Positions 1-64,000 of a stretch of 64,000 nucleotides of DNA are shown here, piece after piece. Source of the DNA: Oligoflexia bacterium (GTDB taxonomy: Bacteria; Bdellovibrionota_G; JANQFH01); the NCBI GenBank assembly GCA_028277945.1, contig JANQFH010000003.1, forward strand, positions 1-64,000. Reading direction: 5' to 3'. Within the stretch, counting starts at the first letter, position 1; each line of letters opens with the position of its first letter. The notes below the pieces were generated by a model that did not search any database, was not told where the DNA came from, and worked only from the letters and a program-made list of their open reading frames with translations. The translations under genes were made by a program, and so were the position numbers.

Positions 1-111
1 TTACTATCCGTTGTTGCTCTTGCTTCCTCATATTTGGTCTCCTCTGACTCTACATCTAAAGAAGACCACTATGTGTCAACTGTCTGTTGGAGTTCTACAG
101 AATTTAAAAAA

Positions 112-184
112 CTCCCCGGGACGGACTCGAACCGCCGACCTAGTGGTTAACAGCCACCCGCTCTACCGACTGAGCTACCGGGGA
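112..184 (-). tRNA. tRNA-Asn (anticodon GTT)
   Basis: A full cloverleaf can be folded on the minus strand: a 7-bp acceptor stem (TCCCCGG with CCGGGGA), D arm GCTC/GAGC, anticodon loop CTGTTAA giving GTT, and a T arm with the usual TTCGAGT loop. The discriminator base is G. CCA is not encoded; the sequence after the gene is a T-rich run. Confidence 0.95.
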
Positions 185-210
185 ATAGGTGCTACCATGG
201 GAAGGTCATT

Positions 211-239
211 TATTTAAACGGCTGCGCGGTGCTTGACAA
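211..239 (-). promoter_or_regulatory. putative sigma-70 promoter of tRNA-Asn
   Basis: On the minus strand TTGTCA (-35) is separated by 17 bases from TAAATA (-10). This lies about 27 bases before the tRNA-Asn 5' end, a normal leader for a tRNA. The -10 box is weak, so this is only a candidate. Confidence 0.4.
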
Positions 240-275
240 GGCTTTTTGCAGAAAGGGATTGTCTTATAAAAACAA

Positions 276-1172
276 CTAGTTCGTTTGTCTTTGCTGCAGC
301 AGCTCGGCGATGAGATGACGTACCTTGGGGGAGAGCTCACTGCTCTGTTGCACTAAATCTTCGGCCTCTTCAGCAGCAACGACAAAGTAGGCACGCAGTG
401 CTTCCATGGCGGCGTCCCGTCTACCTAGGGCTACCTGACACTGCATCAGGTTCCAGTGGTAGTCAGCCTGCTGTTCGCGAGTACGGAACTCCGTGCGCGG
501 AATCTTTTGCAGTCCTTTGAGAGCCTCAGCGTACTTGCCTTGGCGGAGCCATTCGCGTATCAAGATCATCGATGAAAGATCCATGCTCTTGGGTACTTGA
601 ATCTTTTTCACAGCTTCCGCTGCCTTGAGACCTTCTCTTACAGCTAACCAGATATAGGGCTGCGAGCGTAGCAGGTTGTCACGACTGAGTTTGTTCCACT
701 TGACTATTTCACCTACCATTTTTTCATCGCGGTAATAGCGCAGAGCAATGTCTTTGAGCCGATCCCCTTGCCTCACTTTGTGTTTTAAAAGAAAAGGCAT
801 GCGCAGTTGCTGGCCAATCTTGATACTAGACTTAGGTGTCAAACGGTTCGCCCAGCGAATGACGGGATAGAGTTCGCCTCTCCCATAGTACTGTTTTGCC
901 AGTAGCGACAGACTCTCACCGCGACGTACCCGATGCCAGCGGACGTCGGGAAGTTTGAGGCGTTGGCCGACCTTGATGGGTTCATCCACCTGCATCTGGT
1001 TCGCTGCTAGCAGATAGCTGTACTTCCACGTCGCTCCGTAATAGCGCTTGGCTAGGAGAGAGAGTGTTTCACCGTTGGCAATCGTGTGGATACGATCCTT
1101 TGGTATACTACTGGGTGCTGGAAACGAGAGTAACGCCAGAAGCACCACACAAAAAAAGAACGGGCGGCTCAT
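276..1172 (-). CDS. exported protein with three LysM domains
   Basis: A 298-residue protein with an N-terminal signal peptide (about residues 1-21, hydrophobic FFFCVVLLALLSF) followed by three LysM modules at about 28-74, 77-125 and 128-177, each opening with the typical G-E/D-T/S/R-L pattern and containing a YYG or YYR. The C-terminal third is helical and TPR-like (ALGRRDAAMEALRAYF). LysM modules bind peptidoglycan, so a periplasmic cell-wall protein is likely, but no catalytic domain is present. Its start overlaps the stop of the upstream kinase gene by four bases (ATGA), placing it last in a phosphatase-kinase-LysM operon; it may be an effector or sensor partner of that pair. The function is inferred from domains only. 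Confidence 0.85.
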   Translation of the reverse strand: MSRPFFFCVVLLALLSFPAPSSIPKDRIHTIANGETLSLLAKRYYGATWKYSYLLAANQMQVDEPIKVGQRLKLPDVRWHRVRRGESLSLLAKQYYGRGELYPVIRWANRLTPKSSIKIGQQLRMPFLLKHKVRQGDRLKDIALRYYRDEKMVGEIVKWNKLSRDNLLRSQPYIWLAVREGLKAAEAVKKIQVPKSMDLSSMILIREWLRQGKYAEALKGLQKIPRTEFRTREQQADYHWNLMQCQVALGRRDAAMEALRAYFVVAAEEAEDLVQQSSELSPKVRHLIAELLQQRQTN

Positions 1173-2506
1173 GGTGTTACCCCTTGACTCTTTGCAAAGC
1201 CACGAAAGTCAATGGCAAGCGTCACGAGCTCTCCCTGCCTTAGAGCAACTTCATAACCTCGGCGGCCGAGAGAGGGGTGCTCAAGAATGACTCGATTGTA
1301 GCCGGCATGGATGGCGATCGGTTGCTCAAAAGGAGTCACCTCGCGTAGCCGACCATTAACATAGACCCTAGCCCAAGGTGTGGCTACAACCTTAAGACCA
1401 CCCACCGCTTTTGCGTTGTCTCCGGAAGCAACAGTTGGAACCTGCCACCAAAGGCAAAACGCCGCGAGCACGGACACCGCTGTAGCGGCGAGCATAGACC
1501 GCCAAAAACCAAAACGTTCTGGGCCCACCCACCAGCTCATAAAGTGAGCAGTAAATAGAGGTTTTGCTAGCTCTGGACCCATAGCTGGCAGTAGTTCTGT
1601 ATCATCAACACGGACACACCGTTTTTCTTTGAGAAAGAGTGAAATGCGCTGTCGCATGGTCAGCAGGTTTTGATTACCGAGAAACTGTTCCAATAGACGG
1701 CGCAGTTGTTGTGTGGTTGGATAACGCTTTCTGGGATCACGACGTAGGCACCGCATAATCGCCCGCTGAATGACGCCAGGAAGACCTGGACGGACGCGGC
1801 TTGGACGCCGAATCGAACGACGAATAATTTTTTGTAAAATCTCTGTTTTGTCTGATCCATCAAACAACGTCATTCCGGTAATCAGCTCGTAGAAGATAAT
1901 GCCCGTTGAAAATAGATCAGAACGAAAATCTACCGTATTGCCTTTGATCTGCTCGGGCGACATGTATCGGGGAGTGCCAATAAAGGTACCAGGCACCGTA
2001 AGGTTCTCCCAGTGGGTTGTATGCACGACGCCAAAATCCATGAGCTTCACGACACCGTCATGAGTCACCATGATGTTGCTGGGTTTGATGTCTCGATGCA
2101 CCAAACCCATGGCGTGTGTATATTCGAGAGCTCGAACTACTTGCAGCATAATCATAACAACAATATCGATGGGTAGAACTCTGCACTTTTGCATGATCTC
2201 TTCAAGACTGACTCCACCAACGTACTCCATGACCAAATAGCGGTTGTCGTCATGCTCAAAGAAGTCGTAGATACCAACGATGTTCTCATGAGACATCGAA
2301 GCCACGGCAACGGCCTCGCGCTCGAAGCGTTTTTTCGGCACACCCTCGGCCTGTATGGCTGCGTGTAATTCTTTGATGGCAACAATTCGATGCAAGGTCT
2401 TTTGCATCGCCTTGTAAACAGTAGCCATACCCCCCTGGCCAACGATATCTATAATATCGTAGTTGTGTAGGCGTCGTGGTTTCTTAGCTTTTGGCTTGTT
2501 TGACAT
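1169..2506 (-). CDS. PEGA-domain membrane serine/threonine protein kinase
   Basis: A Hanks-type kinase of 445 residues. The glycine-rich loop GQGGMA (23-28), catalytic lysine in AIKE (K45), HRDIKPSN (HRD 137-139), DFG (157-159) and the activation segment GTPRYMSPEQ are all intact, so it should be active. A juxtamembrane stretch leads to one transmembrane helix at about 336-356 (AATAVSVLAAFCLWW). The extracytoplasmic tail (about 369-437) looks like a PEGA domain (VVATPWARVYVNGR, then TPFEQPIAIHAG). PEGA domains are common outside the membrane in deltaproteobacterial surface proteins and kinases. It lies between a PP2C phosphatase upstream and a LysM protein downstream, pointing to an envelope-sensing phosphorylation switch. 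The sensed ligand is unknown. Confidence 0.93.
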   Translation of the reverse strand: MSNKPKAKKPRRLHNYDIIDIVGQGGMATVYKAMQKTLHRIVAIKELHAAIQAEGVPKKRFEREAVAVASMSHENIVGIYDFFEHDDNRYLVMEYVGGVSLEEIMQKCRVLPIDIVVMIMLQVVRALEYTHAMGLVHRDIKPSNIMVTHDGVVKLMDFGVVHTTHWENLTVPGTFIGTPRYMSPEQIKGNTVDFRSDLFSTGIIFYELITGMTLFDGSDKTEILQKIIRRSIRRPSRVRPGLPGVIQRAIMRCLRRDPRKRYPTTQQLRRLLEQFLGNQNLLTMRQRISLFLKEKRCVRVDDTELLPAMGPELAKPLFTAHFMSWWVGPERFGFWRSMLAATAVSVLAAFCLWWQVPTVASGDNAKAVGGLKVVATPWARVYVNGRLREVTPFEQPIAIHAGYNRVILEHPSLGRRGYEVALRQGELVTLAIDFRGFAKSQGVTP

Positions 2507-2546
2507 CGTATTAAACTTTAACTGAGGCGGAAAAGAGACGAGCAGT

Positions 2547-3308
2547 TCAAACTTTCAAGATCTGCACGAGGATAAGCGAGATGTTATCATCGCCGCCTCG
2601 TTCATTCGCTAAATCAACGAGTCGTCGTGCTGATTCTTCTGTATCAAACTTTAGCACGATCTCTAATATCTCGTGATTTTGCACCATGTTGGTCAACCCA
2701 TCCGAACATACCAGATAGTGGTCTCCGTTCTGGACGTTCCAGACAATCGAGTCGACTTCAACCTCTTCCTGAACGCCAACCGAGCGGGTAATAATGTTCT
2801 TTAGCTGATGGGTCTTGGCCTCCTTTTCGGTAATGAGACCGGACTTCAGCTGTTCGTTGACCAGAGAGTGATCTTCAGTAATCTGTGAGATCGTGCCACT
2901 ACGAATACAGTAGGCACGGCTGTCACCAACGTGGGCAACGTACGCCTTACAGTCGTCAAAGAAGAGTACGGTCGCCGTCGTACCCATACCACGCAGCTCT
3001 GGATCTTCGGTTGCCTTTTGGCAGATTTTGTTTCCCGCCTGCGCGATGGCTCGTCTTAACTTGCTCTCCTCTCCCTCCTGGGAAGGGTCATTAAAATAGC
3101 TCTCCTTGACATTCTTAGGAACGTCCTCGCCCTTGATGATCTCCTCTACCGTTGAGACCGCTATTTTACTGGCAAACTCGCCACCTGCGTGCCCGCCCAT
3201 GCCGTCGGCAACAATGTAGAGGTGGATCTTGTCGTTAACGAGATAGCTATCTTCGTTCTTTTGGCGTTTCCGCCCGATATCTGTAATACCGCAGGAGGCG
3301 ATCTTCAT
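2547..3308 (-). CDS. PP2C-family serine/threonine phosphatase (Stp/PrpC type)
   Basis: A single PPM/PP2C domain of 253 residues. Metal-binding and signature motifs appear in order: NEDSYLV (E19, D20), VADGMGGHAGG (D35 onward), GTTATV, VAHVGDSRAY, ITEDHSLV, VCSDGLTNMV and GGDDNISLILV. No membrane segment or sensor domain is present, so it acts in the cytoplasm. Bacterial phosphatases of this kind reverse the action of Hanks kinases, and the kinase gene follows 40 bases downstream, so they very likely form an antagonistic pair. A promoter candidate lies about 40 bases upstream. Confidence 0.95.
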   Translation of the reverse strand: MKIASCGITDIGRKRQKNEDSYLVNDKIHLYIVADGMGGHAGGEFASKIAVSTVEEIIKGEDVPKNVKESYFNDPSQEGEESKLRRAIAQAGNKICQKATEDPELRGMGTTATVLFFDDCKAYVAHVGDSRAYCIRSGTISQITEDHSLVNEQLKSGLITEKEAKTHQLKNIITRSVGVQEEVEVDSIVWNVQNGDHYLVCSDGLTNMVQNHEILEIVLKFDTEESARRLVDLANERGGDDNISLILVQILKV

Positions 3309-3345
3309 AGCCGCTTTTATACGTAACTAGCCAATATCCTTTTAT

Positions 3346-3374
3346 AATCTATCAAATTGGCCGCTTTTGGTCAA
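3346..3374 (-). promoter_or_regulatory. putative sigma-70 promoter of the phosphatase-kinase-LysM operon
   Basis: Minus strand: TTGACC (-35, five of six matches) with a 17-base spacer to TAGATT (-10, four of six). It lies in the gap between recN and the phosphatase start. Confidence 0.5.
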
Positions 3375-3402
3375 AACCTAATTTGTCCGACTGTTAGGCA
3401 AC

Positions 3403-5115
3403 TTATCTATTTTGCAGCATTTCCTCTGCATGCGCAAGGCTGCGTTCGGTGACCCTAGCCCCAGCTAACATGCGGGCAATCTCCTGACGGCGCTCATGGT
3501 CTCTGAGGTAATTCGCCGTGGCAATGGTGCGTCCCGCTGCGGCGTTCTTGGCAACGCGCAGATGGTGATCGGCATGTGCGGCAATCGGCGCTAGGTGGGT
3601 GACACAAAATACCTGCTGTCCATTCGAGGCGGTAGCCAGTGCTTTGAGCTTGGCGCCGACCACCTCTGCCTGATGCCCACCTATACCACTGTCAACCTCA
3701 TCAAAGACAAAGGTCTTGGCCCTGTCTGCCGTAAGCACGAGCTTGATAGCGAGCATCACGCGTGAGAGTTCACCACCAGAGGCGATCTTTACCAAGGGCT
3801 TGAGTGGTTCACCCACGTTCGCTGAAAAGAGAAATTCTACAGACTCAAGGCCACCCGCCGCAGCACAGAGAGAGCCCTCACTTGCCTCGACTTCCACGAC
3901 GTCACTCTCTCCTGATTGGATGGCATGAAACCTCACACTAAAGCGTGCTGCCTGCATGGCCAACTGTTCCAGTTCCTCGGCAACGACTTTTTGCAAGCGC
4001 TTCGCTGCCAAACCACGGCTCTTACTAAGACTACGGCCATGCTTGAGGAGCTTGCCTACCATATGTTGTCGCTGCTTCTTGAGCTCCGCCATGTCGCCGT
4101 CGACATTTTCAATGCTGACGAGTTCTTTGCGCATCTCTGTCAGTTTGACCATCGCCTCGGCAATACTACCGTACTTACGGCGCACCTCAGCGAGCTGTAG
4201 CAACCGTTGCTCCACACGGTCCCGTTCGGCACTGTCAAAATCGAGAGAGTGCACATACTCTGTCAGGTGGGCACGCAACTCTTTGAGAACATTCTCTGCA
4301 GAGTCAAACTCATCCAGGTAGGGTGTTAGCGAGTCATCGTAGCTACTGGCCTGTTCGAGATCTCGCCGGATTCCACCAAGACGTGCTAAAACTGCTCCAT
4401 CCTCTTCATCTAGGTTACCCACGAGTCGCTGAGCCACTTCAAACAGCTTGGCGGCATGTTGCATACGTTGCTTCTTGAGCTTCAGCTGCTCCTCTTCGTC
4501 CTCACTCAGTTCTAAGGACTCTAGTTCACGCACACAGTAGGTAAGATAGTCGAGACGCTCCTTGGCATCGCTACGGATGCGCTGCAGTCTGTTGAGTTCA
4601 TTGTGGATCTGTCGCAAACCGGCAAATGTTTTGCAGTAATCTTGGTACAGACTCGCGTGTGCGGCAAACTGATCAAGAATGGTGCGGTGCCGGCTACTAT
4701 CCAAAAGCTCTTGGTGTTCGTGCTGACCAGAGAGATCAACAAGGTGGGGGACCACTTGACTTAGCGTCGTCAATGTTGCGGCAACACCGTTGAGATAAAG
4801 CCGACTTCTACCACTGCCGTGCAAAACACGGCGGATGATCAGTCGCCTATCATCGATTGCTATCCCCGCAGCATCGAGGATAGCGCGAATGGCTTTAAAC
4901 TGCTGTGGTTCAAAGGTCGCTTCGACAATGGCCTCCTTTGCCCCACCTCGAATATCTTCGGTGGACGCACGGCCACCGAGTATGAGCGCTATGGCTCCAA
5001 CGATCAGGCTCTTACCCGCACCTGTCTCTCCGGTCAAAACCGTCATACCGCTGTGAAAGTGGATACGTTGTTCTGAAAAGATGCCAAAGTCTTTGATGTA
5101 AAGCTCGCTTAGCAC
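3403..5115 (-). CDS. recN: DNA repair protein RecN
   Basis: An SMC-like ATPase of 570 residues, matching the family's usual 550-570. It has an N-terminal Walker A (GETGAGKS, 29-36) followed by LGGRA, the RecN-typical DLSGQHEHQ element, a central coiled-coil region (about 155-370, rich in charged heptads and LKKQR/MRKEL), then the ABC signature ASGGELSRVMLA and Walker B VFDEVDSGIGG. RecN acts at double-strand breaks with RecA. It is the last gene of a run starting at the zinc-ribbon gene, three bases after nadK; recN next to nadK is a common arrangement. No SOS box is evident in the three-base gap. Confidence 0.97.
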   Translation of the reverse strand: MLSELYIKDFGIFSEQRIHFHSGMTVLTGETGAGKSLIVGAIALILGGRASTEDIRGGAKEAIVEATFEPQQFKAIRAILDAAGIAIDDRRLIIRRVLHGSGRSRLYLNGVAATLTTLSQVVPHLVDLSGQHEHQELLDSSRHRTILDQFAAHASLYQDYCKTFAGLRQIHNELNRLQRIRSDAKERLDYLTYCVRELESLELSEDEEEQLKLKKQRMQHAAKLFEVAQRLVGNLDEEDGAVLARLGGIRRDLEQASSYDDSLTPYLDEFDSAENVLKELRAHLTEYVHSLDFDSAERDRVEQRLLQLAEVRRKYGSIAEAMVKLTEMRKELVSIENVDGDMAELKKQRQHMVGKLLKHGRSLSKSRGLAAKRLQKVVAEELEQLAMQAARFSVRFHAIQSGESDVVEVEASEGSLCAAAGGLESVEFLFSANVGEPLKPLVKIASGGELSRVMLAIKLVLTADRAKTFVFDEVDSGIGGHQAEVVGAKLKALATASNGQQVFCVTHLAPIAAHADHHLRVAKNAAAGRTIATANYLRDHERRQEIARMLAGARVTERSLAHAEEMLQNR

Positions 5116-5118
5116 GTT

Positions 5119-5991
5119 TCAACGCTGTCCCCATTTTAGTTTGGTACGCAGGACCTCAAAGTAATCCTTAGTGGGCGATTTTACCATGTTAAGTTGTTCA
5201 GGCATCACCTGAACCTCCACCTCATCGCCCTCCTGCATCTCGACTCCCGTCTGGCCATCAAGTGTCAAATAGACAACACCATTACTATTATCCAATCGAA
5301 CACACAGTTTATTAAGACTGTGTAACATTAGCGGTCGGTTGGTTAGTGTGTGTGGACAAATGGGTGTTAACACCACACAGTTGACCCCAGGCTCAACAAT
5401 GGGACCGCCCGCAGAAAGTGAGTATGCGGTCGAGCCGGTCGGGGTTGAAATTATCAGACCATCGGCTTTATAGTTCGTTACCAGGCTATCGTTTTTATAG
5501 GCCGTCAGGTCGATAATACGTGCTAGCGTCCCCTTGTGTATAACAACATCATTAAGAACCATCCACATACCAATCTTCTTTTTCTGCCGATATAACGACG
5601 CCCGCAACAGGAAGCGTTTCTCAATGGGTAGCTCTTTTCGTACAACACGTGGTAGCAGGCCCTCCAACTCTGTTGCGTTGATCTCCGTAAGAAAGCCAAG
5701 TCCGCCAAGGTTGATCCCCATGACCGCCGTTCCATGAAGAATGGCCGCATGGGTACCACTTAGAAAAGTCCCGTCACCTCCTAAGACAAATAGCAGATCT
5801 GCGCCCTCACAGAGTTCGTCACGATCATAGTAGGCTAAATCACCTTTGAGCTTATGCTCCTGTAGGTCCCGATCTAAGCGGACGGACAACTGATGTTCTT
5901 GTCCCCAGCTTTGCAACAACTCCACTAGCGGTTTGACTTCATGCCGACCCCGCTTACCCATGATCGCTACCGTTTTAATGAGTTCACTCAA
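5119..5991 (-). CDS. nadK: NAD kinase
   Basis: NAD kinase phosphorylates NAD+ to NADP+ with ATP or polyphosphate. The 290-residue protein carries the GGDG signature (71-74, in FVLGGDGTFL), GGLGFLTE, the NE/D-type loop VLNDVVIHKG and the highly conserved TPTGSTAYSLSAGGPIVEP, all typical of cytosolic bacterial NadK. It sits between rnhA and recN with gaps of two and three bases, so it is cotranscribed with them. Confidence 0.97.
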   Translation of the reverse strand: MSELIKTVAIMGKRGRHEVKPLVELLQSWGQEHQLSVRLDRDLQEHKLKGDLAYYDRDELCEGADLLFVLGGDGTFLSGTHAAILHGTAVMGINLGGLGFLTEINATELEGLLPRVVRKELPIEKRFLLRASLYRQKKKIGMWMVLNDVVIHKGTLARIIDLTAYKNDSLVTNYKADGLIISTPTGSTAYSLSAGGPIVEPGVNCVVLTPICPHTLTNRPLMLHSLNKLCVRLDNSNGVVYLTLDGQTGVEMQEGDEVEVQVMPEQLNMVKSPTKDYFEVLRTKLKWGQR

Positions 5992-5993
5992 GG

Positions 5994-6416
5994 TCAGAGC
6001 TCTCCTAATCGTGGACCCTTGGCATCAATGGCCGCATTGGCCAGCTGGTCAGCAAGTCGGTTGTCGGTTCTTGGTATATGGTAGAATCGACTACCCGCAA
6101 ACCTCTTTAACTTGCTTACCGCTTGGTTATAAAGCGTCTTCAGATCCGTATTTCTTATCTTATATTCGCCCATCATCTGCCGGACCAGCAGTTCCGAATC
6201 AGAATAGACTTCAACCTCATTGGCAAAATTGCTAATAAGATCTAAGCCAAACAACAGAGCTTTGTATTCTGCTTGATTGTTGGTAACCCTACTACCAAGG
6301 TAACACTGCTGTTGTTCCAAAATCTCATCACTCTCGTCATAGACGACAACACCAATACCCGATTCGCCTGGATTACCTCGGGACGCGCCATCTATATACA
6401 ACTTGACTTTACGCAC
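5994..6416 (-). CDS. rnhA: ribonuclease HI family protein
   Basis: A compact RNase H fold of 140 residues. The four catalytic carboxylates are present: D9 (YIDGASRGNPG), E50 (NNQAEYKAL), D73 (VYSDSELL) and D123 (DNRLADQLAN). It resembles the short RNase HI type without the basic protrusion of the E. coli enzyme. Expected role: cutting RNA in RNA:DNA hybrids at primers and R-loops. Its ATG directly follows the stop of the zinc-ribbon gene. Confidence 0.92.
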   Translation of the reverse strand: MRKVKLYIDGASRGNPGESGIGVVVYDESDEILEQQQCYLGSRVTNNQAEYKALLFGLDLISNFANEVEVYSDSELLVRQMMGEYKIRNTDLKTLYNQAVSKLKRFAGSRFYHIPRTDNRLADQLANAAIDAKGPRLGEL

Positions 6417-7175
6417 TTACTTCTTCTCAGCAGCAGTCTGCGCAGACTTTTCAGCTTCTGGATGCCAATAGAGAATGCGCAGGCAGTTGGGGCACTGGTT
6501 GACACTCTTCATGGATTGAACCTGATAGAATAGCTTTGGAGGTATAGCCATCTGGCAGCATTCACAGAATTCGCTATAAATCTGCACGATCGCCTGGGGC
6601 ATTTTCTTGCGTAGTGTTTCATAGGTTTTCAACAGGCCCGCATCCTGGATGCGAACGATAAAGTTCTTACGTTTATCCTCAAGACCGACCTGGGCATTTT
6701 TGGCTTCTGTGCATTTGACCCCGACCTCATGACTCTTCTCCTTAAGAGTCTTCGCTTTTGTCGTTACAGCCTCCGCGTAAGTTGTTTTTTCAGCCTGTAA
6801 CTGCTCGACGGCCTCCATGATTTCTAATATGCGGTCTTCGCACTGCTTATTTGTCGCCTTTGCCCGCTCGATCTCCTTTAGTGCTGCGTGGTATTCCTCA
6901 TTTGTTTTGACCGCCATTAACTTTTCGTTACTCTTTTGGATACGCTCTTCTTCTAATTTGACTTCCCTTTCTAATCGACGCACTTCCGCCTCTTGTTCGG
7001 CTATTTTCGCCTCAAAACTCTGCAAGGCGTCTTCGGCTTGTTGTAGATCGTTTCTAAAAACATCCAGAGCCTTTGGCAACTCTCGCTCTAACCTTGCCAT
7101 CTCATAGACATGAGAATCTAGTTGTTGCAACTGCATCAACTGTTCTAAGTCTTCACGATAGCTCTCTGTACTCAT
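6417..7175 (-). CDS. coiled-coil protein with C-terminal C4 zinc ribbon
   Basis: 252 residues. Residues about 10-185 form a long charged coiled-coil hairpin (LEREVKLEEERIQKSNEKL region). The C-terminus has paired cysteines in FCECCQMAIPP and NQCPNCLRIL, a zinc-ribbon pattern. This matches the widespread small family of CT398-like/zf-RING_7 coiled-coil zinc-ribbon proteins, thought to bind nucleic acid or act in regulation; the biochemical role is not established. It is the first gene of the zinc-ribbon/rnhA/nadK/recN run. The downstream partner RNase HI agrees with a nucleic-acid role. Confidence 0.85.
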   Translation of the reverse strand: MSTESYREDLEQLMQLQQLDSHVYEMARLERELPKALDVFRNDLQQAEDALQSFEAKIAEQEAEVRRLEREVKLEEERIQKSNEKLMAVKTNEEYHAALKEIERAKATNKQCEDRILEIMEAVEQLQAEKTTYAEAVTTKAKTLKEKSHEVGVKCTEAKNAQVGLEDKRKNFIVRIQDAGLLKTYETLRKKMPQAIVQIYSEFCECCQMAIPPKLFYQVQSMKSVNQCPNCLRILYWHPEAEKSAQTAAEKK

Positions 7176-7206
7176 GAGTTATTCCTTATGCCTATCTTCG
7201 CACGGC

Positions 7207-7236
7207 AATAAAAAAGGAGGATGGTTAGCATCCTCC
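7207..7236 (-). terminator. Rho-independent terminator
   Basis: On the minus strand a perfect 8-bp stem (GGAGGATG / CATCCTCC) with a 5-base loop is followed by six Ts. It ends transcripts coming from the CAT tRNA and possibly rpoD. The 216 bases between this hairpin and the tRNA hold no gene I can support. Confidence 0.85.
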
Positions 7237-7452
7237 CTGCGCGTATAGTATGGCATTTGCTTACGCTTGCCATGCATCATCCACCAACTCAATGGCTGTC
7301 GTCGTTCAATTTTATCGCTCGCCCCACTTTGTTTTTCGAGATTTTTACTTGGCATATGTCAGGGCCTCGCTGTCGCACTCCGGCCGAGTAAATCGGCCTG
7401 CGTGCGAGCTTGCCGTATCATGCTTGAATCTCTTAGCATCGTTCCTCCAACA

Positions 7453-7526
7453 TGGGCCCACCAGGATTCGAACCTGGGACCAACCGGTTATGAGCCGGTA
7501 GCTCTGACCAGCTGAGCTATGGGCCC
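7453..7526 (-). tRNA. tRNA with CAT anticodon (Met elongator or Ile2)
   Basis: A complete cloverleaf on the minus strand: acceptor GGGCCCA/TGGGCCC, D arm GCTC...GAGC, anticodon stem ACCGG/CCGGT with loop CTCATAA (CAT), T arm CCAGG TTCGAAT CCTGG, discriminator A, no encoded CCA. The first acceptor pair is a normal G-C and the anticodon stem lacks the three consecutive G-C pairs of initiator tRNA, so it is elongator Met or a TilS-modified Ile2. I cannot separate those two by eye. Confidence 0.93.
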
Positions 7527-7648
7527 ACAGTTTGAGCGGCGCTACTTTAGCCGCTTTCGCCCAAACCCTCAAGACCTGCTATCTATTTGATTTTTTGATA
7601 AATTTTTGTATGCGCTGCAGCAGCACAAAGCTATCACACGACCTCTGG

Positions 7649-9403
7649 TTAGTTATCCACGAAACTCTTAAGCTTCTTGCTACGTGATGGGTGGCGCAAT
7701 TTGCGCAAAGCCTTGGCCTCAATCTGGCGAATACGCTCACGGGTTACGTCGAAGTCCTGCCCGACTTCTTCCAAGGTGTGATCCGCCTTCTCGCCAATAC
7801 CAAAACGCATACGTAGCACCTTCTCCTCTCGTGGGGTCAAGGTTGCCAGCACTTTCCGTGTTTGTTCGCTGAGATTGATGTTGATCATCGCTTCCGACGG
7901 CGACAGCGCCTGTTTGTCTTCAATAAAGTCGCCAAGATGGCTATCCTCCTCCTCACCGATCGGCGTCTCCAGAGAAATTGGCTCTTTAGCGATACGTAAG
8001 ACCTTGGTCACCTTCTCTACAGGCAGATCCATCTTTTCAGCAATCTCCTCCGGAGTGGGTTCGCGACCCTTTTCCTGCACCAAGTACCTCGAAGTGCGGA
8101 TGAGTTTGTTAATAGTTTCAATCATGTGTACTGGAATACGGATCGTACGCGCTTGGTCGGCAATGGCTCGAGTAATTGCCTGCCGAATCCACCAAGTGGC
8201 GTAGGTGCTAAACTTGTAGCCGCGACGATATTCGAACTTATCAACGGCTTTCATCAAGCCGATATTGCCTTCCTGGATAAGATCCAGAAACTGCAGTCCT
8301 CGGTTGGTATACTTTTTGGCAATACTGACCACCAGACGCAAGTTGGCCTCTATGAGTTCCGTCTTCGCTCGTTCCGCCTTGCGCTCGCCCGTCTTAATAC
8401 GTCTGTAGGTCTCTTTAAGCTGGGCGATGGTCATGCTCGCCTCAGCTTGGATCTTCTTGACTTGCTTTTCAGCCTCCTTGGCCGCCTTTTCCTTCTCAAC
8501 CAACTCTTCTAGCGGCACTTTGAGCTTGCGCTGTACTTTTTTAGCGCTGGCTTGATCCACCTTCATGGTCCGAAAGAGCTTTTTCAGCTCGGTGAGTTTT
8601 TGACCGGTATTCTGCTCCATTTCGGCAATGGCTTCTTCTGCTCTTTCAATCTGGATGATGAGGTTCTTTAATTTACTGACAATTTTGTTGATCCACTTGC
8701 GATTTAAATTGATCTCCTTCAGCAGGTAGAACATCTTATTACGATTGGTCTCGATCTTGGCTTCAAAGGACTTATAATTTTTATCGGTTTTGCGTAGCCC
8801 CTTTTGTGAAAGAACAATTTTTCTGTTCTTATTGTTGTAACGTTTAAGTTTCTCAATGGTGCTAAGGATCATATCCTTAATAGCATCGTCATCGATCTCC
8901 TCTTCATCCTCATCAATACCGCGCACAAGGTCTCGAGCGCGCACGGTACCCTTCTTAAGTTTTTCGCCAATGTTGAAGATCTCCTGGAGGCCAATGGTCG
9001 AACGCAGCAAGATCTCAAGAATCTCGTTCTCACCCTCCTCTATGCGTTTGGCAATTTCAACCTCACCTTCACGGGTCAGCAGCGAGACGCTGCCCATCTT
9101 ACGCAGGTAGAGCCGCACGGGATCGTTGCTACGACTGTAACTTTCGTCAACATCGGTTTCCGCATCATCCTCTTCGGGAAATCCGGCAGACTCCCGTTCG
9201 GCCATCAACGCCTTTCCTTCTTCTTCCGTATCGACGACTTTAATATCCATTTCTCCGAGCATGATCATGACATCGTCAATCTGCTCGCCGCTTCTAATGT
9301 CGTCTGGAAGATGATCGTTGACTTCGGTATAGGTAAGAAAACCCTTCTCCTTACCTTTGGCGAGAAGTTCCTTTAGCTCCTTAATACCGCTCTCTTGGAC
9401 CAT
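7649..9403 (-). CDS. rpoD: RNA polymerase primary sigma factor (sigma-70)
   Basis: 584 residues with the full group-1 sigma architecture: region 1.1 at the N-terminus ([21 protein letters not shown]), region 1.2 ([21 protein letters not shown]), a long charged non-conserved insert (about 130-330), regions 2.1-2.4 including [18 protein letters not shown] and RTIRIPVHM, region 3 and the region 4.2 helix-turn-helix ([20 protein letters not shown]). The start is an ATG with GGAGGG eight bases before it. Downstream of dnaG and rpsU it completes the classical rpsU-dnaG-rpoD macromolecular-synthesis cluster. The intact region 2.4/4.2 supports standard TTGACA/TATAAT-like promoters elsewhere in the window. 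Confidence 0.98.
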
Positions 9404-9442
9404 GTTCTCCCTCCTAGTTGCTATGCCACGCTGATGTTATGC

Positions 9443-11236
9443 TTAGACATCGATCTGCAGGTTATCGAGTAAATCTTTCTTTTGTTTCAGTAGATCGCTG
9501 ACGCCGTGCTTGTCACCACGCTTTTCAGCAGCAGAAATCCTTTGGCTAAACTCACGCATCTGTGACTGAAAACGCTTTCTCAAGATCTTGCGGATACAGT
9601 CACGCGCGGCGCGCATATGTTCATCAATGGGCATCTCTCCTACCTCGAAGGATGTCTTCTGCAACCGCTGCCTAAGCGCCGGGTCTTCTAACCTACTGCA
9701 TAGGGCGCCGAAGTCCCCGGCAGAGGAGTTGCCGTGCTCTAACTGATCTCGCAAAATCTCTTTTAACACCGGATGCGCCAGAAACGGGGGTCCTTCATAG
9801 CTGCGTAGCAGCTCATAGACGTTTTCGTTCTCAAATGCAAGCACCACTAACATCGCCTCCTCACCCATACAGGTTGGTAGCTGCGTCACCGCACGCGGTG
9901 GTTCCGCTATGGGCGCTGCTAACCGCCGCCGGCTGCCAACAGCCGAAATTGCAGCGGTCATGGGAACTTCGCTAAAACCTGTAACATTTTGAAATTGCTT
10001 AAGAAAAAGCTCACGTTGAAATCGATTCGGCACCTTCGCCAAGACGCGGACGATCTCCTCGAGCAAATGGGCCCGCTCGCGACTAGAGCGACTCGGTAGG
10101 TTGGCATCCTCGACACAAAAATCCAGTAGCGCGGTCGCTTCCTCTAGCCGCTGCTGCAGTGCTTGCGTACCTGCCTTCGCCAGCAAGGAATCTGGGTCTT
10201 CACCGGCTGGTAACAGCACCACACCCGCGTCTAGACCGTTTAGAACCATGGGCGCCAATGTCCGCAATGCCGCCTGTCTACCAGCACGATCACCATCAAA
10301 TATGGTGGTAACCCGATCGACAAATCGAGCTAAGAGTTTACCGTGAGCTGCGGTCAGGGCTGTCCCCAAGGTTGCGACGGCACGCTGAACGCCATGGCGG
10401 TGGAGGGCAATCGCATCCATATACCCTTCAACAACGATGGTCCGCCGCTCCTTGCGGATAGTCTCTTCAGCTTGATCAAGAAGATAGAGTGTCCGACTTT
10501 TATCAAAGAGTAGCGACTGCGATGAATTGATGTACTTTGCTCCTTCCCCATGAAGTAGACGGCCACCAAAGCCAACAACCCTTTTTTTAAGATCAAAAAT
10601 GGGAAAAATAATCCGATCGCGAAACTTATCATAGTATCCCACCGGCTGATCGGGTCGAGCCTGTCTGCGGCTCACCAGGCCTAGCTTCTCAGCACGCTTC
10701 ATGGTTAAACCCTTGCGTATCAGATGGCGGGCACAGCTATCCCAATTCGCTGGTGCAAAGCCCAACTGCAGACGCTTTATAACCTCTAGGTCGATACCAC
10801 GTGAGTCAAGGTAGGTGCGCGCCCCCTCGCCCTGTTTCTCATCTATCAGTACAGCGTGGTAAAAGTCAGCAGCCACTCGGTTGATCTCGAAACAGGCCTC
10901 TTGCTCACGCCTCTGTTGGTCAAGCAGCAGACGATCTTTACCTTCACCCTCATCCACGGTGACGCCAACTCGTTCAGCCAAGAATTCCAGGGCTTCGGCA
11001 AAACTATAATTGCGAATCTGCATGACAAAATCAAAGACACTGCCACCAACACTACAGCCAAAGCAGTGAAAAAGTTGTTTTTCGGCGCTGACGGTGAAAG
11101 AAGGCGTTTTCTCAGTGTGGAAAGGACAGAGTCCTTTGAAGTTTCTTCCAGTTCGTTTCAGCACTACGTGAGAGCCGACCACCTCAACGATGTCGGTGCG
11201 ACTTCTCACCTCTTCGATGGCGTCACGGAATTTCAA
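9443..11236 (-). CDS. dnaG: DNA primase
   Basis: 597 residues, the usual size. The N-terminal CHC2 zinc finger has ligands C37, H40, C58 and C61 (LCPFHTEKTPSF and FHCFGC). The RNA polymerase core follows, with the TOPRIM acidic motifs VVEGYMDAIAL and FDGDRAGR. The C-terminal part (about 430-597) is the helicase-binding region and is less conserved. It makes RNA primers for replication. It lies between rpsU (20 bases upstream) and rpoD. Confidence 0.97.
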   Translation of the reverse strand: MKFRDAIEEVRSRTDIVEVVGSHVVLKRTGRNFKGLCPFHTEKTPSFTVSAEKQLFHCFGCSVGGSVFDFVMQIRNYSFAEALEFLAERVGVTVDEGEGKDRLLLDQQRREQEACFEINRVAADFYHAVLIDEKQGEGARTYLDSRGIDLEVIKRLQLGFAPANWDSCARHLIRKGLTMKRAEKLGLVSRRQARPDQPVGYYDKFRDRIIFPIFDLKKRVVGFGGRLLHGEGAKYINSSQSLLFDKSRTLYLLDQAEETIRKERRTIVVEGYMDAIALHRHGVQRAVATLGTALTAAHGKLLARFVDRVTTIFDGDRAGRQAALRTLAPMVLNGLDAGVVLLPAGEDPDSLLAKAGTQALQQRLEEATALLDFCVEDANLPSRSSRERAHLLEEIVRVLAKVPNRFQRELFLKQFQNVTGFSEVPMTAAISAVGSRRRLAAPIAEPPRAVTQLPTCMGEEAMLVVLAFENENVYELLRSYEGPPFLAHPVLKEILRDQLEHGNSSAGDFGALCSRLEDPALRQRLQKTSFEVGEMPIDEHMRAARDCIRKILRKRFQSQMREFSQRISAAEKRGDKHGVSDLLKQKKDLLDNLQIDV

Positions 11237-11256
11237 ACCGGTGGTTCTCCTAGCTG

Positions 11257-11460
11257 TTAGGAACGCCGGTCGAACATGTTCGCCCGTTTGAGTGCACGCT
11301 TACGTGCAGCTAAAGCCTTTTTTTTGCGCTTCACACTCGGTTTTTCAAAATGTTCCCGCTTACGGATTTCCGCAAGGATGCCGCCCTTTTCACACTGTTT
11401 CTTAAAACGCTTGATAGCAACCTCAAAGGGCTCACCATCCCGGACTTTTACACTTGGCAC
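11257..11460 (-). CDS. rpsU: 30S ribosomal protein bS21
   Basis: 67 residues, strongly basic, with the S21 hallmarks: [22 protein letters not shown] near the start region and a Lys/Arg-rich C-terminus ([18 protein letters not shown]). Translation starts at GTG, preceded by an AGGGGGTG Shine-Dalgarno with an 8-base spacer, so the GTG is well supported. It is the first gene of rpsU-dnaG-rpoD. A TATAAT box lies about 80 bases upstream, but its -35 is unclear. Confidence 0.96.
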
Positions 11461-11566
11461 GAAAAAATCACCCCCTTAGACGCCCGTTCGATCATGGACC
11501 GTCTCGGTAGCTCGAAAAAAGGTGAAGAAATGTATCATTAATTATAAAGGGTTATCAACCGTTTTC

Positions 11567-12850
<1,284 letters not shown>

Positions 12851-12862
12851 GCGTTTCCTCTA

Positions 12863-14029
12863 TCAACGACAGTAATCCCTAACTCTATCTACCATATCCG
12901 TCTTTTCCCAAGTAAACTCGGGCTCCTCCCGACCAAAGTGACCGTAAGCTGCGGTCTTGCTGTAGACCGGTCGTAGCAGATCAAGGTGTTCGATCATCGC
13001 TCGCGGTTTTAGCGGAAACAGCTCATCGATTGCCGCAGCAAGCTTGTCATCATCGACTGTACCGGTACCAAAGGTATCGACATAGACACCCAGTGGTTCG
13101 GCTACACCAATGGCATAGGCCAGCTGTAACTCACACCTCTTGGCCACTCCAGCTGCGACCAAGTTCTTGGCGATATAGCGTGCCATATAGGAAGCACTGC
13201 GATCTACCTTACTTGGGTCTTTACCACTGAAGGCGCCACCACCATGGGCACCCTGGCCACCATAGGTATCAACAATGATCTTGCGTCCGGTGAGACCACA
13301 GTCACCCAACGGCCCGCCAATAACAAAACGACCAGTTGGGTTAATCAGGAAACGCGTCTTGGCATCTAGGAGCTCTGCCGGCAGAGTCTTCTTAACCACC
13401 TCTTCCATCAAGCCCTCTGTGAGCTGACTGTGACTGACGTCAGGGTGATGCTGTGAGGAAAGGACAATGCTGTCAAACCGCACGGGTCGGTTTTCCTCGT
13501 AAGCAATGGTTACTTGGCTCTTGCCATCTGGTCGCAGAAAGTTCAGCCTTTCCTCCTTTCTTGCTCTGGCAAGAGCTTGGGTAAGTCGATGCGCCCAGTA
13601 GATCGAAGCTGGCATGAGGGTCGCGGTTTCGTCACAGGCATAACCAAACATCAACCCTTGATCACCAGCACCCTGCTCCTTAAACAGACCTTCTCCTTCG
13701 CTGACACCTTGAGAAATATCTGGGGACTGCTGCTCTATGGCGGTGAGCACGCCACAGGTCTCCCAGTCAAAACCCATGGCTGAATCTCCGTAGCCAATAC
13801 GCCGAATCGTCTGACGCACGAGATTCGGAACATCGACAAAAGCCTTCGTTGTTACTTCGCCAGCAACAAGACAGAATCCGGTTTTGACTAGCGTCTCTAC
13901 AGCAACCCGACAGCCTCTGTCTTCGGCGATAATCGCATCAAGTATCGTATCTGAAATCTGATCGGCAACCTTGTCTGGGTGGCCTTCGGTTACGGACTCC
14001 GAGGTAAAAAGGTAGGAACCATTGCCCAT
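12863..14029 (-). CDS. metK: S-adenosylmethionine synthase
   Basis: Methionine adenosyltransferase, 388 residues, the normal length. Motifs: [20 protein letters not shown] at the start, [12 protein letters not shown] (ATP-binding hexapeptide region) and the P-loop-like [19 protein letters not shown]. It makes SAM from methionine and ATP. Adjacent ahcY completes the methyl cycle. I looked for a SAM-type riboswitch in the 127-base leader and found none. Confidence 0.98.
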
Positions 14030-14082
14030 GTGCGCCTCACGACTCTTTAATTCATGGTAGTTGCGAGCAAAAAGCTTTGCAT

Positions 14083-14111
14083 TGGCTATCCGAGATCCGG
14101 TTAGCTGTCAA
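14083..14111 (-). promoter_or_regulatory. putative promoter of metK-ahcY
   Basis: Minus strand: perfect TTGACA with a 17-base spacer to TAGCCA, which is a poor -10. The -35 is convincing, the -10 is not. Confidence 0.35.
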
Positions 14112-14114
14112 CTA

Positions 14115-14152
14115 CAAAAACAGGAGTCTTCGTGGCTAGTTACGAAGAAACC
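14115..14152 (-). terminator. weak terminator-like hairpin after mlaC
   Basis: On the minus strand a 6-7 bp stem (CTTCGT / ACGAAG, 8-base loop) with flanking G-C pairs is followed a few bases later by TTTTT. It begins five bases after the mlaC stop and may end that operon. The stem is short and the U-run is offset, so it is uncertain. Confidence 0.35.
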
Positions 14153-14156
14153 TCAT

Positions 14157-14831
14157 TCAGACGGTATCAACCGGCTTCTTGAGGGTCTGTTCCATGATAC
14201 GCAAAAGCTCTGCAAAGGACTTTTTGCGAATGATGCGGTTGAACTGACTTCGGTAGTTGTTTAAGAGGTTCAGATTGTCCAAAATAACATTATAAATCAT
14301 CCAACGACTGCCACGCGCCCGGAGATTGTAGACGATTTCAACATCAAGATCATCTTTCTTGATCTTGGAAGTTACGGTGGCTTGTTTGCCATTGATCTCT
14401 TCTTCGCCGTACTCAACATCATAATCAGCAACCATATCTTGCGACTTACGTAGATAAGATCGCTCAATCAACTGGCGAAAAGTCTGCACAAAGCTGTTTT
14501 TTTGCTCTTGAGATAGCGACTTCCAGTGACTACTCAACGACAAGCGAGCAAGCTCATCAAAGGCAAAGAACCGACGCACTTTCTTTTTTAGCATCTGATC
14601 ACGTTCGGCTTTTTCATGTGGCTGATCTTTGTTGTGGTACTTTGCAACAAGATCTTTGATCTCTTTCTCATAGTTTTGAATGACCTGGGTCGGTGAGTAC
14701 GCCGTAGGGCTACGCTGCTGTTTCTTGGTACTGCTGTCAACGGTACTGGCTACAGCAGGCGCGAACAAAGTGATGAGCGCCAAAACGGTTAAAGTAAGGA
14801 AGGATACAAGACCACTACTTCTGCTTTTCAA
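14157..14831 (-). CDS. mlaC: MlaC/Ttg2D-family periplasmic phospholipid-binding protein
   Basis: 224 residues with a signal peptide (about 1-28, ending APAVAS). The mature part has the MlaC pattern: a helical N-half ending RFFAFDELARLSLSSHWKSL, then the beta-rich YDVEYGEEEINGKQATVTSKI and the Trp-containing WMIYNVILDNLNLLNNYRSQF. MlaC carries phospholipid between the outer-membrane Mla complex and the inner-membrane MlaFEDB transporter. Its start lies inside the preceding phosphatidyltransferase gene (17-base overlap). The other mla genes are not in this window, so substrate and direction of transport are inferred from the family. Confidence 0.88.
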   Translation of the reverse strand: MKSRSSGLVSFLTLTVLALITLFAPAVASTVDSSTKKQQRSPTAYSPTQVIQNYEKEIKDLVAKYHNKDQPHEKAERDQMLKKKVRRFFAFDELARLSLSSHWKSLSQEQKNSFVQTFRQLIERSYLRKSQDMVADYDVEYGEEEINGKQATVTSKIKKDDLDVEIVYNLRARGSRWMIYNVILDNLNLLNNYRSQFNRIIRKKSFAELLRIMEQTLKKPVDTV

Positions 14832-15516
14832 GATTTAGCTCCCTAATCGTATAAAATACTCGTTGCAATGCGGTAAAGTTGGTCGTTACCGCAAGCAGTA
14901 CAATGACGCCCATCAATAGATGATGTGGCGGCACATGTTTTGGTGGATAAAAAGGCATCAGTGCGATCTGCATGTAAGAGCCAATGACACCACTAATACC
15001 AAGAACCGCAATACGTTCCGCCCGCTGCATAAGTCCGACTTTACACGGAATACCAAAGTTTTCAGCTCTTGCCTTAGTATAACTAACGAGAAAAGAACCG
15101 ACAAGCCCGGCAAGGCCAAAATAGAGGATCCAGTGGTCTCGGTAGTAGATTGTCAAACCGCCAAAGAGGCAGGCATCGGCATAACGGTCTGTAACCGAAT
15201 CGAGAAAGCCACCCATTCTAGAAGTGCGGCCGGTAGCCCGGGCGACTCTACCATCAAGGAAGTCAAAACTCGCTGCAAACAGCAGCAGCCAACCTGCCCA
15301 AAAGAACTTACCAAAGACAAACAAGACGCTTACAACAAAGATCATCACCGTGCCAAACAAGGTGATGGTCAGCGGTTGTACACGGTGGCGAATAAGAAAC
15401 TTCTCTAGTGGTGCAACAACTCCATGAATCCACCACTCCCGCAGTTCATCGCTTAAGATATTAGATTCCCCATCTCCCAAACCAGCTCGGGGCTGATCTG
15501 TACCTTCGCGACTCAT
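14815..15516 (-). CDS. CDP-alcohol phosphatidyltransferase
   Basis: A polytopic membrane enzyme of 233 residues with about six hydrophobic segments. The catalytic signature D-x2-D-G-x2-A-R-x8/9-G-x3-D-x3-D is complete (DFLDGRVAR ... GGFLDSVTD). Enzymes of this family transfer a phosphatidyl group from CDP-diacylglycerol to an alcohol such as glycerol-3-phosphate, serine or inositol phosphate. The sequence alone does not settle the acceptor. It overlaps tolC upstream (4 bases) and mlaC downstream (17 bases), so phospholipid synthesis and transport are tightly coupled. Confidence 0.9.
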   Translation of the reverse strand: MSREGTDQPRAGLGDGESNILSDELREWWIHGVVAPLEKFLIRHRVQPLTITLFGTVMIFVVSVLFVFGKFFWAGWLLLFAASFDFLDGRVARATGRTSRMGGFLDSVTDRYADACLFGGLTIYYRDHWILYFGLAGLVGSFLVSYTKARAENFGIPCKVGLMQRAERIAVLGISGVIGSYMQIALMPFYPPKHVPPHHLLMGVIVLLAVTTNFTALQRVFYTIRELNLEKQK

Positions 15517-16937
15517 CTATTGTCTCCAGTATAACGAACGGGTAGTAGTTCATGAAAGGTGACTCGGGTCAACGACGCTGCAGAACGATATACCCGATTC
15601 ATTGAAGAGATGTATTCGAGTTTTGTTTTGATGAAAGCAATGAACGCCTCTAGTACATCGTCTGTATCGACAAGGCCGAATTCATAGTTATTGAGTTCTG
15701 CCCCCATCCAAGAACGGGCTGCACGTAGACCATCGGCAAGAGCTTCCATGCGTTTTTCCGCTATATCAGCGGCAATCACCGACGTCCGCACTTCATTGAT
15801 GATGGCATCCTCAGCCAGGCGCTGCTGGAATATGGCCTGATCGTATTCGGCACGCCGCTGTTGCAGGCGATCGCGCAAGATATGAAATTCCAACGGCTGC
15901 CTCGCGCCGATAGCAACGCCGCCTACCAGATCGTTAAAGGGATCCAGCAAAAACGGATTTTTCTGGTTCTCTCGACCAGGAGCCACTGCTATAAGAAAAG
16001 TTCCACCAAGGAACAAAAACGGTAGAAGGTTGCCTTGAGCAATTTTTAACAACGATCTTTTTATTTCTACGACATCTCCTAGTTGCTTGAGTTTAGCGTT
16101 GTTATTACGCGCCCAAACCATGGCGCTGTCCATATCGAAGGGTTGGATTTCATACTGACGTAGGCTCGTTGACTTCAAGCGCCAACGATCAACTCCATCA
16201 CCAAAACCCATAAGCAGAGAAAGCGCATAACGCAGTTTTTCTTGATTGTTTCGATTCTCCCACTGACGATTGTTAAGATCAGCACGAAACACTTTTACTT
16301 TTAAGCGATCGCTCTCGGTAATATCAGGTGAGCTTTTCTGTAGAAGTTGCTGAATCCGTTTTTGGACGACATTGAGCTTGGTTTCGATATCAGTAAGAAA
16401 AGTTTCAACATTTTTAAGCGCACAGTAGGCAAAATAGGCGCGTTTAATATTAAAGATCAGCTCGTGTAGTTGATCCTGCTCATCCTGTTGGGTGGCACGC
16501 AGTCCGTGCTCGGCGACGCGCTTGGAGTGAACCAGGCGGCCAAAGGTAAAAATCGGTTGCAGGGCCTCCACTTCTAGTCGATAGAAGATGCCAAAACTCT
16601 GCGATAGGCCTTGGTCTACCTCTGGAAAGTTGGGTGGTCCACTGCCATCGGGCACGTCTGGCACCGGGCCAAAGAGCGATGTGGCTTGGATCTTTGGTAA
16701 GATCCAGCTATGCCGCGCTTCATCGAATTTTTCACGAATGACCTCGGTCGCCTTTTTTGCCGCCTGCAGACCAGGAAATTCGGCGATCGCCTGATCGATC
16801 ATGCCCTGTAGACCTAAGACTAACGGCTCGCCTTCACCTTGATTGTCGCTGACAGTGGCTGACACAGAAAACGTTAGCCACGGAAGCAGTAGCAACAGCG
16901 CGAGCACGACAGCGGTTGTAGCCAAACGTGTAAGCAT
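15513..16937 (-). CDS. TolC-family outer membrane efflux protein
   Basis: 474 residues with a signal peptide (about 1-28) and the paired helical hairpins of outer membrane efflux proteins: long amphipathic helices (QGMIDQAIAEFPGLQAAKKA; QLHELIFNIKRAYFAYCALKN) and a C-terminal repeat (IFQQRLAEDAIINEVRTSV). TolC-type trimers form the outer-membrane channel of tripartite exporters. No inner-membrane pump or adaptor lies beside it. It is the first gene of a tolC / phosphatidyltransferase / mlaC operon. Confidence 0.88.
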   Translation of the reverse strand: MLTRLATTAVVLALLLLLPWLTFSVSATVSDNQGEGEPLVLGLQGMIDQAIAEFPGLQAAKKATEVIREKFDEARHSWILPKIQATSLFGPVPDVPDGSGPPNFPEVDQGLSQSFGIFYRLEVEALQPIFTFGRLVHSKRVAEHGLRATQQDEQDQLHELIFNIKRAYFAYCALKNVETFLTDIETKLNVVQKRIQQLLQKSSPDITESDRLKVKVFRADLNNRQWENRNNQEKLRYALSLLMGFGDGVDRWRLKSTSLRQYEIQPFDMDSAMVWARNNNAKLKQLGDVVEIKRSLLKIAQGNLLPFLFLGGTFLIAVAPGRENQKNPFLLDPFNDLVGGVAIGARQPLEFHILRDRLQQRRAEYDQAIFQQRLAEDAIINEVRTSVIAADIAEKRMEALADGLRAARSWMGAELNNYEFGLVDTDDVLEAFIAFIKTKLEYISSMNRVYRSAASLTRVTFHELLPVRYTGDNR

Positions 16938-16974
16938 ATTGCCTTATATCTCCATAAGTTGGCGGCCTAGCACG

Positions 16975-17001
16975 CTTATACCTTCCCCCTATAATTGTCA
17001 A
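16975..17001 (-). promoter_or_regulatory. putative promoter of the tolC operon
   Basis: Minus strand: perfect TTGACA, a 15-base spacer, then TATAAG. The boxes are good but the spacer is short. It lies between the strong hairpin at 17013-17071 and the tolC start. Confidence 0.4.
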
Positions 17002-17012
17002 GCAGAGCCAAA

Positions 17013-17071
17013 AAAAGGTACGGCCTTACTTTCAGGGAATGCCATTCCCTGAAAGTAAGGCCGTACCTTTT
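17013..17071. terminator. 28-bp perfect inverted repeat, probable strong terminator
   Basis: Two perfectly complementary 28-base arms (17013-17040 and 17044-17071) are separated by three bases. Transcribed on the minus strand, the hairpin starts 12 bases after the LysM gene stop and is followed by a run of six Ts, so it would terminate that transcript. The plus-strand U-run is only four long. The stem is far longer than terminators normally need. Confidence 0.75.
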
Positions 17072-17083
17072 AAAGAACCTGGG

Positions 17084-18412
17084 TTAAAGTGTTGTCGTCA
17101 CACGGTCACCGACCTCGAGCGTTTTGCGCGTCCAGTTGATAAACACCGCCGAGACCTCCTCCATGGTTTCAACCACGGTCATCTGCGCAATCGATACGTC
17201 AGGCAGGTTTTTCCGTTGACCATAAACGCCATCTCCCTGGCGAACAACGTAGAGCAGATCGCCATCCTCAAGGCCCTGTTTTTTACCAAGGTCGACAAAG
17301 GCAATCTCCCGCTGGCCAATCATGGCAAGCTGGTCTGCGTGTATGAGAATATAGCCGCTGACTTTCGCATTCGACTGTTTGGGACGGAGATTAAAGATCA
17401 AGGATTTATAGGGGATAACACGATCATCGCGTTTCGAGGTGCGCCAACTATCAAGCACCGTTGCCGTAATAACCTTGTCATTGATCTCCGTGACGCGAAC
17501 TACTCCTTTAATATTGACCAGGTAGCCCATGGTCTTAAACAGTTTCTTCGGATGGCCAACTTTCTTGAGGCGTTCAATAATATGAAATCGATCTCCTACC
17601 TTGATATCGTAACCCTTTTCAAAGCGCAGGTAGACACGATCGTCTGTTGCCAACAGCTTCTTCTCCTCTCCTGAATGGCTGATATACCCAGCTGTCTTCA
17701 TCTTCTTTGGCGAGATAAAGGCACTGTTCTTTAACTCGATGGTCTGTACTTTCGCCTCAACTTCTTCAGGTTCAATAGCTGGAACAGCCTCTGCGGCAAC
17801 CACCTCAGCCGGCGGCGCTTCCGGCACGGTAATCTCTGCCTGTACCGGTGCGACCTCTAGCGTTGTCGGCTCACTCTGTTTGCCGATCTCAAGACGTGGT
17901 GAAGTCGTTGCCGTACCCATGTAGAAACGGAGTTGATCCCCGGGAAAAATCAGGTGTGGATTGGTGATGTACTGATTCATCGCCCATAGCTTTGGCCAAA
18001 GATAGGAGTCGGCAAAAAACCGCTCACAGATATCCCACAGCGTGTCACCCCCATCAATTGTATAGATCTCCGGCCCACTATCTGAACCAAGACGTAAAAT
18101 ACCCTGGGAAACTGCGGGTCTATCCGTGGTTTCGGCTGGCACCTCAACGAACTCTTCTATATCAAGATCCTCTTCAATCAACTCGGCATCAATACCCGGT
18201 TGCAAGTACTGCTCACCCTCTATCTCAATGCCTAACTCCTCATCCGTTGGCAGTGGGAGTTCCTCGACGTCTTCAAGACTAAAATCTTCTGTAGTCAGAT
18301 CCTCAGGCTGTACCTCCTCGATACCGCCCTCCTGTGCCTCAACAACAACGGCTAGGCAGACACATAAAAATAGAACAAAAGAAAAGAAATTGAGCCGCTT
18401 CATGAACATCAC
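17084..18412 (-). CDS. exported acidic protein with a LysM domain
   Basis: 442 residues with a signal peptide (about 1-27, LFLCVCLAVVVEAQ). A very acidic low-complexity segment (about 28-100, rich in Glu/Asp) leads to one LysM module (about 115-165, GGDTLWDICERFF then NPHLIFPGDQLRFY). A Pro/Glu-rich linker follows, then a beta-rich C-terminal domain (about 230-442) with the shape IKVGDRFHIIERLKKVG. Related LysM proteins of this layout are common in deltaproteobacteria and have no assigned activity. It is 24 bases downstream of cpoB and probably cotranscribed, fitting a cell-envelope role. Confidence 0.82.
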   Translation of the reverse strand: MMFMKRLNFFSFVLFLCVCLAVVVEAQEGGIEEVQPEDLTTEDFSLEDVEELPLPTDEELGIEIEGEQYLQPGIDAELIEEDLDIEEFVEVPAETTDRPAVSQGILRLGSDSGPEIYTIDGGDTLWDICERFFADSYLWPKLWAMNQYITNPHLIFPGDQLRFYMGTATTSPRLEIGKQSEPTTLEVAPVQAEITVPEAPPAEVVAAEAVPAIEPEEVEAKVQTIELKNSAFISPKKMKTAGYISHSGEEKKLLATDDRVYLRFEKGYDIKVGDRFHIIERLKKVGHPKKLFKTMGYLVNIKGVVRVTEINDKVITATVLDSWRTSKRDDRVIPYKSLIFNLRPKQSNAKVSGYILIHADQLAMIGQREIAFVDLGKKQGLEDGDLLYVVRQGDGVYGQRKNLPDVSIAQMTVVETMEEVSAVFINWTRKTLEVGDRVTTTL

Positions 18413-18436
18413 CCTGTCCTTCCTTAACCTATCCCC

Positions 18437-19141
18437 TTATGAACGTGGATCCAATCGTGCCAACCTCTCGACCGCTTTTTTTGCGGCCGGCGTATACGGA
18501 TACTGCTCAACCACCCGCTGATAGTGTTTCTTGGCCTCGTTGGCATCATCAAGACGTTGGTAACTGTAACCAATTTTCAAAATCGCATCTGCCATCTTGT
18601 TGCTTGTTGGGTACCGCTTGATAACCCGCCGAAACTCGGTAATGGCTAAGATAAACTCCTTCTGATCGTAGTAAGTCTCACCCATCCAGTAAATCGCGTT
18701 ATCCGCATAGTCGTGTTGAGGATAGCGTTGTACAAACCTCTCAAACTTCTCCAGCGCCTGGTTCAGTTTGCCCGCTTCATAGAGGGCGTAGGCTTGGCGA
18801 TAAAGATTCAAAGGGTGTTTATCTGACTGCACGTTGTTTTTGGCCCTCTGTGGCTTCGCCATGGGTTTTTTCACCCTGTTGCTCGTCTTAACCTTTGGAT
18901 CCTTCTTCATCTGGTGATGGCTGAGCTTCTGTACCTGGATTCTCGTGGTCTCCATCTGGTCTTGCAGGATCATGACGTCGTTGCGAATGGACTCTACTTG
19001 TTTGCTCACGCCGGCAATCGAACGCTGCAGATCTTTTAGCTGTGGATTGCTAAGAGCTTCGCCTGGCGGTGCCGACCTGCTGGCAGCACAACCAACGAAA
19101 ATCAGCGCTAACATGGCAGACCATTTCGTTCGCATGGGCAA
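18437..19141 (-). CDS. cpoB: CpoB/YbgF-like TPR lipoprotein (Tol-Pal associated)
   Basis: 234 residues. The N-terminus has a lipobox ending at C18 (LIFVGC), then an alpha-helical trimerisation-like coiled coil (LQRSIAGVSKQVESIRNDVM), a Lys-rich linker, and about three TPR units at 115-230 (LYRQAYALYEAGKLNQALEK; YADNAIYWMGETYYDQKEF). This is the YbgF/CpoB layout, a factor that coordinates peptidoglycan synthesis and outer-membrane constriction with Tol-Pal. Family members usually follow pal; here no tol or pal gene is adjacent. An orthologous role is likely but not proven. Confidence 0.85.
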   Translation of the reverse strand: MPMRTKWSAMLALIFVGCAASRSAPPGEALSNPQLKDLQRSIAGVSKQVESIRNDVMILQDQMETTRIQVQKLSHHQMKKDPKVKTSNRVKKPMAKPQRAKNNVQSDKHPLNLYRQAYALYEAGKLNQALEKFERFVQRYPQHDYADNAIYWMGETYYDQKEFILAITEFRRVIKRYPTSNKMADAILKIGYSYQRLDDANEAKKHYQRVVEQYPYTPAAKKAVERLARLDPRS

Positions 19142-19322
19142 AGGCTCTCACTGGGTATGGATGCTGGATCGTAGCTGTCTTTGAAACCTAACTAACTTAT
19201 AATTTTAAGCTTTTAGCAGAATCTGTCAACCTCGATGGAGGAATCAACTGTACATTCAGCTAGTTGCCTGCTAGGGTGCCTGGGCCTAATCGGCAACCTC
19301 TTAAGATTATTTGCCGAGAGTG

Positions 19323-19727
19323 ATGATGGCCGAGATGACGCAAGCAGAACAAGAGCTCTATGAAGCAGCCAAGGCTGCACGAGAGCATGCGATCGCACCC
19401 TTTACCCATTGTAGAAACGGCGCTGCCTTGCAAGCCGCTTCCAACAAAATCTATACCGGCTGTAACATTGAGAGCCCCTCCTACATCCTCAACATCTGTT
19501 GTGAGAGGCAGGCTATCTGCAACGCCTTGAGTGCGGGTGAGCGTCAGTTCAAGAAAATCGCCGTGGTCCACAATAATGCCGAACCCACCACACCGTGTGG
19601 CGCCTGCCGCCAGGCACTGTGGGAGTTCGCTGGCAATATCGAGGTGCTGATGTTCAACCTCGCCGGTGAGATGCGCCGGTTTCAACTAGCCGAGCTGCTA
19701 CCGGAATCCTATGAGCTAAAGGTTTAG
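19323..19727 (+). CDS. cdd: cytidine deaminase
   Basis: Homotetrameric-type cytidine deaminase of about 134 residues. The zinc site is clear: C and E in NICCERQAI and the pair of cysteines in PCGACRQ, preceded by TGCNIES. It deaminates cytidine or deoxycytidine to uridine for pyrimidine salvage. The frame can be opened at TTG 19311, but ATG codons at 19323 and 19326 follow a GAGAG ribosome-site-like run and are more likely starts. The reading frame after its stop continues directly into a dehydrogenase fragment. Confidence 0.92.
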   Translation: MMAEMTQAEQELYEAAKAAREHAIAPFTHCRNGAALQAASNKIYTGCNIESPSYILNICCERQAICNALSAGERQFKKIAVVHNNAEPTTPCGACRQALWEFAGNIEVLMFNLAGEMRRFQLAELLPESYELKV

Positions 19728-19880
19728 ACTGCCGATATACCCGAGAACATACCCCTTGGGCATTTCGGTAAACCTCAAAATGTTGCGATGGTGATCGAAA
19801 GTCTACTCTCTGAGTTCGCAGACCACATGACAGGTGCCAATATAGTCTGTGATGGCGGCTACTCTCGCCACTACTGCTAG
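19728..19880 (+). pseudogene. 3' remnant of a short-chain dehydrogenase/reductase gene
   Basis: Translating directly after the cdd stop gives about 50 residues that match the C-terminal end of classical SDR enzymes: IPLGHFGKPQNVAMVIESLL, then DHMTGANIVCDGGYS, closing with TAG. The Rossmann fold and the YxxxK active site are missing, and no start codon or ribosome site serves it. It is a decayed or deletion-joined gene end. The fragment is in frame with cdd, separated only by the cdd stop codon. Confidence 0.75.
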
Positions 19881-19895
19881 CTGATTCTATTTTAG

Positions 19896-19924
19896 TTGAC
19901 ATTGTATATACAATAGCATACAAT
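19896..19924 (+). promoter_or_regulatory. brnTA promoter with overlapping palindromic operator
   Basis: TTGACA (perfect -35), a 17-base spacer, then TACAAT (-10). The spacer holds a perfect 14-base palindrome ATTGTATATACAAT (19901-19914), and a second related half site overlaps the -10, as expected for autorepression by the antitoxin complex. The -10 ends six bases before the brnT ATG, so transcription should start on or next to that codon. Confidence 0.8.
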
Positions 19925-19930
19925 ATAGCC

Positions 19931-20212
19931 ATGAAGTTTGAATGGGACGAGAGCAAGAACCAGGCAAACTTCAAAAAACATGGCGTGTGGTTTGAAGAAG
20001 CGCAAACTCTCTGGGCAGATGGATTGTCGCTAGAGTTTTACGACCCCGATCATAGTGATACGGAAGATCGGTTCATACGTATTGGTCATTCGACAGCAGA
20101 ACGGCTCTTGCTTGTTGTTTTTTGCGAACACCGTGCAGGAGAAATCATACGCATTGTTTCTGCTCGTAAAGCAACTAGCAAAGAAAGGCGGCAGTATGAA
20201 GAAAGAATATGA
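19931..20212 (+). CDS. brnT: BrnT-family ribonuclease toxin
   Basis: 93 residues, the normal BrnT size. It opens with the typical FEWDESKNQANFKKHGVWFEEA and contains the family's R-x-R-x-G block (EDRFIRIGHS), a hydrophobic strand (LLLVVFCEH) and the C-terminal RIVSARKATSKERRQYEE. BrnT is a RelE-fold toxin that cleaves RNA and blocks translation. The antitoxin gene overlaps its last 17 bases. No Shine-Dalgarno site or alternative Met is present and the promoter sits on top of the start, so the message is probably leaderless. Confidence 0.93.
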   Translation: MKFEWDESKNQANFKKHGVWFEEAQTLWADGLSLEFYDPDHSDTEDRFIRIGHSTAERLLLVVFCEHRAGEIIRIVSARKATSKERRQYEERI

Positions 20213-20444
20213 TTTAAAGAAATTGCGTAAACGTCCAGGGAAAATCAAGGTCAGTGAGAAAGCTACCAAGGTCCCTATTAGCGTCCGATTAGATGGCTCG
20301 ACTTTGGCTTCTTTAAAGACAGAGGCTGCACGCCTAGGTCTTCCGTATCAGACATTTATTGGTAGCATCTTACATCAATACGCCTGTGGTGAGCTTATTG
20401 GAAAGCGGACGGTCAAATTCCTGAAGAAGGTCCGGGCTTCGTAG
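20196..20444 (+). CDS. brnA: BrnA-like antitoxin (ribbon-helix-helix)
   Basis: 82 residues starting MKKEYDLKKL, overlapping the brnT end by 17 bases. The C-half has a ribbon-helix-helix-like pattern: the basic strand VPISVRLDGSTLASLKTEAA, then GLPYQTFIGSILHQYA. Antitoxins of this kind bind the toxin and repress the shared promoter. A longer in-frame opening upstream exists but would run through brnT, and the ATG at 20196 follows AAGGCGG-like purines. Confidence 0.88.
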   Translation: MKKEYDLKKLRKRPGKIKVSEKATKVPISVRLDGSTLASLKTEAARLGLPYQTFIGSILHQYACGELIGKRTVKFLKKVRAS

Positions 20445-20474
20445 AACGCGGAAACTCTCCAACGTTGCCGAAGA

Positions 20475-21170
20475 CTAAACTAGCTGTGCCTCAATGTTGT
20501 CAAAGAGTTGGTCCATGAGTTGGTTGGCTGTGGCAACCCGCTTTGCATCTAAAATCTCCTTAGCCTGCTGGATGTAAGGCCCGTCCACCAGCTGGTAGCC
20601 ACAGTTATCCACCAGTCGTCGTAAGCTCTGCATGGAGAACTCTAGATGAAACTGAATACCAAGAACGCGCTCACCATAAACAAAGGCCTGGTTGACGCAG
20701 CCAGGACTGCAGGCAATTTGTACCGCACCTGTGGGTAGATCAAAGCAGTCGCTGTGCCAGTGCATGGGTGTAAAGCTTGCTGGAAAACCTTTAAAAAACA
20801 CGGAGGCTCTCCCGGCAGTGGTGAGCTCCACAGGTAACCAGCCAATCTCCTTGACATCGTTGGTCGCCACCGTCGCACCCAGCAGTTCTGCCACCAACTG
20901 CGCCCCCAGACAGACACCGAGCACCATCTTGCCGTGATCGATAGCCTCCTTAATAAAGTGCTTCTCTTGCACCAGCCAAGGATAGTGTGCCTCATCACAG
21001 GTGCTCATCGGGCCACCCAAGATGGTCAGCCAATCAAAACTCTCTAGTCTGGGGAGCGGCTCACCCTTGGAGAGCATCGTCCGTTTCACCTGGTAGCCCT
21101 TGGCCTTGGCCCACTCCTTAATGTGTGCCGAATCCTCAAAGGGAACGTGCTGAACATAGTGCAGCCGCAT
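20475..21170 (-). CDS. class I glutamine amidotransferase-like protein
   Basis: 231 residues forming one GATase1 domain. The nucleophile elbow is intact (VLGVCLGAQLVAELLGA) and the downstream His and Glu of the triad occur in GIQFHLEF. The closest known proteins are the stand-alone GMP-synthase-like amidotransferases (YfeJ/GuaA-like), which often lack a known partner synthetase. No synthetase lies beside it. The natural substrate is unknown. Confidence 0.88.
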   Translation of the reverse strand: MRLHYVQHVPFEDSAHIKEWAKAKGYQVKRTMLSKGEPLPRLESFDWLTILGGPMSTCDEAHYPWLVQEKHFIKEAIDHGKMVLGVCLGAQLVAELLGATVATNDVKEIGWLPVELTTAGRASVFFKGFPASFTPMHWHSDCFDLPTGAVQIACSPGCVNQAFVYGERVLGIQFHLEFSMQSLRRLVDNCGYQLVDGPYIQQAKEILDAKRVATANQLMDQLFDNIEAQLV

Positions 21171-21182
21171 CGGATCTCTTGA

Positions 21183-21968
21183 TCAAAATAAGGACATGTT
21201 CTCGCGCTGTGACACGGGAATAGGACCGGTGCGCATGAGACAGTTGCGGATGGCGCGAAGATTTCCCAACCCACGCTTCTCCAAAAGCTCGATCATACGC
21301 ACCAGCGCCTTTGCCGTAAGCAGGCAATCGCCCATCGACCGATGCCGCGCCTGCTCTTGCCGCTCTATCTGTAGTCGATCGACAATGGCGTCAAGGTTGT
21401 GGCGGCTCTCATAAGAGAAGAGGTATTTGCTAAGCAGCATGGTGTCCAAGACTTGATTGTCAAAACGGGAGATGCAGAGACGCGCCAGGTTCTTTACTAA
21501 AAAAGCCAGGTCAAAGCGGGCATTTTGCGCTACAAGTACACCTTGTCCGAGGAACTGTAAAAACTGCGGCATGACCTCAACAATCGTTGGCGCATCAATG
21601 AGTTCCGCTTTAGTAATACCGTGCACCTCAACGGCTTTGTCGGGAAGTTCACACTGTGGGTTGATCAAAGAGTGAAAGGTCTTGTTGCTGAGGTTTTTGC
21701 CCTCAACCTTCAGCGCACCAAGCTCAATTATCTCATCGCCATTCTGAGCATCAAGTCCGGTGGTTTCAAAATCAAAGACAATGTAGTTGAGTGAGGCAAG
21801 AGGAATGGTTCGCACGTGGTCAGAATCCCCCAACACAGATGGCACAGTCGAGTCGCGGATGTTTGTTTCATGGGTACACGACTTTACCGCTGTGATCAAG
21901 CCAAGCTGCACAGCCGCCGAAGAGGCCCCTTGACGGCGGCCCCAAGCCTTCAGTAAGGTCAGCCCCAT
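21183..21968 (-). CDS. DnaQ-like DEDDh 3'-5' exonuclease
   Basis: 261 residues. The exonuclease domain occupies about 65-245: ExoI motif FDFETTG, ExoII region with NARFDLAFL and ExoIII with HRSMGDCLLTAKAL, giving the D-E-D-D-H active site. HGITKAELIDAP is the usual epsilon-family linker. It may be the proofreading epsilon subunit or an accessory exonuclease; the first 60 residues are not conserved, so the true start could be internal. Its ATG shares two bases with the divergent queD ATG. Confidence 0.88.
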   Translation of the reverse strand: MGLTLLKAWGRRQGASSAAVQLGLITAVKSCTHETNIRDSTVPSVLGDSDHVRTIPLASLNYIVFDFETTGLDAQNGDEIIELGALKVEGKNLSNKTFHSLINPQCELPDKAVEVHGITKAELIDAPTIVEVMPQFLQFLGQGVLVAQNARFDLAFLVKNLARLCISRFDNQVLDTMLLSKYLFSYESRHNLDAIVDRLQIERQEQARHRSMGDCLLTAKALVRMIELLEKRGLGNLRAIRNCLMRTGPIPVSQRENMSLF

Positions 21969-22371
21969 GTTTGAGGTATCGGCACAGATTGAATTCTGCT
22001 ATGGCCACCGCCTACTCAACTATGAGGGTAAATGCAAACACCTACATGGCCATAACGCCGTGGTCGAGCTCTCGATGCAGGCAGAGCAGCTCGATCAGCG
22101 TGGTATGGTATGGGACTTTCATGACATTAAGAAAGCACTGCAACAGTGGATTAATAACAATCTCGACCACCGTATGATTCTGCAGCGTCACGATCCACTC
22201 GTTGCTTTTTTGCAAGAAGTGGGTGAGCCCTGTTTTCTCATGGATGATAACCCAACCGCGGAAAATCTAGCACGGATGCTCTATGAACAGAGTAAAGCCC
22301 TTGGTTTGCCCGTGCATGAGGTTCGTTTTTGGGAGACGCCCAGTACCTGTGCGAGTTGGCGGGGAGAGTGA
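21967..22371 (+). CDS. queD: 6-pyruvoyltetrahydropterin synthase / QueD family protein
   Basis: 134 residues. The zinc histidines are visible in FCYGHRLLN and KHLHGHN, the catalytic Cys in GKCKHLHG, and DHRMIL, PTAENLARML and a final ETP (FWETPSTCAS) complete the family pattern. QueD makes 6-carboxytetrahydropterin for queuosine and other 7-deazapurines; related enzymes act in pterin or folate synthesis. No queC, queE or queF is in the window, so the pathway is inferred. The glyoxalase II gene follows after two bases. Confidence 0.9.
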   Translation: MFEVSAQIEFCYGHRLLNYEGKCKHLHGHNAVVELSMQAEQLDQRGMVWDFHDIKKALQQWINNNLDHRMILQRHDPLVAFLQEVGEPCFLMDDNPTAENLARMLYEQSKALGLPVHEVRFWETPSTCASWRGE

Positions 22372-22373
22372 TC

Positions 22374-23153
22374 ATGAAGATTGTGCAGATTCCAGCACTG
22401 CAGGACAACTACTTTTACCTGATTGTTTGTGAAAAGAGCGGTGCTGCAGCGTTGATTGATCCCTGTGACAACAAAGCCGCCATGCAGATGGTCAGCGAGA
22501 ACCAGGTTGAGCCCAAGTGGATTATCAACACCCATCACCACTGGGACCATGTTGCCGCCAATGAAGAGCTCAAACAACGCCTTGGCTGTGAGGTTTTGGC
22601 ATACGGCGCCGACAGCAGCCGCATCCCGGGCTTTACCACCCCGCTTAAAGAAAAGCAGACCATCAACATTGGTGAACTAAGCGCGCAGGTGTTACTTACC
22701 CCAGGACATACGCGACACCACATCTCGCTCTATTTTAAAAAAGACAAGGTGCTCTTTTGTGGTGATACGCTCTTCTCTGCTGGCTGCGGCAGGCTGTTTG
22801 AAGGCACAGCAGAACAGATGGTAGAGAGCTTATATAACAAACTGGCAAAGCTGCCCGATACCACTCAACTGTTCTGCGGCCACGAGTACACCGAGAGCAA
22901 CCTCCACTTTGCCAGCACGCTTGAACCAAAAAATCAAAGGCTGCAAGCCCATGGCAAAGCGGTGGTTGAGCTACGAGCTCAAGACAAACCCACCATCCCT
23001 TCAACGATTGGCCTGGAGAAGGCGATCAACCCCTTCTTGCGCTGCGGGGTGAGTGATGAGCTCTATGAAAACGTCGTCAAGCAGGTGGGTCCCATCCCTA
23101 ACAAACGCCTCGCCATCTTTACGGCAGTGAGAGAGTTGAAGGATAAGTTCTAG
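22374..23153 (+). CDS. gloB: hydroxyacylglutathione hydrolase (glyoxalase II)
   Basis: 259 residues from the ATG at 22374, which has GGGGAGAG just before it. The metallo-beta-lactamase signature reads THHHWDHVAAN, later metal ligands lie in LLTPGHTRHH and FCGDTLF, and FCGHEYT is typical of GloB. The C-terminal HAGH extension is present (NPFLRC ... RLAIFTAVRELKD). It hydrolyses S-lactoylglutathione to lactate and glutathione in methylglyoxal detoxification. A frame extension upstream overlaps queD and is not needed. Confidence 0.95.
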   Translation: MKIVQIPALQDNYFYLIVCEKSGAAALIDPCDNKAAMQMVSENQVEPKWIINTHHHWDHVAANEELKQRLGCEVLAYGADSSRIPGFTTPLKEKQTINIGELSAQVLLTPGHTRHHISLYFKKDKVLFCGDTLFSAGCGRLFEGTAEQMVESLYNKLAKLPDTTQLFCGHEYTESNLHFASTLEPKNQRLQAHGKAVVELRAQDKPTIPSTIGLEKAINPFLRCGVSDELYENVVKQVGPIPNKRLAIFTAVRELKDKF

Positions 23154-23168
23154 ACCAGACGACCGCTA

Positions 23169-25142
23169 CTAAGGGCTTCCTTCTCGGGGCCATACATCTG
23201 AGGGCTTTACACTCTGTAGCCTGTCTTCCGGCAGTCCATGGCTTATTGGAAACTTTGCAAGGGTCGCAAGGAATTCTGCGGCCTGGTCAGGATAGCTTTC
23301 GAATACGGGAATACCAACCCTCTGAACTAAGGTTGTAAAGTCTTCTGTTCTTATATCTCTGTTTTGTAGATAGACTGCTTGTGCCATTTTCCCTATCAAT
23401 TGAATTGCGCTGTTGCTCTCAACAAGCTCTTCGGCGCGATTTCTCCTGTCTTTTAAAATGTCTCGCTCTGGTTCAGTCAGGTCCTCTACGAGCTTTTCCT
23501 CAAGGCCCAATTTTGTCCAAAGCCTGTGCAGATCGCCAACAACAAGCGCCGGCGGAACAAGTGGAGCAACAGCATCATAGACGCTGGCCGTTTTACGAAC
23601 TTCAACAATGATATAATCTCGAACCAAGCGTAACCGAATGGCCTGCGAAAAGTCACCACTAGAGAGAATCGCCTCTGCAAAAATGGTTTCTCGATAAACA
23701 GATTGCTCGACAAACAACGTCGCCAAAAGAAACTGGCTTGCTGCAGCTGGATCCACCTTTGCCCAGTAAGCCCAATGGCGTAGCGAATATAGGTTATCAG
23801 TATTTGCAACAACCTGGTTGGCAAAAAACTGACTAGCTCTTGCCTGCTGACTCACTCTACTCTGATAATAGACATCAGTGGGCAAAAGCGTGTTACCATA
23901 TCCATCCACCCAAGCTGAGAGAAGGGCAACGGTTCGGATAAGACGTCTATGAGCACCCTGAAAAAGGTGGGGTGAACGCCTTTCAGCCCCATCAATAAGC
24001 CATACCAGCAAATCAGAAAAATAGCGTGGGGTTAATATTTGCTGTCGGAAGAACCTCGCGACACTCTCTAATAAGAAGTCTACCGAATCTATATCCCCTT
24101 CTACTTCAAAGAGTCGCTCGAAAGCTTCGAAGGCTTCTGGGCTCTGAGTCGCGAGAAGAACAGCGATGTAATGCTCCACACTCACGCTGCTTGTGTCATC
24201 AGTGCTCTCATGCAAAAGCCACTGACGATAGTCTTCTAGGGCAGCTTGCAAATTCTCAGCGAGACGCTCAATGACAGGCTCTGTGGGTAGAAACAGCAGT
24301 ATCGCTTCTCTGTCTACGGCGTAGGAAATAGGAATACTCTTAATGGGTGTGGCCTCTTCTGGATCAAAGGTCGGCAAGATTTGCGGTGCATAGGAGCGAT
24401 CTTCAATAACAACGGTAGACGCTTCATCTTCATGCGGCTCAAGCTTTTTTCTTGCAGCAACTAGAAAGGCGATTTTCGACCCTTTGGGAAAAGGTTCCTT
24501 GGGAAGTCGACTGCTCTCAAAGAGAACAAAGATCGCGCCGGATTGCACAGAGTCTAGCAAAAATTGCTCCCAATGATTGGTTTTTGCAACCTCCGCCAAA
24601 TTTGGCAAGGCATCTTGTAGGCTTGCCATTAAATCGGCGTTGCTCACCCCTAGCTGAGGTAACCATTCGGCCACCTGCTGATTTTCCAGAAGCAGATCAG
24701 GAAGGTAAACCAGGCGTGCTCTAAACTCCATGGCAGTTGCATAGGTAAAGCCGTAGCGTTCCAGCAAATGCATCATGCCCGCTGCTAGAGCACGGAAAAA
24801 TAAACGGCTCTGATCATCCGGTAGACGGCTTAACAAGTCCTGTGTGAACGGCGAGGCTAAGGTTGTGTGTTGCTGCAAATAGTCTGTAAGTTGGGGCAGA
24901 TCCAGGACATCATCCAATAAGTCGGAAAGGGTAATGTGAGGAGTGCGCAGAGGGTTGGCAGCACGACGTTCACCCTTGAGGATATCCACCATGAATTGGT
25001 CGGCCGCCCGAGTTGGAGCTGTAACAGCCGGTACAGGCCTGCGGTCATCTCCCTGAGCCCAACCTGTGTGTGGCAAAAGCATGCAAGCAAGCCAGACCAG
25101 GACAACCATCCATAGCGGTATTCTTGAGATCGTTGCCAACAA
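23169..25142 (-). CDS. large exported protein of unknown function
   Basis: 657 residues. A clear signal peptide (about 1-30, LVWLACMLLPHTGWAQ) means it is exported; no later membrane helix is evident. The mature part is almost all helical, with repeated Leu/Phe-rich amphipathic stretches (RLFFRALAAGMMHLLERYGF; RSPHLFQGAHRRLIRTVALL) that look like a superhelical repeat protein, but I recognise no family, catalytic motif or binding signature. A good candidate for a lineage-specific periplasmic protein. It converges on gloB with a 15-base gap; a 40-residue open frame lies 22 bases upstream in the same direction. Confidence 0.75.
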   Translation of the reverse strand: MLATISRIPLWMVVLVWLACMLLPHTGWAQGDDRRPVPAVTAPTRAADQFMVDILKGERRAANPLRTPHITLSDLLDDVLDLPQLTDYLQQHTTLASPFTQDLLSRLPDDQSRLFFRALAAGMMHLLERYGFTYATAMEFRARLVYLPDLLLENQQVAEWLPQLGVSNADLMASLQDALPNLAEVAKTNHWEQFLLDSVQSGAIFVLFESSRLPKEPFPKGSKIAFLVAARKKLEPHEDEASTVVIEDRSYAPQILPTFDPEEATPIKSIPISYAVDREAILLFLPTEPVIERLAENLQAALEDYRQWLLHESTDDTSSVSVEHYIAVLLATQSPEAFEAFERLFEVEGDIDSVDFLLESVARFFRQQILTPRYFSDLLVWLIDGAERRSPHLFQGAHRRLIRTVALLSAWVDGYGNTLLPTDVYYQSRVSQQARASQFFANQVVANTDNLYSLRHWAYWAKVDPAAASQFLLATLFVEQSVYRETIFAEAILSSGDFSQAIRLRLVRDYIIVEVRKTASVYDAVAPLVPPALVVGDLHRLWTKLGLEEKLVEDLTEPERDILKDRRNRAEELVESNSAIQLIGKMAQAVYLQNRDIRTEDFTTLVQRVGIPVFESYPDQAAEFLATLAKFPISHGLPEDRLQSVKPSDVWPREGSP

Positions 25143-25164
25143 ACGTGCCGCCTAACCTGAGACT

Positions 25165-25287
25165 CTAAGACTCGTGAGAAGGTTCAAGTATCTTAATGGC
25201 CGCTGCCGTGTGCTGCAGAACAACCTCATGTGTACTTCTTGCATACCAACCCCTGAGCGCAGGTAGGCAGTATATCGCCTGATACAT
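25165..25287 (-). CDS. possible 40-residue small protein upstream of the exported protein
   Basis: An ATG with AGGAG six bases upstream opens a 40-codon frame (MYQAIYCLPALRGWYARSTH start) ending at TAG. It lies in the same direction and 22 bases before the 657-residue gene, so it could be cotranscribed or act as a leader. It has no recognisable domain. The strong ribosome site is the only positive evidence. Confidence 0.4.
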   Translation of the reverse strand: MYQAIYCLPALRGWYARSTHEVVLQHTAAAIKILEPSHES

Positions 25288-25529
25288 GGTCATCTCCTAA
25301 CAAGTTCGATGCTACACATCGTTACTATATATTGACGAATCTGCAATCTTTGTACCACCAGAATGAATGTTAAAATGTTTTATTTCAAATAGTTATGTCG
25401 TAGTCGGCAACGAAATTAGGACCTTTTGCAGAATTCTGCCTCATATTAGGGACACTCTATCCCAGTTAGCTTACCCTCCATATAACGCAAAGAGTAAAAA
25501 AGACGGCTGATTTTATTGGCAAATATTAC

Positions 25530-25557
25530 TTGACAACTAATGTATGTGCCATATATT
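25530..25557 (+). promoter_or_regulatory. good sigma-70 promoter in the gap before the pilin genes
   Basis: Perfect TTGACA (-35), a 16-base spacer and TATATT (-10, five of six). Transcription would start near 25564 and run toward the pilin genes at 26.1 kb. Between 25288 and this site I see only A/T-rich sequence and no gene. Confidence 0.55.
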
Positions 25558-25593
25558 GCACCTGCTTCATTACAGAAGGTTGAATCCAAACAG

Positions 25594-25893
25594 ATGGTTG
25601 CAAAGCCTATAGTCGTTGTTCTTCTCGCTTTGATGGCAGCAGCAGTAGATGCTTTGCAGCAGGCTGTGAAGATCAGCCTTTCCTCACTATCTAGGGCGGG
25701 GGAATCTCATTCCCAACAGAGGCGCCAGGGAGACGTCGTTTTTCCCACTCAATACTCAGCCCCCCTCGAATTGCTGGGTAACCTCCTGGGCGCGTACTCG
25801 CAGGTACGAAGAGAACAGCGTAGCACGAATCCGTTTCGGTTGTGTGGTTTTTACGGTGCGGTAGAAACGGCCAGTGCCACGAGTTCCCATTAA
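25594..25893 (+). CDS. weakly supported open frame with signal-like N-terminus
   Basis: Starting at the ATG after the promoter at 25530-25557, a 99-residue frame begins with a hydrophobic stretch (MVAKPIVVVLLALMAAAVDA), then turns polar with no recognisable domain. No good Shine-Dalgarno site is present. On the opposite strand a 44-codon Arg-rich frame (25756-25890) overlaps it. Either, or neither, may be translated; this 780-base stretch before the pilins may instead be a regulatory or decayed mobile segment. Confidence 0.25.
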   Translation: MVAKPIVVVLLALMAAAVDALQQAVKISLSSLSRAGESHSQQRRQGDVVFPTQYSAPLELLGNLLGAYSQVRREQRSTNPFRLCGFYGAVETASATSSH

Positions 25894-25910
25894 AAACGAC
25901 GCATCCTAAC

Positions 25911-25938
25911 GTGAGGTGGCTTGTTTAAGCCACCTCAC
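25911..25938. repeat. 12-bp perfect hairpin
   Basis: GTGAGGTGGCTT and AAGCCACCTCAC flank a 4-base loop. No T-run follows on either strand, so it is not an ordinary intrinsic terminator. It may be an RNA structure, a protein-binding site, or part of a decayed element. Confidence 0.6.
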
Positions 25939-26069
25939 CGCCTCTGCTTCAGTTTCCGGAGCCCTTGAGTTCGTTTTTCCAACCCGATTCTACCGGTCCA
26001 CAGATTGGTTTCGCTATTTCAATAGCTTAGTTATGGCATCGAGGTTGCTATCGCCATTAGCCAGCGACC

Positions 26070-26234
26070 ATGCAGGCAGCAGGACAAACTCATAAGGGCA
26101 GTGCAACACTCACTTACGCCATCATATTGGGCCTCTCTCTTAGCCTGTTGCTTGCCAGCGCAGCCATCTTTGAAAAAAGGCTCGGTGGCTACTTTAGCAA
26201 GGTAGCTGAGAAGGTTGCCACGCCCTTTCCATAA
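26070..26234 (+). CDS. small Flp/TadE-like pilin-type protein
   Basis: A 54-residue frame: a short polar N-terminus (MQAAGQTHKGSATLTY), one strongly hydrophobic helix (AIILGLSLSLLLASAAIF) and a polar amphipathic tail. This is the layout of a short type IVb (Flp) pilin or pseudopilin; the usual Gly-before-Tyr/Glu cleavage motif is degenerate (no Glu at +5). An in-frame stop lies just upstream, so ATG 26070 is the only start, with a weak ribosome site. A clearer pilin gene follows 23 bases later. Confidence 0.6.
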   Translation: MQAAGQTHKGSATLTYAIILGLSLSLLLASAAIFEKRLGGYFSKVAEKVATPFP

Positions 26235-26257
26235 AACCTTACCTGTAGGAGGAAGAG

Positions 26258-26506
26258 ATGATTGCAAGAGTGAAAAATCGAAGCCTCGGTCAGGGCATGA
26301 CCGAGTACCTCATCATCATTGCCCTGATTGCCATCACCAGCATTGGCGTCATGCGTATCTTTGGCAGCTCCATCAAATTCCAAATGGCGGAAAGCATCAC
26401 GGCCTTTCTCGGCAATGACAAATCCAAGATCAAACGCCCTCGCTTAACCAAGTCGGCAGCCAAAGACCGCACCATGCGAGACTTCGCCCGTGCGGCGGAT
26501 CGGTGA
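26258..26506 (+). CDS. Flp-family type IVb pilin
   Basis: 82 residues. After a basic leader it has the Flp prepilin signature GQGMTEYLIIIALIAI, with Glu at the fifth mature position, then the rest of the hydrophobic helix and the usual QMAESITAFLG. A Lys/Arg-rich tail of about 30 residues follows, longer than in typical Flp pilins. The ribosome site AGGAGGAAG is strong. Flp pilins form Tad adhesion pili after prepilin cleavage. No tad, cpa or prepilin peptidase gene is in the window, so this pair is an orphan. Confidence 0.85.
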   Translation: MIARVKNRSLGQGMTEYLIIIALIAITSIGVMRIFGSSIKFQMAESITAFLGNDKSKIKRPRLTKSAAKDRTMRDFARAADR

Positions 26507-26558
26507 GTAGCCGCACCTAGAAAAACCTTCTCAAGGTCATTGCGGTCCGAGAGTCTGG

Positions 26559-26586
26559 TTGACTTACCACTTTAATGTGGTATTAT
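26559..26586 (+). promoter_or_regulatory. hicAB promoter with inverted-repeat operator
   Basis: TTGACT (-35), a 16-base spacer and TATTAT (-10). The spacer plus first -10 bases form the inverted repeat TACCAC-N6-GTGGTA (26565-26582), where HicB would be expected to bind and repress. Confidence 0.7.
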
Positions 26587-26601
26587 AGAAGTTACTAGGG
26601 A

Positions 26602-26775
26602 GTGCCCACAAGTGGCAAAGACCTGGTAAAAGAATTCCAAAAAGCAGGATGGACGAGGGCTGGTCAAAAAGGCAGCCATGTCAAAGTGGGTAGCCACGTT
26701 TCTATCCCGCAACATAAAGAACTGCGACCGGGGACAGAGTATCAACTAAGAAAGATTCTTAGGAAACTGGGGTAA
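26602..26775 (+). CDS. hicA: HicA-family mRNA interferase toxin
   Basis: 57 residues starting at GTG (an in-frame TAG two codons upstream excludes a longer start). It shows the HicA double-stranded-RNA-binding-like pattern: SGKDLVKEFQKAGW, the catalytic-His loop KGSHVKVGSHVSIPQH, and GTEYQLRKILRKLG. HicA cleaves mRNA and arrests growth; HicB follows three bases downstream. The promoter and operator lie immediately upstream, leaving a leader of about ten bases. Confidence 0.88.
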   Translation: MPTSGKDLVKEFQKAGWTRAGQKGSHVKVGSHVSIPQHKELRPGTEYQLRKILRKLG

Positions 26776-26778
26776 TTC

Positions 26779-27204
26779 ATGCATTACCATTTTAAAGTTC
26801 ACAAAGAAAGAGACGGTTACTGGGCACAGTGTGTAGAGATCGAAGGCTGCATTACCGAGGCGAGTACCAAAAGGGCACTTGTCGATAACATGGCCGAAGC
26901 TCTCAATCTTATTCTCGATGAACCCCCTCACTCAAAACACATCTTCCCGTTTCCTAGGAAGACGGTAAGAGGCCAAAACATCATCAAGGTACAAGTAGAG
27001 CCTAAAGTAGCCATGGCCATGCTTGTCCGTACAAGCCGTCTTTTGAGTAAACTAACGCAGCAACAGGTTGCTGACAAGATGGGAGTCAAACTCTTTGCCT
27101 TCCAGCGGTTGGAATCTGCGAAATCGGCTAACCCAACCTGGACTACAATTAATAAATTGATAAAAGCATTGCCTGATTTTCCTATCGAACTGCTTGCGGC
27201 TTAA
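26779..27204 (+). CDS. hicB: HicB-family antitoxin
   Basis: 141 residues. Residues about 1-50 are the HicB RNase-H-like fold (MHYHFKVHKERDGYWAQCVE, then GCITEASTKRALVDNMAEAL). The C-terminal half is a Cro/Xre-type helix-turn-helix (SKLTQQQVADKMGVKLFAFQRLE), the DNA-binding part. This is the usual HicB antitoxin plus repressor. It follows hicA with a three-base gap. Confidence 0.92.
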   Translation: MHYHFKVHKERDGYWAQCVEIEGCITEASTKRALVDNMAEALNLILDEPPHSKHIFPFPRKTVRGQNIIKVQVEPKVAMAMLVRTSRLLSKLTQQQVADKMGVKLFAFQRLESAKSANPTWTTINKLIKALPDFPIELLAA

Positions 27205-27222
27205 ACCAGGAAACACGTCACA

Positions 27223-27987
27223 CTAAACTGAATTTTCACCAGCAAAGCGCTCGTACATACGCCGCTCCCAAGGGTAACACCCGTCGTCCCACGCGGCGAG
27301 TGTCTGCTGCAGGAGCTTTAAACCACCGCGTTCCTTTTGTAGCTGAAACAACAGCAAACCATAGTGGGCCTGGTAGAGTCTCTCGTCTGGCATGAGCTCA
27401 AAAGCCTTGGCCGCGTACTGCATACTGCGCTGTTGTTGCTGCTTGGTAAGAAAGAAGAGCAAAGAGAAATAGTAGAGCAAACGCGAAAGATAAAACAGGC
27501 CGACCTTGTGTAGGCTCGACTTCTCTAACCGCTGTAGCGCCTCCTGGTATTCATCCTTATACAGCAGCCACTGTGCTTGAACTAGGTGATGGCGGTTTTG
27601 CCAACGGTTTGATAGCCTTGATGGTTCAAAGTCTACGAATAAACGATCCAGATAATCGGCGGCGTCGGCGCCCTGTTGACCGAGATAAGCCGCTGCCAGA
27701 TAGAGCGCAGCGATCTGTCTTAGATTGCGATTTTTGCTTCGTTTAAAAATCGGCTCACATTCGCTGATAAGCCGTGCGAATTCGCGTTTGCGCAACCAGC
27801 GATCCATACGTTGAAAACGCACAAAAAAACCGTAAAGAAAAAAGAATGACGTCAACAAAACAAAGAGCAGCAACCACAACCAGATCAAGCTTGGCCGCCA
27901 ATAGGTGAACAGCAAAGCACCGACTAAAACGAAAATGGGTAGAATATAGTCTCTTCGTCCAAGCACGTTGCTGCCTTGAATACCCAA
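27223..27987 (-). CDS. membrane-anchored TPR-like protein of unknown function
   Basis: 254 residues. Two transmembrane helices near the N-terminus (about 15-32 and 35-57, IWLWLLLFVLLTSFFFLYGF) are followed by a cytoplasmic or periplasmic helical repeat domain with TPR-like units (LLYKDEYQEALQRLEKSS; AAKAFELMPDERLYQAHYGL). No catalytic motif. It is the last gene after surE-pcm-yqaA-nlpD-like (two-base gap), where rpoS sits in gamma-proteobacteria. Possibly an envelope scaffold; function unknown. Confidence 0.75.
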   Translation of the reverse strand: MGIQGSNVLGRRDYILPIFVLVGALLFTYWRPSLIWLWLLLFVLLTSFFFLYGFFVRFQRMDRWLRKREFARLISECEPIFKRSKNRNLRQIAALYLAAAYLGQQGADAADYLDRLFVDFEPSRLSNRWQNRHHLVQAQWLLYKDEYQEALQRLEKSSLHKVGLFYLSRLLYYFSLLFFLTKQQQQRSMQYAAKAFELMPDERLYQAHYGLLLFQLQKERGGLKLLQQTLAAWDDGCYPWERRMYERFAGENSV

Positions 27988-27989
27988 AC

Positions 27990-28709
27990 CTAAGGCAGGA
28001 GGTTTTCAGGGTTGACGGGCACCGTACGTTCGCGAATTTCAAAATGCAGCAACGGTTGATCTTGTTTAAAGTGATCTGTGTTTGGCGAGCCAACCGCGCC
28101 GACACTGGCACCCTGTTTTATCTCGGTATCTCGAGTAACGAGGATAGCGCCAAGGTAGCTATAAACGGAAAAGATCTCCTCGGCGTGACGGATGATAACT
28201 GTCTTACCAAAACCCTCAACATCATTCCCCGTATAGATGACACGGCCATCAGCCACAGCCGTCACCGTGGTCCCGGCAGGTGCAATGATATCAATACCAC
28301 TGTGCTTTTTGCGGCGATGTTTACCAAACCCCAAAGCAACTCGCTTTAGTTGCGACTGACGCAACGGCCAGATAAAACGACCACTGAGATTGCTTGCCCG
28401 CAGCCTCTGCGGTACGGTCTTACGCCAATTGGCTCTTCTCTGTTTGTTTTTGGGGGGAATCCCACTGCGCCGCTTGCCCTCATAACCTGGAATCAACAAA
28501 TACTGCCCTTCACGAATGTGTCCGAGATCGCGCATGTTGTTACTATGGGCGACCCGTTCAATCGGAACGCCGTAGGCCTTGGATATACGATACAAGGTCT
28601 CTCCCTTGGCAACCCTATGATAGTAACCTCGTCGAGATGCACAGCAGAGGCAAACGACCACCAGTACCGGCACCAAGATAAAACGAAGAAGGCCATTCAA
28701 ACCAGCCAT
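27990..28709 (-). CDS. nlpD: NlpD/EnvC-like LysM plus LytM (M23) protein, degenerate active site
   Basis: 239 residues: an N-terminal hydrophobic signal (about 1-22), one LysM module (about 32-76, KGETLYRISKAYGVPIERVA), a basic linker and a C-terminal LytM/M23 domain (about 120-239, KHSGIDIIAPAGTTVTAVADGR). H and D of the first zinc motif remain (HSGID), but the usual HxH near the end reads LLHFE and the usual YAHL reads YSYL. Loss of these histidines is the mark of NlpD/EnvC-type amidase activators, which control septal peptidoglycan splitting rather than cutting it. The place after surE and pcm fits nlpD. Start overlaps yqaA by 13 bases. Confidence 0.85.
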   Translation of the reverse strand: MAGLNGLLRFILVPVLVVVCLCCASRRGYYHRVAKGETLYRISKAYGVPIERVAHSNNMRDLGHIREGQYLLIPGYEGKRRSGIPPKNKQRRANWRKTVPQRLRASNLSGRFIWPLRQSQLKRVALGFGKHRRKKHSGIDIIAPAGTTVTAVADGRVIYTGNDVEGFGKTVIIRHAEEIFSVYSYLGAILVTRDTEIKQGASVGAVGSPNTDHFKQDQPLLHFEIRERTVPVNPENLLP

Positions 28710-29287
28710 CGTACCACCACAAACCCTAGGATCAGCGCCACGACAAACAGTATTGTCAGTAGATTAAAGTAGCGATCAATAAAACTGCGAATTTTTGGCC
28801 CAAACAGAAAAATCAAACCGGCAACGAGGAAAAAGCGCGCTCCGCGGCTCAGCAGTGAAACGGTAATGAACAGACCAAAGGGTATATCAAAGGCACCTGA
28901 GGAAAGAGTGAAGATTTTGTAGGGTATGGGTGTAAAACCTGAAATGGCAATCGCCAAAATGGCATTCTGTTGATAGAGTTGCTGCAGCTGAAAGAAGTGA
29001 TCGCTGGCACCATAAAAGTTAACAATCGGCATGCCGATGGTCTCCATGAACAGCGCCCCTATAAGGTAGCCCATAGCTCCTCCCGTGCCAGAACCGAGCA
29101 TGGTAATAAGGGCATAGCGTAGCCCGCGTCTGGGGCTTGCAACCGCCATAGGAATGAGCAAGAGGTCTGGAGGAATCGGGAAAAAAATTGCTTCGGTCAA
29201 AGCAACTAGGAATAGCGCGAGTTCGGCATAAGGCGTCGTGCCCCAGTGCAGTACCCAGTCGTAAAGTCTACGAATGTTACGCATCAT
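28697..29287 (-). CDS. YqaA/DedA-family membrane protein (VTT domain)
   Basis: 196 residues with about four hydrophobic segments and the DedA/VTT hallmarks: EAIFFPIPPDLLLIPMAVA, the glycine-rich GSGTGGAMGYLIG, and GFTPIPYKIFTLSSGAF. Family members are implicated in lipid flipping and membrane homeostasis. It abuts pcm upstream without a gap and overlaps the nlpD-like gene downstream, the same surE-pcm-yqaA-nlpD order seen in several proteobacteria. Confidence 0.88.
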   Translation of the reverse strand: MMRNIRRLYDWVLHWGTTPYAELALFLVALTEAIFFPIPPDLLLIPMAVASPRRGLRYALITMLGSGTGGAMGYLIGALFMETIGMPIVNFYGASDHFFQLQQLYQQNAILAIAISGFTPIPYKIFTLSSGAFDIPFGLFITVSLLSRGARFFLVAGLIFLFGPKIRSFIDRYFNLLTILFVVALILGFVVVRWLV

Positions 29288-29938
29288 CTATGCGGGCGTT
29301 TCTACAAATGGTACAAAAGCACACTGCCCTAGTGAGATCTGCTGTGGTCCTTGGGCTCCTTGATGCACGAAGACTGCTAGCTCCTGCCGATGTGTATCCC
29401 CTATAGGTACCACCAAACGGCCACCCTCCTTGAGCTGACCATAGAGTTTCTCTGGCAATCTTGAACTGAAAGCAGCAACAACAATACCATCGTAGGGGGC
29501 ATATTCTGGCCAACCCTCCCAACCATCGCCTAATTTCGCAAGCACGTTGTTGTAGTCAAGTCTAACAAAACGACGCTTTGCCTGACGCAACAGCGCTGGA
29601 ATCCTTTCGATCGTATAGACACTCTGGCAGAGTCTTGAAAGCAAAGCCGCCTGGTAACCACAACCGGTGCCGACGTCTAACACCCGCGCCCCAGGCCGCA
29701 GGTAGAGGCTCTGTAGCATGACAGCAACCGTATAGGGTTGGGAAATAGTCTGTCGCTGGCCAATGGGCAGTGCCTGGTTTTGATAGGCCTGATACTTGAG
29801 AGGAGAGTCGATAAACTCGTGTCGTGGCACTTCAGCAAAGGCCTGTAGCAAACGCATATCAGTGACACCACGGGAGATTAACTCCCTTTCTATCATTTGA
29901 CCTCTTGGCGTCTTGCTTACGTCTTTCAAAGCTTCCAA
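29288..29938 (-). CDS. pcm: protein-L-isoaspartate O-methyltransferase
   Basis: 216 residues, class I SAM-dependent methyltransferase. The SAM site is VLDVGTGCGYQAALL, preceded by the PCMT-specific GQRQTISQPYTVAVM, and VAAFSSRLPEKLYGQLKEGG follows. It repairs isoaspartyl residues in aged proteins. Its start overlaps the surE end by 13 bases. Confidence 0.96.
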   Translation of the reverse strand: MEALKDVSKTPRGQMIERELISRGVTDMRLLQAFAEVPRHEFIDSPLKYQAYQNQALPIGQRQTISQPYTVAVMLQSLYLRPGARVLDVGTGCGYQAALLSRLCQSVYTIERIPALLRQAKRRFVRLDYNNVLAKLGDGWEGWPEYAPYDGIVVAAFSSRLPEKLYGQLKEGGRLVVPIGDTHRQELAVFVHQGAQGPQQISLGQCAFVPFVETPA

Positions 29939-30702
29939 TCCCGCAACTGTTTCAAAAATTGGTAGTTCGTATAATCAAGATGGATCGGCGTCACAGAAAC
30001 CTTGCCAGCTCTAACAGCGGCAATGTCGCTCTCGCCGTCCGGTATATGTTCCATGACCTTACTGTTATTCCAGTAATAGTAATGACCGCGCGGATCCTGA
30101 CGCGTTTCAAAATTATAGCCCCAAGCTTTGTGGCCCATGGTCGTGGTGACACAAGTAAGAGACGTGGCATCTGTTGCATTGGTAGTAGCACGGTTAGGAA
30201 CATTGATGTTAAGCAAGGTGTTCTTTGGCAGGCCATGCTCACACACCCGAGTTGCCAGGTCCTTGACCACCTCGACAGCAAGTTGAAAGTTTGGCGTCTC
30301 TCCTTCATCTTGGTCAAAAGCTAGAGAGACCGCTATCGCCGGTATTCCCATCTGCGTTGCTTGCATCGCCCCTGATACCGTGCCCGAGTTGGCGATGTCT
30401 GTCCCGACATTAGCGCCGTGGTTGATGCCAGAAATGACGAGGTTGATCGGATCGCGTACCAGCTTACTCAGTGCTAGGCTTACACAGTCTGCTGGTGTCC
30501 CGCTAACAGCAAAACGATCCGCATCTAAGCGATTTACTCTCAGGGGGTTGTGTAGCGTTAGCGAGTGTGAACAGGTGCTCTGTTCATTCATAGGAGCAAC
30601 GGTGATCACATGATTGACCCACGATGTCTGCTTAAGACCCGTAGCAAGCCGCTGTAGCCCTACTGCATCAATACCGTCGTCATTGGTTACCAAGATGTTC
30701 AT
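29926..30702 (-). CDS. surE: 5'/3'-nucleotidase SurE
   Basis: 258 residues. The metal-binding N-terminus reads ILVTNDDGIDAVGL, followed by SGTPADCVSLAL and the signature VISGINHGANVGTDIANSGT. SurE dephosphorylates nucleoside monophosphates under stress. GGGGGAG lies just before the ATG. It opens the surE-pcm-yqaA-nlpD-like operon and is divergent from mfd. Confidence 0.97.
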   Translation of the reverse strand: MNILVTNDDGIDAVGLQRLATGLKQTSWVNHVITVAPMNEQSTCSHSLTLHNPLRVNRLDADRFAVSGTPADCVSLALSKLVRDPINLVISGINHGANVGTDIANSGTVSGAMQATQMGIPAIAVSLAFDQDEGETPNFQLAVEVVKDLATRVCEHGLPKNTLLNINVPNRATTNATDATSLTCVTTTMGHKAWGYNFETRQDPRGHYYYWNNSKVMEHIPDGESDIAAVRAGKVSVTPIHLDYTNYQFLKQLRDWKL

Positions 30703-30722
30703 ACTCCCCCTTTATCAACGCT

Positions 30723-30751
30723 AGCTTAGTTGGATAGCGAGAAGGCGTCAA
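30723..30751 (-). promoter_or_regulatory. putative surE promoter
   Basis: Minus strand: TTGACG, a 17-base spacer, then TAAGCT. The -10 is weak; it lies about 20 bases before the surE ATG, back-to-back with the mfd promoter. Confidence 0.4.
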
Positions 30752-30771
30752 CTCTGCTACCCATCACGGCT

Positions 30772-30800
30772 TTGACACACCCACAGCTGTGATTCATAGT
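30772..30800 (+). promoter_or_regulatory. putative mfd promoter, leaderless arrangement
   Basis: Perfect TTGACA, a 17-base spacer, then CATAGT (four of six). The -10 ends six bases before ATG 30807, so RNA would start at the start codon, the same geometry as brnT. Confidence 0.5.
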
Positions 30801-30806
30801 ACGCCG

Positions 30807-33800
30807 ATGTTAACCCGCTGGCGACAAGAGCTCCAAGCCAAGCTACCAAAAGCTGGGCAAAAGCTGCTGATTGCCGCAACAGAATCAAGCCGCACCGCCT
30901 TTGCCCTGTCCCAGCTACACCAAGTATTGCCAGACGAGACAACGCTCTTAGTAGTGACCGCAAGCGAAAAAGAGGCAAAAACAACACAAGAGGATCTCAG
31001 TTGTTTTATTAACGACTTAAAAGTATTGCATTGGCCATCGCGGCGGTTGCACCTACACCGGCCTGTCCTTCTTGGCGAAGCCTACTCTGCGCAACGTGCG
31101 AGCGTACTCGACACTGTCAACAACAGCTCCGCGGCGGTTATCGTTTGCAGTTACGAGTCCATCCGCCAGCAGACCCTGCCAACGGAGTGGTTGACAAAGT
31201 ATACCGTCGAGGTAACCCCTGGTAGTGAACTCGACCTTGAGCGCCTTACGAGACTTTTAGCTGCTACAGGATACCGTCGTCAGCCGTTAGTGCGTGAGAC
31301 AGGTCAGTTTGCCGTCCGCGGCGGAATCATCGATCTGTTCCCACCAAATGAGGAGCAGCCCTGTCGCATCGAACTGTTTGGAGATACAGTAGAGTCCCTA
31401 CGCTACTTTGACACCAACAGCCAGCGCTCGACTCAAGCAACAGAGAGATTACGAATCATCCCCTTCTCTGAAATCATTCATGATCAAGATACCTCTATGC
31501 AGGCCCAATCTGCGTTAAAAAAGGTGGCAGACGAACATGATATTCCCAAAAAAGCTCGCACGCTCTACCATGAACTCCTAGCTACAAACACTCACACCCA
31601 AGAATTGGAAGATCTACTACCGTTGTTTTATCCGGACACAGCACTGCTGTTTGACTACCTGCCAAAAGACTTCCACGTAGCCTTTATTAACCGATTGGGG
31701 ATTGAGGAAGCCGATCGCAATCTCGATGCAAGCTTAACGGCCTTGCTGGAAAAGATTGGTAAACAAGGTGAGGGATTTTTTCACCCAGAGGTCTACGCTG
31801 ACTCGAAACAGGTCATGAAGATGTTAGACAGCCGATCTGTGGTTTTGTTTGAAGATGCAGGTCATGATCTCCCCGTAGACACACCACAGCTACAGATCAC
31901 CCTAGATGCAATCCCTAAAGAAAAACGCTTTATGACAGAGCGTCTCAAGGGCTTTCTTCGCCAAGGTTATGCAGTGCATATAATCTGTGACAACGAGACA
32001 CAACGAGAAAAGATTGCTCGACTCTTCCTAACAAAAGCAACCGACACGACTGCTAAAAACCTACATCTTTCCATCGGCAGTTTGCAGCATGGCTTCTTCA
32101 ATGGAGTAGAGAAATTTCTCTACATTCCAGACAGAGAAATCTTTGGCATCAAACAAAAGCGCCGCCCCGTTACTACAACGCCGCAACCAGATTCAACCGT
32201 TCTCGCCCAGCTTAAAGAGGGTAGTTACGTCGTTCACATCGATCACGGCATTGGGCTTTATCACGGACTCCAGCACCTAGAGATAGACGGACAGGAGTCC
32301 GATTTTCTACGCTTGGAATACCGTGGCGGCGACAGGCTCTATCTCCCCATCTACCGTATGAACGTCATCCAACCCTATGCCACTGCAGCTGACGGTGAGG
32401 CTGGAGATGCCGTCCAACTCGATCGTCTTGGCTCCAACGTCTGGGCAAAGAGGAAGGCCAAGGTCCACCAAGCCATTCGCGATATGACCCAAGCACTACT
32501 TAAACTATACGCCTCACGCAAAGTCATTGAGGGTTTTGCTCACACCGATGATGATCCTATTGAGCAGGAGTTTGCTGCCTCGTTTCCCTTCACAGAAACT
32601 CACGATCAAGCCAGGACCATTGATGAGGTTTTGACAGATATGGAGACTCCACGGCCCATGGACCGTCTGGTCTGTGGTGATGTTGGCTTTGGTAAGACAG
32701 AGGTGGCTTTGCGAGCGGCGTTTCGCGCGATACTCGCTGGTAAACAGGTCGCCGTTTTAGTCCCTACAACACTGTTGGCAGAACAACACTTTCATACCTT
32801 CTCAGAGCGTTTACGGCCATTTGCCGCAAACGTCGCAACACTGAGCCGGTTTCGTAGTTCGAAACAGATCAAGCAAACGCTGCAAGAACTCAAGTCAGGA
32901 GAAGTCGATGTCGTTGTTGGTACCCACCGTATGTTATCCAAAGACGTGCAATTCAAAGATCTTTCCCTGCTCATTATCGATGAAGAACATCGCTTCGGAG
33001 TTTCTCACAAAGAGAAGATCAAACAGTACCGAGCTAAGATCGACGTTATAAGCATGACTGCTACTCCGATTCCAAGGTCTTTGCAGATGTCTCTACATGG
33101 CTTCCGAGATCTCAGCGTTATTGAAACACCGCCGGCAGATCGTCAGTCGGTGCAGACTTTTATTGCGCGGTTCGATGACGACCTAATCCGTAATGCGATT
33201 ATCAGCGAAGTAGCGCGTGGAGGGCAGGTATTTTTTGTTCACAATCGTGTGCAGACTATAAGCGCAATGAAGAAGTATCTGACTCACTTGGTGCCAGAAG
33301 TTAGCATTGGTATCGTTCACGGCGAAACACCTGAAAGAGAGGCCGAAAGAGTCATGCTTGCTTTTTTGCGTCAGGAGGTTGCTGTTTTGTTGGCGACAAC
33401 GATCATCGAATCGGGTTTAGATTTTCCCATGGCCAACACGATTATCATTAATCGGGCGGATAGATTTGGACTGGCACAACTCTACCAACTACGAGGCCGG
33501 GTCGGTCGTTCAAACCGTGAGGCATTTGCCTATCTGCTTATACCCGGCGACGACCTTATAAGCCAACAGGCGCAGAAACGACTGAGCGCTCTGCGTGCCT
33601 TCACTCAACTCGGTAGTGGATATCGCATCGCTCTTCGAGATTTGGAAATACGAGGCGCTGGCAATCTACTAGGAACCAAACAGTCAGGACATATCCGTGC
33701 TGTGGGCATGGAACTCTATAACAATCTACTGCAACGCTGTGTACGAGAACTACAAGGACAGACGATCGAAGAGGAGATCGAGCCTGAGCTCCAGCTAAAA

Positions 33801-34211
33801 ACGGCTGCCTTCATCCCAAAAGATTACATTGCCGACGAATCTGTACGACTCTATCTCTATCGCCGTATCGCCGGTTGTCACACCACAGAGGAAATCGATC
33901 TCTTGAACCGAGAACTCAAGGATCGTTTTGGCTCGCTACCCAAAGTTGTGGAAAACCTGCTTGAGATCGTTGGCTTGCGCTTACTAGCACGGAAGTTGCG
34001 TTTGAAACGGCTTACCGCAGGCAAGGACGGCCTGGCGATGGAATTTGACCGTTCAACCAAGGTAAAACCTGAGAACTTGGCGACACTTCTAGGCGATCGG
34101 GAGGTCCAAGCACGCATGCATGACGCCCACACCCTTCTAGTTCCAACTAACCGAAATCACAGCGATTTCAACCTTGATAGGATTAAAAAGCTCTTGCAGC
34201 GGCTTACCTAG
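30807..34211 (+). CDS. mfd: transcription-repair coupling factor
   Basis: 1134 residues from ATG 30807 (a GTG at 30789 also opens the frame, but it lies inside the promoter). Order: UvrB-homology region (about 10-330, FAVRGGIIDLFPP), the RNA-polymerase-interacting CarD/RID domain (LKEGSYVVHIDHGIGLYHGL), the RecG-like translocase motor with Walker A (CGDVGFGKTEVALRAA), DEEHRFG, and TIIESGLDFPMANTI plus QLYQLRGRVGRS, and the TRCF C-terminal autoinhibitory domain. Mfd removes RNA polymerase stalled at lesions and recruits UvrA, whose gene lies 3 kb downstream on the same strand. Confidence 0.98.
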   Translation: MLTRWRQELQAKLPKAGQKLLIAATESSRTAFALSQLHQVLPDETTLLVVTASEKEAKTTQEDLSCFINDLKVLHWPSRRLHLHRPVLLGEAYSAQRASVLDTVNNSSAAVIVCSYESIRQQTLPTEWLTKYTVEVTPGSELDLERLTRLLAATGYRRQPLVRETGQFAVRGGIIDLFPPNEEQPCRIELFGDTVESLRYFDTNSQRSTQATERLRIIPFSEIIHDQDTSMQAQSALKKVADEHDIPKKARTLYHELLATNTHTQELEDLLPLFYPDTALLFDYLPKDFHVAFINRLGIEEADRNLDASLTALLEKIGKQGEGFFHPEVYADSKQVMKMLDSRSVVLFEDAGHDLPVDTPQLQITLDAIPKEKRFMTERLKGFLRQGYAVHIICDNETQREKIARLFLTKATDTTAKNLHLSIGSLQHGFFNGVEKFLYIPDREIFGIKQKRRPVTTTPQPDSTVLAQLKEGSYVVHIDHGIGLYHGLQHLEIDGQESDFLRLEYRGGDRLYLPIYRMNVIQPYATAADGEAGDAVQLDRLGSNVWAKRKAKVHQAIRDMTQALLKLYASRKVIEGFAHTDDDPIEQEFAASFPFTETHDQARTIDEVLTDMETPRPMDRLVCGDVGFGKTEVALRAAFRAILAGKQVAVLVPTTLLAEQHFHTFSERLRPFAANVATLSRFRSSKQIKQTLQELKSGEVDVVVGTHRMLSKDVQFKDLSLLIIDEEHRFGVSHKEKIKQYRAKIDVISMTATPIPRSLQMSLHGFRDLSVIETPPADRQSVQTFIARFDDDLIRNAIISEVARGGQVFFVHNRVQTISAMKKYLTHLVPEVSIGIVHGETPEREAERVMLAFLRQEVAVLLATTIIESGLDFPMANTIIINRADRFGLAQLYQLRGRVGRSNREAFAYLLIPGDDLISQQAQKRLSALRAFTQLGSGYRIALRDLEIRGAGNLLGTKQSGHIRAVGMELYNNLLQRCVRELQGQTIEEEIEPELQLKTAAFIPKDYIADESVRLYLYRRIAGCHTTEEIDLLNRELKDRFGSLPKVVENLLEIVGLRLLARKLRLKRLTAGKDGLAMEFDRSTKVKPENLATLLGDREVQARMHDAHTLLVPTNRNHSDFNLDRIKKLLQRLT

Positions 34212-34232
34212 TATGCTACGCAGCCTAGTGCT

Positions 34233-35117
34233 ATGCGCTCGAATTTATTCGTCATTCTTCTCTCTCTGAGCTTGCTGCCAGCCTGCCAGCCAGAGAGCAT
34301 CGACCTTGAGGCCACGGAAAACGGTGTCGCTCTCGTTGGCAACCAACTCATCACCACCGACGACGTTCTCCAGCGCATGGAGGAACTCGCCGCCTACCGC
34401 GTCAGCCGACATTTTAACGAAGAGCAGAAAAAGAGCCTGCTCCTCGAGATGGTCCATTTTGCGCTAATCGCACAAAAGGCCATAGATGAAGGCTTTAAAC
34501 TATCAGAACCAGCCAATAAAAAACGGTTAGTGCGTGATTACCTAAGGAAAAGCATCGACCAAAACCCAAGACTTACACCCAGGCCTGAGGAAATTCGTAA
34601 AGTGTATGAAGAGAGAAAGTTAGAGTTGGACCGTATTCGGGCAAGCCATATTCTTATTAGTGCCGCTAAACAAACGGACACGGAGGCTAGAGTCTTAGCA
34701 GAGAGCATTTTAAAACGCCTTAAAGCTGGTGAGGATTTCGCTGTGCTCGCAAAGCAGTTCTCGGCTGACGAGGCAACTGCCAGCAAAGGCGGGGATCTTG
34801 GCACCTTCAGCCGGACACGTCGATTTGTGCCTGCATTTCTTGAAGCCAGCTTTAACCTAAAGAAGCTTAACGAATTGAGTCCGCTGGTAAAAACTCAGTT
34901 CGGCTATCATATTATCAAACTCACTGAAGACCATCGAGGTCTGAAGAACAATCGTCAGTTCCTCTTGAGACAACTTAACAATGAGAAACGGCGTGCGGCA
35001 TACCAAAATATGCTGACTCGTCTCAAAGAGACAACGCCGATAAAAGTAAACTATGCAAGATTACAAGGTGTCAACCTAGCGCTAGGTATTGAGGCAAAGC
35101 AAGAGAGCCGTAAATGA
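34233..35117 (+). CDS. PpiC-type peptidyl-prolyl isomerase lipoprotein
   Basis: 294 residues. The lipobox ends at C18 (LLPAC), so it is a lipoprotein. A SurA_N-like helical part (about 35-130) precedes a rotamase domain at about 135-235 with the parvulin pattern ASHILI, AVLAKQFSADEATASKGGDLG and FGYHIIKLTE. Such proteins assist folding of outer-membrane proteins. It starts 21 bases after mfd and overlaps the next foldase gene by four bases. Confidence 0.93.
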   Translation: MRSNLFVILLSLSLLPACQPESIDLEATENGVALVGNQLITTDDVLQRMEELAAYRVSRHFNEEQKKSLLLEMVHFALIAQKAIDEGFKLSEPANKKRLVRDYLRKSIDQNPRLTPRPEEIRKVYEERKLELDRIRASHILISAAKQTDTEARVLAESILKRLKAGEDFAVLAKQFSADEATASKGGDLGTFSRTRRFVPAFLEASFNLKKLNELSPLVKTQFGYHIIKLTEDHRGLKNNRQFLLRQLNNEKRRAAYQNMLTRLKETTPIKVNYARLQGVNLALGIEAKQESRK

Positions 35118-36046
35118 CCAGATGTCACCGTGTAATAAACTATCAGCTTGTAACCTTATTGTTATTCAGCATTGTAGCGTGTCGGTCTGAACAGACTTCG
35201 CCCATCATTCTCGCAACAGTGGGAGAGCGAGTCATCACTCTAGAGGACTATCGCCATAAACTGAGGGAGTACTATCCAGACCATGCGACCCATACCGTTG
35301 ACAAGTCTATAAAGGAGAAGATTTTAAATGATCTGATCGAACAAGAACTCTTGCTACAGGAAGCTGCCGCACGCAATATCATAGTGACCGAGGCTGAGGT
35401 GGAGGCGGAAATAAAGCGAACCGCAGAGGACCTGCCCGGCCAGGAGCTAGAAAAACTGTTGGTGCGCAAACGTTACAATCGCAAAGACTGGCAAAATAAT
35501 CTAAGACGGAATCTATTGCTGCAAAAAGTATCGAGAAGACTGACAGATGATCGATCCACCATTACCAAGGAAATGATTCAAAATTACTATGATCAGAACA
35601 AGCAAGACTTCCACGTACCCGAGCAAGTTCGTGCGCTACACATTCTTGTAGAATCGGAACAAGAGGCCTTTGAGGTACTAGCACAGATTAGGCAGGGGAC
35701 ACCGTTTGAAACTGTGGCACGGGAGAGATCCCGTGGTCCTGAAGCTCAGCAGGGAGGTGACTTGGGCTATTTTTCTAGGGGAGTTATGCCAAAGATTTTT
35801 GATACGACTATTTTCCCCTTAGCTGTCGGCAAGACGAGTCGTGTTGTCTCGAGTGAGTATGGTTATCACATTTTTAAGCTCATAGATCGGAAGCTCAAAA
35901 GAACCAAAGCGTTAGATGAATGCAGCAACAAAATCCGTACCATTTTAATGGAAGTAAAGCGTCGGAAACTGTATTCTGATTGGCTGGAGAAGCAGCTGAA
36001 GAAGACGCGCATTATGAAAAACCGTGCGCTCCTGGCAAAACTCTAA
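35114..36046 (+). CDS. second PpiC-type peptidyl-prolyl isomerase lipoprotein
   Basis: 310 residues, lipobox ending at C23 (SIVAC). N-terminal SurA_N-like chaperone helices and a parvulin domain at about 175-270 (RALHILVESEQEAFEVLAQI, GPEAQQGGDLGYFS, SEYGYHIFKLID). It overlaps the preceding gene by ATGA and is clearly a diverged paralogue of it. Likely anchored in the outer or inner membrane as a periplasmic foldase. Confidence 0.93.
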   Translation: MTRCHRVINYQLVTLLLFSIVACRSEQTSPIILATVGERVITLEDYRHKLREYYPDHATHTVDKSIKEKILNDLIEQELLLQEAAARNIIVTEAEVEAEIKRTAEDLPGQELEKLLVRKRYNRKDWQNNLRRNLLLQKVSRRLTDDRSTITKEMIQNYYDQNKQDFHVPEQVRALHILVESEQEAFEVLAQIRQGTPFETVARERSRGPEAQQGGDLGYFSRGVMPKIFDTTIFPLAVGKTSRVVSSEYGYHIFKLIDRKLKRTKALDECSNKIRTILMEVKRRKLYSDWLEKQLKKTRIMKNRALLAKL

Positions 36047-36077
36047 TGATATAAAAGGGTTGAAAACGGAAATCCCT

Positions 36078-37031
36078 ATGTCTCCCACGGCGCAAGTGCT
36101 CACCAGCTTGATTCTGGCTGTCATCGTGCTCAGCCCCCCTGCCTTAGGCGGTGTAAAGACGCTGGATGCCGTTGCTGCCGTTGTCAACGGAAGTGTCATC
36201 ACCATTCATGACTTGAGAGAAAAAATCATTGAGGTCGATTCCAGCAAAGACAAGTACCGTGAAGTCCTTGACCGCATGATAGAGGATGCTCTGGTCCAAG
36301 CGGAGATCACAAAACGAGGCTTAAGTGCTTCGGAAGCGGAAATTGAGCAGGCTGTCAATCAAGTAAAGCAGCAAAATGACCTTCGTTCCAATGAACAGCT
36401 CTTGGAACTCTTGAAGTCTCAGGACCTGACTTTCTCACAGTTCCGAGCCAATTTAAAAAATCAAATTGAACGAGGAAAATTTGTTAATTATGTCATGGGT
36501 ACAAAAATTAAGATAGAAGACGACGATATCAGACAGTACTACGAAGAAAACTACCTGCGCGATAACCAGGCAAAAAAATACACCCTGAGGCATATATTCC
36601 TTGATGGGCCTCGAGCCGACAAGACAAAACGGCAAAAGGCTAAAGACCTGGCTAACGAACTGCGTAAAAAACTCGCTGCCAAGCAAGATTTCTCTCAGCT
36701 TGCGAAAGAGATGAGTGATGCGCCAACAGCGGCGTCCGGGGGGCTGCTTGGCGATTTTCTTGCAACCGAGCTTCAGGAAGAGTTTCTGCAAGCCGTAGTC
36801 TCTCTAAAAGCTGGCGAAATATCGCAGATCGTTGCAAACGATGCAGGTTTTTACATCTTCAAGGTCGATAAGATTAGCAGCGCCCCACCTCCGGCTTTTG
36901 AGCGCATACGGGAAGACATTCGCCGAAAACTCAACGCTTTGGAGTTGGAACGGCATTACCGCATCTGGGTCAGTCAGATGAAGCAAAAGGCGTTCATTGA
37001 CGTACGCATTCAGAGTGACGACATTCTCTAG
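36078..37031 (+). CDS. surA: SurA-like periplasmic chaperone / peptidyl-prolyl isomerase
   Basis: 317 residues from ATG 36078 (ACGGA ribosome site eight bases before; an upstream opening at 36024 overlaps the previous gene). A signal peptide without a lipobox (about 1-26) precedes [18 protein letters not shown], the SurA N-domain, and one parvulin domain (about 180-275, [36 protein letters not shown]). E. coli SurA has two parvulin domains; this one has only one. It is the third foldase in a row, before uvrA. Confidence 0.92.
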
Positions 37032-37041
37032 ATTGGGCAGC

Positions 37042-39888
37042 ATGGGTGAAATCCGTATAAAGGGCGCACGACAGCATAACCTCAAAAATATCAACCTCTG
37101 TTTGCCAAGAAACCAGCTGATCGTTGTTACTGGCGTGAGTGGCTCAGGCAAGTCGTCCCTAGCACTAGACACGATATACGCAGAAGGCCAACGTCGCTAT
37201 GTGGAGTCTCTTTCAGCCTATGCCAGACAGTTTCTCCAACTCATGGATAAACCCGAGGTTGACAGTATTGAGGGTCTCTCTCCAGCTATCGCGATTGAAC
37301 AGAAAGCCATAAGCAAAAATCCACGATCTACGGTGGCGACTGTGACGGAAATATACGACTATTTGCGGCTGCTCTTCGCGCGAGTTGGCGAGGTGTTCTG
37401 TTACAAGTGTAACCGACCTATACATTCGCAAACGGTACAGCAGATGTGTGATCAGATCCTGGAGTTGAAGGAGGGGACCAACGTTCACATTTTGGCGCCG
37501 ATCGTCCGCGGAAGAAAGGGAGAATTTGAAAAAGACTTTATACGGTTAAAACGACAAGGCTATACCCGGGTGCAGGTGGATGGCAAAACTTACTCGCTTG
37601 ATGACAAAATTAGGCTCGACAAAAAAAGAAAGCATTCGATAGCGGTTTTCGTAGACCGTCTTGTTATAAAAAGTGGCATGCGTAACCGGCTAACGGATTC
37701 ACTAGAAACTGCTATGCAACTAACCGGCGGACTTGTTGCGGTAGATATTTTAGAAAAAACCCAAGCAAATAAGGAACATGGCATTGACAAGACCATTATT
37801 TTTAGTGAAAACTTTGCCTGTCCACACTGTGGTGTGAGTTATGCGGAAATCTCTCCGCGTCTCTTTAGCTTTAACAGTCCGTTCGGCGCTTGCCCACGTT
37901 GCAGCGGGCTCGGAACCCAACAGTACTTTGATCCCAATCTCATCGTCACCAATGCCAAACTCTCCATACGAGAGGGTGCCATCCTGCCGTGGGCACATCG
38001 CCATACTGTACAGTTCTATTCCATGTTAGAAGCAGTTGCCCAACACTACGGCTTCAGCCTCTATGCGCCATTTTCAAAGCTCGATAAATCGGCAAAAGAC
38101 ATACTATTTTATGGAGTTGACGACAAAGTCATTCCCTTTAGAGAAGAGCTAAACGGTCGATTAGTAGCAAAGTTAATCAACTTCACAGGCGTTATACCCT
38201 ACCTAGAAAAAAAACTAGAAGAAAGCCGTAAGGACCCATCTTTTAGTGAAATAGAGCGGTTCATGGGCGAGACAGACTGCCCAACTTGTAAGGGTAAACG
38301 GCTAAAACGAGAGGCGCTGTTTATTCGTATTAATGGCAAGAACATTGACGAAGTGACCAGCATGTCCATCGCTGCTGCTCTAAAATTTTTTGGTAGTCTC
38401 AGACTCGATAAAAAATCTCGAATTATTTCACAACAGATAATCAAAGAGATCAAAGATCGGCTTACGTTCTTGAAGAACGTCGGCCTCGAATATCTAACAC
38501 TCAATCGTAAATCGGCAACACTATCAGGGGGGGAAGGTCAAAGAATTCGTTTGGCTACTCAAATCGGCTCGAGATTGGTTGGTGTACTTTATATACTCGA
38601 TGAGCCGAGCATTGGCCTGCATCAACGAGATAACATTAAGCTGATTACAACATTAAAGTCCTTACGTGATCTTGGCAATACCGTTATTGTTGTTGAACAT
38701 GATGAGGAGACCATTCGCTCGGCCGATCATCTTGTCGACCTAGGTCCAGGGGCTGGTCGCAATGGCGGCGAAGTCGTTGCCATAGGCTCGCCCACCGCGG
38801 TGACAGGCCATAAGCGATCTTTGACGGGCGCTTACCTGCGTGGTGACCAATGCATACCGGTTCCAAAAGCGAGGCGCCGTGTCACCGATAGTCGGGTTAC
38901 GATTAAGGAGGCTCGAGGTAACAACTTGAAGAAAATCAACGTCTCGTTTCCCATAGGGCTTTTTACATGCGTCACTGGCGTGAGCGGCTCTGGAAAGAGC
39001 ACACTGGTTATAGACACGCTTTATCGTCACCTAATGCAACGGATTTATAACAGTAAGAAACGTGCAGCGCCTGTTCTCGAGATTGATGGGCTGAAGTTTA
39101 TTGATAAAGTAGTCGATATTGACCAGAGCCCAATTGGTCGTACGCCACGATCGAATCCAGCAACCTACACAGGATTCTTCACAGACATTCGCGATCTGTT
39201 TGCCATGTTACCGGAGGCAAAAGCCCGAGGATATCGTCCGGGTCGTTTCTCATTCAATGTTAAGGGAGGGCGCTGCGAGGCCTGTAGTGGCGACGGCATC
39301 CTAAAGATCGAGATGCATTTTCTTCCAGACGTCTACGTCAAATGCGATGCCTGCCAAGGCAAACGCTATAATCGAGAGACGCTGGAAGTCACCTACCGTG
39401 GCAAGAACATTCATCAAGTCCTTGAAATGACAGTTAATCAAGCAAGTGAGTTTTTCAAAAACATTCCTAGAATTCGACAAAAGCTAAAAACTCTGCAGGA
39501 TGTCGGTCTTGGTTATATCTCGCTTGGACAACCAGCAACAACGCTGTCGGGTGGCGAGGCACAGCGCATCAAACTCTCGAAGGAACTGAGCAAAAGGGCC
39601 ACCGGACGCACGCTCTATATTCTCGACGAACCAACAACTGGGCTGCATTTTGAGGACATTCGCAAGCTTCTTAACGTTATCCATCGCTTAACAAATAACG
39701 GTAATACGGTGGTCGTCATAGAACACAATTTAGATGTGATAAAATCATGTGATTATGTCATCGATCTAGGGCCGGATGGAGGCGACAAAGGAGGCTATCT
39801 GGTAGCTGCAGGTTCACCAGAAGAAATCGTCTCGTCTCCACGCTCCTACACAGGAGCCTTTCTCAGCAGGGTTTTGCATGCAAACTAA
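37042..39888 (+). CDS. uvrA: UvrABC excinuclease subunit A
   Basis: 948 residues from ATG 37042 (upstream opening 36997 overlaps surA). Two ABC ATPase modules: first Walker [20 protein letters not shown], zinc fingers CPHCG...CPRCSG and [12 protein letters not shown] signature [17 protein letters not shown]; second Walker [17 protein letters not shown], zinc module CEACSGDG...CDACQGKR, signature [15 protein letters not shown], Walker [13 protein letters not shown]. UvrA finds lesions and loads UvrB. It overlaps the following regulator gene by 11 bases. Confidence 0.98.
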
Positions 39889-41731
39889 AGGCAAGATACT
39901 CATTGTTGACGATGACCCCAATATCCTTGCACTACTTACGGAAGTGATTGCTTTGGAAGGCTGGCAAGTGCTCTCTGCAACCAACGGTGAGGATGGTTTG
40001 CAAGTCTTTAAAAGCAAGCGCCCTGACCTGCTTATTGTTGACGGTCTGTTGCCAAAGATGAACGGTTTTGAGCTAGCTGCAAAAATTCGCTCGAGCGAAC
40101 AAGGTCGCCGGATACCGATTATCATGATCTCCGGAGTTTACAAGACTCTACGTATTAACGAACAGATTCGCGATTTGCAGATTAACGAATTTCTGGAAAA
40201 ACCATTTGCCCTAGAGTCTCTCCTCAGCCGTGTTAAAGAATTAGCCTCGGCATACATAGAGAAGAGTCCAGCACTTGCATTTTTTCGCAACCAAGGCGAG
40301 TTGCAAGAAATGCCGATTCCAAAACTGCTCTACATTCTCTTTAGCCAACGGAAAAATGGTATTCTCACCCTCGTCAAAGAAAAGTTAAAGAAGAGAATTT
40401 ATATAAGAAATGGTGAGCCGACTTTTGTAGAGTCCAACCTTGTACAAGAGTGTCTTGGTAAAGTGTTGGTCAGGAAGGGTAAGTTGACAGAGGAGCAGTG
40501 CAACGAGTCTTTAAGAATGATGCAGAGCCAAAAGAGTCGTCAAGGCCGCATACTTATCAACATGGGATTGTTAACGCCAACAGAGCTAGATGAAGCACTC
40601 AAAGATCAGGCGCTAGAACGCATTCTTGAGATCTTCACCTGGACCGAGGGTTCTTACCGCCTGCAGCCACCACGAGCGGAAACTCCAAACCTAACAACGC
40701 TCAGCCTCAGCCTGCCACAGATTCTCCTGCGTGGTGTTCGCAGCGGTTTCCCGGAAGCGATTATCCGAGAAGAGATAGGTCCTTATAGTGAAAGATCCAT
40801 TCGTATTAAGAACAATCCATTATTGAAATTCGATGACTTTCGCTTTGCTTCATGGGATGAGCAGATCTTGAATCAAGTGAATGGAAGCAACACTCTCAGT
40901 GATATCGTACAATCAACAGAGGCTCGAGAGCTGGATATCTATCAACTCATCTACACTTGCCTTATAACTGATATGATTGAATTTGTAGTCACTTCAGAGG
41001 AGAGGGAGGAACAAAATGTCTATTTGAGACTCATCCAGATATTTGAGGAGCTAAGGCAGCAGAACTACTTTAAAGTCCTGGATGTGAGTCGCCAGCCTAC
41101 ACCCAAAGAGCTTTTCGAGCATATGAGCGAAAAGATGGCCACCTACCACCCTGTTACCTCCGACTTTAATCCGACAAAGTCAAAAAAAATACATAGAGTT
41201 CTAACTAAGATCACTGACATCTTTAAGACAGCCTATGACATTTTAAATGACCCAAAACAACGTCAAAAATACGAACGACAGCTGTTTTACTCTGATGGTA
41301 TTATCCCTATGTTCCCTAGCAGAGTGTTCGACCAAAATGAAGAGTTCCGTAAAATAAAGGTAGACTTATCTCGCGGTGACTTTGACAATGCAGAAACCAA
41401 TAGTAAAGCGATGGCGTTGCTCTTTCCGGGTGATTGGCGTTTCAAAGCATATCATGGGTGGGCGCTTTTCAAGAAACTCTGCCAGCGAGGCCAGCCAGCT
41501 TCTGCTGCCCTTGAGAGCGCGATCATTGAAATCAGCAGTGCCATTCAAATGGATCCGAATGAACCCTCCGGCTACCTATTCTTGGGCAATATCTACAAAT
41601 ACTTAAAAAAAATGGATAAGGCTGTTGTCTTCTTTCAAGAAGCCCTGCAACGAGATGCTAATTTGATTGAAGCACGGCGTGAATTACGTCTCATCAGCCA
41701 CCGAAGAGACAAAAAGGCCTTTCTTACTTAG
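39878..41731 (+). CDS. REC - DUF4388 - J-like - TPR multidomain regulator
   Basis: 617 residues. Residues 1-120 are a response-regulator receiver with acidic pocket D11-D13, phosphoacceptor D55 ([13 protein letters not shown]) and K108 (EFLEKPF). A DUF4388 (PATAN) domain spans about 140-265 ([32 protein letters not shown]). A J-domain-like part (about 390-470, [18 protein letters not shown]) has HPV instead of the HPD needed to stimulate DnaK, so it is probably non-catalytic. A C-terminal TPR region (about 490-617) ends the protein. Such modules are typical of deltaproteobacterial gliding or development regulators. No sensor kinase is adjacent. The end overlaps dnaJ tail-to-tail by eight bases. 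Confidence 0.85.
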
Positions 41732-42815
41732 TATGAAAAACATTGCCTTTGTCTCTCTTTTTACTGATGTCATCGAAACTACGCAGCAGATTTTCTTGCT
41801 CTTTGCTTAATTTTGCTGGGGTATCGATCACCACTTCGACAAGATGGTTGCCACGACCATAGCCACGAACATCAGGAACTCCAGCATTGCGAATACGAAA
41901 GATCTTGCCTGAAGGCGTGCCTTTGGGAATGGTCAAGCGTTTTATTCCTTCTAGGGTTTCAACATCAATGGCGCCGCCGAGAACGGCCAAGGGAAAACTC
42001 ACCGAAGCTCGACTGATAATGTCATTGCCTTCACGAATAAAGTGGGGGTGCGGTTTTACGTCAATGACAATATAAAGATCACCAGCAGGCCCGGCAAAAG
42101 CGCCGGCATTACCTTCTCCAGCTAAACGAATAGAATTGCCGCTGTCCACACCTGCAGGAATCTTGGCACGCAGCCGATGCTTACCCTCAACAAGCCCCTG
42201 ACCATCGCACTTGCGGCACGGGTTTTTGATTATCTGACCGGCACCACCACATTGATTACAGGTTGTCGATATACTAAAGAATCCCTGCGAGTGCCTTACC
42301 TGGCCAAAACCGTTACAGGCCGGACAGGTCACTTGGTCAGCACCCTTGGCACTGCCGGAACCCTGGCAAGCACCGCAGGAGTCATGGCGTCTGACCTGGA
42401 TCTCTTTGTCGCATCCCTGAACTGCTTCCTCAAAATCAATCTGCAGTCGAAACTGTAGATCTTCCCCGCGATAGACCCGCCTCCCCGAACGGCCTCGGGG
42501 TTGAGACCCAAATCCAAAAAAGGTCTCAAAGATGTCGCCAAAGTTGGAAAAGACGTCTTCAACACCACTGAAGCCACTAAAACCACGCCCACGCAGGCCT
42601 TCGTGACCGAACTGATCATAAGTACGGCGCTTCTCTGGGTCACGCAGGACCTCGTAGGCTTCGGAGGCCTCTTTGAACTTCTCTTCCGCTGTTTTATCGT
42701 TAGGATTACGATCCGGGTGATACTGCAGCGCTAGTTTCCGATAAGCTTTTTTGATCTCTTCGTCAGAGGCATTCTTGGCCACACCAAGAACACTGTAATA
42801 GTCTTTACTAATCAA
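41724..42815 (-). CDS. dnaJ: chaperone protein DnaJ
   Basis: 363 residues. J domain with intact HPD ([29 protein letters not shown]), a G/F-rich region ([12 protein letters not shown]), four CxxCxGxG zinc repeats ([32 protein letters not shown]) and the substrate-binding C-terminal beta domains. It works with DnaK and GrpE, which are encoded 11 kb away. Adjacent tail-to-tail to a regulator with a degenerate J domain. Confidence 0.97.
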
Positions 42816-42940
42816 TTTGCTACCTCAGAGCTAATAAGCTAATCACCGAGAGCGTCACTGTCAAGCAAACCGGCTCCTATCTTATCGAAGTTAAAGCATA
42901 TTCTCAGTTGCCGCCGGGTCCGGCCTCTGCTAGGGTTGGG

Positions 42941-43900
42941 ATGAGAATGAACAACACACCAGTCGCTTCCCTGCCTGGGAAAATCGGTATCATTGCAAAT
43001 CCAAAGGCCGCTGCTGGCAAAACCGCAACCTCAAGAAAGCAACTTACAGCACTACTACGCACACAAGATCAAATCGTCTGGACGGAATCCACAAACCAAT
43101 TACGAGAGACGCTTGAGAGATATCGCCAAGAGCAGATTGAAGGCCTCGGCATCTGTGGTGGCGATGGCACGATCCGTCTGACACTGGTAACAGCATTGAC
43201 GGTTTGGAACCAGCAGCCTCTACCGCCTATATTTTTTTTGCGCGGTGGTACCATGAATGTCATACCGTTCTCGTTTGGCGTTCGTGGTTCACCACGTTCC
43301 ATCCTACACCGTATTTTTCGTCAACAAGACTCAACCACGCTACATAGGCAACAGATTACCATGCTAAAAGTCGGCGATACTTACGGGTTTATCTTTGGAT
43401 GCGGCAGTTTTGTCACTTTTCTTGATGACTATTACCAAAAACCACGGCCAACACCGTTGCGTGCCTTGCGGCTCTGCTGGCGTACGCTTGTATCTGCACT
43501 GTTAGGCGGAGACTATGCCAAAAAGATCTTTGCCGGTGTCAACGCAAAGTTAGCCATAGATGACTCGGTTCCACAAGAACGGCGCTACACGCTGATCAGC
43601 ACAAGCACAGTCAGACACGTTGGTTTCCACTTTCGACCCTACTTTTTTGCACAACAGAAACGGCTGGCAGCTCACCTTTTGCTTGCAACTGCCTCACCAT
43701 GGGGACTTGCAAAAAATACGGTCAACTTCTTTGTTGGCAGGCCAGCTCCCAAACACTACGGTATTGATAACCTTGAGTTCAACAGAGTCGTTATTGATTT
43801 AGAACAGCCTGTCCGATTTTCCTTGGATGGTGATCTGCTCACAGCCCCCTCGCCACTGCAAATCTCTTTGGGTCCTGAGATCTGCCTGTTGACACCTTAG
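42941..43900 (+). CDS. diacylglycerol kinase / YegS-like lipid kinase family protein
   Basis: About 320 residues from ATG 42941 (AGGG site before it; ATG 42947 is also possible). The N-terminal DAGK catalytic domain shows IGIIANPKAAAGK, the GGDGTIR nucleotide motif and FLRGGTMNVIP. The C-terminal part is beta-rich, as in YegS (VVIDLEQPVRFSLDGDLL). Family members phosphorylate diacylglycerol or related lipids. It is alone between dnaJ and the DUF507 pair; a specific substrate cannot be assigned. Confidence 0.88.
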   Translation: MRMNNTPVASLPGKIGIIANPKAAAGKTATSRKQLTALLRTQDQIVWTESTNQLRETLERYRQEQIEGLGICGGDGTIRLTLVTALTVWNQQPLPPIFFLRGGTMNVIPFSFGVRGSPRSILHRIFRQQDSTTLHRQQITMLKVGDTYGFIFGCGSFVTFLDDYYQKPRPTPLRALRLCWRTLVSALLGGDYAKKIFAGVNAKLAIDDSVPQERRYTLISTSTVRHVGFHFRPYFFAQQKRLAAHLLLATASPWGLAKNTVNFFVGRPAPKHYGIDNLEFNRVVIDLEQPVRFSLDGDLLTAPSPLQISLGPEICLLTP

Positions 43901-43923
43901 ACGCTCCTCCATAAACTGACTGA

Positions 43924-44205
43924 GTGCGTATCAAGGACAAGGAAATCGAACGGCTGGCGACTATGATCGTACAAGCGCTTTCCACCAATAAGCGTATCTT
44001 AGCCAAATGCGAGCTGTCTCGCCTCAAGCAAGAGATTTTTGCCATCATCCAAAATAACATGAAAGAGGAAGAGGAATTAGAACGGCAGGCAGAGGCGATG
44101 CTGCAGCAGTATGAGGCACAGATCCGTAGTGGTCAGCTCGACTACCATAAGATGTTTCAGCTGACAAAGGCCAAACTTGCCAAGGAGAAGAATTTCGTTC
44201 TATGA
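43924..44205 (+). CDS. DUF507 family protein (first copy)
   Basis: 93 residues, helical, starting at GTG. Opens with MRIKDKEIERLATMIVQAL and has a charged middle (KEEEELERQAEAMLQQYEAQ), the DUF507 pattern. Members are short, uncharacterised proteins found in deltaproteobacteria, Aquificae and relatives, often in pairs. The next copy overlaps its stop by four bases. Confidence 0.85.
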   Translation: MRIKDKEIERLATMIVQALSTNKRILAKCELSRLKQEIFAIIQNNMKEEEELERQAEAMLQQYEAQIRSGQLDYHKMFQLTKAKLAKEKNFVL

Positions 44206-44480
44206 GGCTGAGCGAAGATCGCATATCTCATCTATCGCACCTGATCATCGACACACTTTATAAAGATGACCTGGTTGACTATCCAGAAGATGATGATCAG
44301 GAAGCGCTACGCGAAGTTAAGCGAGTTATTCACAACTATCTAAAGGTGGAGGATCAAGCCAGCGAAATCGCCCGCAACAAGATTCGCTCTCAGTCTCGGC
44401 CTATTGTCGAAGGCAGTCGAGAGTGGGATGTGCTCTACAATAAGTACCGTGAAGAAGAACTCGCCAAAAAACTGCGCTAA
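44202..44480 (+). CDS. DUF507 family protein (second copy)
   Basis: 92 residues, starting MRLSEDRISHLSHLIIDTLY, with SREWDVLYNKYREEELAKKL at the end, a typical DUF507 C-terminus. It overlaps the first copy by ATGA, so the two are translationally coupled and may form a heterodimer. Role unknown. Confidence 0.88.
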   Translation: MRLSEDRISHLSHLIIDTLYKDDLVDYPEDDDQEALREVKRVIHNYLKVEDQASEIARNKIRSQSRPIVEGSREWDVLYNKYREEELAKKLR

Positions 44481-46155
44481 AGCAGGCCTGCCCCCTTTAA
44501 GAGACAATATTCTCCTCTTTGTGCTATTTCTGCTATCTCTTCAGTGTATCTACTGTAGTAACGATTCGTCCGATGACGATGCTGTTGCCAAACTGACCTT
44601 GAGCAATGGCCAGGTGTCTACAACGCTTAACGCCGGTAGCAGTGGTGATTTTATCATCCTCCCCTTCTCGGCTCCCAGCAGCACTAGCGTCAGCGGCAGT
44701 GCCGCCTATACCCTACAGCTTACGGCAGAGAGTAGTGCCAAGCTCAGTGCAGAATTACCAGATGTCTCGGCCAAACAAACGTCATCGCATGATCCAGTGC
44801 TATTAAACCGTATGCAGCAACGCGCTGAATTTGAAGGGATCCGACAGCAACATCTGTTGCAAACACTGCAACAGTTTCAAGCTGAGGCAAAGCAAGTGGG
44901 TGGATATGATATCAAAGGCATGTACAAGGGAACGCCACCGCTACTTAGCAAACCCTCGTTTGTCTTTGCTTCAACCATTACGATCTTTAGTCCCTTCGCA
45001 GGCGACAATCAGCAATCTATTCAAGGCACTCTGCTGGCCAGTGATGCCAATGCGGCTATCTATCTCGATACCCGGGATAGCGGTTCGTTTTCAATCACCT
45101 CAGCAACAGCGGTTCTACAGACCTTCGCGCAAATCTCCATCCCACGCGTGCGGGCCTTTACCGGTAACGAGTCTGACATCAACGGCGATGGTGGTGTGGT
45201 GGTATTTGTGAGTTCAGCAACACCGGACTTTGCCCTTGCGTTTGTCCGCCCTCTAGATCTGCTGCCGGATGGTGTCGATCCTCTGACCAAGAGCAATGAG
45301 ATGGAGATCATCTATACTGCCCTGCCTGTGGGCGAACCCACAGATGCACTGTATCACGCAACGTTAGCACACGAGTTCTTTCATCTGGTTAACATTGCCG
45401 TTAAAAGCCTACCTGTATTTGTTAGCTCCGGTGGCACCCAGATCCCTTTAGAAGAGACCGGAATCAGTGAGGGTATGGCACATCTCATCGAGGATCTCGT
45501 GGGTTGGGGTGGTGGCGATACCTTTGCGGTTGCAGGGCAGTTTTTGGATAATGCCAATCTCGCCTCGGTCAATGGCTCAGTGGATGACTCGATTAAGAGC
45601 TCCAGCGATGACACCTTGGCCCGGCGCGGAGCAGCTATGTTGTTGCTGCGTTATCTCTTTGAACAGGCAGGCTCCGCCACGTATTCGACAACGAGTGCAG
45701 GAGACATCTCTGGCGGTGGCGTACAATTTTTCCGTGCCCTCAACAGTTCCAGCTTGGTTGGCCTGCCAAATGTCGAGAGTGCTGCTGGCACTTCCATGGC
45801 GGAGATCTTTGGCAATTGGGTAGCCGCGCTCTACCTCGATGGCACCGGCTTGAGCAGCAATGCACTCTATAATTACCAGGCGGAGGTAACTGATAGCTTT
45901 ACTAATGGACCGCGCGGCTTCAACCTTCGCGGTAGTCGTACCCTAAGCAGCGGATCTACCGTCACCTTGACCGGTCCGGCATTGCAGCAGACACTGCTTG
46001 CAAGTGGCACCACACCGCTACAGACCAACAGCACGCTCTTTCTCAGCGGCGTCAATTTCCTGCAGTATCGTTTAAGTGGCAGTACTACTGCCGAGTTAGT
46101 CTATCAGACAACTGCCGACTCTTCCCCTGGCCTGACCATCATTACCCTACCCTGA
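44428..46155 (+). CDS. secreted HExxH metalloprotease-like protein
   Basis: 575 residues from ATG 44428, which lies inside the second DUF507 gene; the exact start is uncertain. A hydrophobic export signal (DNILLFVLFLLSLQCIYC) is followed by a Ser/Thr-rich, beta-type region. The zinc motif HEFFH (H315, E316, H319) is followed 29 residues later by E348 in GISEGMAHLIE, the gluzincin arrangement seen in M30 (hyicolysin-like) peptidases. A beta-rich C-terminal domain follows (about 480-575). The catalytic residues are intact, so it is probably an active exported or surface protease. No inhibitor or secretion partner is adjacent. Confidence 0.75.
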   Translation: MCSTISTVKKNSPKNCAKAGLPPLRDNILLFVLFLLSLQCIYCSNDSSDDDAVAKLTLSNGQVSTTLNAGSSGDFIILPFSAPSSTSVSGSAAYTLQLTAESSAKLSAELPDVSAKQTSSHDPVLLNRMQQRAEFEGIRQQHLLQTLQQFQAEAKQVGGYDIKGMYKGTPPLLSKPSFVFASTITIFSPFAGDNQQSIQGTLLASDANAAIYLDTRDSGSFSITSATAVLQTFAQISIPRVRAFTGNESDINGDGGVVVFVSSATPDFALAFVRPLDLLPDGVDPLTKSNEMEIIYTALPVGEPTDALYHATLAHEFFHLVNIAVKSLPVFVSSGGTQIPLEETGISEGMAHLIEDLVGWGGGDTFAVAGQFLDNANLASVNGSVDDSIKSSSDDTLARRGAAMLLLRYLFEQAGSATYSTTSAGDISGGGVQFFRALNSSSLVGLPNVESAAGTSMAEIFGNWVAALYLDGTGLSSNALYNYQAEVTDSFTNGPRGFNLRGSRTLSSGSTVTLTGPALQQTLLASGTTPLQTNSTLFLSGVNFLQYRLSGSTTAELVYQTTADSSPGLTIITLP

Positions 46156-46373
46156 TAGATCTGAGCGTTGGCCATAGGATACGAACAGACAACTCCGTCT
46201 CTATCCTGGGGCGAGAGTGTCACAAATCCAGCCACTTTGATCTTGCTGCTGCCCATGGCAGTTTGCTCGAATACGCTTTCATTTTAAGATGATAAAAGAT
46301 GAACGGAAACGTCTGTGGCTGGCACGAGAATTGCTCTCTCTTATGGTCACACCCCTAGCAACGAGGTGAGGGC

Positions 46374-46532
46374 ATGAAAGAGAATCAGAGGAAATCGCCT
46401 AAAATCCAACAGCGCTTTGATAATGCGTTGCAACAATGCCGCCACCACATCCGGCAAGCTGTAGCCGAGTACCAGCTCAACATGGCACGGGCTCTGGAAT
46501 CCTGGCGAGACTCCATAGAAAAGACCCACTAA
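46374..46532 (+). CDS. small charged protein, 52 residues
   Basis: ATG with a strong GAGGTGAGGG site opens 52 codons (MKENQRKSPKIQQRFDNALQ start, mostly polar and helical), ending four bases inside the convergent tadA. No family recognised. The 218 bases between the protease gene and this start hold a possible 26-codon leader frame (46289-46369) whose stop overlaps the ribosome site. Confidence 0.5.
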   Translation: MKENQRKSPKIQQRFDNALQQCRHHIRQAVAEYQLNMARALESWRDSIEKTH

Positions 46533-46993
46533 GTCGCATCTTTTGTAAGACGCAGATTGGCAAAGAAGCGTTGCAGTAGCTGAGCACACGCTTCTCGGCA
46601 CACACCGCCAACCACCTGTGGCCCTTGCGGCCAATTAGCATAGACCTGCTGGAGATAAGCAGGGTTTTTTGGATTTTCACAGCCATAGACTATGCGTCGC
46701 AGACGACTCTGACATATGGCGCCGTAGCACATTAGACAAGGCTGTACGGTCACAAAGAGTTCACCCGCTTCAAGACGCCAATCGCCAAAACGTCGACACG
46801 CCGCTTGCAATGCCAAGATCTCAGCATGCGCGGTGGGATCATGCTGTTGTTCACGGCCATTAGACGCCTGACCCACAACTTCGCCTGCCACGACGACCAC
46901 GGCACCAACCGGCACCTCCCCTAACTTCGCTGCCGTCGACGCCTCTGCTAACGCCCTTTGCATAAAGTAGTCATTGTCGACCATAATGCTCAC
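46529..46993 (-). CDS. tadA: tRNA-specific adenosine deaminase
   Basis: 154 residues of the CMP/dCMP-deaminase superfamily: zinc ligand and proton shuttle in HAEILAL and the Cys pair in PCLMCYGAI, with the tRNA-binding-type start YFMQRALAEASTAAKLGEV. TadA converts wobble A34 to inosine in tRNA-Arg. The ATGA overlap with the upstream lipoprotein gene suggests cotranscription. Confidence 0.92.
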   Translation of the reverse strand: MSIMVDNDYFMQRALAEASTAAKLGEVPVGAVVVVAGEVVGQASNGREQQHDPTAHAEILALQAACRRFGDWRLEAGELFVTVQPCLMCYGAICQSRLRRIVYGCENPKNPAYLQQVYANWPQGPQVVGGVCREACAQLLQRFFANLRLTKDAT

Positions 46994-47532
46994 TGAGAAA
47001 AGGCCTCCTCGAAATCCCCGGTAACCGAACCGCCCCCCTGCAAATCGACGGAGAAGTTGCCAGCAACGACGCTAATCGCAGCGCTGCCAGCAGCTGCTTG
47101 AGACAACTGCAGGCTGGTTAAATTAAAAAACCCGCCTGTCCCAACAATATCTGCCTTCGAACTACCAACAAAAAGGATCGAGCCAGAAAACTGATTGTTA
47201 GTACCATCGATCACATACTGGCCAATAGAAAAACGGGCGGTCAAGGTAACACCGTCCGGATTCTTTGGTGAAAGGCTCAAGGTCACTTCATCATCGCTGA
47301 CATTAGAGAGACGAATGTTCAATACATCTTGACCACTGCTGGTAGGAAAGTTTATTGCGGAAAACTTAACGTTTACATTAGCACTCTGTCCATCCGCAAT
47401 CACCAGCCCCTCAAGACTGCCAATAATGTTGGCACAGCCTAACAAAACCAAGCATATGCCGAGCAACCCCATGCAGAGCCAGCACCCAGGAGGGGAGCTT
47501 GTCTCTGCAAACCTGTGTGCTAGGATCATCAA
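46990..47532 (-). CDS. lipoprotein of unknown function
   Basis: 180 residues with a lipobox ending at C33 (LVLLGC) after an unusually long, Cys-containing N-terminus; a downstream Met at residue 21 is an alternative start. The mature part is beta-rich, Ser/Gly/Asn-rich (NIRLSNVSDDEVTLSLSPK) with no known domain. It is divergent from the propeller/barrel gene with a 16-base gap and followed by tadA. Confidence 0.7.
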   Translation of the reverse strand: MMILAHRFAETSSPPGCWLCMGLLGICLVLLGCANIIGSLEGLVIADGQSANVNVKFSAINFPTSSGQDVLNIRLSNVSDDEVTLSLSPKNPDGVTLTARFSIGQYVIDGTNNQFSGSILFVGSSKADIVGTGGFFNLTSLQLSQAAAGSAAISVVAGNFSVDLQGGGSVTGDFEEAFSQ

Positions 47533-47548
47533 AAAATTTTAACCAATT

Positions 47549-50086
47549 ATGACCATTGTCGCAAATCGGCACATCTTCTTGGCAGTAGTAGTTGTGTGGC
47601 TCGCTCTCGTAGCACTGCCACAGATAGGCCTAACCTTTCCAGACAGTGCCAAGCTGACATTGCCCATTTCTGTGGTCGGCGGTCAACAGGCCATCACTCC
47701 AAATGGACGCTTTGTTGCCGTGTTGTCGCAAACGGCGTCGACTTTAAGCCTCATCGATACTGCGATCTTTGCAGAGTGTGCGGTCATCTCCCTCTCTGCA
47801 ACACCAACGGGTGTGGTTGCGGCTGCTGATAGCAGTCGCTTCTTTGTCGTAACAAACAGCAAGGATGGGCTGTTCGAAATCGACCTCGATCCCGATGACG
47901 GCAATTTTGTCACTACTGCCGTGGACGGTATTAATACCGGTGATGCCTTTGCCGCTATTGCTCGGGACGGCGATCTACTCTTTCTGCTGAACGAAGACGG
48001 GGACAACATTCACATTTTTGATACAGCTCTAGGCAGTGCCAGCACCGCTGGAATCAACCCCATCGTACCTAGCTTTAGCGCTACTGCCCTGGAGGCTTTC
48101 TCTGAGAACTCGCGGCTTCTGGTTGTCGGAAGCGATGGCAGCAGTGCGCTTTTTGATAGCCAAACCTTTGCCCAAATCGGCGTTACGCTCGATCTTAGTC
48201 AGTCCAGTGCTTCGGCTACAACTGCGTTCATGAGCATCGCCGGCGGCATGGAGACAGGAGGTACTGTCGTTGGCTTTGTTGCCAACAGCATCAGCAGCGG
48301 CGAAGTGTTTGCCCTCAACCTAGACTCTCTTAGTGGTCCTCTTCTCCTTGATGCCAACCCTGCCACGAGCATGGTGGATCCTATTGCTGTTGGAGATCAA
48401 CCCGTCAGCCTACTATTGACGGACGTCCTCAACCCACTCGACACGACACTAAGCAGTGATCAGTATCTCTATATTGCCAATCAAGGCGATAAGCGTGTTG
48501 ATGTCGTACCGATCTCTGAATTCTTTGATAGCGACAGCGAGAGTGCCAGCACGATCGCTAACATCGACCTCTCGATCGCCCCTGCGGCAGACGGTCTCCG
48601 TGGCAATGCCGCCAACGACGGCTATCTCTATCAGAGTTTGGATGGCAGTAGCAGCGTCGCTGTAATCACCGATAACCCTCTGGTTACATTGACAACGACT
48701 GTTCCCAGCTTGGTTAGTAGTGGCAGCTTCAACCTTGACTTCCAAGCAGATGAAGCCGGTAGCTACGACGTAAGGGTGCAGAGTGGTGATGGTGTTACAG
48801 CCGCGACACCGGGTAACGGGGCACTGCTGGCCAGCGGGTCTCTTACAGCCAATGAAGTAATCTCGGTACAAATCAACGCTGGTGACTTCAACCAGGGCAG
48901 TAACCTACTGATTGTCTTTGTGACTGTTGGTAGCCGTACTGGACGTGTTGGTGCGAAGGTCGAAGCCGACCTACCGCCACCGGCACCCGAGGAGTTTGAG
49001 TTGGAGTTTGGTAATCAAAAGGTCTTCGTTCAATTTCGTTCCCTCAGTGGAGACATTGATTTTTATCGTATCTTTTTCGGTACGTCGAAAAGCGCTTTGA
49101 ACGGCACCGATCTGTTAACCTCACCGACCACGGTCGATCATCCAGACCAAGCCAACCAGAAGCTAACTGAAATCCTCTCTCCCCTCAGCAACGGTGTGGA
49201 AATTTTTGTACAAGTTGCTGCTGTCAGTGACAAGGGTGTCGAGGGCGAGCGTACGGAAATCCTTGCAGAAACTCCTGAAGAGACCATCGGCCTCTTAGAG
49301 ATCACCGGTGAGACAGGAGGCTGCGGCAGAGTGTCTTCGACAGGCAGCCATCGAGCGATAGCCCTCTCGACAATAGTTGTGTTGCTATTTCTGCTCCTCT
49401 CTCTCGCTGATTGGAGAAAAACCCTAGTGAAGCTTGGCATGCTCTGTATATGGATTCCGTCAACGCTTTGGGCACAGAGCAACAACGATCTGGAATACGT
49501 GGTTAGTGAGAAAACCAGCCGCTTGCCCATTGTCAGCAGTTTTCGTATCAGCTGGTGGCTGCCACAGAATGATAATGTGGAACAATTTTTTGGCGATCGG
49601 GCCAACGAAGTCTACAGCTTGCGTATCGGCCTGCCACTGCAGATTCCTACTGGGGTCTTGGAGCCTGCACTGGAAGCCGGTCTGATGGTTGAAAGCAGTC
49701 GACTCCTCGGTGTTTCAAGCGGGCGTTCCTCAGGAGAGGAGAGTTCGCTACTGCTCGTTCCTCTCCGTTTGGATCTAACCTATCTCATTGACCCAAACGC
49801 TACTTGGCTGGTGGTACCACTTTTGGAAGCGGGCTACGGTTGGACCTTTTTTGATATTGAAGAGAACGACCAGCAAGTCGATGGGTTCAAGCAGAGCCTC
49901 ACTTTTCGTGGAGGGTTTCGTCTCCTAATCGACCGTTTTGTCAAAAACCCAGAGGGGTGGCGAGAGTTTCTCGCCTTACGCAGTGCCTATTTCGCCGTCA
50001 CTGCAGGTTACGAACTGCCCCTAGCTAGTGACGGATTTAAAACAACCGGTGTGCTCATAAGTCCAGAGATCGGAGTAGTCTTTTGA
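47549..50086 (+). CDS. beta-propeller surface protein fused to an outer-membrane barrel-like domain
   Basis: 845 residues. A signal peptide (about 1-29, VVVVWLALVALPQIGL) is followed by YVTN/WD-like beta-propeller repeats (about 35-370; ADSSRFFVVTNSKDGLFEID), a cadherin/Ig-like segment (about 380-470) and an Fn3-like domain (about 485-575). At 590-624 comes GGCGR, a hydrophobic helix (603-620) and DWRK, the layout of Cys-type C-terminal sorting tails such as MYXO-CTERM. A second export-signal-like stretch (626-642, GMLCIWIPSTLWA) then leads into a 200-residue beta-rich, aromatic-ended domain (SFRISWWLPQND to LISPEIGVVF) resembling an outer-membrane barrel. Either a genuine fusion or a lost stop codon between two genes. 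Confidence 0.7.
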   Translation: MTIVANRHIFLAVVVVWLALVALPQIGLTFPDSAKLTLPISVVGGQQAITPNGRFVAVLSQTASTLSLIDTAIFAECAVISLSATPTGVVAAADSSRFFVVTNSKDGLFEIDLDPDDGNFVTTAVDGINTGDAFAAIARDGDLLFLLNEDGDNIHIFDTALGSASTAGINPIVPSFSATALEAFSENSRLLVVGSDGSSALFDSQTFAQIGVTLDLSQSSASATTAFMSIAGGMETGGTVVGFVANSISSGEVFALNLDSLSGPLLLDANPATSMVDPIAVGDQPVSLLLTDVLNPLDTTLSSDQYLYIANQGDKRVDVVPISEFFDSDSESASTIANIDLSIAPAADGLRGNAANDGYLYQSLDGSSSVAVITDNPLVTLTTTVPSLVSSGSFNLDFQADEAGSYDVRVQSGDGVTAATPGNGALLASGSLTANEVISVQINAGDFNQGSNLLIVFVTVGSRTGRVGAKVEADLPPPAPEEFELEFGNQKVFVQFRSLSGDIDFYRIFFGTSKSALNGTDLLTSPTTVDHPDQANQKLTEILSPLSNGVEIFVQVAAVSDKGVEGERTEILAETPEETIGLLEITGETGGCGRVSSTGSHRAIALSTIVVLLFLLLSLADWRKTLVKLGMLCIWIPSTLWAQSNNDLEYVVSEKTSRLPIVSSFRISWWLPQNDNVEQFFGDRANEVYSLRIGLPLQIPTGVLEPALEAGLMVESSRLLGVSSGRSSGEESSLLLVPLRLDLTYLIDPNATWLVVPLLEAGYGWTFFDIEENDQQVDGFKQSLTFRGGFRLLIDRFVKNPEGWREFLALRSAYFAVTAGYELPLASDGFKTTGVLISPEIGVVF

Positions 50087-50853
50087 AACGGCTGCGAACG
50101 ATTCATATGAGCGTGGGTTACGATGGTACGGAGTTCTGCGGTTGGCAAGTACAACCCAATGGACGAAGTGTACAAGGCGCGATCGAGGCAGCGCTAGCTA
50201 AGATCGGGCTCAGGGACACTGCGGTGATTGGCGCTGGCCGTACTGACGCTGGAGTCCACGCCTTGGGACAGGTCGCAACGTTCCAGACAGATAGTAAAAT
50301 CCCACTGCGGGCGTTTGATGCTGGCCTTAACACCAACCTCCCCGAAGATGTGAGAATACTCAGGGCCGCCGAATGGCCCCGACCTTTGCACGCGAGAAAA
50401 GACGCTCGAGAAAAGGTCTATGATTACTACTTTATCCAAGGCAAAACAGCGCAGCCTGTTCTTAGCCGGTATTGCTGGACAATACCTGCAAAAGTTAACC
50501 TGGAGAGAGCTGCTGCAGCACTGGCGGTTGTCCGTGGCACACACGACTTTTCCTCGTTTTGTGCTTCTGGAAGTGATGTGGAATACAAAGAGAGAATTAT
50601 TGAGGCTGCGTCATTGTCTGCGGTCAAAACACAACATCCCCTGTTCGCCAACGTTGACCTCTACTGTATCCGCCTGCGTGGCAATGGTTTTCTCAAGCAG
50701 ATGGTACGTAACATCGTTGGCTCAGTTCTGAGCAGTGGTGAAAAGCAGATCGATGCTCAAACCATGCAGGACATCCTCGCCGCACGGGATCGTCGCCGGG
50801 CTGGCCCCACAGCACCTGCCAAAGGTCTCTTTTTGATGCAGGTCATCTACTGA
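50083..50853 (+). CDS. truA: tRNA pseudouridine synthase A
   Basis: 256 residues. It starts at TTG overlapping the preceding stop, with GGAG seven bases upstream. Catalytic Asp in GAGRTDAGVHALGQV, preceded by YDGTEFCGWQVQPNGRSVQG and followed by GNGFLKQMVRNIVG. It forms pseudouridine at tRNA positions 38-40. Confidence 0.97.
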   Translation: MKRLRTIHMSVGYDGTEFCGWQVQPNGRSVQGAIEAALAKIGLRDTAVIGAGRTDAGVHALGQVATFQTDSKIPLRAFDAGLNTNLPEDVRILRAAEWPRPLHARKDAREKVYDYYFIQGKTAQPVLSRYCWTIPAKVNLERAAAALAVVRGTHDFSSFCASGSDVEYKERIIEAASLSAVKTQHPLFANVDLYCIRLRGNGFLKQMVRNIVGSVLSSGEKQIDAQTMQDILAARDRRRAGPTAPAKGLFLMQVIY

Positions 50854-52826
50854 ATGAGAGGACGGATTTTTCGGCCATCGACCATGAAGTAGTAAATCTG
50901 CCTGCGTGCTGCACCACTCTTTTGAAATGCGGTCATTCCAGTGGCCCCCTGATAGGTGGAAACACGCTGCAAAAATCGCTTCAGCTGGCCACGCTGTTCA
51001 AGCCGTCCTTGTTGCTTCGCCTGTAATAGAATTTTCATGGTGTCGAAGGCCTGAGCTGAAAGAATATCGGGTTCTTCTTTAAAGGTCTGGCGATACCTCT
51101 CGACAAAACTCCGCACAGCAGGCTCGGGGCTATCCGGGTAAAATCCATCAACAAAAATCGCTCCTTGCATGTAGGCAACGGTATCCTTTTCAAGCAGCTG
51201 CTGTGTGTGCCAGAGGTTGCCACCAAAGAGCTGCACACCCCGAACACCGTAGTAGGAGAGCGCTGGCGCAATCTGTCGAACTTTTTCAGCCGCATCTGGA
51301 ATGAACAACGCTTCGAAATCTACAATCGGTGGCAGCTCGGAGCGTTCAAAACAGTCTTGCTGCTCCTTCTCACCGCATAGTTCATGGCTGCGTGGTCGCA
51401 AGTAGAAGAGGCCAACAAGCCGGCGAATTTCATCGCCAAAATCATCATCGTCCTTCTCGTAAGACTCAACACCAACAACTTGAACTTCAGGATACCGTTG
51501 CAACGCCCTCCACATCAGCCAAAACATCTCTTCCCCGTAGTTATGCTGCGGATAGAGCATCGCCAGCCGTTTGACTTGCATATCTTCAACAAGAAAACGT
51601 GCCAGGGACTCTACCTGGTCGGATTTGCGTAAACAGTTTTGAAAGATAAACGGGCTGGTTTGTGCGACCTCTTCATCCTGAGACATGACAACCATAGGAA
51701 CCCGATAGAGGTCTGCAGCTTTTGCGGCAACCAGGGAAGTTTTTTTGAGTACCGGACCCATAACTCCAATCACCTGCTGGTCTAACACCAATTCGTCTAT
51801 GGCGGCTTGGGCTCCTGCCTCGGTACTGGCGGTATCGCCGATGATCAACTGTAACTCATCAGTATCGTTAGTATATTCTGAAAAAATCTCCGACGCCAAC
51901 AACACGCCATTGAGAATACGGCGACCCACCTTGGCATAACCGCCAGAGAGGGGCAGAAGAATGCCAATGCGATTGGCACGGACTTGATCGAGACGCTGCA
52001 GACGGTCGTAGAGAATCTCTGCTGCTTTCGTCTGTTCATGTGGCTTACCGCGATCACGGAACCGTGTTAGAAAAGTACGTAGCCGATCTTTTGCTCTATT
52101 AAAATGACCCTGCTGAAAATAATCTCGTGCCAGCCGCATAAGCATATAGCCCGAAGGGAAATCATCTCCACGTCTTGATACAAGACGCTCTACAGTTTCC
52201 GACTGTAAATCTTCGTTGATTAGCCTGAGCACTTCATCCTGAAGCTCGCTACTAGTTGGTTTGATCTCTAACAGTTCGAGATCGACGACAACGAGTTTAT
52301 TTTTCTCTTCTGTTTGTTGATAACCACGTCGTAACAGCTCTAAAAAGCTAAGACGAAATTCGTCTGGAAGTCGTCTCAGTTTTACGGTTTCAAGCAGTGG
52401 TAGTGCTTGCTCGATGGCGTTCAGGCGGTAGTAAGCAACGCCATACTGATACTTCGACAAAGCTACGGTATCTGCAGTTGGAAAGCGTTCGATGTTGGTT
52501 TGAAAGGCTTTTACTGCCTCCTGAAAACGCTTGCCTTGCATATGGATCAAGCCGAGTTGGTAGTAGGCGTCATCCGTTAGACGGGACTTCGGATAGCTCA
52601 CGACAAACTGTGCAAAACCCTTTTGCGCCTCAGAGGGGCGGTCTGCTTGCAGCAACTGTAGTAGACGATCGAACTCTCGACGCTGGATGGCCTCCTCAGG
52701 CTCAACCTCCACAGCCTGTTTAGCAGCGGGTAACTGTCTTACCTGCAGGGGCTTTTCACACGCCGCGACCAATAGCCCTAGGTATCCGCCGGCGAATATC
52801 ATTGCAAAGTTGCGGGACCTTTTCAT
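50847..52826 (-). CDS. LpoA-like lipoprotein: TPR region plus periplasmic binding domain
   Basis: 659 residues with a lipobox ending at C23 (LLVAAC). A TPR-like region (about 55-285; LTDDAYYQLGLIHMQGKRFQ; DDFPSGYMLMRLARDYFQQG) is followed by a type I periplasmic-binding fold (about 288-655; IGILLPLSGGYAKVGRRILN; QVIGVMGPVL; AQAFDTMKILLQ). This is the architecture of LpoA, the outer-membrane activator of PBP1A, and of related ABC-type solute-binding lipoproteins. Without a PBP gene nearby, the LpoA role is inferred. Confidence 0.85.
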   Translation of the reverse strand: MKRSRNFAMIFAGGYLGLLVAACEKPLQVRQLPAAKQAVEVEPEEAIQRREFDRLLQLLQADRPSEAQKGFAQFVVSYPKSRLTDDAYYQLGLIHMQGKRFQEAVKAFQTNIERFPTADTVALSKYQYGVAYYRLNAIEQALPLLETVKLRRLPDEFRLSFLELLRRGYQQTEEKNKLVVVDLELLEIKPTSSELQDEVLRLINEDLQSETVERLVSRRGDDFPSGYMLMRLARDYFQQGHFNRAKDRLRTFLTRFRDRGKPHEQTKAAEILYDRLQRLDQVRANRIGILLPLSGGYAKVGRRILNGVLLASEIFSEYTNDTDELQLIIGDTASTEAGAQAAIDELVLDQQVIGVMGPVLKKTSLVAAKAADLYRVPMVVMSQDEEVAQTSPFIFQNCLRKSDQVESLARFLVEDMQVKRLAMLYPQHNYGEEMFWLMWRALQRYPEVQVVGVESYEKDDDDFGDEIRRLVGLFYLRPRSHELCGEKEQQDCFERSELPPIVDFEALFIPDAAEKVRQIAPALSYYGVRGVQLFGGNLWHTQQLLEKDTVAYMQGAIFVDGFYPDSPEPAVRSFVERYRQTFKEEPDILSAQAFDTMKILLQAKQQGRLEQRGQLKRFLQRVSTYQGATGMTAFQKSGAARRQIYYFMVDGRKIRPLIQ

Positions 52827-52870
52827 GACCGTAGTCTAGTGCCCCACAACCGTTTTGTAAATTCCTTCTT

Positions 52871-53008
52871 GTTTTGCTACGTACGCCTATGTTAGCGATG
52901 GTACAACAACCTTCGAGAAATGGCTCGCCTCGCTGCGCTCGTCTGCGCTTTATTTTCTCTCAGGTTGTCGTACCATCGCTAGAACAGGCGTGAGTAGAAA
53001 AACAAAAC
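52871..53008. repeat. long imperfect inverted repeat
   Basis: Arms of about 45 bases (52871-52913 and 52962-53008) enclose a 48-base loop. The core, AGCGATGGTAC and its complement, pairs 19 of 20 positions, and an outer CGCCT/AGGCG pair and GTTTTG/CAAAAC pair extend the stem with bulges. It lies in the 370-base gap between the LpoA-like gene and dnaK, which otherwise holds no gene. Possibly a miniature inverted-repeat element or REP-like element. Confidence 0.6.
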
Positions 53009-53117
53009 AGTTACTTGCAAAAATCCAAAAACTTTGCAGGAAATTTAGTGCACGACAGCCGGGCAGTAGAATTTGGTGGAAGCGACCGAGCGATTCACTC
53101 GCGAGGGAGCGCAGAGC

Positions 53118-53191
53118 TCGAGAGCATCGCAAAGGCGTTAAGAACTATAAACGGTGCGAGTAGCCACCTTGAAGCCTTTGCGGGCTCTCGA
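53118..53191. repeat. inverted repeat immediately after dnaK
   Basis: Arms of about 19 and 18 bases (TCGAGAGC..CGCAAAGGC and complement) bracket a 37-base loop and lie just after the dnaK stop on the minus strand. It would fold in the dnaK 3' end. There is no T-run, so it is not a standard terminator. Confidence 0.55.
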
Positions 53192-53196
53192 AATAA

Positions 53197-55005
53197 TCAT
53201 CCAAGGTTGCTGTAAAGGGCTTCGGCAATCTTGTGGGTTATGGCGTTGAGCTGTTCTACAGCCTCGGAGATTTTCTCTGCATCATCGCCAGCGAGCGCAT
53301 CTTTGCCAAGCTTCAGAGCTTCTTGCAACACGGCCCGATCACCCTCTTCTAGTTTATCAGCGAGCTCATCCAAAAACTTCTGCGAATTGTAAACCAAGCC
53401 CTCTAATTCGACCATGACCTGCGATTTTTTACGTTTCTCCTCATCTTCACCACGATGTTCTTCAGCTTCCGCTATAATACGGGTGACATCCTCTTCACTA
53501 AGCCCTCCCGAGGCGTGAACCCGGACGCTCTGCTCTTTATCCGTCCCCAGATCTTTTGCTGAAACGTTTAAAATACCATCTGAGTCAACGTCGAAGGCAA
53601 CTTCGATCTGCGGCACACTTCTTGGTGCCGGCGGAATGCCGACAAGATCAAACTGCGCCAGATGTTTATTATCAGCACACAGCTCACGTTCACCTTGAAA
53701 GACCTTGACACAGACCATGCTCTGATTGTCTTGTGTCGTGGAGAAAACCTCACTGCGACGAACTGGAATCGTAGTATTCTTTTCAATCATACGGGTAAAG
53801 ACACCTCCTTGTGTCTCGATACCCAGAGAAAGAGGCAGGACGTCTAGCAGGAGTACGTCCTCAACATCTCCCTTGAGCACTCCTCCCTGAATAGCTGCGC
53901 CGACTGCCACCACTTCATCAGGGTTTACTTCTAGGCCGACTTCACGGTCGAAGATCTCGGATACCTTTGCCTGCACACAAGGCATACGTGTCATACCACC
54001 AACTAGGATAACCTGATCGATGGCGCTCGTCTGTAAAGCCGCATCTTTCAGAGCCGTCTGGCACGGTTGCACCAACCGGGCTAATAAGGGTTGGACGAGC
54101 TCTTCAAGCTTGGCGCGGCTCAGCGTTGTGCTTAAGTGCTTTGGCCCCTTTTCATCTGCAGTGATGAACGGTAGATTGATCTCAGTTTCAGTTGTAGAAC
54201 TAAGCTCGTGCTTGGCACGTTCTGCAGCCTCTTTGAGACGCTGCAATGCCATCTTGTCATTGCGCAAGTCGATACCGGTATCGCTTTTGAAAAAGTCGGC
54301 TAAATAGCCGATCAAAACCTGATCGAAATCCTCTCCGCCTAGGTAAGTATCACCATTGGTCGCCTTGACATTAAAGACACCGTCACCAAGCTCAAGAATA
54401 GAGATATCGAAGGTGCCACCCCCAAGGTCGAATACCGCAATCGTACCCTCTACCTTTCGATCAAGACCGTATGCCAACGACGCTGCTGTCGGCTCGTTGA
54501 TAATACGTTCGACATTAAGGCCGGCAATGCGTCCAGCGTCTTTGGTGGCCTGACGTTGGCTATCATCAAAATAAGCGGGAACCGTAATGACGGCATCCTT
54601 GACTTCTTCACCAAGGTAGTCTTGGGCAACGTTTTTCATTGCCTGCAGTACCATGGCAGAAATCTCCGGAGGGCTGTATTTTTTGCCATCGAGCTCAACC
54701 CAAGCGTCACCATTGTCTGTTTTGATGATCTTAAAAGGACTCACTTCAATTCCCTGTTGAATTTGTGGACTATCATACCGGCGGCCGATGAGTCGTTTTA
54801 CCGCATAAACCGTACGTTCTGGATTTGTTAGTGACTGACGTTTGGCAACTTGACCGATCAGTCGTTCACCTTTGTCATTGAAGGCAACAATGGATGGCGT
54901 TGTACGAGACCCTTCGGCGTTTGGAATGACGACGGGTTCATTACGCTCTAGAATGGCTACACATGAGTTGGTAGTTCCGAGGTCGATACCAATGATTTTG
55001 CTCAT
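53197..55005 (-). CDS. dnaK: chaperone protein DnaK (HSP70)
   Basis: 602 residues. HSP70 signatures: [26 protein letters not shown], and [17 protein letters not shown], with the hydrophobic linker and substrate domain ([20 protein letters not shown]) intact. The C-terminus ends YSNLG without the acidic EEVDD-like tail of most DnaK proteins, so it is slightly short. It is seven or so bases downstream of grpE, cotranscribed with it. Confidence 0.97.
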
Positions 55006-55013
55006 ATCGCTCT

Positions 55014-55598
55014 TTAATCCTCGTCTGATGTTTCAGGAGATTTCGCTACCGTCACCCGCGCTGGTCGAATAACACGGTCCCACAGCTTGTAACCCTTATA
55101 GTGAACTTCTACAACTTCATTCTCTGCGACATTCTCTACGACTTTGGTATCCATAGCTTCGTGAAGCAGGGGATCAAATGTTTCTCCTAAAGGATCGAAA
55201 GAAGTAAGTCCCTGATCTTTAAAAACCTGTCCCAGCTGAGACAACACCATACTCAAGCCTTGGCGTATAGAGTCAAACTCGGAATCCTCAGGACATTGCG
55301 CCACTGCCCGCTCCAGATTGTCGATGCTCGGCAGAAGGGCACAAATAAAGTTTTCCGCGCCAAAACGATGCCAGTTGATTTTCTCTCGCTGATAGCGCTT
55401 ACGAAAGTTATCAAAATCGGCAGAAACACGCACCAGTCGCTCATAGTAATTCTCTTCTTGTGCTTCCTCATCCGCTGACTTCTCTGCTACGGTTTCCTGT
55501 GCCGGTTTCTGGTGTTTATCAATAGAGTCTACCGCCTCTTGGATAAGGGAATCACCAACATCCACCTTGAAGGAGTCTTTGTCATGTTTATCGCTCAA
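55014..55598 (-). CDS. grpE: nucleotide exchange factor GrpE
   Basis: 194 residues: an acidic N-terminus, a long helical dimer stalk ([20 protein letters not shown]) and the beta-wing signature ([20 protein letters not shown], then [14 protein letters not shown]). It stimulates ADP release from DnaK, encoded immediately downstream. Confidence 0.96.
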
Positions 55599-55639
55599 TT
55601 TGGCTTCCTAATAAGCGCAGCGTCGCAGGCACTAAGTAT

Positions 55640-55648
55640 ATTATACCA
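55640..55648 (-). promoter_or_regulatory. extended -10 promoter of grpE-dnaK
   Basis: TGG TATAAT on the minus strand, a perfect extended -10, lies about 42 bases before the grpE ATG and just after the hemW stop. No convincing -35 or CIRCE element is seen. Confidence 0.6.
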
Positions 55649-55650
55649 GA

Positions 55651-56832
55651 CTATCCTTGCGGCGAATCCGCTGTCAAGCAAAACTCCGAAAAAATCTCGT
55701 TACTTACCGCGATACCACGGTTACTTAAACAGAGCCGCTCATCCCGCCACTGCATCCAGCCGGCAGCAACAAAACGGTCGATGAGCTGACTATACTGCTG
55801 AGGTCCCTGGCTAAGAAAGTGTCGTAGCTCCTCGCGTGCAACACCCTGTCTTAGACGAAAGCGTAGCATGACAAATTCCAACATCTGTTGTTGCACAGTG
55901 AGCTCTTCGCTCACAGCCGTAGGCAATCGTCGATTTTGCAGACGCTGTAGGTAAGCATTCAAACGCGGCTCGTTTTGCCAACGCTGTTTACACCCATCTC
56001 GGGGCAGATAGCTGTGCGCACCAACTCCTAAACCAAGGTAGGGATGACCTAGCCAGTAACCACAATTATGTCGCGCCATAAATCCTGGTTTCGCCCAAGC
56101 CGTAATTTCATACTGCTCAAAACCAAACGGTTTTAGACAGGTGTCTGCGAGCAGCGGCATACGCAGCTGTCGCTCTTCTGCTGGCAGTGATTTGCGTAAC
56201 CTCTGCAGCCGCTGTATAAAACGCCCATCCGGCGCCACAGTGAGGTTGTAAAGCGAAATGTGGCGAATACTAGGGAACGCCGCAACTTGTTCTAGATCCT
56301 GCTGCCATAGCTCTTCCGTCTGATCTGGAATGCCAAACATCAAATCTGCGCTTAAATGATCCGCCCCACCCCTTTCACAAATATGGATGAGCCTGCAAGC
56401 GTCCTCACCTGTGTGGCCACGACCAAGCAGCCGCAACAGACGGTCATGGAATGATTGGATTCCCAGTGAAAAACGGTTGATGCCTAATTTTTTTAGATCA
56501 GAAATCTTTTTCACATCTGCGGTGGTTGGATCTACTTCTAAGGTGATTTCTGCATCAGATGCAATTGAGAAGAATTTGTCGGCTTGCTGTAAAAGGACCT
56601 CTACCATTGCTACAGACATTAACGAAGGAGTTCCACCACCAAAGTAAATCGTCTGTAGTTTGTAATCAGAAAACAGGTCTGCGTTCATTCGCATCTCTTG
56701 AGATAGTGCCTTTAGGTAGGTGGCATCATCATACTGTCCTGCACTACCGCGCGATTTACGCCGCACAACAAAGTCACAGAAGGGACAGATCCGTCGGCAG
56801 TAGGGATAGTGAATATAGAGGCCAAAACCCAT
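55651..56832 (-). CDS. hemW: radical SAM protein HemW (heme chaperone-like)
   Basis: 393 residues from the ATG at 56832 (MGFGLYIHYPYC; an 11-residue upstream extension is unlikely). The CxxxCxxC cluster is in YCRRICPFCDF, then YFGGGTPSLM, and the HemN/HemW-type ARHNCGYWLGHPYLGLG. HemW lacks the extra Cys of true CPO; it transfers heme rather than oxidising coproporphyrinogen. Often annotated as oxygen-independent coproporphyrinogen III oxidase-like. Confidence 0.93.
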   Translation of the reverse strand: MGFGLYIHYPYCRRICPFCDFVVRRKSRGSAGQYDDATYLKALSQEMRMNADLFSDYKLQTIYFGGGTPSLMSVAMVEVLLQQADKFFSIASDAEITLEVDPTTADVKKISDLKKLGINRFSLGIQSFHDRLLRLLGRGHTGEDACRLIHICERGGADHLSADLMFGIPDQTEELWQQDLEQVAAFPSIRHISLYNLTVAPDGRFIQRLQRLRKSLPAEERQLRMPLLADTCLKPFGFEQYEITAWAKPGFMARHNCGYWLGHPYLGLGVGAHSYLPRDGCKQRWQNEPRLNAYLQRLQNRRLPTAVSEELTVQQQMLEFVMLRFRLRQGVAREELRHFLSQGPQQYSQLIDRFVAAGWMQWRDERLCLSNRGIAVSNEIFSEFCLTADSPQG

Positions 56833-56946
56833 AACCAACGTATTATAACTCAAAACCTGACACATGCATCCTTCGTCGTTTGGCCTGCGTTGCTCGGCCT
56901 ATTGCAGCTTGAGTTGTCACGAGTGAAATGGTAGGGTGCCTGCGCC

Positions 56947-58353
56947 ATGACCAATCACGCGGTGCGTACACGCTTTGCACCATCACCTACAGGCTATTTA
57001 CACATCGGCAGTGCACGGACCGCCCTGTTTAACTTTCTCTACGCCCGCCATTGCGATGGTTGTTTTATTCTCCGCATGGAGGATACCGATCGTGAACGGT
57101 CCACAAAACAGGCGTGTGACGCAATCCTCGACGGCATGCGTTGGCTAGGGCTTAACTGGGACGAAGGCCCCATTTACCAGCACCAACGTCAACAGCTTTA
57201 CGAAGAGAACATTGAAAAGCTTCTTGCGGATGACCACGCCTATGTCTGTGACTGTTCCGCCGAGTTGCTCGAAGAAAAACGAAAGAAGGCAATCGCCAGT
57301 GGAGAAAAACCAAAATACGATGGCACTTGTCGAGAACGACGGTTGTCACGTGAAAAAAACCGAGTTGTCCGTTTCAAGTGTCCGCAGAACGGCACCACCA
57401 CAGTCCACGACTTGATAAAGGGAGAGGTGCCCTTTGACAACCGGGAGCTCGACGACGTCGTTCTTGTGCGTTCCAACGGTACTCCGACCTACAACTTCGT
57501 GGTGGTTGTTGACGATATAGCCCTACGCATCACCCATGTGTTGCGTGGCGATGACCACCTCAACAATACGCCAAAACAGCTACTACTCTATAAGGCACTC
57601 GGGGTAACGCCGCCAAAAATGGGCCATCTACCACTCATTCTCGGAGAGGACAGAGCACGATTAAGCAAGCGTCATGGTGCTACAGCTGTGCAACAGTATC
57701 GGGAAGACGGCTTTCTGCCTGAGGCGATGATAAACTTTCTTGCTCGCCTTGGCTGGTCACACGGCAATGAAGAAATATTTTCCATGGACGATTTGATTAA
57801 AAAGTTCAACCTGGAGAACATTGGTACATCACCTGCGGTTTTCAATCAGGAGAAACTCTTGTGGTTGAACCATCACTACCTCCGTCAACATAGTGTTAAA
57901 GATTTAACCAGCGCTATTCGTCCACATATTAAAGCCGGCCAAGAACATTTAACAACACCGCAGTGGCAGAAGTTACTCAAAGAGCTCAGCGAACGCTGTA
58001 AAACCCTTAAAGAATTTACTAAAGCCGCGAATTACTTTTTTCACGATGACCTCACTTATGATGCTACAGCTAAGAGTAAGTTCTTTACTTTACAGATGAA
58101 ACAACCGCTGACGCAGTTACGCCAACAGCTGGCTACGTTAGAGCGTTTTGACGAACCTGCTATTGAGACTGTCTTTAAGCAGGTCCTTGATAAGAGCGGC
58201 GTTAAAATGAAACCCTTAGCGCAGGCAGTTCGTCTCGCCTTAACTGGTAGAACTTTTAGTCCGGGAATCTATACTCTAGTCTATGTTGTCGGTCAGCAGC
58301 GGACCATAAAACGTCTTGACGACGCCATTTCACAGATTGAGGAGACCGCATGA
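56947..58353 (+). CDS. gltX: glutamate-tRNA ligase
   Basis: 468 residues, class I synthetase with APSPTGYLHIGSARTALFNFL (HIGH-type) and RLSKRHGATAV (KMSKS-type). It charges tRNA-Glu (and, in many bacteria lacking GlnRS, tRNA-Gln). A TTGAGT-17-TAGGGT promoter-like pair ends ten bases upstream. The epimerase gene overlaps its end by four bases. Confidence 0.97.
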   Translation: MTNHAVRTRFAPSPTGYLHIGSARTALFNFLYARHCDGCFILRMEDTDRERSTKQACDAILDGMRWLGLNWDEGPIYQHQRQQLYEENIEKLLADDHAYVCDCSAELLEEKRKKAIASGEKPKYDGTCRERRLSREKNRVVRFKCPQNGTTTVHDLIKGEVPFDNRELDDVVLVRSNGTPTYNFVVVVDDIALRITHVLRGDDHLNNTPKQLLLYKALGVTPPKMGHLPLILGEDRARLSKRHGATAVQQYREDGFLPEAMINFLARLGWSHGNEEIFSMDDLIKKFNLENIGTSPAVFNQEKLLWLNHHYLRQHSVKDLTSAIRPHIKAGQEHLTTPQWQKLLKELSERCKTLKEFTKAANYFFHDDLTYDATAKSKFFTLQMKQPLTQLRQQLATLERFDEPAIETVFKQVLDKSGVKMKPLAQAVRLALTGRTFSPGIYTLVYVVGQQRTIKRLDDAISQIEETA

Positions 58354-59270
58354 AAGTCTTAATCACTGGGGGAACTGGATTTATTGGCTCCCACGTTGTT
58401 GAAGCTTATCTTGAAAACGGGCACGAGGTCGTTGTGCTGGATCGTGGTTCAACCGCGCATCCCGTGCAACCTCCTTCTGGAGTTCCGTGGATCCGAGAGG
58501 ACCTCAGCCAATTTGACCTGAAAAAACTCTTTAAGCAACATCGCTTTGATGTGATTAATCATCAGGCAGCACAGGTAAACCTACGCACCTCTTTGAGTGA
58601 CCCAGCCTATGACGCCACTCACAACATCCTCGCGACGATCCGTCTGCTACAGAGTGCGATCATGGCGGAAAAGCCGCCGCAGCGCTTTATCTTTGCTTCC
58701 AGCGGCGGCGCCATCTATGGGAGAACAACTCATTTCCCGACGCCAGAGAACGTACCACTGCAACCAACCAGCCCCTACGGACTGGCAAAACTGACTGCAG
58801 AGCGCTACATTGAGTTTTTCCGCAATACTTATAAGTTGAAGTCAGTGATTTTACGATACTCTAATGTCTATGGTCCACGCCAAGATCCAACTGGGGAAGC
58901 GGGTGTGGTGGCAATTTTTCTAGACCTGTTGCAAAGAGGCGAGACGCCGACGATTTACGGAGATGGTACGCAGACACGCGATTTTGTCTACGTTAAGGAT
59001 GTGGCCCGCGCCAACGTTGCAGCGCTGACACAAGATGTAGAAGGTACCTTTAATATTGGCATGGCAAAGGAGGCATCAATCAACGAGGTTGCGGCTAAGA
59101 TTCAAGCTGTTGTTAGAACCAATATTAAACCGCGGCATGTCAGCCCTATTCCTGGAGAACTACAACGCTCGGTTATTGACATCAGCCGCGCACGCAATGA
59201 ACTTGGCTGGCAGCCAGTTACGAACTTTGAAACCGGTCTTAGCAACACGCTTAGAAGTTTGCAGCGCTGA
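58350..59270 (+). CDS. NAD-dependent nucleotide-sugar epimerase (GalE-like SDR)
   Basis: 306 residues, extended SDR. The NAD-binding GGTGFIGSHVVEAYL, the active-site Tyr/Lys in SPYGLAKLTAERY and the GDGTQTRDFVYVKDVARA are clear. It probably interconverts UDP-sugars (UDP-glucose 4-epimerase type), but the exact sugar is not visible from sequence. Translationally coupled to gltX; the convergent hydrolase gene overlaps its 3' end by 20 bases. Confidence 0.88.
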   Translation: MKVLITGGTGFIGSHVVEAYLENGHEVVVLDRGSTAHPVQPPSGVPWIREDLSQFDLKKLFKQHRFDVINHQAAQVNLRTSLSDPAYDATHNILATIRLLQSAIMAEKPPQRFIFASSGGAIYGRTTHFPTPENVPLQPTSPYGLAKLTAERYIEFFRNTYKLKSVILRYSNVYGPRQDPTGEAGVVAIFLDLLQRGETPTIYGDGTQTRDFVYVKDVARANVAALTQDVEGTFNIGMAKEASINEVAAKIQAVVRTNIKPRHVSPIPGELQRSVIDISRARNELGWQPVTNFETGLSNTLRSLQR

Positions 59271-59907
59271 AATTGCCATGCTTTAGAAAGTGCAAAACTA
59301 GTTCAAAGGTATCTCGTCTATACATTATAAAGGTATGGCCACTACAAATGGCTATCCAATCTTTCATCTCCTCGAACTTGGTCTCTTCTACAGTGACGAT
59401 GTAATCATCACCACCCGATGGCATGCGTGCTGCACCTTCATGACGTTTCCTTCTGCCAGCGATAACTCCGACTTCATGTTGGCAACTGGGGAAGGCCTGC
59501 TGGTAAAACTCTGTATCTGCAAGCTGCTGACCTGCTGCTCCAGTGATGGCCCTGTAAAACCAATGGTGCTGCAACCGATTTGCTAGCGTTGCCGGCTTGT
59601 TTGGCGGTGCCAACATGACGAGACGCTGTAGCTGAGCAGATGCAAAGTGGCACGCATAGTAGCGACTAACAAGCGCGCCAAGAGAGTGGCCAACAAGATG
59701 AAACCGAGTATCGCCATGACGTTGCTGTTGGCTGTCAATAAACTGTCTGAGTTTGCCTGCATGTCTCTGCACGGTGCCACGAAAGGAGAGATACGAGAAG
59801 AGATGCGTTCGATAACCGGCTCGGCGTAGTCGACGTCCCAACAGCCACATCGAAGGTGATGTGCGGCAGAGACCGTGCAGCAGATAGACCGTCTCAGACG
59901 CACTCAT
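59251..59907 (-). CDS. alpha/beta hydrolase, lipase-like
   Basis: 218 residues. The oxyanion-side YLLHGLCRTSPSMWLLG and the nucleophile elbow VGHSLGALVSRYY give a serine hydrolase; Asp in DYIVTVEE and His in SGHTFIMY are possible triad partners. It resembles a small esterase or triacylglycerol-lipase-like family. Its start overlaps the methyltransferase stop upstream. Substrate unknown. Confidence 0.82.
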   Translation of the reverse strand: MSASETVYLLHGLCRTSPSMWLLGRRLRRAGYRTHLFSYLSFRGTVQRHAGKLRQFIDSQQQRHGDTRFHLVGHSLGALVSRYYACHFASAQLQRLVMLAPPNKPATLANRLQHHWFYRAITGAAGQQLADTEFYQQAFPSCQHEVGVIAGRRKRHEGAARMPSGGDDYIVTVEETKFEEMKDWIAICSGHTFIMYRRDTFELVLHFLKHGNFSAANF

Positions 59908-60704
59908 GTGGCAGCCGAGGCCAAACTAGAGGTCAGTCGAAACAGTGCTATGGCGCAAGCCGTAGAAACGTTCAGGGAGTCTATCTCGCCCTGCATAGAG
60001 ATGGTGAAATGGTAATCAGCGGCACGCACTACTAAAGGACGGATGCCTGCACCTTCGCCACCTGCTACCAGCACCCATGGGGTGGGAGGATCAGCATCGT
60101 ACGATAACAAGGGAGGAGCATGGGTATGGTGCTGCTGCTCTTCAGATGTTGGTGGCAGCAACGCCACCACCCAATATCCTGCACTCTTAAGCTGCTCGAG
60201 GCTACGCTCAAGGTTGGTGACATAAAGTAGCGGCGTGTGAAATGCTGCACCTGCGCTCGCCTGTACCGCAGCGGCTCGAAGCGGTGCTGTATGATTTTTC
60301 GGGGCGAGCACCGTACCCACGCCAAAAGCATTTGCACAACGTAGCAAGGCGCCTAGGTTCATAGGATCTTGCACCCGGTCAAGTGCTAGCAGGTTGGCCT
60401 TGTTCTCTGCGCTTGTCAGCTCTTCTAAACTTACTGTGGGCAGGCTATCAATAACACAGGCTATGCCTTGGTGATCTCTGTCGCCGGTAATCTGGTCTAG
60501 ACGCCGGCGTTCGACAATCTCGATTTCAGGTGAGTGTTTAAGCCCGCTCCGCTTGGCTACCTCGGCTGTGGCATAAACTTTACACACCCTTACCCTATTA
60601 CTACGCAGTGCTTCGTTGACGACCCGCATACCGCTGTAGGTTGAAATGTGGCGGCCTGTAGCCTGACCTTTCTTTTGCCGAGATCTTGTTGCCTTTGCTG
60701 CCAT
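59904..60704 (-). CDS. rlmB: SpoU-family 23S rRNA 2'-O-methyltransferase (RlmB-like)
   Basis: 266 residues. The SPOUT signatures are NLGALLRCANAFGVG, ASAGAAFHTPLLYV, VAGGEGAGIRP and the final SMQGEIDSLNVSTACAIALF. A basic N-terminus and an N-terminal substrate-binding domain fit RlmB (Gm2251) or TrmH-type enzymes. Confidence 0.92.
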   Translation of the reverse strand: MAAKATRSRQKKGQATGRHISTYSGMRVVNEALRSNRVRVCKVYATAEVAKRSGLKHSPEIEIVERRRLDQITGDRDHQGIACVIDSLPTVSLEELTSAENKANLLALDRVQDPMNLGALLRCANAFGVGTVLAPKNHTAPLRAAAVQASAGAAFHTPLLYVTNLERSLEQLKSAGYWVVALLPPTSEEQQHHTHAPPLLSYDADPPTPWVLVAGGEGAGIRPLVVRAADYHFTISMQGEIDSLNVSTACAIALFRLTSSLASAAT

Positions 60705-60721
60705 CAGAGGTTACCACAAAG

Positions 60722-61306
60722 TCAGTTCTTAGGAGTTGCCTTAACCTTTGCCCTACCCTCCTCAATCACCACCTTAAAAGCAACCCGTTTGCAGTTGTAA
60801 CGTTTCTTAATCAAGGCGGTTTGCTGTTTGAGCGTTGCTGCCAAACGCTCGCGGCTCAAAGCCTCCGTGCTTTCGCCTGTCTGTTGTTTGGCCTGGATAA
60901 GCCGATCAAACACCTGAGACAGCACCTCTGGTTTCTTCGCACTCGTGGTCGGCGCTGCTGACTTTTGTAAAAAAGCCGAACGTTCTTGAGCATGAATCTT
61001 GTGTTTAAAGAGATCCCGTTTATAGTGTCCCTCGTCGATTTCACGCAATACGCGGTTCCAGTAGTTCTGGAACGAGTTAAAACGTGCCACTAGGCCATCA
61101 TAACGAAATTTCAGGCCTGTGTTTTGGATCGGTACACCGCTATAACGTTGTATGAGCTGCTCCACCTCACGGCGTAACTTCGCTGGCTCAAGCTTTTCCA
61201 TACCAAGAAAGTACTGTTCGTAGCGTTGCTTCAACTCATTAAGACGGCGCTCGAGCAGCTCGACATCTCGCAATAATCTATCAGCCTCTGACCGCTCCAA
61301 TCGCAT
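60722..61306 (-). CDS. MXAN_5187-like coiled-coil protein
   Basis: 194 residues, helical. N-terminal coiled coil (LLRDVELLERRLNELKQRYE), then YFLGMEKLEPAKLRREVEQL, NTGLKFRYDGLVARFNSFQN and YWNRVLREIDEG, which match the myxobacterial MXAN_5187 C-terminal domain family. Function unknown; its presence supports a deltaproteobacterial origin. Divergent from the calcium-loop lipoprotein. Confidence 0.78.
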   Translation of the reverse strand: MRLERSEADRLLRDVELLERRLNELKQRYEQYFLGMEKLEPAKLRREVEQLIQRYSGVPIQNTGLKFRYDGLVARFNSFQNYWNRVLREIDEGHYKRDLFKHKIHAQERSAFLQKSAAPTTSAKKPEVLSQVFDRLIQAKQQTGESTEALSRERLAATLKQQTALIKKRYNCKRVAFKVVIEEGRAKVKATPKN

Positions 61307-61430
61307 ACTCCTGGCAACTGCCTCGAGAAAGCGCTATTATTGTAGCATCCAAAGCCGTACAGAAAAGCGAAAATGAATCCTAACGAAACATTGACAAAAC
61401 TGCCTCTTTCTCAGTAGTTCCTTGGCAGCG

Positions 61431-61970
61431 ATGTATCCTTTGTATATCGCCATACTCTTGTTCTGCCTAACGGTTGCCTGTCAATCCGCTAGGGTGATTG
61501 AAGTTAGACAACCGTCAGTAACACCAGAGACCAGTCAGGACGACCTGGTGGAAACCTTTGATCGTAACAACGATAAGCGTGACGACGGCTGGATCTACTA
61601 CAAACAAGAGGGCAAGCAGCGTGTTGTAATCAAACGACTGACCGATCTCAACTTTGATGGCAAAATCGACGTCAGTCAGTTTTACGAGGATAGCATGATT
61701 GTAGTCGAGGAAATTGACCTTGATTTTGATTCAAAGCCAGACATCCGTAACTACTACAAAGAAGGCGAGCGAACCAAGAGTGAGCTTGACCTTGGTTTTG
61801 ATGGCCAAACCGATGTCTGGCGCTATTACGAAGACGGCATGTTAGTACGCAAAGAACGTGATACCAACAACGATGGCATTGTCGACGAGTGGGAGTACTA
61901 TCAAGAGGGTAAACTACAGCGTGCCGGTAAGGATATCAATGGTGATGGCGTTGTTGATACCTGGCAGTGA
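61431..61970 (+). CDS. lipoprotein with six calcium-loop repeats
   Basis: 179 residues from ATG 61431, lipobox ending at C17 (FCLTVAC). The rest is six ~23-residue repeats, each with an EF-hand-like D-x-N-x-D-G-x-x-D loop followed by Tyr-Tyr and Glu/Asp-Gly (DTNNDGIVDEWEYYQEGK, DINGDGVVDTWQ). Several repeats lose one loop residue (FDSKPD). Such repeats occur in deltaproteobacterial surface lipoproteins and probably bind calcium. A perfect TTGACA lies 35 bases upstream. Confidence 0.78.
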   Translation: MYPLYIAILLFCLTVACQSARVIEVRQPSVTPETSQDDLVETFDRNNDKRDDGWIYYKQEGKQRVVIKRLTDLNFDGKIDVSQFYEDSMIVVEEIDLDFDSKPDIRNYYKEGERTKSELDLGFDGQTDVWRYYEDGMLVRKERDTNNDGIVDEWEYYQEGKLQRAGKDINGDGVVDTWQ

Positions 61971-61979
61971 ACGATCTTT

Positions 61980-64000
61980 ATGATAAAAACAGCGGACAGT
62001 TTTGCTTGTCGCTTGCAGCTGCAGCTTGAAAAAAGCACCTTTGACTATTTTGATCTGCAACAACTAGAAAAGCAATTTCCTGGCAAAATCTCCCGGCTAC
62101 CCTTCTGCTTGAAAGTACTCCTAGAAAACAGCCTACGCCAAGACGATGGTTCCAAAGAGCGCCGACAAGAGATTGAAGCGCTCATCCACTGGAATGCACG
62201 CCAACAGCAGCGCCAGGAGATCAGCTTTCTACCTGCACGCGTGGTACTCCAAGATTTAACGGGGGTGCCAGCACTAGTCGACTTCGCGGTCATGCGCGAT
62301 GCCATGGCAAAGATGGGTGGCGATGCCAGCAAAATTGACACTCAGCTACCTGCGGATCTGGTTATCGACCACTCGGTGCAGGTGGATCACTTTGGCAGTG
62401 CAGCAGCCTTTAAGCACAACGTACAAAAGGAGTTTGAACGCAACCGTGAGCGCTACACCTTTTTGCGCTGGGGACAGCGGGCCCTAGACAACTTGAGAGT
62501 CGTACCCCCGGGTACGGGAATCGTGCATCAAGTCAACCTCGAATACCTGGCCAAAGTCGTCTTTACCCAGCAGCAGGAGGATATCTGTTGGGCTTACCCA
62601 GACACTCTGGTTGGTACGGACAGCCACACCACCATGATCAACGGTCTGGGCGTGCTTGGTTGGGGAGTCGGTGGCATTGAGGCTGAGGCGGCCATGCTTG
62701 GCGAACCCATCAGCCTGCTTATCCCCGATGTGATCGGCTTCAAACTCAAGGGTGAATTAGCTGAAGGTGCCACCGCCACCGATCTGGTGCTCACCATCAC
62801 GCAGATGCTGCGTGACTACGGTGTGGTCGGCAAATTCGTCGAATTCTACGGAGAGGGGCTTCGTCATCTAAGCCTTGCTGACCGTGCTACCATCAGCAAC
62901 ATGGCCCCCGAGCAAGGTGCAACCTGCGCCATTTTTCCCATCGACACAGAGACGCTGCACTACCTGCGTTTTACTGGCAGAGATGCGGCGCATGTGGATC
63001 TGGTAGAGGCCTACTACAAAGCGCAGGGCATGATGCATACCCCAGCAAGTGCGGCCGCTGATTATAGTGAGCACCTTGAGCTTGATCTTAAAGAGGTGGT
63101 TGCCTCACTCTCGGGTCCAAGACGGCCGCAAGATCGTTTTCCACTGACGCAGGCAAAAACAAACTTCCGCAAAGAGCTCGATAATTTTCTGCAGCTGCAA
63201 TCACAAACAGACAAAAACCCTGTTGTTGAGCTGCAGTTGCCCGAGACTAAGGAGAACTGCCAACTCAAACATGGTTCTGTGGTCATCTCTGCGATCACCA
63301 GCTGCACCAACACCTCCAACCCGGCGGTAATGATAGCTGCTGGACTGTTGGCAAAAAAGGCGGTTGAGCGTGGTTTGCAACGACCCCCTTGGGTGAAGAG
63401 TAGTTTGGCACCTGGTTCTAAGGTGGTCACCGACTATCTCAACGACAGTGGCCTCACCCCCTATTTGGAGAAGCTTGGTTACAACCTGGTCGGCTACGGT
63501 TGTACCACCTGTATTGGCAACAGCGGACCTCTGTCTACTGAGATTGCCCAAGCAATCCAACAACACAACCTGGTTGCCTGCTCCGTGCTATCAGGCAATC
63601 GCAACTTTGAAGGGCGCATTAACCCACACACCCGCTTCAACTACCTCGCCTCGCCACCGCTGGTGGTCGCTTACGGTCTAGCCGGACGTATGGATATTGA
63701 CTGGCAACAAGAGCCTGTCGGCAATGATAAAAACGGCAAGCCCGCCTACCTCAGAGATATCTGGCCAACCCAAGCAGAGGTCCAACGCAGCATCGATGCG
63801 TGCGTTAAGACTGAGATGTTTCAGCAACAGTACAGCAAGGTCTTCGAGGGTGAGGCAACCTGGCAGAGCTTGCCGGTACCAAAGGGCAGCCGCTACGACT
63901 GGAATGAGACCTCCACTTACATCAAAGCACCCACCTTCTTTGATGCCATGCCACCCTCAGCCGCGCCACTGCAACCGATTATGGGCATGCGGCTGTTGGC
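61980..64000 (+). CDS. acnA: aconitate hydratase (partial)
   Basis: The first 673 codons of a roughly 890-residue aconitase; the rest lies beyond the window. The [4Fe-4S] ligands C442 (SCTNTSNPAV), C508 and C511 (GCTTCIGNSG) are all in place and match the AcnA spacing. PPGTGIVHQVNLEYLA, PDTLVGTDSHTTMING and GWGVGGIEAEA confirm the AcnA/IRP family rather than AcnB. It isomerises citrate to isocitrate. Short gap (nine bases) after the lipoprotein, so possibly cotranscribed. Confidence 0.95.
   Translation, partial: MIKTADSFACRLQLQLEKSTFDYFDLQQLEKQFPGKISRLPFCLKVLLENSLRQDDGSKERRQEIEALIHWNARQQQRQEISFLPARVVLQDLTGVPALVDFAVMRDAMAKMGGDASKIDTQLPADLVIDHSVQVDHFGSAAAFKHNVQKEFERNRERYTFLRWGQRALDNLRVVPPGTGIVHQVNLEYLAKVVFTQQQEDICWAYPDTLVGTDSHTTMINGLGVLGWGVGGIEAEAAMLGEPISLLIPDVIGFKLKGELAEGATATDLVLTITQMLRDYGVVGKFVEFYGEGLRHLSLADRATISNMAPEQGATCAIFPIDTETLHYLRFTGRDAAHVDLVEAYYKAQGMMHTPASAAADYSEHLELDLKEVVASLSGPRRPQDRFPLTQAKTNFRKELDNFLQLQSQTDKNPVVELQLPETKENCQLKHGSVVISAITSCTNTSNPAVMIAAGLLAKKAVERGLQRPPWVKSSLAPGSKVVTDYLNDSGLTPYLEKLGYNLVGYGCTTCIGNSGPLSTEIAQAIQQHNLVACSVLSGNRNFEGRINPHTRFNYLASPPLVVAYGLAGRMDIDWQQEPVGNDKNGKPAYLRDIWPTQAEVQRSIDACVKTEMFQQQYSKVFEGEATWQSLPVPKGSRYDWNETSTYIKAPTFFDAMPPSAAPLQPIMGMRLL

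Follow-up and report, generated by a model that had tools for sequence, protein, structure and literature searches.

We report that two adjacent genes for small Flp pilins, which seem at first sight to stand alone, probably form the filament module of a dispersed Tad (Flp, type IVc) pilus. Under this reading the second gene, of 82 codons, encodes the major pilin of the fibre, the first, of 54 codons, encodes an adapter at its tip, and the assembly machine is the one encoded on a different contig, C47. The pair lies in a stretch of 64,000 nucleotides (hereafter the window, C2:1-64000) of a genome that comprises 2.86 Mb in 92 contigs and is 95.6% complete (G000). A preliminary description of the window had called the pair an orphan, and by its own account a genome with no Tad system anywhere would have spoken against its reading. 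The term is apt for the window but not for the genome: Tad genes are present, they belong to two systems, and one of the two machine loci has no adjoining pilin.

The two co-directional reading frames named in that description are both there (Table 1), separated by 23 bp. The second is preceded by a strong ribosome-binding site, whose AGGAGG ends five bases before the ATG, and its product carries the prepilin motif GQGMTEY, as the description had noted. Upstream of the first gene there is no clear Shine-Dalgarno sequence; its ATG is the earliest start downstream of an in-frame TAG at 26058. The 54-residue protein has a ten-residue leader and the prepilin site KG/SATLTY, which retains Gly-1 and Tyr6 and has Thr in place of Glu5, again in agreement with the earlier reading.

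Table 1. Pilin pair and conserved neighbouring genes in the window (slash, cleavage site)
Feature	Position	Strand	Remarks
Short adapter-like Flp, 54 aa	26070..26234	+	leader MQAAGQTHKG; mature protein begins SATLTY; ends TPFP
AGGAGG ribosome-binding site of the 82-aa Flp gene	26247..26252	+	
KilP-like major Flp, 82 aa	26258..26506	+	LG/QGMTEY; C-terminal MRDF
LysM/M23 peptidase	27990..28709	-	conserved neighbourhood; beside the Flp gene in 4/4 relatives
pcm (PCMT)	29288..29938	-	conserved neighbourhood
surE	29926..30702	-	conserved neighbourhood; TadG-containing cluster on its far side in relatives

AlphaFold2 models the 54-residue protein as one helix, from residue 8 to residue 49, with the final five residues non-helical (mean pLDDT 78). 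For the 82-residue protein it gives a helix from 12 to 51, two further short helices and a loose tail, with a low mean pLDDT of 63. The longer protein matches the Pfam family Flp_Fap weakly (E 0.051; 13.8 bits, under the cut-off of 32.2), the shorter one has no Pfam match up to E 1, and NCBIfam matches neither. The Flp_Fap cut-off is not a sharp test, because the Flp inside the Tad locus on contig C68 misses it too (30.9 bits). The 82-residue protein has what defines an Flp, that is, a short helical protein with a prepilin site G/XXXXEY, and we class it as a KilP-type major Flp, although it falls under the Pfam cut-off. It belongs to a broad group of Flps of the form GQGMTEY[ILM]I... with a C-terminal motif that reads, by eye, as L/M-x-x-F/Y; the group is seen in the best 80 among 274 named loci. 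Those 80 loci are mostly beta-, gamma- and deltaproteobacterial, and CpaB-, secretin- and TadG-like reading frames often adjoin the Flp gene in them; the locus lengths vary, and a CpaB-like frame is found in 37 and a secretin-like frame in 23. A relative of the Flp of a Myxococcaceae bin occurs in 17 of the 21 genomes around that bin. In one distant genome, G075, six short Flp-like reading frames stand in a row (L031 842-2089, +).

Around the pair itself little else was detected. About 0.9 kb ahead of it (25143-26069) holds no convincing gene, an Rfam search of 25100-26650 gave nothing up to E 0.1, and a promoter scan of 25300-27300 found two candidates against 1.7 expected. The description had also held that no tad, cpa or prepilin peptidase gene is nearby, and this is borne out: apart from the pair's own weak match, Pfam finds none among 19 window reading frames between 21 and 43 kb, and genome-wide searches for T2SSE ATPases, A24 peptidases, CpaB and TadE return no match inside the window.

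Elsewhere the same searches were productive. The genome encodes T2SSE ATPases at eight places, and it encodes two Tad systems, which we call A and B. System B, on contig C68, is complete: it has a secretin, CpaB, TadE/TadG-like pilins, FHA proteins, an intact TadB and a TadC (a T2SSF protein of 315 aa), and TadZ-like and CpaF domains are fused in one protein of 722 aa (L003 10665-12833, -). It also has a pilin pair of its own, an 81-aa short Flp ahead of a 67-aa Flp. A C68 protein of 156 aa is a DUF192 protein, and long TadZ-CpaF forms of 711-714 aa are seen in the related genomes G001, G003 and G004 as well. The parts of system A appear to lie in separate clusters, at C2:26.07-26.5 kb (Flp), C2:90.3-93.0 kb (TadE, TadG and CpaB) and C47:7.8-12.1 kb (secretin, CpaF, TadB and TadC). 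The second of these (C2:90283-93023), on the same contig as the window pair and 64 kb from it, encodes a TadE of 168 aa (Pfam E 1.4e-6), a TadG-like protein of 343 aa (Tad/TadG, 5.9e-4; 20.6 bits, just under the cut-off), a third pilin-like protein of 172 aa with no Pfam match, and a CpaB of 270 aa (CpaB/RcpC, 4e-9). The third (C47:7793-12090) encodes a secretin, an FHA-CpaF protein (FHA plus T2SSE), and TadB and TadC as T2SSF platform proteins; a pilin gene was not seen beside them in that neighbourhood. At the loci read, system A showed neither a separate TadZ nor a TadV. The sole A24 prepilin peptidase found genome-wide is a PilD-like protein of 271 aa with an N-terminal A24 domain, on contig C10. 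In addition, a lone CpaF-type ATPase sits on C63 (L017 10141-11232, -) without Tad neighbours; ATPases of this type occur in four of the five genomes of the phylum, and they group with those of genomes G097 and G098.

We then have to ask whether the pair is more than a chance arrangement. It is real beyond chance, because a homologue of the 82-residue protein is found in all five genomes compared from the phylum (G000-G004; at E 0.01, 20 genomes out of 96 have one), and in each a short prepilin-like reading frame lies directly upstream of the Flp gene or overlaps it, including all four relatives. Homologues of the window's pcm and surE genes, together with that of the LysM/M23 peptidase gene, likewise adjoin the Flp gene in every relative. 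An rmuC-like gene adjoins it in G001, G002 and G004 (checked against Pfam in G004) and is absent from the window, where its place (26602-27204, +) is taken by a HicA-like gene (Pfam 7e-11) followed by an HTH gene; the latter has a C-terminal HTH and a weakly UPF0150/DUF1902-like, HicB-like N-terminus. Near the spot that corresponds to the gene-poor 0.9 kb ahead of the pair, G001, G003 and G004 have a ferredoxin-like 2Fe-2S gene. A search of the window for remnants of rmuC or ferredoxin genes gave no meaningful match.

These relatives also tie the pair to tip pilins. In three of the four (G001, G002 and G003) the Flp gene and a TadG homologue are 3.4-4.1 kb apart, the case of G003 adding slightly to the linkage argument, and CpaB stands behind TadG in G001 and G002; the contig of G003 stops short of that point, and that of G004 terminates in a reading frame weakly like TadE. 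The linked proteins of G001 and G002 resemble the C2 set of this genome more closely than the C68 set: for CpaB the C2 copy matches at 2.8e-23 and 2.1e-22, against 6.2e-5 for the C68 copy, and for TadG the C2 copy matches at 2.1e-11 and 2.1e-9, against 2.0e-6 for the C68 copy. As for the machine, CpaF proteins of the C47 type occur in 5/5 genomes of the phylum and form one group (SH-aLRT 93), and those of the C68 type, also in 5/5, form a separate group (SH-aLRT 100). The C47-type gene is surrounded by secretin, TadB and TadC genes, and no pilin gene, in G001, G003 and G004, and by TadB and TadC genes in G002. The CpaF tree, built by a quick method with no bootstrap, thus separates A, B and the C63 type; it does not link the C47 type with the myxobacterial ATPases, whose rows are not shown to be KilF. 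We take A and B to be two old paralogous systems, and linkage of TadG and CpaB, together with elimination, suggests that the window pair goes with the machine locus that lacks a pilin, that is, with C47. Pairing by secretin similarity was also tried. All 24 secretins compared (from 80 named loci and G067) score higher against the C47 secretin than against the C68 one, and we dropped the measure as non-discriminating because the secretin of another Tad cluster (L158) favours C47 as well.

The short partner is best understood from its counterparts in other genomes. In a hand-chosen alignment of 13 short Flps, Gly-1, Tyr6 and a near-terminal proline are invariant, and Gln1 and Glu5 are present in 12, the exception being the 54-residue protein of the window. 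Nine short Flps can be read in the phylum (system A has five of them and system B four), and seven end exactly in Pro-x-Pro; the other two have Pro-Ile at the aligned position, followed by a tail. Such an ending is rare among the small reading frames of the region (20 of 2299). We scanned 458,302 bp drawn from this genome and from its relatives, with some overlap, for G-xxxxx-Y/F followed by a hydrophobic core, Glu5 not being required. The scan returned 81 prepilin-like small reading frames, and the seven that end in Pro-x-Pro, the window's among them, each stand immediately ahead of an Flp gene. Profile comparison is less generous to the window's member: a profile HMM built without it has no significant match to it (with 15 rows it ranks third among 1524 window segments, at E 0.31), and subset HMMs, also built without it, give E 1.3, 3.9 and 5.8. 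Position and shape suggest that it belongs to this class.

We also ran a test of the tail that does not depend on it. A tip protein of 374 aa served as query against 146 genomes from the phylum of G032; 58 matched, at 70 places, all of which were used. Small Flps were picked by their N-terminal pattern only, and identical mature sequences were counted once; 64 unique sequences were listed, and eight were left out by eye as spurious GC-rich frames. In the resulting set of myxobacterial tip-locus Flps, 43 of 56 end in Pro-x-Pro, five in API, one in PLT and seven in GAV, GAI or AAI. By comparison, the ending is found in 73 of 2681 small reading frames in the same 70 loci. A small Flp is present in 65 of these loci and absent from five. 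In the neighbourhoods read, the myxobacterial short Flps come after TadE/TadG-like pilins and close the tip-pilin clusters; in several genomes of one genus they are exactly 59 aa long. They are likely counterparts of KilK and KilO, since they share the tip-cluster position and, in that genus, the reported length of KilO, which was matched by length and place and not by accession. In myxobacterial tip clusters the neighbour of the short Flp is a protein of roughly 250-340 aa whose N-terminus is hydrophobic (L215 7678-8709; L217 8228-8989, -; L218 9481-10344, -), and the L217 and L218 proteins show, by eye, FSTKD in the N-terminus.

Beyond these groups, 183 loci, mostly of 6 kb or less to either side of beta-, gamma- and deltaproteobacterial Flps, contain genuine Pro-x-Pro short Flps only in the phylum and in G067. 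Full-length profile matches in the distant genomes G387, G519 and G024 all end in LPIP, two preceding an Flp gene and one a CpaB-like gene; since the search profile includes the tail, these three are illustrations and give no rate. In myxobacterial genomes most matches of the same profile are the major Flp. The class would range over the phylum, the myxobacteria and at least four distant genomes. None of ten members examined exceeds a Pfam or NCBIfam cut-off, and the tail is not described in the literature searched, which included the main text of PMC12075869; supplements and most subscription papers lay outside that search. Tentatively, and with rather less confidence than we attach to the pilus itself, we propose that the ending Pro-(Ile/Val/Phe/Leu)-Pro marks off, among the short Flps, a separate and so far unmodelled set of Tad minor pilins whose tail docks the TadE/TadG tip on the Flp filament, with the window's member at the very top of the fibre.

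The assembly route that these parts suggest is as follows. Cleavage of the two prepilins, after Gly-1, would fall to the PilD-like peptidase. The cluster of TadE, TadG-like protein, third pilin and CpaB at 90 kb on C2 would, with the short Flp, prime the fibre; the short Flp would connect the filament with the tip complex of TadE/TadG-like proteins, a role reported for KilK and KilO in Myxococcus. The C47 ATPase and platform would add the 82-residue Flp, made abundant by its strong ribosome site, from below, and the fibre would exit by way of the C47 secretin, together with CpaB. The weak start of the short gene suits a tip subunit needed in few copies, and the strong one of the major gene suits a shaft subunit needed in many. 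Thr5 is compatible with a role at the tip, because the cap subunit of type 4 filaments also lacks Glu5, according to the accessible text of PMC10191384. Counting against the dispersed-pilus reading are the deviant sequence of the 54-residue protein, the lack of a separate TadZ or TadV of system A at the loci read, the 13 myxobacterial tip-locus Flps without the Pro-x-Pro end, the five tip loci without a short Flp, and the 64 kb gap in this genome.

The closest published parallel is the Kil system of Myxococcus xanthus, for which we rely on the main text of PMC12075869. There KilP, the major pilin, whose gene lies outside the kil clusters, is reported to be essential for the pilus and for predation; it is not processed by KilA, and PilD has been suggested instead. 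TadE/TadG-like proteins form the predicted tip; KilK and KilO are needed to prime KilP polymerisation, are placed by models between tip and filament, and are transcribed at very low levels, KilO being a 59-aa protein of the tip3 cluster. Here as there, the major Flp is away from the machine, Tad genes are split over separate clusters (PMC12075869; PMC8460266, accessible text), and short Flp minor pilins accompany TadE/F/G-like tips. Unlike in Kil, however, the short Flp gene lies directly ahead of the major Flp gene, C47 keeps secretin, CpaF, TadB and TadC together, and the 54-residue protein lacks Glu5; our comparison is one of genes, and we claim neither prey killing nor adhesion for this organism. 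That protein is short and fully helical like KilK and KilO, and it has neither the G/XXXXE motif nor a significant sequence match. Because of these two differences we call it adapter-like and not a member of KilK/KilO. As for its place, the tip-pilin cluster is 64 kb away in this genome, and 3.4-4.1 kb separate the Flp and TadG genes in G001-G003.

Bdellovibrio offers a second comparison, taken from the accessible part of PMC5430801. Its flp1 and flp2 are likewise an adjacent pair with one atypical member, and its flp3 and flp4 lie outside the Tad locus. The flp1/flp2 pair, however, is within the Tad operon, and Flp2 lacks the Gly cleavage site, whereas here Gly-1 is present and Glu5 is gone. 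Classical Tad loci with Flp1 and TadE/TadF (PMC10191384, accessible text) share the core machine and the shortness of the major Flp; unlike in them, the genes here are in three places. In the accessible text of PMC8460266, Seef et al. describe Tad homologues split over separate clusters as a unique situation, to which the present phylum seems to add a second case. A gene order in which the short Flp directly precedes the major one, with tip and machine encoded elsewhere, is undescribed in the literature examined.

Several other accounts of the pair deserve to be weighed. The 82-residue protein might be a functional major pilin and the 54-codon frame a former adapter gene, decaying and without function. 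The short protein may be such a decaying gene because it alone of the 13 lacks both Glu5 and Gln1 and is missed by a profile built without it, and its gene has no clear ribosome site. Yet the frame is open, and Gly-1, Tyr6, the hydrophobic core and the Pro-x-Pro end are all retained, a combination shared by none of the other 74 prepilin-like small frames in the 458 kb, and all seven that have it precede an Flp; decay is therefore unlikely, though we take it seriously. A related thought is that the pair is silent or a relic, like Bdellovibrio flp3, a silent gene located away from the Tad locus (PMC5430801, accessible part). Against this, the pair is found in 5/5 genomes of the phylum in related gene order and has a strong ribosome site, and we consider this account very improbable.

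The remaining alternatives concern the place of the pair in a pilus. It could supply extra pilins to the complete system B, or to both systems, given that C68 has a secretin, CpaB, TadZ-CpaF, TadB and TadC and that one peptidase would serve all. This is rather unlikely, as C68 has its own short-Flp/Flp pair and the TadG and CpaB linked to the pair in relatives match the C2 set and not the C68 set. Alternatively, the short protein could be a cap pseudopilin at the extreme tip, and not an adapter beneath the tip complex, for the tip complex with which type 4 filaments begin assembly is capped by a subunit without Glu5 (PMC10191384, accessible text). But Glu5 is present in 12 of the 13 aligned class members, and in the main text of PMC12075869 TadE/TadG-like proteins already make the predicted myxobacterial tip, so that we regard a cap as distinctly unlikely. 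We thus retain the dispersed Tad pilus, which also gives substance to one of the two options in the preliminary description, a structural and an accessory pilin: a KilP-type major Flp and an adapter-like minor Flp.

Most likely, then, the structure is of a mostly known kind, a Tad pilus, and what is new is the Pro-x-Pro signature, which is testable. By joining three gene clusters, an apparent orphan pilin pair would become a complete pilus, in a phylum that includes two genomes deposited as Deltaproteobacteria and Bdellovibrionales bacteria. The published kil/tip survey retained matches at E 1e-25 or better, a value that such small proteins would probably hardly reach. The C-terminal Pro-x-Pro provides a simple sequence handle for tip-adapter pilins that profile libraries miss and, if our interpretation is correct, the attachment of Tad tips to the shaft would become directly testable.

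Follow-up and report, generated by a model that had tools for sequence, protein, structure and literature searches.

An in-frame fusion of a Cys-tailed propeller-like protein and an outer-membrane barrel recurs in distant bacteria and probably yields two proteins

A 64,000-nucleotide stretch of contig JANQFH010000003.1 from an Oligoflexia bacterium (GenBank assembly GCA_028277945.1; hereafter the window) carries a gene in which a propeller-like protein with a Cys-type sorting tail and an outer-membrane barrel share one open reading frame. Judged from sequence comparisons, this fusion is real and maintained, has arisen several times in distant bacteria, and is old rather than recent. We consider it probable that the gene encodes one precursor that signal peptidase I would cut into two products, a free barrel and a propeller protein with a Cys tail, making it a natural two-protein polyprotein.

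Results

Architecture of the fused gene

The fused gene reads from an ATG start through a single frame with no internal stop, and it is the only gene with such an architecture in its genome, a 92-contig draft (G000). Along the chain, we observed a signal peptide, a propeller-like region, two beta-sandwiches, a GGC-helix-DWRK tail, a second signal peptide and an eight-stranded barrel (Table 1). The divergent lipoprotein-like gene upstream had no family match in profile searches, and the start of truA overlaps the stop of the fused gene; truA also lies downstream of both fused and split relatives. Further upstream on the same strand, two small open reading frames (43924-44205 and 44202-44480), overlapping by four bases, match the first and second halves of DUF507 (PF04368 positions 1-93 and 95-180), followed by a gene for an exported protein with an HExxH-type motif (44404-46155) that weakly matches the MXAN_6640 putative metalloprotease family (E 0.021) and whose listed TTG start, overlapping the preceding gene, is probably too early.

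Table 1 Features of the fused gene and its immediate neighbours in the window.
Feature	Coordinates	Strand	Support or remark
Small lipoprotein-like gene, divergent, upstream of the fused gene	46990..47532	-	Syntenic in G001, G002, G004
Fused gene, 845 aa, one frame	47549..50086	+	Same architecture in G002, G004
N-terminal signal peptide, residues 1 to ~29	47549..47635	+	Hydrophobic stretch 8-24, mean hydropathy 2.54
Beta-propeller-like region, residues 31-375	47639..48673	+	NCBIfam beta-propeller models, E 7.5e-5
Two beta-sandwich (Fn3/Ig-like) domains, residues 380-588	48686..49312	+	NF045522 match; strands in low-confidence model
GGC motif, G590-G591-C592	49316..49324	+	Cys592 aligned in G002, G004 and split relatives
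First transmembrane helix, residues about 602-619, former C-terminal tail helix, proposed stop-transfer	49352..49405	+	Mean hydropathy 2.83; helix in AlphaFold model
Basic loop ADWRKTLVK, residues 620-628, predicted cytoplasmic	49406..49432	+	Length varies widely among relatives
Possible internal start: GGAG 49413-49416, in-frame GTG 49427-49429	49413..49429	+	Not conserved among fused genes
Internal second signal peptide VKLGMLCIWIPSTLWA, residues 627-642, predicted cut between LWA and Q643	49427..49474	+	Sequence pattern
Eight-stranded outer-membrane beta-barrel, residues 643-845, last residue Phe (F845)	49475..50083	+	NF040596, AlphaFold and Foldseek
truA (tRNA pseudouridine synthase)	50083..50853	+	PF01416, E 3.3e-37

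Alignment with relatives places the start of the mature protein near a conserved P31-D32, the cut position of the N-terminal signal peptide being approximate. The NCBIfam beta-propeller models that match the following region also match the fused protein of a relative, G002 (E 2e-7 and 3.3e-7), and this region shows a repeated four-strand pattern in the low-confidence AlphaFold model. That model of the whole 845 residues, built on a three-row alignment, has a mean pLDDT of 44 and is usable for the order of strands and helices only, being too poor for fold claims; it places a helical hairpin (602-642) between beta domains.

Both halves of the protein have counterparts among conserved families. 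The second beta-sandwich, immediately before the Cys tail, is the part that resembles MXAN_2561 (NF045522), with a window score of 15.3 bits (E 0.01) that does not reach the curated cut-off of 150 bits; the match is clearer in the fused relatives G002 (E 2e-8, 34 bits), G004 (E 4e-4) and G131 (E 2e-24, 87 bits). Similarly, the barrel matches MXAN_2562 (NF040596) at 33-36 bits (E 4e-8 for the whole protein, 4.1e-9 for the barrel alone), short of the curated cut-off of 100 bits, which some fused relatives exceed (G131, G096 and others). The halves are distant relatives of MXAN_2561 and MXAN_2562, lying outside the curated families. Modelled alone, the barrel forms eight strands (pLDDT 69, pTM 0.62), and a Foldseek search with this model returned OprF, PagL, OmpA and NspA at the top (probability 1.00; TM 0.61-0.66 by target for the top four and NspA). 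These eight-stranded barrels (for OprF, the N-domain) are the closest folds to a moderate-confidence model at an identity of 11-14%, a likeness from which we draw no catalytic role. The modelled fold and the aromatic C-terminal residue support its assignment as an outer-membrane barrel.

At the junction, the window tail has the tripartite layout of Cys-type sorting tails (GGC, helix, basic DWRK) without their C-terminal position: 221 residues follow K624, the end of the basic stretch D621-W622-R623-K624, and the tail is hence internal. By pattern, an internal signal peptide with a cleavage site follows a transmembrane segment, as in a polyprotein. The second signal peptide of the window protein is weakly hydrophobic, with a core of ~8 residues, and contains a Pro.

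Conservation within the phylum

Comparison with four other genomes of the same phylum (G001-G004) showed the same fusion in two other families (G002 and G004), in proteins of 827 and 797 residues with 32% and 27% identity in the alignment, the GGC motif and the hairpin being invariant. In G001 a single base separates two distinct genes (L004 3294/3296), with a stop present and a true terminal Cys tail, and G003 gave no match to the fused protein. The lipoprotein-like gene and truA are syntenic across G001, G002 and G004. In the barrel tree, the three fused genes of this phylum group together (support 96/81) and the split G001 gene falls outside (99/94), indicating that the fusion is old, with one split relative bearing the expected stop. 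Scanning contigs with the single protein gave no match, and the alignment-based scan recovered two fused relatives, L016 (that of G004) and L017.

For the few codons that separate the tail from the signal peptide, lacking a stop would be no great surprise under chance. What goes beyond chance is the retention of this junction, in frame and with the same elements, at 27-33% identity in two further families of the phylum, and its recurrence in other phyla.

Recurrence across phyla

In a wider survey, we found the barrel family in 33 of 385 diverse genomes, in all five genomes of one phylum and in 25 of 46 of another. In-frame fusions were present in 31 of the ~58 barrel-bearing genomes surveyed, spread over several phyla: three in the window phylum, five in the phylum of G131, 17 in the phylum of G272, three in the genus of G096, and one each in G018, G271 and G052 (one gene from the phylum of G272 is cut by a contig edge, and that of G052 is visible from the tail onwards only). 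Two tail types, plain Cys-helix-basic and CFI-box, occur among the fused genes, and the tree rejects a single fused clade (p-AU 3e-69; p 0.0012 with the no-helix splits added), together pointing to several separate fusions, and to splits as well. Candidate fusions in G183, G038, G318, G179 and others, suggested by long open frames ahead of the barrel, were rejected because these frames are open by chance and differ from the frame of the real upstream gene. Fused or not, the pair often sits between a semialdehyde dehydrogenase gene (asd-like) and truA in several phyla (for example, L002, L047, L051 and L053); in Pseudomonas, fimV sits between asd and truA.

Most split pairs outside the phylum of G272 share four bases (ATGA or GTGA), their upstream member carrying a Cys-helix-Arg/Lys or a CFI-box tail at its end. 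That this overlap is usual in split relatives is consistent with a need for paired synthesis, and the overlapping pairs would represent translational coupling of the sorted protein and the barrel, from which loss of the stop would give the fusion.

These comparisons bear on the initial annotation of the window, which had placed the GGC-helix-DWRK residues, the stretch ending in LWA and the barrel in one frame, at positions that we found to be correct. It had proposed that two usually separate proteins are fused, leaving the tail internal with a second export signal and a barrel after it, and split and fused relatives alike bear this out; the same junction, sought in relatives, was found in G002, G004 and other phyla. 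A stop codon in relatives had been taken there as grounds against the fusion: G001 has one (as given above), G002 and G004 have none, so that the existence of a split relative is no refutation of the fusion. The suggestion that an ancestral stop was lost is right in kind, the split relatives being adjacent or overlapping pairs, but not as a recent event, since the loss is old and the fusion maintained and recurrent.

Retention of the first helix and the conserved hairpin

In the phylum of G272, all 17 fused genes retain the first helix, and all six readable split genes lack it in every frame (Fisher p 1e-5, uncorrected for relatedness, with at least five independent label changes on the tree). 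The six split genes (L106, L107, L108, L118, L122 and L123) end 5-27 residues past the conserved Cys, and no membrane helix was found in any of their frames before the barrel's own signal peptide. They retain the Cys although the anchor is gone, showing that Cys retention is not always paired with a sorting helix. Indeed, Cys592, in its GE-x-GGC setting, is shared by all full-length relatives read, whether fused or split.

Every fused protein read contains two hydrophobic segments separated by a positively charged break. A signal-peptidase-like site follows the second segment in 25 of 28 fused genes, compared to 16.7 +/- 2.3 expected from shuffling, and the linker from the cleavage site to the barrel measures ~20 residues in the window protein and 5-72 residues, with a median of 10, in 30 fused proteins. 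The loop between the two helices carries long insertions of 20-44 residues in L114, L119 and L120. As a separate observation, the hairpin loops of L112, L114, L119 and L120 hold long repeat-like inserts (for example, RHPCESRDLMKF, plus one of 44 residues), giving the impression that this site accepts mobile or repeat elements.

Discussion

A model for processing

In the precursor model that we favour, the first signal peptide would launch export of the propeller and beta-sandwich part, and the old tail helix (602-619) would halt export and send the chain back into the cytoplasm. Export would then resume through the basic loop and the second signal peptide (627-642), and signal peptidase I would cut between LWA and Q, releasing the barrel for folding in the outer membrane. 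The propeller part would remain Cys-tailed and membrane-anchored, and its Cys592 may then become a site of cleavage or lipidation, as in other Cys-type sorting tails; processing at this residue is plausible.

This arrangement gives the former sorting helix a purpose within the fusion. A second signal peptide works only if its start lies in the cytoplasm, so a stop-transfer helix is needed after export of the first domain, and the former tail helix would supply it. The model predicts that the helix is kept in fused genes, that a positive break and a signal-peptidase site are present and that the loop is variable, all of which we observed (the site in 25/28). Because the linker is short, an uncut inner-membrane hairpin would usually be unable to reach an outer-membrane barrel, and a cut would be needed. 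As a more general and tentative proposal, to which we attach somewhat less than even confidence, the internal Cys tail and signal peptide may together form a throw-away inner-membrane hairpin, from which two different proteases would produce one anchored surface protein and one barrel at a fixed 1:1 ratio; such genes would constitute a recurrent and maintained class of envelope polyproteins. The sorting helix would double as a topology switch, a proposed role that would account for its being kept in fusions and lost in splits within one phylum.

Alternative explanations

With a 92-contig draft as the source, one could ask whether an assembly error, contamination or a decayed gene underlies the fusion, but independent genomes, from two other families and from other phyla, have the same fused frame, with truA and the lipoprotein-like gene in synteny, leaving this a negligible probability; the fused relatives rule out an assembly error, a decayed gene and a recent stop loss alike. 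Alternatively, the barrel could be translated separately by internal initiation at GTG 49427 (or ATG 49439), with read-through of the full frame being incidental. The GGAG lies 10 nt upstream of the in-frame GTG, the product MKLGMLCIWIPSTLWA would make a reasonable short signal peptide, and the coupled ATGA/GTGA starts of split relatives lie at the same place. However, 13 of the 31 fused genes, including those of G002 and G004, have no in-frame start giving a usable signal peptide, so that read-through of the hairpin must occur there, which rules out internal initiation as a general explanation. Retention of the first helix only in fused genes in the phylum of G272 is, moreover, sensible only if the chain runs through. 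For the window gene itself, internal initiation is possible, and we regard it as unlikely.

Two further readings accept a continuous chain and differ from the favoured model in what is cut. In one, signal peptidase makes the only cut, while the Cys tail and the first helix stay unprocessed and serve just to hold the propeller protein in the inner membrane. A curated myxosortase (Mrt family) was not found in the window genome, where the best of three CPBP proteases reaches an Mrt-type score of 35.7 bits against a cut-off of 130, and stop-transfer alone can explain the first helix; the MYXO-CTERM model (TIGR03901) likewise left the window tail unmatched at E <= 1 in its own genome. On the other hand, the retention of Cys592 even in helix-less relatives suggests that it has a role of its own, and a scan for Cys tails, covering the window and weak model matches, found a terminal Cys-type tail (GGGGCG-helix-RRGC) in another protein of the same genome as the three CPBP proteases (L141, contig C24, 1462-2991, minus strand). 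A divergent sorting protease in this genome is possible, and type II secretion is represented there by gspD (595 bits, secretin only). We judge a signal-peptidase cut without processing at the Cys somewhat unlikely. In the other reading, put forward in the initial annotation as a propeller tethered to its own barrel, the chain stays intact and both hydrophobic segments reach the periplasm. The single open frame is compatible with this, and single-chain surface proteins combining a barrel with further domains exist in general. Against it, a pair of strongly hydrophobic stretches split by a basic break would be expected to insert into the inner membrane, the short linker forbids joining an inner-membrane hairpin to an outer-membrane barrel, and the insertions indicate that the loop is not part of a folded tether. 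With a signal-peptidase-type site usually kept exactly at this linker, self-tethering as the final state does not stand up well, and we consider an intact chain quite unlikely.

Relation to known systems

The precursor model has a counterpart in the cytochrome b/c1 polyprotein (fbcH) of Bradyrhizobium, in which two envelope proteins share one frame and an internal signal peptide is cut by signal peptidase; its products are inner-membrane respiratory subunits, with no sorting tail and no outer-membrane barrel.

Closer in content is the MXAN_2561/MXAN_2562 pair (NF045522, NF040596), in which the gene for a Cys-tailed, Fn3-like-domain protein likewise precedes a barrel gene, with many relatives occurring as a separate pair beside truA. 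The window protein differs in being encoded by one gene, in scores far below the cut-offs and in an additional N-terminal propeller-like region. An alternative Cys tail, CFI-box-CTERM (NF041770), occupies the same place in fused and split relatives (G131, G096, G271, G038 and G318), whereas the window tail is of the short Cys-helix-basic type.

An internal tail before a barrel is already known. MXAN_5598 of Myxococcus xanthus, described in mBio in 2025, carries a MYXO-CTERM in its interior, ahead of an outer-membrane barrel; a fusion of two genes is its possible origin, and its first part has been proposed to be processed (PMC11980579). We liken it to the window protein by description; MXAN_5598 differs in its large N-terminal adhesin region, its C-terminal OmpA cell-wall-binding domains and its location in a cell-division gene cluster (PMC11980579), whereas the window-type fusion recurs across phyla and sits at truA. 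Similarly, TraA/TraB of myxobacteria are a Cys-tailed surface protein and a barrel protein made from overlapping open reading frames (PMC11980579). These too resemble the window pair by description, but they are separate proteins and form a kin-recognition receptor. The present fusion adds a further case, seemingly unrelated, with conservation across families, recurrence across phyla and a coupling between fusion and retention of the helix.

The fused, overlapping and helix-less versions in related genomes amount to a natural repeated experiment, in which the contributions of Cys, helix and second signal peptide could be told apart. They also tie MXAN_2561 and MXAN_2562, two unstudied conserved families, into what is probably one functional pair, because both the fusion and the four-base overlap suggest that the two are partners. 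Automated pipelines will likely name such genes by the barrel alone, missing the first product. As a further observation on the barrel families, the fused protein of G271 (L080) matches the Bd0486 barrel family (NF053801) at 241 bits, compared to 73 bits for MXAN_2562, and the Bd0486 family may also contain fused forms.
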